Assembly (NCBI GenBank): GCA_013695115.1 | Contig: JACDBD010000211.1 | Span: 1 to 15,187 of the forward strand | Length of the DNA: 15,187 nucleotides | Source: Actinomycetota bacterium | Lineage (GTDB): Bacteria > Actinomycetota > Acidimicrobiia > IMCC26256 > JACDBD01 | Direction of reading: 5' to 3' | Position numbers and translations under genes: made by a program | Shown: in pieces, positions 1-15,187 of the stretch | Position numbering within the stretch: the first letter of the stretch is position 1 | Layout of the letters: each line of letters starts with the position of its first letter | The notes under the pieces: generated by a model | The model's input: only the letters and a program-made list of their open reading frames with translations | Told to the model about the DNA's origin: nothing | The model's database searches: none

Positions 1-754
1 CGGCTCAGGTAGCGGCGGTTCTTGATCTTGGCCCGCAGGTAGTCCTTGTTCATCGTGGCGATGAAGTCGATGCTGATCTCCTTCGGGCACGCCGCTTCGC
101 ACTCGCCGTAGTTGGTGCAGCTCCCGAACAGCTCCTCCATCTGGTCGACCATCGCCTCCACCCGCTGGTAGCGCTCGGGCTGGCCCTGGGGTAGCAGTCC
201 CAGGTGGGCGACCTTGGCCGCGGTGAACAGCTGCGCCGCGCTGTTGGGGCACGCGGCCACGCACGCCCCGCAGCCGATGCAGGCGGCGGCGTCCATGGCG
301 GCGTCGGATGCCTCCTTCGGCACGAGCATCAGGTTGGCCTCGGGCGCGCTCCCGGTCGGCGCGCTGATATACCCGCCCGCCTCGATGATGCGGTCGAGCG
401 CGCCGCGGTCGACGACCAGGTCGCGGATGACCGGGAACGCCGCTGCCCGCCACGGCTCGACGGTGATGTCGGCGCCGTCGGCGAACTTGCGCATGTGCAG
501 CTGGCACGTCGCGGTGCCGAGCTCGGGCCCGTGGGCCTGGCCGTTGATCATCATCGAGCACGACCCGCAGATGCCCTCGCGGCAGTCGTGGTCGAACGCG
601 ATGGGCTCCTCGCCCCGCTCGGTCAGCCGCTCGTTGAGCACGTCGAACAACTCGAGGAACGACATGTCGGGGCTGATGTCGCCGACCGCGTGTTCCTCGA
701 AGCGTCCCGGCGCGTCCGGCCCCGCCTGGCGCCACACCCGCAGCGTGAGGTCCA

Positions 755-755
<1 letters not shown>
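1..755 (-). CDS. sdhB: Succinate dehydrogenase iron-sulfur subunit (partial, C-terminus off the left edge)
   Basis: SdhB carries electrons from the flavoprotein to the membrane quinone site through three Fe-S clusters, in the TCA cycle and respiratory chain. About 251 residues are visible. The plant-type ferredoxin domain has Cys58, Cys63, Cys66 and Cys84 as [2Fe-2S] ligands (CREGICGSC, then TC). The C-terminal domain has [12 protein letters not shown] at about 159-170 and [12 protein letters not shown] at about 213-224, the ligands for the [4Fe-4S] and [3Fe-4S] clusters. The ATG overlaps the sdhA stop by one base (TAATG), with a CGGAG ribosome-binding site about 9 bases upstream inside sdhA, so translation is probably coupled. 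Usual length for this type is about 250 residues, so little is missing. Family assignment is secure. Confidence 0.96.
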
Positions 756-2676
<1,921 letters not shown>

Positions 2677-2680
<4 letters not shown>

Positions 2681-3465
2681 TCGACGACTCCCGCCAGGAC
2701 GGCGATCGGCACGCTGATGAACCCGATCGTGGTGATCACCGCGAACGCGGTCGCGAACCAGCGTCGCCACGGGTTGAACCGCGGGTTGTTGAGCCCGACG
2801 CTCTGGAACAGGCTCCACGCCCCGTGGTACAGGTGCACGCCGAGAGCGATGTTGGCGACGATGTAGATCGCCGACACCGGCCACTGCTCGAAGCTCGCCA
2901 CCACGTTGCGGTACACGTCGCCCCGCTCGAATCCCGGGTTGGCGCTGCCCCAGGTGAAGTCGGCCAGGTGGAACAGGAGGAACAGCAGCACGATGACGCC
3001 GGTCCAGCGCATCGTGCGCGCCGCGAACGTGGCCGCGACGTAGTCGCGGTCGGCCTGGTACTTGACCGGCCGGGCCTTCTGGTTCATGCGGGTGAGCGCG
3101 TACGCGGCGTGCAGGTGGAGCGCGATGGCGCCGATGAGCGTGACCCGCAGCATCCACAGCGTGAACGTGCGTGGGAACGGCGGGTCGAGCAGCTCGCGCA
3201 GCCACTCGCCGTAGTGGTTGATCTGGCCCGGGCCCTCGAAGACGTGGAGGTTGCCGATCATGTGGGCGAACACGAAGCCCATCCCGATCACGCCGGTGAC
3301 CGCCATCACCCACTTCTTGCCGACGGCCGAGCGGTAGAACTCGATCACGAACGGCGTGCGGAACCGCGGTTCGGGAACGGGGGCGCCCGTGTCCTTGACG
3401 AGGCGGTCGGCGTCGTCGGCGCCCGAGCGTGCCGGCGCGGTCGAGACCTCTTCGACCTTGGCCAC
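2677..3465 (-). CDS. sdhC: Succinate dehydrogenase cytochrome b subunit
   Basis: This is the single membrane anchor that binds quinone and haem for the sdhA and sdhB products. It is about 262 residues with five hydrophobic helices, roughly at 50-72, 103-127, 152-172, 196-220 and 238-260. Histidines in or next to the helices (near 69, 75, 118, 120, 167, 212 and 215) are candidates for ligating two haem b groups, as in the one-subunit (type B) anchors; which pairs are used is not settled by sequence. The chosen start is the GTG at 3465, with GGGAG about 7 bases upstream; a TTG one codon earlier is also open. The N-terminal 35 residues are polar and variable. The gene overlaps sdhA by four bases. 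Confidence 0.9.
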
Positions 3466-3482
3466 CAAATAGCTCCCTCACT

Positions 3483-3505
3483 CGAGACCGGGATACCCGG
3501 CCTCG
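3483..3505 (-). other. Hairpin in the sdhC leader
   Basis: The arms CGAG-CCGGG and CCCGG-CTCG pair around an ATA loop, with one A/C mismatch, giving a nine-pair stem. It lies about 18 bases upstream of the sdhC start and just before its ribosome-binding site. No U-tract follows. It could be a leader structure for sdhCAB or a weak terminator of the glycoside hydrolase transcript. The structure is seen; its function is inferred. Confidence 0.4.
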
Positions 3506-3538
3506 CCCTTCGGGACGTTCGTCCGCACGGTGAACCGC

Positions 3539-3569
3539 AAGTTAGCGCCGGGTTCGCCGGAATCCTCAA
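3539..3569 (-). promoter_or_regulatory. Candidate sdhCAB promoter
   Basis: On the minus strand TTGAGG (3569-3564) and TAACTT (3544-3539) are separated by 19 bases. The -10 fits the actinobacterial TAnnnT form; the spacer is slightly long. It would give a leader of about 65 bases containing the 3483-3505 hairpin. The -35 overlaps the stop codon of the upstream glycoside hydrolase gene. Confidence 0.35.
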
Positions 3570-5719
3570 CCGGGGCGGGACCGCCGGACCGCTTCCATGA
3601 TCAGCGGGGAGTAGCGGTTTTCCACCGAGCCGACCTCGGGATGGGTGAGCGTCGCGACCAGCTCGTCGGTGCCGTCGAGGTCGATGTCGGCGACGTGGGC
3701 GACCGCGTTGGCGGGCACGTACCCGGTCCACTTCCCGACACGCCGGCTGCCGGCGTGCACGTCGATGACCGCGTCCTCGAGCCCGTGGCGCAGCTCGCTG
3801 GCGACGTGCACCACGCCCTCGCGGGGCTCGACCATCGCCAGCACGGACCGGCAGGCGTCGCGCAGGGCGGCGTACCCGCGCTTCTCCGCACGCGCGTGGT
3901 CGAGCACCGACCAGGTGACCGCGGGGTGGCCGTCGGCGAAGCAGAAGTGGCAGAACCCGCCGGTGGGCTCGTACTTGAGCCGGCGCAGGTCCTCGACCTG
4001 GAGGTGGATGAGCGCCGCCTGGTACTCCTGGGTCGCGGCGCTCCATTCGTCGAACGTCGCGTAGTCACCCGGCGGCACCACCCGGTCGAAGATGCGCCGC
4101 TGGCAGGCGTGGTGCTCGAACAGCCGATCCCAGTCGAGGTCGGGCCAGCGTTCCGGCTCCATGAACTCGGCGGTCTCGGGGACGGCCTGGGCGCCGAACT
4201 CGGTCACGAAGCGGGCGAGACGCGGGATCGTGCGCAGCGCGGGCGCGAGCCCGTCCATCCGGCCGTGGTACCAGCCGAAGTAGAAGTGCGTGTCGGTGCC
4301 TCCGCCGCCGAGCCGGGGGAAGACCCCCGAGTGCAGGTCGACCGGCCGACTGGGGTCGGCGCGGTGCAGGGTGCGGGCCAGCGAGCGGTCGAGGATGTCC
4401 TTGTTCCAGGTGGGCAGGAACATCGACGCCGCGGCGCGGGCCATCGCGCCCGCGTCCATATCCTCGCCGGGCTGGATGTCGATGGCCAGCGGCTCGTTGT
4501 GGGCGCACCACACGAAGATGCTCGGGTGGTGGCCGAGCAGGTCGACCATCGCGCGCGCCTGGGGCACCGCCTGCTTGCGCAGTCCGCGGGCGTAGCCCCA
4601 CTGGAGCGGAAAGTCCTGCCACACGAGCAGTCCGGCTTCGTCGGCGGCGTCGTAGAGCTCGGGTCGGGTGACGTGGGCGTGGACGCGCAGGAAGTCGAGG
4701 TTGGCGTCGACCGCGAGCTGCACGTCACGGCGCAGCTCATCGGGCGTCGCCTCGGCGAGCGCCATGCGGGTCGGGCCCTGGTTCGAGCCCATGGGGAACA
4801 TCCGCTCACCGTTCACGCTGAGCTGCCAACGGCGCATCCGCACCTCGCGGAACGCGGTACGCAGCCGGCGGGTGTCGCTGGGCGCGCCGCCGACCTCGAC
4901 CGTGACCTCGAGGTCGACGAGATGTGACGGCTCTCTGAGACGCCACGGCCACCAGCGCGGCGGCGCGTCGACGTCGAGGGTCCAGGCGAGGTGGTTGTCG
5001 CCGGCGGCGAGCGACATGTCGCGCGTCGCTTCCAGCAGGAGCGTGTCGCCGGGGGCGGGCCCGGTGACGCGCGCGGTGAGCACCGCCGGCAGCGGCGCGG
5101 GCTCGGGGTCGGGGCCGGGATCGAGGGTGAGGTCGAGCCGCAGGCGCCCCCGCTCCTCGGTCGCCTCGGTGCACACGCACGACAGCCGGGCGAGCCGGAC
5201 GGGCCCGGTCTCGACGACGCGCACCGGTCGCCAGATGCCGCCCGGGTTCCAGGCGGGATCGAGATTGTCCCAGTGCGAGAACACCCCGGTGATGATGCGC
5301 TTGGCGGTGCGGTCGGTCTGGCGGGGGCAGGCCACCTCGATCGCGAGCGCGTGCTCGTCGTCGGGTCGCGCCGCCAGGACGTCGGTTACCTCGAGGGTCT
5401 GGGGGGAGAAGTAGCCCTCGGTGGCGGCAAGGTAGCGGGAGTCGAGCCACACGTCGGCGAAGTAGAAGACGCCGTCGAGCACGAGGAACCGACGCGTGCC
5501 GGGTACCGCGCCGTCATCGTCGAGCTCGAAGCGCCGGCGGTACAGGACCGGCCCGTCGCTGTCGGCGAACGCCTCGTGGGAGCGCCAATGACCGGGGACG
5601 GTGAGCGTCGCCCAGTCGGCGTCGTCGAAGCCGGCTTCGACGAAGCGCTGGTGGAGGTCGCCGGCGCTCTGCTCGGCGCGCCACGGGCCCGAGAGGTCGA
5701 GCTCGTTGCCCGCGCGCAC
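3566..5719 (-). CDS. Glycoside hydrolase family 2 protein (beta-mannosidase/beta-galactosidase-like)
   Basis: The 717-residue product has the GH2 layout. A sugar-binding jelly-roll domain (about 5-175, opening LDLSGPW) is followed by an immunoglobulin-like domain (about 180-290) and a TIM barrel (about 295-620), with a short C-terminal beta region. Glu409 in CAHNEP is the expected acid/base and Glu507 in VTEFGA the expected nucleophile, so a retaining exo-glycosidase is predicted. No signal peptide is seen, so it should act in the cytoplasm on imported or internal oligosaccharides. The GTG start follows the TAG of the two-TM gene directly and has no clear ribosome-binding site, which suggests translational coupling. 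No transporter or other sugar gene is nearby, so the substrate cannot be named. Residues 411-445 form an insertion between the two catalytic strands. Confidence 0.87.
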   Translation of the reverse strand: MRAGNELDLSGPWRAEQSAGDLHQRFVEAGFDDADWATLTVPGHWRSHEAFADSDGPVLYRRRFELDDDGAVPGTRRFLVLDGVFYFADVWLDSRYLAATEGYFSPQTLEVTDVLAARPDDEHALAIEVACPRQTDRTAKRIITGVFSHWDNLDPAWNPGGIWRPVRVVETGPVRLARLSCVCTEATEERGRLRLDLTLDPGPDPEPAPLPAVLTARVTGPAPGDTLLLEATRDMSLAAGDNHLAWTLDVDAPPRWWPWRLREPSHLVDLEVTVEVGGAPSDTRRLRTAFREVRMRRWQLSVNGERMFPMGSNQGPTRMALAEATPDELRRDVQLAVDANLDFLRVHAHVTRPELYDAADEAGLLVWQDFPLQWGYARGLRKQAVPQARAMVDLLGHHPSIFVWCAHNEPLAIDIQPGEDMDAGAMARAAASMFLPTWNKDILDRSLARTLHRADPSRPVDLHSGVFPRLGGGGTDTHFYFGWYHGRMDGLAPALRTIPRLARFVTEFGAQAVPETAEFMEPERWPDLDWDRLFEHHACQRRIFDRVVPPGDYATFDEWSAATQEYQAALIHLQVEDLRRLKYEPTGGFCHFCFADGHPAVTWSVLDHARAEKRGYAALRDACRSVLAMVEPREGVVHVASELRHGLEDAVIDVHAGSRRVGKWTGYVPANAVAHVADIDLDGTDELVATLTHPEVGSVENRYSPLIMEAVRRSRPG

Positions 5720-6049
5720 CTAGCCGGTGGGTGGGGTGGTCGGGGTGGTCGGGGTGGTCGGAGTCGTCGGGGTCGTCGGGGTCGTCGGGGGATCGCCGCG
5801 GTCGCGCGCGATCTCCTTGGAGATGGCGCGCTCCTTCCAGTCGCGCAGGCGGGGATCGGCCTTGAAGAAGATCGCCGCGCCGTGGAAGGCGAGCCCCAGG
5901 CCCCAGAAGACCGTCGCCCAGAGGAAGTCCCAGCCCACGACGATCAGGAAGATGATGTTGATGATCAGGTAGACGGCCAGGTGGATGGCGAAGCCGAGCC
6001 TGGCCTCCACCCGCTGCCTGGCTGCTTCGTACTGCTCGTCCTCGGGCAT
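5720..6049 (-). CDS. 2TM-domain membrane protein with a Thr-Thr-Pro repeat tail
   Basis: This 109-residue protein has a charged N-terminus (EQYEAARQRVEARLGF) and two transmembrane helices at about 19-40 and 43-63, the arrangement of the small 2TM-domain family (often fused to histidine kinases or standing alone). A basic and acidic cytoplasmic stretch (about 64-85) follows, then a tail of six Pro-Thr-Thr units ending PPTG. The start ATG at 6049 has a strong GAGGAGG five bases upstream. The stop abuts the start of the glycoside hydrolase gene. Function is unknown. The low-complexity tail is unusual for such a small protein. Confidence 0.75.
   Translation of the reverse strand: MPEDEQYEAARQRVEARLGFAIHLAVYLIINIIFLIVVGWDFLWATVFWGLGLAFHGAAIFFKADPRLRDWKERAISKEIARDRGDPPTTPTTPTTPTTPTTPTTPPTG
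5735..5788. repeat. Six tandem 9-bp units coding Pro-Thr-Thr
   Basis: The plus strand reads three copies of a GGTGGTCGG-type unit followed by three of a GTCGTCGGG-type unit, all in frame with the minus-strand gene. The two halves differ by a third-position change in the second Thr codon (ACC versus ACG), which suggests two rounds of local duplication. Copy number could vary without breaking the frame. Confidence 0.85.
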
Positions 6050-6105
6050 GCCGACCTCCTCGTGGCGTTCCGGTGGTCGCCGACTAGGGCAGGCAGTCTG
6101 GCAGG

Positions 6106-6111
6106 TACGAT
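6106..6111 (+). promoter_or_regulatory. Candidate -10 element for the AAA+ ATPase gene
   Basis: TACGAT fits the TAnnnT consensus and would give a leader of roughly 37 bases before the ATG at 6157. No good -35 is visible 16-19 bases upstream. It lies in the 104-base divergent gap with the two-TM gene, for which no convincing -10 was found. Confidence 0.3.
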
Positions 6112-6156
6112 CCCGGGCGCGAGACCCCCCTCCTCTTCCTCTCGATCTGGAGCGTG

Positions 6157-7626
6157 ATGACCCGTCCCGGCACCCTCGGTGAGCTGCGAGCCGGCGGTTG
6201 GGTGTCGCGGCCGGTGAAGGAGGAGGTGCGGGCCAACGCGGTCACCCGTATCGCCGAGGGCAAGCCGCTGGTCGACGGGGTCATCGGCTTCGAGGACACG
6301 GTGCTGCCGCAGCTCGAGAACGCGCTCCTGGCCGGCCACGACGTGATGTTCCTGGGGGAGCGGGGCCAGGCCAAGACCCGCATCATCCGCTCGCTCACGA
6401 GCCTGCTCGACGAGTGGACGCCGACCATCGCCGGCAGCGAGATCAACGACGACCCCTACGAGCCCATCTCCCAGCACGCCCGCCTGCTCGTCGCCGAGCG
6501 GGGCGACGACACGCCGATCGAGTGGATCCACCGCGACCGGCGCTACGGCGAGAAGCTCGCGACGCCCGACACGTCGGTCGCCGACCTCATCGGCGAAGTC
6601 GACCCGATCAAGGTGGCGGAGGGCCGCTACCTCGCCGACGAGCTGACGATCCACTACGGGCTCGTCCCCCGCACCAACCGCGGCATCTTCTCGATCAACG
6701 AGCTGCCCGATCTCGCCGAGCGCATCCAGGTGGGTCTGCTGAACGTGCTCGAGGAGCGCGACGTGCAGATCCGGGGGTACAAGATCCGCCTACCTCTCGA
6801 CCTGATGCTGGTCGCGTCGGCCAATCCCGAGGACTACACGAACCGCGGCCGCATCATCACGCCGCTCAAGGACCGCTTCGGCGCCCAGATCCGCACGCAT
6901 TACCCGCTCGACGTCGCCGTCGAGATGGAGGTAGTGGAGCAGGAGGCCCGGCCGCTGGCGGCCGAGGAGCTGGCGGTGCAGGTGCCCGAGTTCATGTCCG
7001 AGATCGTGGCCGAGGTCAGCCAGCAGGCGCGGCGCTCACCCCACGTGAACCAGCGGTCGGGTGTTTCGGTGCGCCTGTCGATCGCGAACCACGAGACCCT
7101 GGTGGCCAACGCCGCCCGCCGGGCGCTGCGCAGCGGCGACCGCGAGGTCGTGCCCCGGGTGAGTGACCTCGATGCCCTGGTGGCGTCGACCGCGGGCAAG
7201 GTGGAGTTCGAGACGCTCGACGACGGGCGCGAGGAGCAGGTGCTCGACCGCATCGTGAAGGCGTCGGTGCTGGAGGTGTTCCGGGCGCGCTGCCGGCCGG
7301 AGAAGTTGGGCGAGCTGGTGGCGGCGTTCGACGAGGGGCTGGTGGTGCACACCGGCGACGACGTGCCCGCGTCCGACTACGCCGGGCTGCTGCCGAAGCT
7401 CAAGGGCCTGCGGGGCACGCTGGCGGACCTGGGCGTGGGGGAGACCCCGGCGGGTGTCGCCTCGGCGGTCGAGTTCGTGCTCGAAGGCCTGCACCTGTCG
7501 AAGCGGCTCAACAAGGACGCGGTGGGCGGCAAGGCCGCCTACCGCGGCCGCGGCGGCACCGCAGGTGGTGGCGGTTCGAGCGGTGGTGGCGGTTCGAGCG
7601 GCGGGGCCGGTCGGTCCGGCAGGTAA
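6157..7626 (+). CDS. MoxR/magnesium-chelatase-like AAA+ ATPase
   Basis: This 489-residue AAA+ ATPase has a Walker A motif GERGQAKT at 67-74. A Walker B-like segment reads GIFSINELPDL, with Asn181-Glu182 at the usual DE position. The sensor-1 region reads ASANPEDY, and DRFGAQI fits the arginine-finger region. It resembles the ChlI-like ATPases that pair with VWA proteins in actinobacteria and are thought to remodel or mature protein complexes; it is not evidence of chlorophyll synthesis. The ATG at 6157 is preferred because GGAG lies four bases upstream; a GTG one codon earlier leaves no spacer. The C-terminus is a Gly/Ser-rich disordered tail with a duplicated GGGGSS unit. The VWA partner is probably the gene at 9207, three genes away. 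Confidence 0.9.
   Translation: MTRPGTLGELRAGGWVSRPVKEEVRANAVTRIAEGKPLVDGVIGFEDTVLPQLENALLAGHDVMFLGERGQAKTRIIRSLTSLLDEWTPTIAGSEINDDPYEPISQHARLLVAERGDDTPIEWIHRDRRYGEKLATPDTSVADLIGEVDPIKVAEGRYLADELTIHYGLVPRTNRGIFSINELPDLAERIQVGLLNVLEERDVQIRGYKIRLPLDLMLVASANPEDYTNRGRIITPLKDRFGAQIRTHYPLDVAVEMEVVEQEARPLAAEELAVQVPEFMSEIVAEVSQQARRSPHVNQRSGVSVRLSIANHETLVANAARRALRSGDREVVPRVSDLDALVASTAGKVEFETLDDGREEQVLDRIVKASVLEVFRARCRPEKLGELVAAFDEGLVVHTGDDVPASDYAGLLPKLKGLRGTLADLGVGETPAGVASAVEFVLEGLHLSKRLNKDAVGGKAAYRGRGGTAGGGGSSGGGGSSGGAGRSGR
7564..7599 (+). repeat. Perfect 18-bp tandem duplication coding GGGGSS
   Basis: Two identical 18-base units beginning GGTGGTGG and ending TTCGAGC stand head to tail in the 3' end of the ATPase gene. 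They encode a flexible linker-like tail. Identity down to third positions points to recent duplication. Confidence 0.85.
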
Positions 7627-8327
7627 CGGACTACTACGACGTCCTCGGCGTCGAGCGCGACGCCACGCAGGAAGAGATCGCGTCCCGCTTCCGGGCGCTC
7701 GCCCGCACGCTCCATCCCGACAGCCGTCCGGTCGATCCGGCGGCAGCCGAGAGCTTCAAGCAGGTCACCGCGGCGTACCGGGTGCTCGGGAACGTCACCA
7801 GCCGGCGGAGCTACGACACCACCGGCTCTGCGCTCGCTCGACCTCCCGCCCCTCCACCGGCGGCCGCGTCCGCGTCCGTCCCGCCGCCGCGGCTGCCCCG
7901 TCTCACCCGCCGGGCCGCCCGGTGGGCCGTGATCGGTGGGATCGGCTGCTTCGTCTTCGGGATCGTCGCCTCCTTCTTGGTCGTCGTGCTCCAGCGCCAC
8001 GACACCGCCCTGCGCGAGGACGGCGTCGAGGTGACCGCGACCGTGGTGGAGGTGAGTGGCGAACGGCGCCTCCTCTTCACGACCGCGGCGGGTGACGAGA
8101 TCCGGGCCGAGGAGCCGCTCAAGAGTGGGACCGGCCGCCCGCCGGTCGGGACGCAGGTCGAGATCCTCTACGACCGCGACGACCCGACCACCGTCATCAA
8201 CGACGAAAGTCAGCTGGCCCGCGACATCACGTTGTGGATCGTCGCGATCAAGCTGGTCGTCGGCGGAGCGGTCTTCGTCGTCGTCGGCGCCCGTCGTCTC
8301 CGACGTACGGAGCCCGCAACCAGCTAG
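7623..8327 (+). CDS. J-domain plus DUF3592 membrane protein (non-canonical start)
   Basis: Counted from the GTA at 7623 the product has 234 residues. Residues 4-66 form a J domain (YYDVLGV, HPD at 31-33, SYD at the end), which stimulates Hsp70 ATPases. A Pro/Ala linker, a TM helix (about 101-123), a DUF3592-like extracytoplasmic domain (about 131-195, ending VEILYDRDDPTTVI) and a second TM helix (about 202-223) follow. No ATG, GTG, TTG or CTG occurs in frame from about 7440 to the J domain. The first canonical start is a GTG at 7782, inside the last J-domain helix, which would destroy the domain. The expected GTG is GTA, overlapping the ATPase stop (GTAA). Options are GTA or ACG initiation, frameshift from the ATPase, start-codon loss, or a base error. 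Domain calls are firm; the start is not. Confidence 0.75.
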   Translation, partial: VTDYYDVLGVERDATQEEIASRFRALARTLHPDSRPVDPAAAESFKQVTAAYRVLGNVTSRRSYDTTGSALARPPAPPPAAASASVPPPRLPRLTRRAARWAVIGGIGCFVFGIVASFLVVVLQRHDTALREDGVEVTATVVEVSGERRLLFTTAAGDEIRAEEPLKSGTGRPPVGTQVEILYDRDDPTTVINDESQLARDITLWIVAIKLVVGGAVFVVVGARRLRRTEPATS

Positions 8328-8704
8328 AGCGGCCCGCCGCCTCCGCCGCCCTCGCGCTCGGGAAGCTCGCACCCCTTGGTCGCGAAGCGGTTCACGTTGT
8401 CGACGGCCTCCCGGACGTCGGGATCGTCGCGCAGGTCGGGGTTGTCGGGATCGGCGCGCACCGCCTCGAGCGCGTCGAGGAACGTGCGGGCGTCGCCCTC
8501 GATCTCGGGCGGAGCGGTCTCGACCAGCCGCCGGACGAGGCGGATCTGCTCGTCGATGTCGACGAGTTGCTCGAGCCCCTCCTCGAGGTCGATGGCGGCT
8601 TGGCAAAAGGCTTCGGGTGGCCGGGTGACGGGCTCGTCGCTGCTTCGGCAACCGGCGGCGGACACCACGACGACAAGGGCGGTGAGTAGGACGTTCGCAC
8701 GCAT
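8324..8704 (-). CDS. Small putative lipoprotein
   Basis: The 126-residue product begins with a signal sequence (MRANVLLTALVVVVSAAGC). Cys19 in SAAGC is a plausible lipidation site, although Ala rather than Leu is at -3. The mature part is acidic and helical (about 30-100), with a Cys near 33 and another near 115 that could form a disulfide, then a Gly-rich end. No known family is recognised. The ATG at 8704 is preferred over upstream starts in the same frame because only it gives a signal peptide. The gene converges on the J-domain gene, sharing CTAG with its stop, and is divergent from the SRPBCC gene across 54 bases. Confidence 0.72.
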   Translation of the reverse strand: MRANVLLTALVVVVSAAGCRSSDEPVTRPPEAFCQAAIDLEEGLEQLVDIDEQIRLVRRLVETAPPEIEGDARTFLDALEAVRADPDNPDLRDDPDVREAVDNVNRFATKGCELPEREGGGGGGPL

Positions 8705-8710
8705 CGCCCG

Positions 8711-8716
8711 ATTGTG
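8711..8716 (-). promoter_or_regulatory. Candidate -10 for the lipoprotein gene
   Basis: CACAAT on the minus strand is followed by exactly six bases and then the ATG at 8704, and there is no good ribosome-binding site. That spacing places the transcription start at or next to the ATG, as in leaderless genes. No clear -35 is seen. Confidence 0.35.
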
Positions 8717-8723
8717 GCCCGCG

Positions 8724-8729
8724 TAGGCT
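8724..8729 (+). promoter_or_regulatory. Candidate -10 for the SRPBCC-VWA operon
   Basis: TAGGCT fits TAnnnT. It would start transcription near 8736 and give a leader of about 23 bases that includes AGGAGGA at 8744-8750. No convincing -35 is seen. It lies within 8 bases of the candidate -10 of the divergent lipoprotein gene. Confidence 0.4.
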
Positions 8730-8758
8730 GGTGGGATCTCACCAGGAGGACGAAGCGG

Positions 8759-9202
8759 ATGGCAGATGTCGAAGGGCAGGCAACGGTTCACATCAACGCG
8801 GCACCGGAGAAGGTGTACGCCCTGATCTCCGACGTGACGCGGTACCCCGAGTGGAGCCCCGAGCAGGTCAAGACCGAGTGGGTCGGCGATGCCAAGGGCC
8901 CGGCCGTCGGCGCCAAGTTCAAGGGCCACAACAAGCTCGGGATCCTGCGCTGGTCGCGGTCGGCCACGGTGAAGGCCGCCGATCCGGGTAAGGAGTTCAC
9001 GTTCGAGACGCCCGAGACGCGCTGGAGCTACAAGCTCAGCCCGGCAGGAGGCGGGACCGACGTTACCGAATCGTTCGAGACCCTGAAGTACGGACTCTTC
9101 TCGAAGCTGACCGCGCCACCGAAGAAGCGGGCGCCCAAGCTCGAGGGCGATGTGCAGAAGACGCTCGAACGCATCAAGGCCGCGGTTGAGGGGAGCGCGT
9201 AG
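8759..9202 (+). CDS. SRPBCC family protein
   Basis: The 147-residue product has the START/polyketide-cyclase-like fold signature. It opens with a beta strand and the VHINAAPEKVYALISDVTRYPEWSP-type motif (about 8-33), has a central GAKFKGHNKLG region, and ends with a long amphipathic helix (about 115-145). Such proteins bind hydrophobic ligands in a deep cavity; the ligand here is unknown and no catalytic residue can be assigned. The ATG at 8759 is chosen because AGGAGGA lies eight bases upstream; an upstream GTG in frame is less likely. The stop is four bases before the VWA gene start, so the two are almost certainly co-transcribed. Confidence 0.88.
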   Translation: MADVEGQATVHINAAPEKVYALISDVTRYPEWSPEQVKTEWVGDAKGPAVGAKFKGHNKLGILRWSRSATVKAADPGKEFTFETPETRWSYKLSPAGGGTDVTESFETLKYGLFSKLTAPPKKRAPKLEGDVQKTLERIKAAVEGSA

Positions 9203-9206
9203 TCAC

Positions 9207-11222
9207 ATGCCGCTCTTTCGCCGGCGCGAGGCGGGCTTCCGCTACTCGCGCTGGGACGGGTCGCAGGTTGGCTTCGATCTCGATGCCGACTCACTCCTCT
9301 CGGAGATGTCCGACGACCTGCTGTACCACGGCGACCTGAACGCCGCCCTGCGCCGTCTGCTCCAACAGGGCTTCCGCGACCGCAACGACGAGCAGCTCAT
9401 GGGCCTGCGCGAGATGCTCGAGCGGCTCCGGGAACGGCGGCGCGAAGAGCTCGAGCAGCGCGACCTCGGCGGCGTCTACGACGACATCGCCGAGAAGCTC
9501 CACGAGATCGTCGACCAGGAGCGGGCCGGGATCGACCGGCGGGTCGACGAGGCCCGCCAGTCGGGCGACCGACGCCGGCAGGAGATCGTCGACGATCTCG
9601 CCCGGGAGCGGCGCCGGCAGCTCGAGGAGCTGCCGCCCGACCTCGCCGGGACGGTGCAGGAGCTCCAGAACTACGAGTTCATGGACGACGCCGCCCGTCA
9701 GCGGTTCGAGGAGCTGATGGACGAGCTGCGCCAGCAGCTGATGCAGAGCTACTTCAACCAGATGTCGGAGGGGATGAAGGACGTCTCGCCCGAGCGCATG
9801 CAGCGGATGAAGGACATGCTCGCCGAGCTCAACCGGATGCTCGAGCAGCGGGAGCGGGGCGAGGAGCCCGACTTCAAGGGGTTCATGGAGAAGTACGGCG
9901 ACTTCTTCCCCGGCAACCCCCAGAACCTCGACGAGCTCCTCGAGCAGATGGCGCAGTCGATGGCGCAGATGCAGTCGCTGCTCAACTCGATGACGCCCGA
10001 GCAGCGGGCGCAGCTCCAGGGCCTGGCCCAGGCGCTGCTCGAGGACCTCGACCTGCGCTGGCAGGTCGACGAGCTCGCCCGCAACCTCCAGCAGGCCTTC
10101 CCCGACCTGCCGTGGAACCGGCGCATGGACTTCTCCGGCGACGACCCGCTCCAGTTCGGCCAGATGTCGGGCCTGCTCGAATCGCTGGGCGACATGGACG
10201 ACCTCGAGAACCTGCTGAATTCGGCCACGCAGCCGGGCGAGCTGGCCGAGGTCGACATCGACAAGGCCCGCGACCTGCTCGGCGACGACGCCGCCCGGTC
10301 GCTGGAGCGGCTGGCAGAGCTGGCGCGGCTGCTCGAGGAGGCAGGCCTGATCGAGCAGCGCGAGGGCCGCTTCGAGCTCACCCCCCGCGGCATCCGGGCC
10401 ATCGGGCAGAAGGCGCTGGGCGACCTGTTCCGCAGGCTGCTCAAGGACCGGACCGGGCGCCACGACGTCGACCGCGAGGGGCCCGGCAACGAGCGGGCGT
10501 TCGAGCACAAGCCCTACGAGTTCGGCGACCCGTTCCACCTCAACGTCGAGGAGACGGTGAAGAACGCGATCTGGCGCGAGGGCGCGGGCACGCCCGTCCG
10601 GCTCGATCCCCGCGACTTCGAGGTGGAGCGCACCGAGGTGATCACCCGCTCGGCGACGGTGCTGCTGCTCGACGTCTCGCTGTCGATGCCGATGCGCGAC
10701 AACTTCCTCGCGGCCAAGAAGGTGGCGATGGCGCTGCACGCGCTCATCACCTCCCAGTTCCCGCGTGACTACTTCGGGCTCGTGAGCTTCGGACGGGTGG
10801 CCCGAGAGGTGAAGCCGGAGCTGCTGCCCGAGATGAGCTGGGACTTCGAGTGGGGCACCAACATGCAGCACGCGCTGTTGCTGGCCCGTCGCCAGCTGTC
10901 ACGCCAGATCGGCACCAAGCAGGTGATCATGGTCACCGACGGCGAGCCCACCGCCCACATCGAGGGCGGCGAGGCCTTCTTCCAGTACCCGCCGTCGCCG
11001 GTGACGATCGAGGAGACGTTGAAGGAAGTCATGCGGTGCACCCGTGAGGGCATCCGCATCAACACCTTCATGCTCGACGAGAGCTACTACCTACGGTCGT
11101 TCGTCGAGCGCATGATGCGCATGAACCGCGGTCGGGCCTTCTTCACCAGCCCCGACACCCTGGGCGACTACGTGCTCGTCGACTTCCTCGAGCACCGCCG
11201 CCAGGCGAGGCGCGCCAGCTAG
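9207..11222 (+). CDS. VWA-domain protein, probable partner of the MoxR-like ATPase
   Basis: The 671-residue product has no signal peptide or TM helix. Residues about 30-340 are highly charged and rich in Glu, Gln, Arg and Met, and are probably long helices or coiled coils. A short winged-helix-like segment lies near 380-420. The VWA domain occupies about 480-655 with an intact metal site: DVSLS (Asp489, Ser491, Ser493), Thr551 in GTN and Asp578 in TDGEP. VWA proteins of this build are partners of MoxR/ChlI-like ATPases; the mycobacterial pair annotated as Mg-chelatase-like ATPase and VWA protein is of similar size, from memory. The ATG at 9207 starts four bases after the SRPBCC gene, with GGGGAG 12 bases upstream. 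Its stop shares CTAG with the converging macro-domain gene. Confidence 0.9.
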   Translation: MPLFRRREAGFRYSRWDGSQVGFDLDADSLLSEMSDDLLYHGDLNAALRRLLQQGFRDRNDEQLMGLREMLERLRERRREELEQRDLGGVYDDIAEKLHEIVDQERAGIDRRVDEARQSGDRRRQEIVDDLARERRRQLEELPPDLAGTVQELQNYEFMDDAARQRFEELMDELRQQLMQSYFNQMSEGMKDVSPERMQRMKDMLAELNRMLEQRERGEEPDFKGFMEKYGDFFPGNPQNLDELLEQMAQSMAQMQSLLNSMTPEQRAQLQGLAQALLEDLDLRWQVDELARNLQQAFPDLPWNRRMDFSGDDPLQFGQMSGLLESLGDMDDLENLLNSATQPGELAEVDIDKARDLLGDDAARSLERLAELARLLEEAGLIEQREGRFELTPRGIRAIGQKALGDLFRRLLKDRTGRHDVDREGPGNERAFEHKPYEFGDPFHLNVEETVKNAIWREGAGTPVRLDPRDFEVERTEVITRSATVLLLDVSLSMPMRDNFLAAKKVAMALHALITSQFPRDYFGLVSFGRVAREVKPELLPEMSWDFEWGTNMQHALLLARRQLSRQIGTKQVIMVTDGEPTAHIEGGEAFFQYPPSPVTIEETLKEVMRCTREGIRINTFMLDESYYLRSFVERMMRMNRGRAFFTSPDTLGDYVLVDFLEHRRQARRAS

Positions 11223-11719
11223 GAGTCCAAGACTCGCCGATACGCGGCGAGGGTCTTGGAGTCGAAGCAGACGAAGCGCACGAGCTCGACTTTGGTGTCG
11301 GCCGCGCGTACGGCGCGCACCGCGATCTCGGTGGCGTCGTCGAGCGGGTAGCCGTAGATGCCGGTCGAGATGGCGGGGAACGCGACGCTGCGGGCCTCGA
11401 TCTCGTCGGCCACCTCGAGCGACCGGCGGTAGGCCGCCGCCAGCAGGTCGGGCTCGCCGGCGTCACCGCCGTTCCACATGGGCCCGACCGCGTGGATCAC
11501 GTGCCCGGTGGGGAGCCCGAAGGCGGGAGTGGCCTTGGCGTCGCCGGTCTCGCAGCTGCCGATGGCGCGGCAGGCGTCGTCGAGGGCGGGCCCGGCGCCC
11601 TGGAAGATCGCGCCGCACACGCCGCCGCCGCGGGCGAGGGACGAGTTGGCGGCGTTGACGATCGCGTCGACGGTCTCGGCGGTGATGTCGCCCTGGACCG
11701 CTTCGAGGCGCGGGGTCAC
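11219..11719 (-). CDS. Macro-domain protein (ADP-ribose / O-acetyl-ADP-ribose hydrolase-like)
   Basis: The 166-residue product is a stand-alone macro domain. Motifs are GDIT near 10-13, NAAN at 22-25, the glycine loop GGGVCGAI at 31-38 and AFPAISTGIYGYP near 114-126. Together these bind ADP-ribose and match the MacroD/YmdB type, which removes ADP-ribose or acetyl groups from ADP-ribose derivatives. The GTG at 11719 is preferred because a TAGCCT element lies exactly six bases upstream, which suggests a leaderless transcript; no ribosome-binding site is visible. It is divergent from whiB. No ADP-ribosyltransferase or sirtuin gene is in the window, so a toxin-antitoxin role is not supported here. 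Confidence 0.9.
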   Translation of the reverse strand: MTPRLEAVQGDITAETVDAIVNAANSSLARGGGVCGAIFQGAGPALDDACRAIGSCETGDAKATPAFGLPTGHVIHAVGPMWNGGDAGEPDLLAAAYRRSLEVADEIEARSVAFPAISTGIYGYPLDDATEIAVRAVRAADTKVELVRFVCFDSKTLAAYRRVLDS

Positions 11720-11725
11720 CCGGGC

Positions 11726-11731
11726 AGGCTA
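11726..11731 (-). promoter_or_regulatory. Candidate leaderless -10 for the macro-domain gene
   Basis: TAGCCT on the minus strand is followed by six bases (gcccgg) and the GTG start at 11719, so transcription would begin at the start codon. No clear -35 is seen. Confidence 0.45.
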
Positions 11732-11742
11732 CGCGGGCCCGG

Positions 11743-11751
11743 TTATCCACA
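11743..11751 (+). promoter_or_regulatory. Perfect DnaA box
   Basis: TTATCCACA matches the bacterial DnaA-box consensus exactly. It is the only copy noticed, and lies in the 133-base gap between the divergent macro-domain and whiB genes, upstream of both promoters. A lone box suggests regulation or DnaA titration, not an origin. Confidence 0.4.
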
Positions 11752-11778
11752 GATGGGGGCCGGCGCGGAAGATTCCCC

Positions 11779-11807
11779 TTGCGCACCTCCCCAGCAGCGG
11801 CAATAGT
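11779..11807 (+). promoter_or_regulatory. Candidate whiB promoter
   Basis: TTGCGC (11779-11784) and AATAGT (11802-11807) are 17 bases apart, in a locally AT-rich patch that stands out from the rest of the window. The leader would be about 40 bases. Confidence 0.35.
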
Positions 11808-11820
11808 AACACTGTTGTAA
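11807..11820 (+). promoter_or_regulatory. BldD-like imperfect palindrome upstream of whiB
   Basis: TAACACTGTTGTAA holds TNAC and GTNA half-sites like those of the BldD consensus (TNACNCWGNGTNA), but with one extra base between them. An inner AACA-C-TGTT palindrome is perfect. It overlaps the expected transcription start of whiB, where a repressor could act. The identity of the binding protein is a guess. Confidence 0.25.
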
Positions 11821-11852
11821 TTCCATCGGCGTTATTAGTGAGGGGGTCGCCG

Positions 11853-12251
11853 ATGCGCCAGGTCATTGGACCAAGCGCCAGCAAGATCACCAAGGTCAAC
11901 GGGGCGGTCAAGCCCAACGGGGCCAACGGGGCCGCGGGCCAGGCCGCGGCGGCGGCCACCGCCGCCCTGCTGGCGGAACTGGCGACCCGGGCCAAGACCC
12001 AGGGGGACCGGGGCTGGCAGGAGCAGGCCAACTGCCTCGGGGTCGATCCCGACCTCTTCTTCCCCGAGCGGGGGGCGTCGACCCGGGAGGCCAAGTCGGT
12101 GTGCCGGAGCTGCGAGGTGCGCCTCGAGTGCCTCGAGTACGCCCTGAGCCACGGCGAGAAGTTCGGCATCTGGGGCGGCCTGTCGGAGCGGGAGCGGCGC
12201 CGGGTGCGCCGCGAGCGGGCGCTGGCCCGCCGCAAGACCGGGGTGGCCTGA
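11853..12251 (+). CDS. whiB2: WhiB-family regulator (WhiB2/WhmD type)
   Basis: This 132-residue Fe-S transcription factor has Cys61, Cys84, Cys87 and Cys93 (C-x22-C-x2-C-x5-C) to bind a [4Fe-4S] cluster, the GIWGG turn at 105-109, and a basic RRRVRRERALARRK tail for DNA contact. The run DLFFPERGASTREAK and LECLEYAL fit the WhiB/WhiB2/WhmD branch, which with WhiA controls septation and cell division genes by binding the housekeeping sigma factor. The first 50 residues are Ala/Gly/Asn-rich and variable. The ATG at 11853 has AGGGGG six bases upstream; a GTG at 11838 and earlier starts are less likely. The gene converges on the formimidoyltransferase gene with a four-base gap. Confidence 0.9.
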   Translation: MRQVIGPSASKITKVNGAVKPNGANGAAGQAAAAATAALLAELATRAKTQGDRGWQEQANCLGVDPDLFFPERGASTREAKSVCRSCEVRLECLEYALSHGEKFGIWGGLSERERRRVRRERALARRKTGVA

Positions 12252-12270
12252 CGGCTCAGCCGGCGAGCCG
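12252..12270. terminator. Candidate bidirectional terminator hairpin
   Basis: CGGCTC and GAGCCG form a perfect six-pair stem around a seven-base loop, at the junction of two converging genes. There is no U-tract on either side and the hairpin lies partly in the coding end of the minus gene, so this is weak. Confidence 0.25.
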
Positions 12271-13098
12271 GGCCTCGATCGTCTGGTCGGGGCCGATGCC
12301 GGACCAGGCGACGAACTCGGGGGTGCACCGCTCGAGCTCGGCCGCGGGGACGAGCCCCACCAGCTCCACCCGTTCGACGTCGGCGCCGCCCTCGTAGGCC
12401 AGGCGCCGCACCGCGGTGCAGGCCCGCTCCATGCCGCAGACCGGGAGGCGGGTCACGTTCATCGAGACCTGGGCGCGGCCGCGCGACGCCAGTTCGAAGC
12501 CGAGCGCCCGTACCCCGGGGAGGCCGCCGTCGCGCTCGCGCACCTGGGCGGCGATCTCGTGGGCGAGGATCACGTCGTCGCGGTCGAGGTCGCAGTTCAC
12601 CGCGACCAGCGGCGGGCGGGCGCCGACCGCCACCGCGCCGAGGCGCGGGTGCGGGTGCGCGGGGCCGTGGTCGGGTCGGCGACGGGTGAACGCGTCGCGG
12701 CGGACGTCGGGGAGCGAGCGGCCATCCCGGTCGGCGTCGCCGTAGAGGAACGCAGGCACGCCCAGCTCCTCGGCGATCCACTCGGCGAACGCGCGCGCCG
12801 CGTCCACGGCGACAAATGTGTCGCCGTCGAGGGCGACGAACGGGACGACGTCCAGCGCGCCGAGGCGCGGGTGCACTCCCTCATGGCTGGAGACGTCGAG
12901 GCGCTCGGCCACCGCTCGTGCGAGCGAGCGGGCGGCAGCTTCGGCGTCCCGTTCGGCGGGGCCGGCGAGCGTGAACACCGACCGGTGGTGGTCGGGATCG
13001 GCGTGGACGTCGAGCAGCGACCGCTCACACGCGCCGCCGATGGCGTCGAGGACGTCGTGCCGCCGCCCCTCCGACACGTTCACGACGCACTCGAGCAT
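12256..13098 (-). CDS. ftcD: Glutamate formimidoyltransferase (transferase domain only)
   Basis: The 280-residue product matches the two-part formimidoyltransferase domain, which moves the formimino group of formiminoglutamate to tetrahydrofolate in histidine breakdown. It opens with LECVVNVSEGR, followed by DVHADPDHHRSVFTLAG and HEGVHPRLGALDVVPF, in which His76 aligns with the catalytic His82 of mammalian FTCD. The second half has HPRLGAVAVGARPPLVAVN and VSMNV. It has no cyclodeaminase domain and is somewhat shorter than usual. No hut genes are in the window, so its role (histidine use or one-carbon supply) is open. The ATG at 13098 has TAGCCT six bases upstream and no ribosome-binding site, which fits leaderless expression. 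Confidence 0.85.
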   Translation of the reverse strand: MLECVVNVSEGRRHDVLDAIGGACERSLLDVHADPDHHRSVFTLAGPAERDAEAAARSLARAVAERLDVSSHEGVHPRLGALDVVPFVALDGDTFVAVDAARAFAEWIAEELGVPAFLYGDADRDGRSLPDVRRDAFTRRRPDHGPAHPHPRLGAVAVGARPPLVAVNCDLDRDDVILAHEIAAQVRERDGGLPGVRALGFELASRGRAQVSMNVTRLPVCGMERACTAVRRLAYEGGADVERVELVGLVPAAELERCTPEFVAWSGIGPDQTIEARLAG

Positions 13099-13104
13099 GG
13101 CGTC

Positions 13105-13110
13105 AGGCTA
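13105..13110 (-). promoter_or_regulatory. Candidate leaderless -10 for the formimidoyltransferase gene
   Basis: TAGCCT on the minus strand, then gacgcc, then the ATG at 13098. The same hexamer and spacing occur before the macro-domain gene. Confidence 0.45.
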
Positions 13111-13117
13111 CGGGCGG

Positions 13118-13123
13118 TAGCTT
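13118..13123 (+). promoter_or_regulatory. Candidate leaderless -10 for the LLM oxidoreductase gene
   Basis: TAGCTT is followed by seven bases (ccggggg) and the ATG at 13131. The G-run touches the start codon and is too close to act as a ribosome-binding site. Only seven bases separate it from the opposing -10. Confidence 0.4.
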
Positions 13124-13130
13124 CCGGGGG

Positions 13131-14123
13131 ATGCGGATCGGGTTGGCGCTACCGCAGTACGACTACTCCGTCCCGGGCGAATCGCCGTTGCGGTGGGAGA
13201 CGCTGCTCGACCACGCCCGCCGCGCCGAGGAACTCGGGTTCGACTCGCTGTGGCTCTCGGACCATCTCTTCCTCGACATCGGCAAGTACGGCGGCCCCTC
13301 CGACCCGCAGGGGGCGTTCGAGCCGCTCGTGACGCTGGCGGCGCTCGCCCGCCACGTCACCCGTCCCCGCCTCGGGACGCTGGTCGTGTGCGAGGCGCTG
13401 CGCCCGGCGGCGGTGCTGGCCAAGGCGCTCGCCACCCTCGACCGCATCGCCGGCGGCCGTCTCGACGTCGGTCTCGGCGCGGGCTGGTACGAGCCCGAGT
13501 ACGAGGCCATCGCCATGAAGATGCCGAGCCCGGGCGAGCGCCTCGACCGGCTGGAGGAGGCGGTCGAGATCGTGAAGGGCCTGCTCGGCGGGGGCCCGCT
13601 CACCCTCGACGGGCGCCACCACCGCGCCATCGCCGCCCGCAACCTGCCCCCCGCCCTCCAGGAGCCCCGTCCCCGGGTGTTCGTCGGGGGGAAGGGCGAC
13701 CGCCTGCTGCGTCTGGTCGCGGGCCACGCCGACGGCTGGAACACGTGCTGGACGTGGACGCCCGCCGCCTACCGCGACCGCCTCGACGTGCTCGAGCGGG
13801 CGTGCGAGAAGGTCGGGCGCGATCCCGCCGGCGTCTGGCGCTCGCTGGGCCTCTACGCGCTGTGCGGCGAGGACCGCGCCGACCTCGAGCGCCGCTTCGA
13901 GCGCATGCGTGACCTCATGCCCGCGGGCGTCGTCACCGAGCCGCTCGACGAGTGGCGCGGGGGGCGCCTCGTGGGGACGGTCGACGAGGTGCGGGAGCAG
14001 GCCGAGGTGTGGGCCGACGACCTCGGCATCGAGACGCTGATCGTCGGGGCGGGGCCGCTGCCGTTCTCGGTCACCGCCCCCGACGACGTGGAGCTGCTGG
14101 CCCACGCGCTCATGACGTCGTGA
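13131..14123 (+). CDS. LLM-class oxidoreductase, probably F420-dependent
   Basis: The 330-residue product is a luciferase-like TIM-barrel protein. It opens with MRIGLALPQYDYS and continues with the helix ARRAEELGFDSLWLSDHLF (about 30-48). LATLDRIAGGRLDVGLGAGWYEPEYEA (about 100-126) is the typical cofactor-binding stretch, and GGKGDRLLRLVAGHADGWN follows near 185-205. Most actinobacterial members use coenzyme F420, but some use FMN; the sequence does not decide, and no F420 biosynthesis gene is present. The substrate is unknown. It stands as a single gene divergent from the formimidoyltransferase gene and followed by tatA after a gap of 90 bases. Confidence 0.9.
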   Translation: MRIGLALPQYDYSVPGESPLRWETLLDHARRAEELGFDSLWLSDHLFLDIGKYGGPSDPQGAFEPLVTLAALARHVTRPRLGTLVVCEALRPAAVLAKALATLDRIAGGRLDVGLGAGWYEPEYEAIAMKMPSPGERLDRLEEAVEIVKGLLGGGPLTLDGRHHRAIAARNLPPALQEPRPRVFVGGKGDRLLRLVAGHADGWNTCWTWTPAAYRDRLDVLERACEKVGRDPAGVWRSLGLYALCGEDRADLERRFERMRDLMPAGVVTEPLDEWRGGRLVGTVDEVREQAEVWADDLGIETLIVGAGPLPFSVTAPDDVELLAHALMTS

Positions 14124-14148
14124 CGGCCTCCCGCCCATGCCGACGGGG

Positions 14149-14154
14149 TACCCT
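14149..14154 (+). promoter_or_regulatory. Candidate tatA -10 element
   Basis: TACCCT fits TAnnnT and would give a leader of about 53 bases with a strong ribosome-binding site. No good -35 is visible at normal spacing. Confidence 0.3.
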
Positions 14155-14213
14155 CGGGGCCAGGCCCGCCAGGCCAACCCCTGCGAGGCCAGAGACCCCC
14201 AGGAAGGACCAGC

Positions 14214-14408
14214 GTGCTCACGATGGGAAACATCGGAACTCCGGAAATCCTCATCATCCTCGGCGTGCTCGTCCTCATCTTCGGCAGCACCCAGCTCCCC
14301 AAGCTCGCCCGCTCCATCGGTCAGTCCCAGCAGGAGTTCAAGAAGGGCCTGAAGGAAGGGGCGCAGGACGAGGACGAGGAAGAGGACAAGCCCAGCAAGA
14401 GCAAGTAG
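14214..14408 (+). CDS. tatA: Sec-independent (Tat) translocase subunit TatA
   Basis: The 64-residue product forms the pore-like oligomer that exports folded Tat substrates. After a short N-terminus comes a single TM helix (about 9-24, PEILIILGVLVLIF). The hinge FGSTQLPKLARSIGQS and the amphipathic helix QQEFKKGLKEG follow, then a very acidic tail (DEDEEED) ending SKSK. These are the standard TatA marks; TatB would be longer. The GTG at 14214 is preferred because AGGAAGGA lies five bases upstream; the ATG at 14223 would leave 14. tatC is not in the window. The next gene is a SigE-type sigma factor. Confidence 0.92.
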   Translation: MLTMGNIGTPEILIILGVLVLIFGSTQLPKLARSIGQSQQEFKKGLKEGAQDEDEEEDKPSKSK

Positions 14409-14416
14409 GGCTGTCG

Positions 14417-14437
14417 TCCCGGGCGCCGGGCCCGGGA
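14417..14437 (+). terminator. Candidate tatA terminator hairpin without U-tract
   Basis: TCCCGGGC and GCCCGGGA form a perfect eight-pair stem with a five-base loop, nine bases after the tatA stop. No run of T follows, as is common in high-GC actinobacteria. Its last three bases lie inside the -35 of the next candidate promoter, so the two elements overlap. Confidence 0.45.
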
Positions 14438-14460
14438 ACCCTCTGACCTCCCCGGTCGTT
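14435..14460 (+). promoter_or_regulatory. Candidate ECF-type promoter of the sigma factor gene
   Basis: GGAAC (14435-14439), an 18-base spacer and GTT (14458-14460, within CGTT) match the general ECF/SigE promoter form. Six bases separate GTT from the ATG at 14467. No ribosome-binding site is present, which fits a leaderless, possibly self-activated transcript. Confidence 0.55.
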
Positions 14461-14466
14461 CTCGTG

Positions 14467-14970
14467 ATGGCCGATGGCGTTCCCACGTGGGAGGAGGTCG
14501 CCCGCGATCACGGGCGCTTCCTCTACACCGTGGCCTACCGACTGGCCGGCAACGACAATGACGCGCAGGACCTCGTGCAGGAGGCGCTCATCCGGGTCCG
14601 CAAGGGCCTCGAGACCTACGAGCCCGGGTCCCTGGAAGGGTGGTTGGCCCGCATCGTGACGAACGTGTTCCTCGACGAGATGCGCCGTCGCCGTCGCCGT
14701 CCGACGGAGGCGTTCCCGGCCGATCCCGACTGGGTGCTCCCGCCCGCGGCCGCCGCCGACGAGATGACCGAGGCGCTCTCGGACGAGATCCAGGCCGCGC
14801 TGGCGGCGCTACCCGACGAGTTCCGCGTCGCGGTGGTGCTCTGCGACGTCGCCGACCTCTCGTACGAGCAGATCGCGGACGCGCTGGGCGTACCCGTCGG
14901 CACCGTCCGGTCGCGGCTCCATCGCGGCCGGCGCCTGTTGCGCGACGCGCTGACCGGGAACCCACGATGA
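14467..14970 (+). CDS. sigE: ECF RNA polymerase sigma factor (SigE-like)
   Basis: The 167-residue product has sigma region 2 at about 15-75 (FLYTVAYRLAGNDNDAQDLVQEALIRVRKGL, then GWLARIVTNVFLDEMRRRRRR) and region 4 at about 108-160 (LPDEFRVAVVLCDVADLSYEQIADALGVPVGTVRSRLHRGR, a helix-turn-helix). It most resembles mycobacterial SigE, whose genes run sigE, anti-sigma, htrA, tatB and handle envelope stress; here the Tat gene is upstream. The ATG at 14467 or the GTG just before it could be the start. No ribosome-binding site is seen and a GGAAC-N18-GTT element ends six bases upstream of the ATG. The stop overlaps the next gene by four bases (ATGA). The SigE name is by resemblance and synteny. Confidence 0.88.
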   Translation: MADGVPTWEEVARDHGRFLYTVAYRLAGNDNDAQDLVQEALIRVRKGLETYEPGSLEGWLARIVTNVFLDEMRRRRRRPTEAFPADPDWVLPPAAAADEMTEALSDEIQAALAALPDEFRVAVVLCDVADLSYEQIADALGVPVGTVRSRLHRGRRLLRDALTGNPR

Positions 14971-15187
14971 GCTCATTGCCCGAGCCCGACGATCGGCTGT
15001 CGGCGTACCTCGACGAAGAGCTCGACGCGACCGAGCGCGCCGCGGTCGACGACCTGCTCGCCCGCTCCGAGGCGTGGCGCGCCGGGCTGGCCGAGGTCGC
15101 CTGGGCCCGGGACGCCGTGCGCAGCCTTCCCGCGCCCGACGTGCCCGCCGGCTTCTGGGCCACGGTCGGCGACGAGCGCTCCCGCGC
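14967..15187 (+). CDS. Anti-sigma factor, zinc-less type (partial, C-terminus off the right edge)
   Basis: Seventy-three residues are visible. The opening DDRLSAYLDEELDATERAAVDDLLARSEAWR matches the anti-sigma domain helix pair that clamps ECF sigma factors (usual form: LSAYLDGEL, then H-x3-C-x2-CR). At the zinc positions, however, it has Leu30, Ser34 and Trp37 before the conserved Arg38, and there is no Cys or His anywhere in the visible part. It should therefore act without zinc and without thiol switching. The ATG overlaps the sigma stop (ATGA), so the two are made together. Whether a TM helix follows is beyond the window. Confidence 0.82.
   Translation, partial: MSSLPEPDDRLSAYLDEELDATERAAVDDLLARSEAWRAGLAEVAWARDAVRSLPAPDVPAGFWATVGDERSR

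Follow-up and report, generated by a model that had tools for sequence, protein, structure and literature searches.

The only functional GUA start codon demonstrated so far, according to a 2018 paper (PMC6200909), is that of an E. coli recJ mutant. As described in PMC2268962 and PMC6200909, this start (Haggerty and Lovett 1997, as cited in both) has no SD sequence, is apparently coupled by re-initiation to an upstream ORF, works at low efficiency and is modulated by IF3 mutations. Natural non-AUG starts, according to PMC6200909, depart from AUG at a single base. ACG is one base away from AUG, and GUA is two. In Staphylococcus aureus, infC, ccpN, cvfC1 and citZ are described as having natural AUA or AUU starts, with an extended SD in infC, cvfC1 and ccpN, and near-cognate starts are reported to yield about 10% of the AUG level in poor medium (PMC13009471). 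Both PMC13009471 and PMC6200909 also mention AUA or AUU as start codons of IF3 genes. Termination-reinitiation at overlapping gene pairs is described in PMC6728339 for overlaps that use canonical starts, such as ATGA and TGATG.

The window, i.e. the whole stretch of 15,187 nucleotides that was analysed, belongs to a metagenome-assembled genome of 2.65 Mb in 454 contigs that is 87.9% complete. Its nearest named protein relatives are from Acidimicrobiia or Actinomycetota metagenome bins. The features discussed here are listed in Table 1. The upstream gene encodes a MoxR/ChlI-type ATPase with PF07728 and PF01078 above their Pfam cut-offs, and its relatives in the protein database reach 94% identity. 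The frame that follows is a real gene and forms a pair with the MoxR-type ATPase gene, in which it stands second; its product is a J-domain protein, hence a chaperone partner, anchored in the membrane. The gene is also slightly odd in that it is conserved and has no canonical start where it overlaps the ATPase.

Table 1. Positions of the ATPase gene, the J-protein frame, the possible start codons and neighbouring features in the window.
Feature	Position	Strand	Remarks
MoxR/ChlI-type AAA+ ATPase gene	6154..7626	+	ORF of 490 aa, terminal AGG TAA, Gly/Ser-rich C-terminal tail
GTA in J frame	7623..7625	+	shares GTAA with the ATPase stop; candidate near-cognate start
ACG in J frame	7626..7628	+	one base in common with the ATPase stop (TAACG, TAATG phase); candidate near-cognate start
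Startless J-protein frame	7626..8327	+	233 open codons, stop TAG 8325-8327
J domain, complete	7629..7817	+	PF00226, residues 2-64 of the translation from 7626; HPD at 7713-7721
First canonical in-frame start, GTG	7782..7784	+	use would drop most of the J domain including HPD
P0028, database form of the window protein, without J domain	7929..8327	+	132 aa from GTG 7929
START-like protein, VWA-domain protein	farther downstream of J frame		

The J protein consists of the J domain, a Pro/Ala linker, a hydrophobic stretch, a small DUF3592-like part and a second hydrophobic stretch, with hydropathy peaks at residues 97-125 and 200-225. The match to PF00226 covered 63 of 63 profile positions with an E-value of 5.7e-21 (74.8 bits against a cut-off of 27.8), and the HPD motif falls at residues 30-32 numbered from the ACG. 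PF12158 (DUF3592) is annotated in the database for some relatives of the protein. No DUF3592 match above cut-off was found in the window protein itself, for which Pfam returned, at E-values up to 0.001, just DnaJ and a sub-threshold Sensor match. A literature search for DUF3592 together with DnaJ found no paper.

As shown by the sequence of the junction, the ATPase frame ends in AGG TAA (7621-7626), with its stop at 7624-7626. The J frame lies one base back from it and reads GTA (7623-7625), ACG (7626-7628) and then GAC TAC TAC GAC GTC. Upstream, this frame stays open as far as 7167, just after an in-frame TGA at 7164-7166. Between 7167 and 7622 it contains no ATG, GTG, TTG, ATT, ATC, ATA or GTA and a lone CTG at 7290, and between 7623 and 7781 no ATG, GTG, TTG or CTG; an ATC that had not been listed earlier is present at 7677, inside the J domain. 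The original prediction, made from the letters of the window, had named a complete J domain with HPD, the lack of any ATG, GTG, TTG or CTG in frame from about 7440 to 7781, and a GTA at the natural start that overlaps the upstream stop as GTAA. All three are borne out, and the coordinates hold. The bases that the ATPase stop shares with the presumed start (GTAA or TAACG) include no ATG, GTG or TTG.

The coding signal was used to place the 5' end of the gene. From 7626 to 7928 only the J frame had a positive mean codon score (+0.16 per codon). The five remaining frames scored below zero, one of the reverse frames at just -0.02, and the J frame upstream of the junction (7167-7622) scored -0.37. 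The coding-score boundary of the gene was placed at 7575, 16 codons above the GTA and within the Gly/Ser-rich ATPase tail. The absence of canonical starts, together with a coding signal that is positive only below the ATPase stop, puts the beginning of the gene at the ATPase stop, with a start that is not canonical. Among the 434 5'-closed predicted genes of an 81-contig sample of the genome, the J gene ranked fourth for coding signal above any canonical start.

To measure constraint, we counted private changes in those columns where the four nearest full-length relatives (P0001, P0002, P0003 and P0005) agree. Of these columns, 45 are in the J domain, where the window had 3 private changes, and 89 in the C-terminal part, where it had 5; the J domain has changed at roughly the pace of the remaining protein. 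When each of the four relatives was treated as the odd one, the counts were 0/42, 1/43, 5/47 and 2/44 in the J part and 4/88, 2/86, 8/92 and 5/89 in the C-terminal part. The window counts thus fall within the range of the four relatives, and the J part bears no mark of loosened constraint. These small numbers suggest that the J domain is, or until recently was, translated. The coding frame is conserved up to a point at which no canonical start is found.

Several ATPase and J-protein entries in the database come from contigs of equal size: P0124/P0001 (3448 bp), P0127/P0020 (9949 bp), P0134/P0011 (14210 bp), P0136/P0008 (6228 bp), P0139/P0025 (4016 bp), P0141/P0018 (6403 bp) and P0122/P0029 (32697 bp). 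The matching contig sizes suggest that the ATPase-J neighbourhood is conserved. An arrangement that the original prediction had named as speaking against it, a single fused ATPase-J frame in relatives, was not seen among the best 120 of 8000 scored ATPase relatives. The 692-aa ATPase relative P0121 was considered as a fusion and rejected, as it has an internal repeat in its sequence and no DnaJ in a Pfam scan. A block of about 200 residues is repeated in tandem in P0121, perhaps by an assembly duplication.

Database relatives of the J protein fall into two kinds. Among the 12 entries listed at 74% identity or more, four (the P0001, P0002, P0003 and P0005 used above) are full length with an ordinary start and eight (P0004, P0006, P0007, P0028, P0029, P0043, P0046 and P0051) are called from an internal start. 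No full-length entry among those listed exceeds 84% identity to the J protein. The cluster of P0028 has five members on four contigs, the longest of 7351 bp and hence other than the 15187-bp contig of the window. P0029 is a species-level relative with 12% amino-acid divergence. Its contig (32,697 bp) agrees in size and organism label with the one that carries the complete ATPase P0122, so the ATPase-J junction is probably present there. P0004, P0043, P0046 and P0051 are on contigs of less than 2 kb, P0007 on one of 2.7 kb and P0006 on one of 3.1 kb. The first residue was M, V or L in 262 of 263 database proteins, and 5'-partial genes are mostly excluded from the database, so on short contigs an internal call may merely reflect a gene cut by the contig edge. 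P0028 and P0029 are the strong cases among the internally called entries. Four more distant entries of the J family, P0241 (45 kb), P0242, P0250 and P0254 (624 kb), likewise have their first residue within the J domain or beyond it, some of them on long contigs. Internal calls are thus not confined to the clade of the window.

Where relatives are full length, the protein begins MKT-DYY, or with V/MTTRE....VDYY about 9 codons above DYY. All 16 of the more distant orthologues fetched from the order had an ordinary start at most 12 codons above the J domain. This ATPase was found beside none of the distant orthologues in the 34 non-window loci compared (L003-L036, flanks up to 1.5 kb), and the ancestral junction is therefore not revealed by them. 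A close relative's junction was found neither in the order (58 genomes) or the family (2 genomes) nor in a class sample of 395 genomes drawn from a larger group. Species-representative contigs gave 58 loci, the best with 50% identity over most of the protein and the others mainly J domains alone, and viral contigs gave one distant locus and no close relative's junction. The family has one other genome, in which the match to the ATPase (G001 contig 235, L096) stops some 180 bases short of the end of the contig, and no J gene was seen in these bases after the ATPase stop. They form a G-rich low-complexity run that is probably poor sequence.

Other genes of the same genome also appear to have no canonical start. 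In the infC gene (TIGR00168; L128:4495-5104, minus strand, G000 contig 31) the conserved part is preceded by an ATA and by no canonical start, with an anti-SD pairing of -6.8 kcal/mol. A glyoxylate-reductase-like 2-hydroxyacid dehydrogenase (L154:154-1110, G000 contig 57) has ATT at the start position. In 9 of 11 fetched relatives this codon is ATG (4) or GTG (5), and in the other two there is no start at that codon; three more matching genomes were left out of the comparison. The ATT may be a real start or a second one-base error.

A scan for such genes over 81 contigs of the genome gave 18 of 434 5'-closed predictions above the cut (delta over 8), compared with 1 of 337 in the control genome G016. 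In G008 the count was 137 of 310, with translations resembling the wrong strand, which makes that genome unusable either way. Many of the 18 cases look spurious, and Pfam matched nothing in three of those submitted to it. Three candidates (L225, L109:7390-9138 and L154:2554-3192) were dropped, as their Pfam matches leave a startless reading unsupported. Since spurious predictions confound the scan, its statistic alone is no evidence, and only the homology-backed infC and dehydrogenase genes count. An acyl-CoA dehydrogenase gene (L113:9533-10684, minus strand, G000 contig 16) was also observed in which a CTG forms part of a CTGA overlap and canonical starts are absent nearby. In two of 15 related loci, the nearest two, the stretch from -12 to +13 codons likewise contains no canonical start, and the position of the start differs among the loci. 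This gene may be damaged, as the matches of its relatives stop near residue 340 of 384, and we treat it as a lead only.

The most likely reading, to which we give a probability of about one half, is that the J gene starts by termination-reinitiation on a near-cognate codon, GTA at 7623 or ACG at 7626. A ribosome finishing the ATPase would terminate at the TAA and would restart at once, with fMet-tRNA, on the GTA or the ACG beneath the stop. The product would be an M-(T)-DYYDVLGV protein, made at a low level that is tied to translation of the ATPase. We infer the start at the junction, the codon used and the low coupled output alike. Both codons are sited so that a ribosome could resume on them directly after termination, and we make no choice between them. 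This reading is favoured by a J domain that is complete and under unloosened constraint, by the internally called relatives, by the other startless genes and by the precedent of recJ. Counting against it are the ordinary starts of 4 of the 12 near entries and of all 16 distant orthologues, and, for the GTA, its distance of two bases from AUG.

The original prediction had offered two origins for the junction, a real near-cognate start or a single G-to-A change that had turned a GTG start into GTA. Conservation of the J domain, the internally called relatives and the other startless genes give better support to the near-cognate start. To compare the junction with the habits of the genome, overlaps were counted in 147 tandem pairs from a 61-contig sample. 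Four-base overlaps were 27 GTGA, 22 ATGA and 3 TTGA, so that GTGA, presumed at the outset to be the usual stop/start overlap, is indeed the commonest. One-base overlaps occurred in 6 of the 147 pairs. The GTA at 7623 is in the phase of the four-base overlap and the ACG at 7626 in the one-base phase (TAACG as against TAATG). The TAATG overlap occurred twice in the sample, once within GTAATG at L147. Anti-SD pairing above the GTA was -5.2 kcal/mol, which is average when compared with the median of -5.3 for 52 canonical overlap starts. The window junction is outside the distance filter of that set of 52 starts (-52), and the GTAA entry in the set is L147, with its start in TAATG.

It is possible that the GTA arose by a single G-to-A change. 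However, any TAA that follows a codon ending in G puts a GTA in the J frame, and G directly precedes the stop in 80 of 168 predicted genes ending in TAA or TAG in the 61-contig sample; the GTA is therefore weak evidence for a lost GTG. Judged from the sequence, a T-to-C change in a TAATG overlap would fit the junction equally well. The junction may also have been rebuilt instead of being hit by one change, as the full-length relatives start at other offsets, and these varied offsets point to a junction that changes often. The frequent G before stops, the equal fit of a TAATG origin and the varied offsets together weaken the case for G-to-A as the favoured origin.

A doubtful alternative, the better placed of the remaining ones, is that the start was lost recently in the species or a small clade. 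The full-length protein would then be gone, leaving a membrane protein without the J domain made from GTG 7782 or 7929, and the J domain would still be intact since little time has elapsed. The absence of a canonical start agrees with such a loss, as do the conservation of the remainder of the protein and the call of gene callers at 7929 (P0028). Against it, the J part carries no excess of changes. If the loss were common to the internally called relatives, it would also be at least as old as the 12% amino-acid divergence of P0029, a time over which decay of a J domain that is not translated would be expected.

We consider it unlikely, and place it below recent loss, that the junction TAACGGAC contains a sequence or assembly error, e.g. 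one wrong base, and that the real gene has an ordinary start. A single base would suffice, and the genome is fragmented and incomplete, as the contig number and completeness given above indicate. Same-frame continuations across a stop, of which there were 35 in 118,342 codons, allow error rates of about 3e-4 to 4e-3 per base, a range too wide to bound the error. Three of the 35 lacked an ordinary start in the 60 bases that follow the stop, among them L136, with a start only before the stop. Evidence against an error comes from the relatives. The P0028 cluster spans several contigs with the short form as its representative, the species-level relative P0029 is short too, and full-length entries above 84% identity are absent from those listed. 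The fact that 8 of the 12 closest entries, including the window's own cluster, are also internally called makes an error confined to the window unlikely.

Production of the J domain as an ATPase fusion by a -1 frameshift near the ATPase end was rejected as very improbable: the J frame is in the -1 register relative to the ATPase, with 153 open codons upstream, but no X XXY YYZ slippery heptamer was seen by eye in the last ATPase codons, the upstream coding signal of the J frame is negative, and the 120 best of the 8000 scored ATPase relatives list no fused protein.

If the J gene does start by near-cognate restart, the junction would represent in nature what the recJ GUA mutant is in the laboratory, and start-codon choice would be looser for a ribosome that is already on the message. 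In a less probable extension of this reading, the same laxity would account for the other genes of this genome without canonical starts. Gene callers would then miss the N-terminal domains of such genes, as the database protein here is without its J domain. Either way, the short annotated forms of this J-protein family need their start calls checked.

When compared with known systems, the locus shares with the recJ mutant a GUA (GTA) in the start position and an upstream ORF. The recJ codon is a laboratory mutation in a known gene, whereas the GTA of the window would be a natural start, overlaps the stop itself and is a candidate only. With the near-cognate genes of S. aureus the locus has in common that conserved genes have no ATG, GTG or TTG. 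The starts there are AUA or AUU, three of them with an extended SD, whereas the window offers GTA or ACG with anti-SD pairing that is just average. In the termination-reinitiation pairs described in PMC6728339, as in the window, the stop and the presumed start share bases, but the window has no canonical start among them. Acidimicrobiia membrane proteins with a J domain and a DUF3592-like part resemble the window protein in combining the J domain with hydrophobic segments, at up to 84% identity to the full-length entries. Those full-length entries begin with M, V or L, whereas the J frame of the window has no such codon at which to begin.
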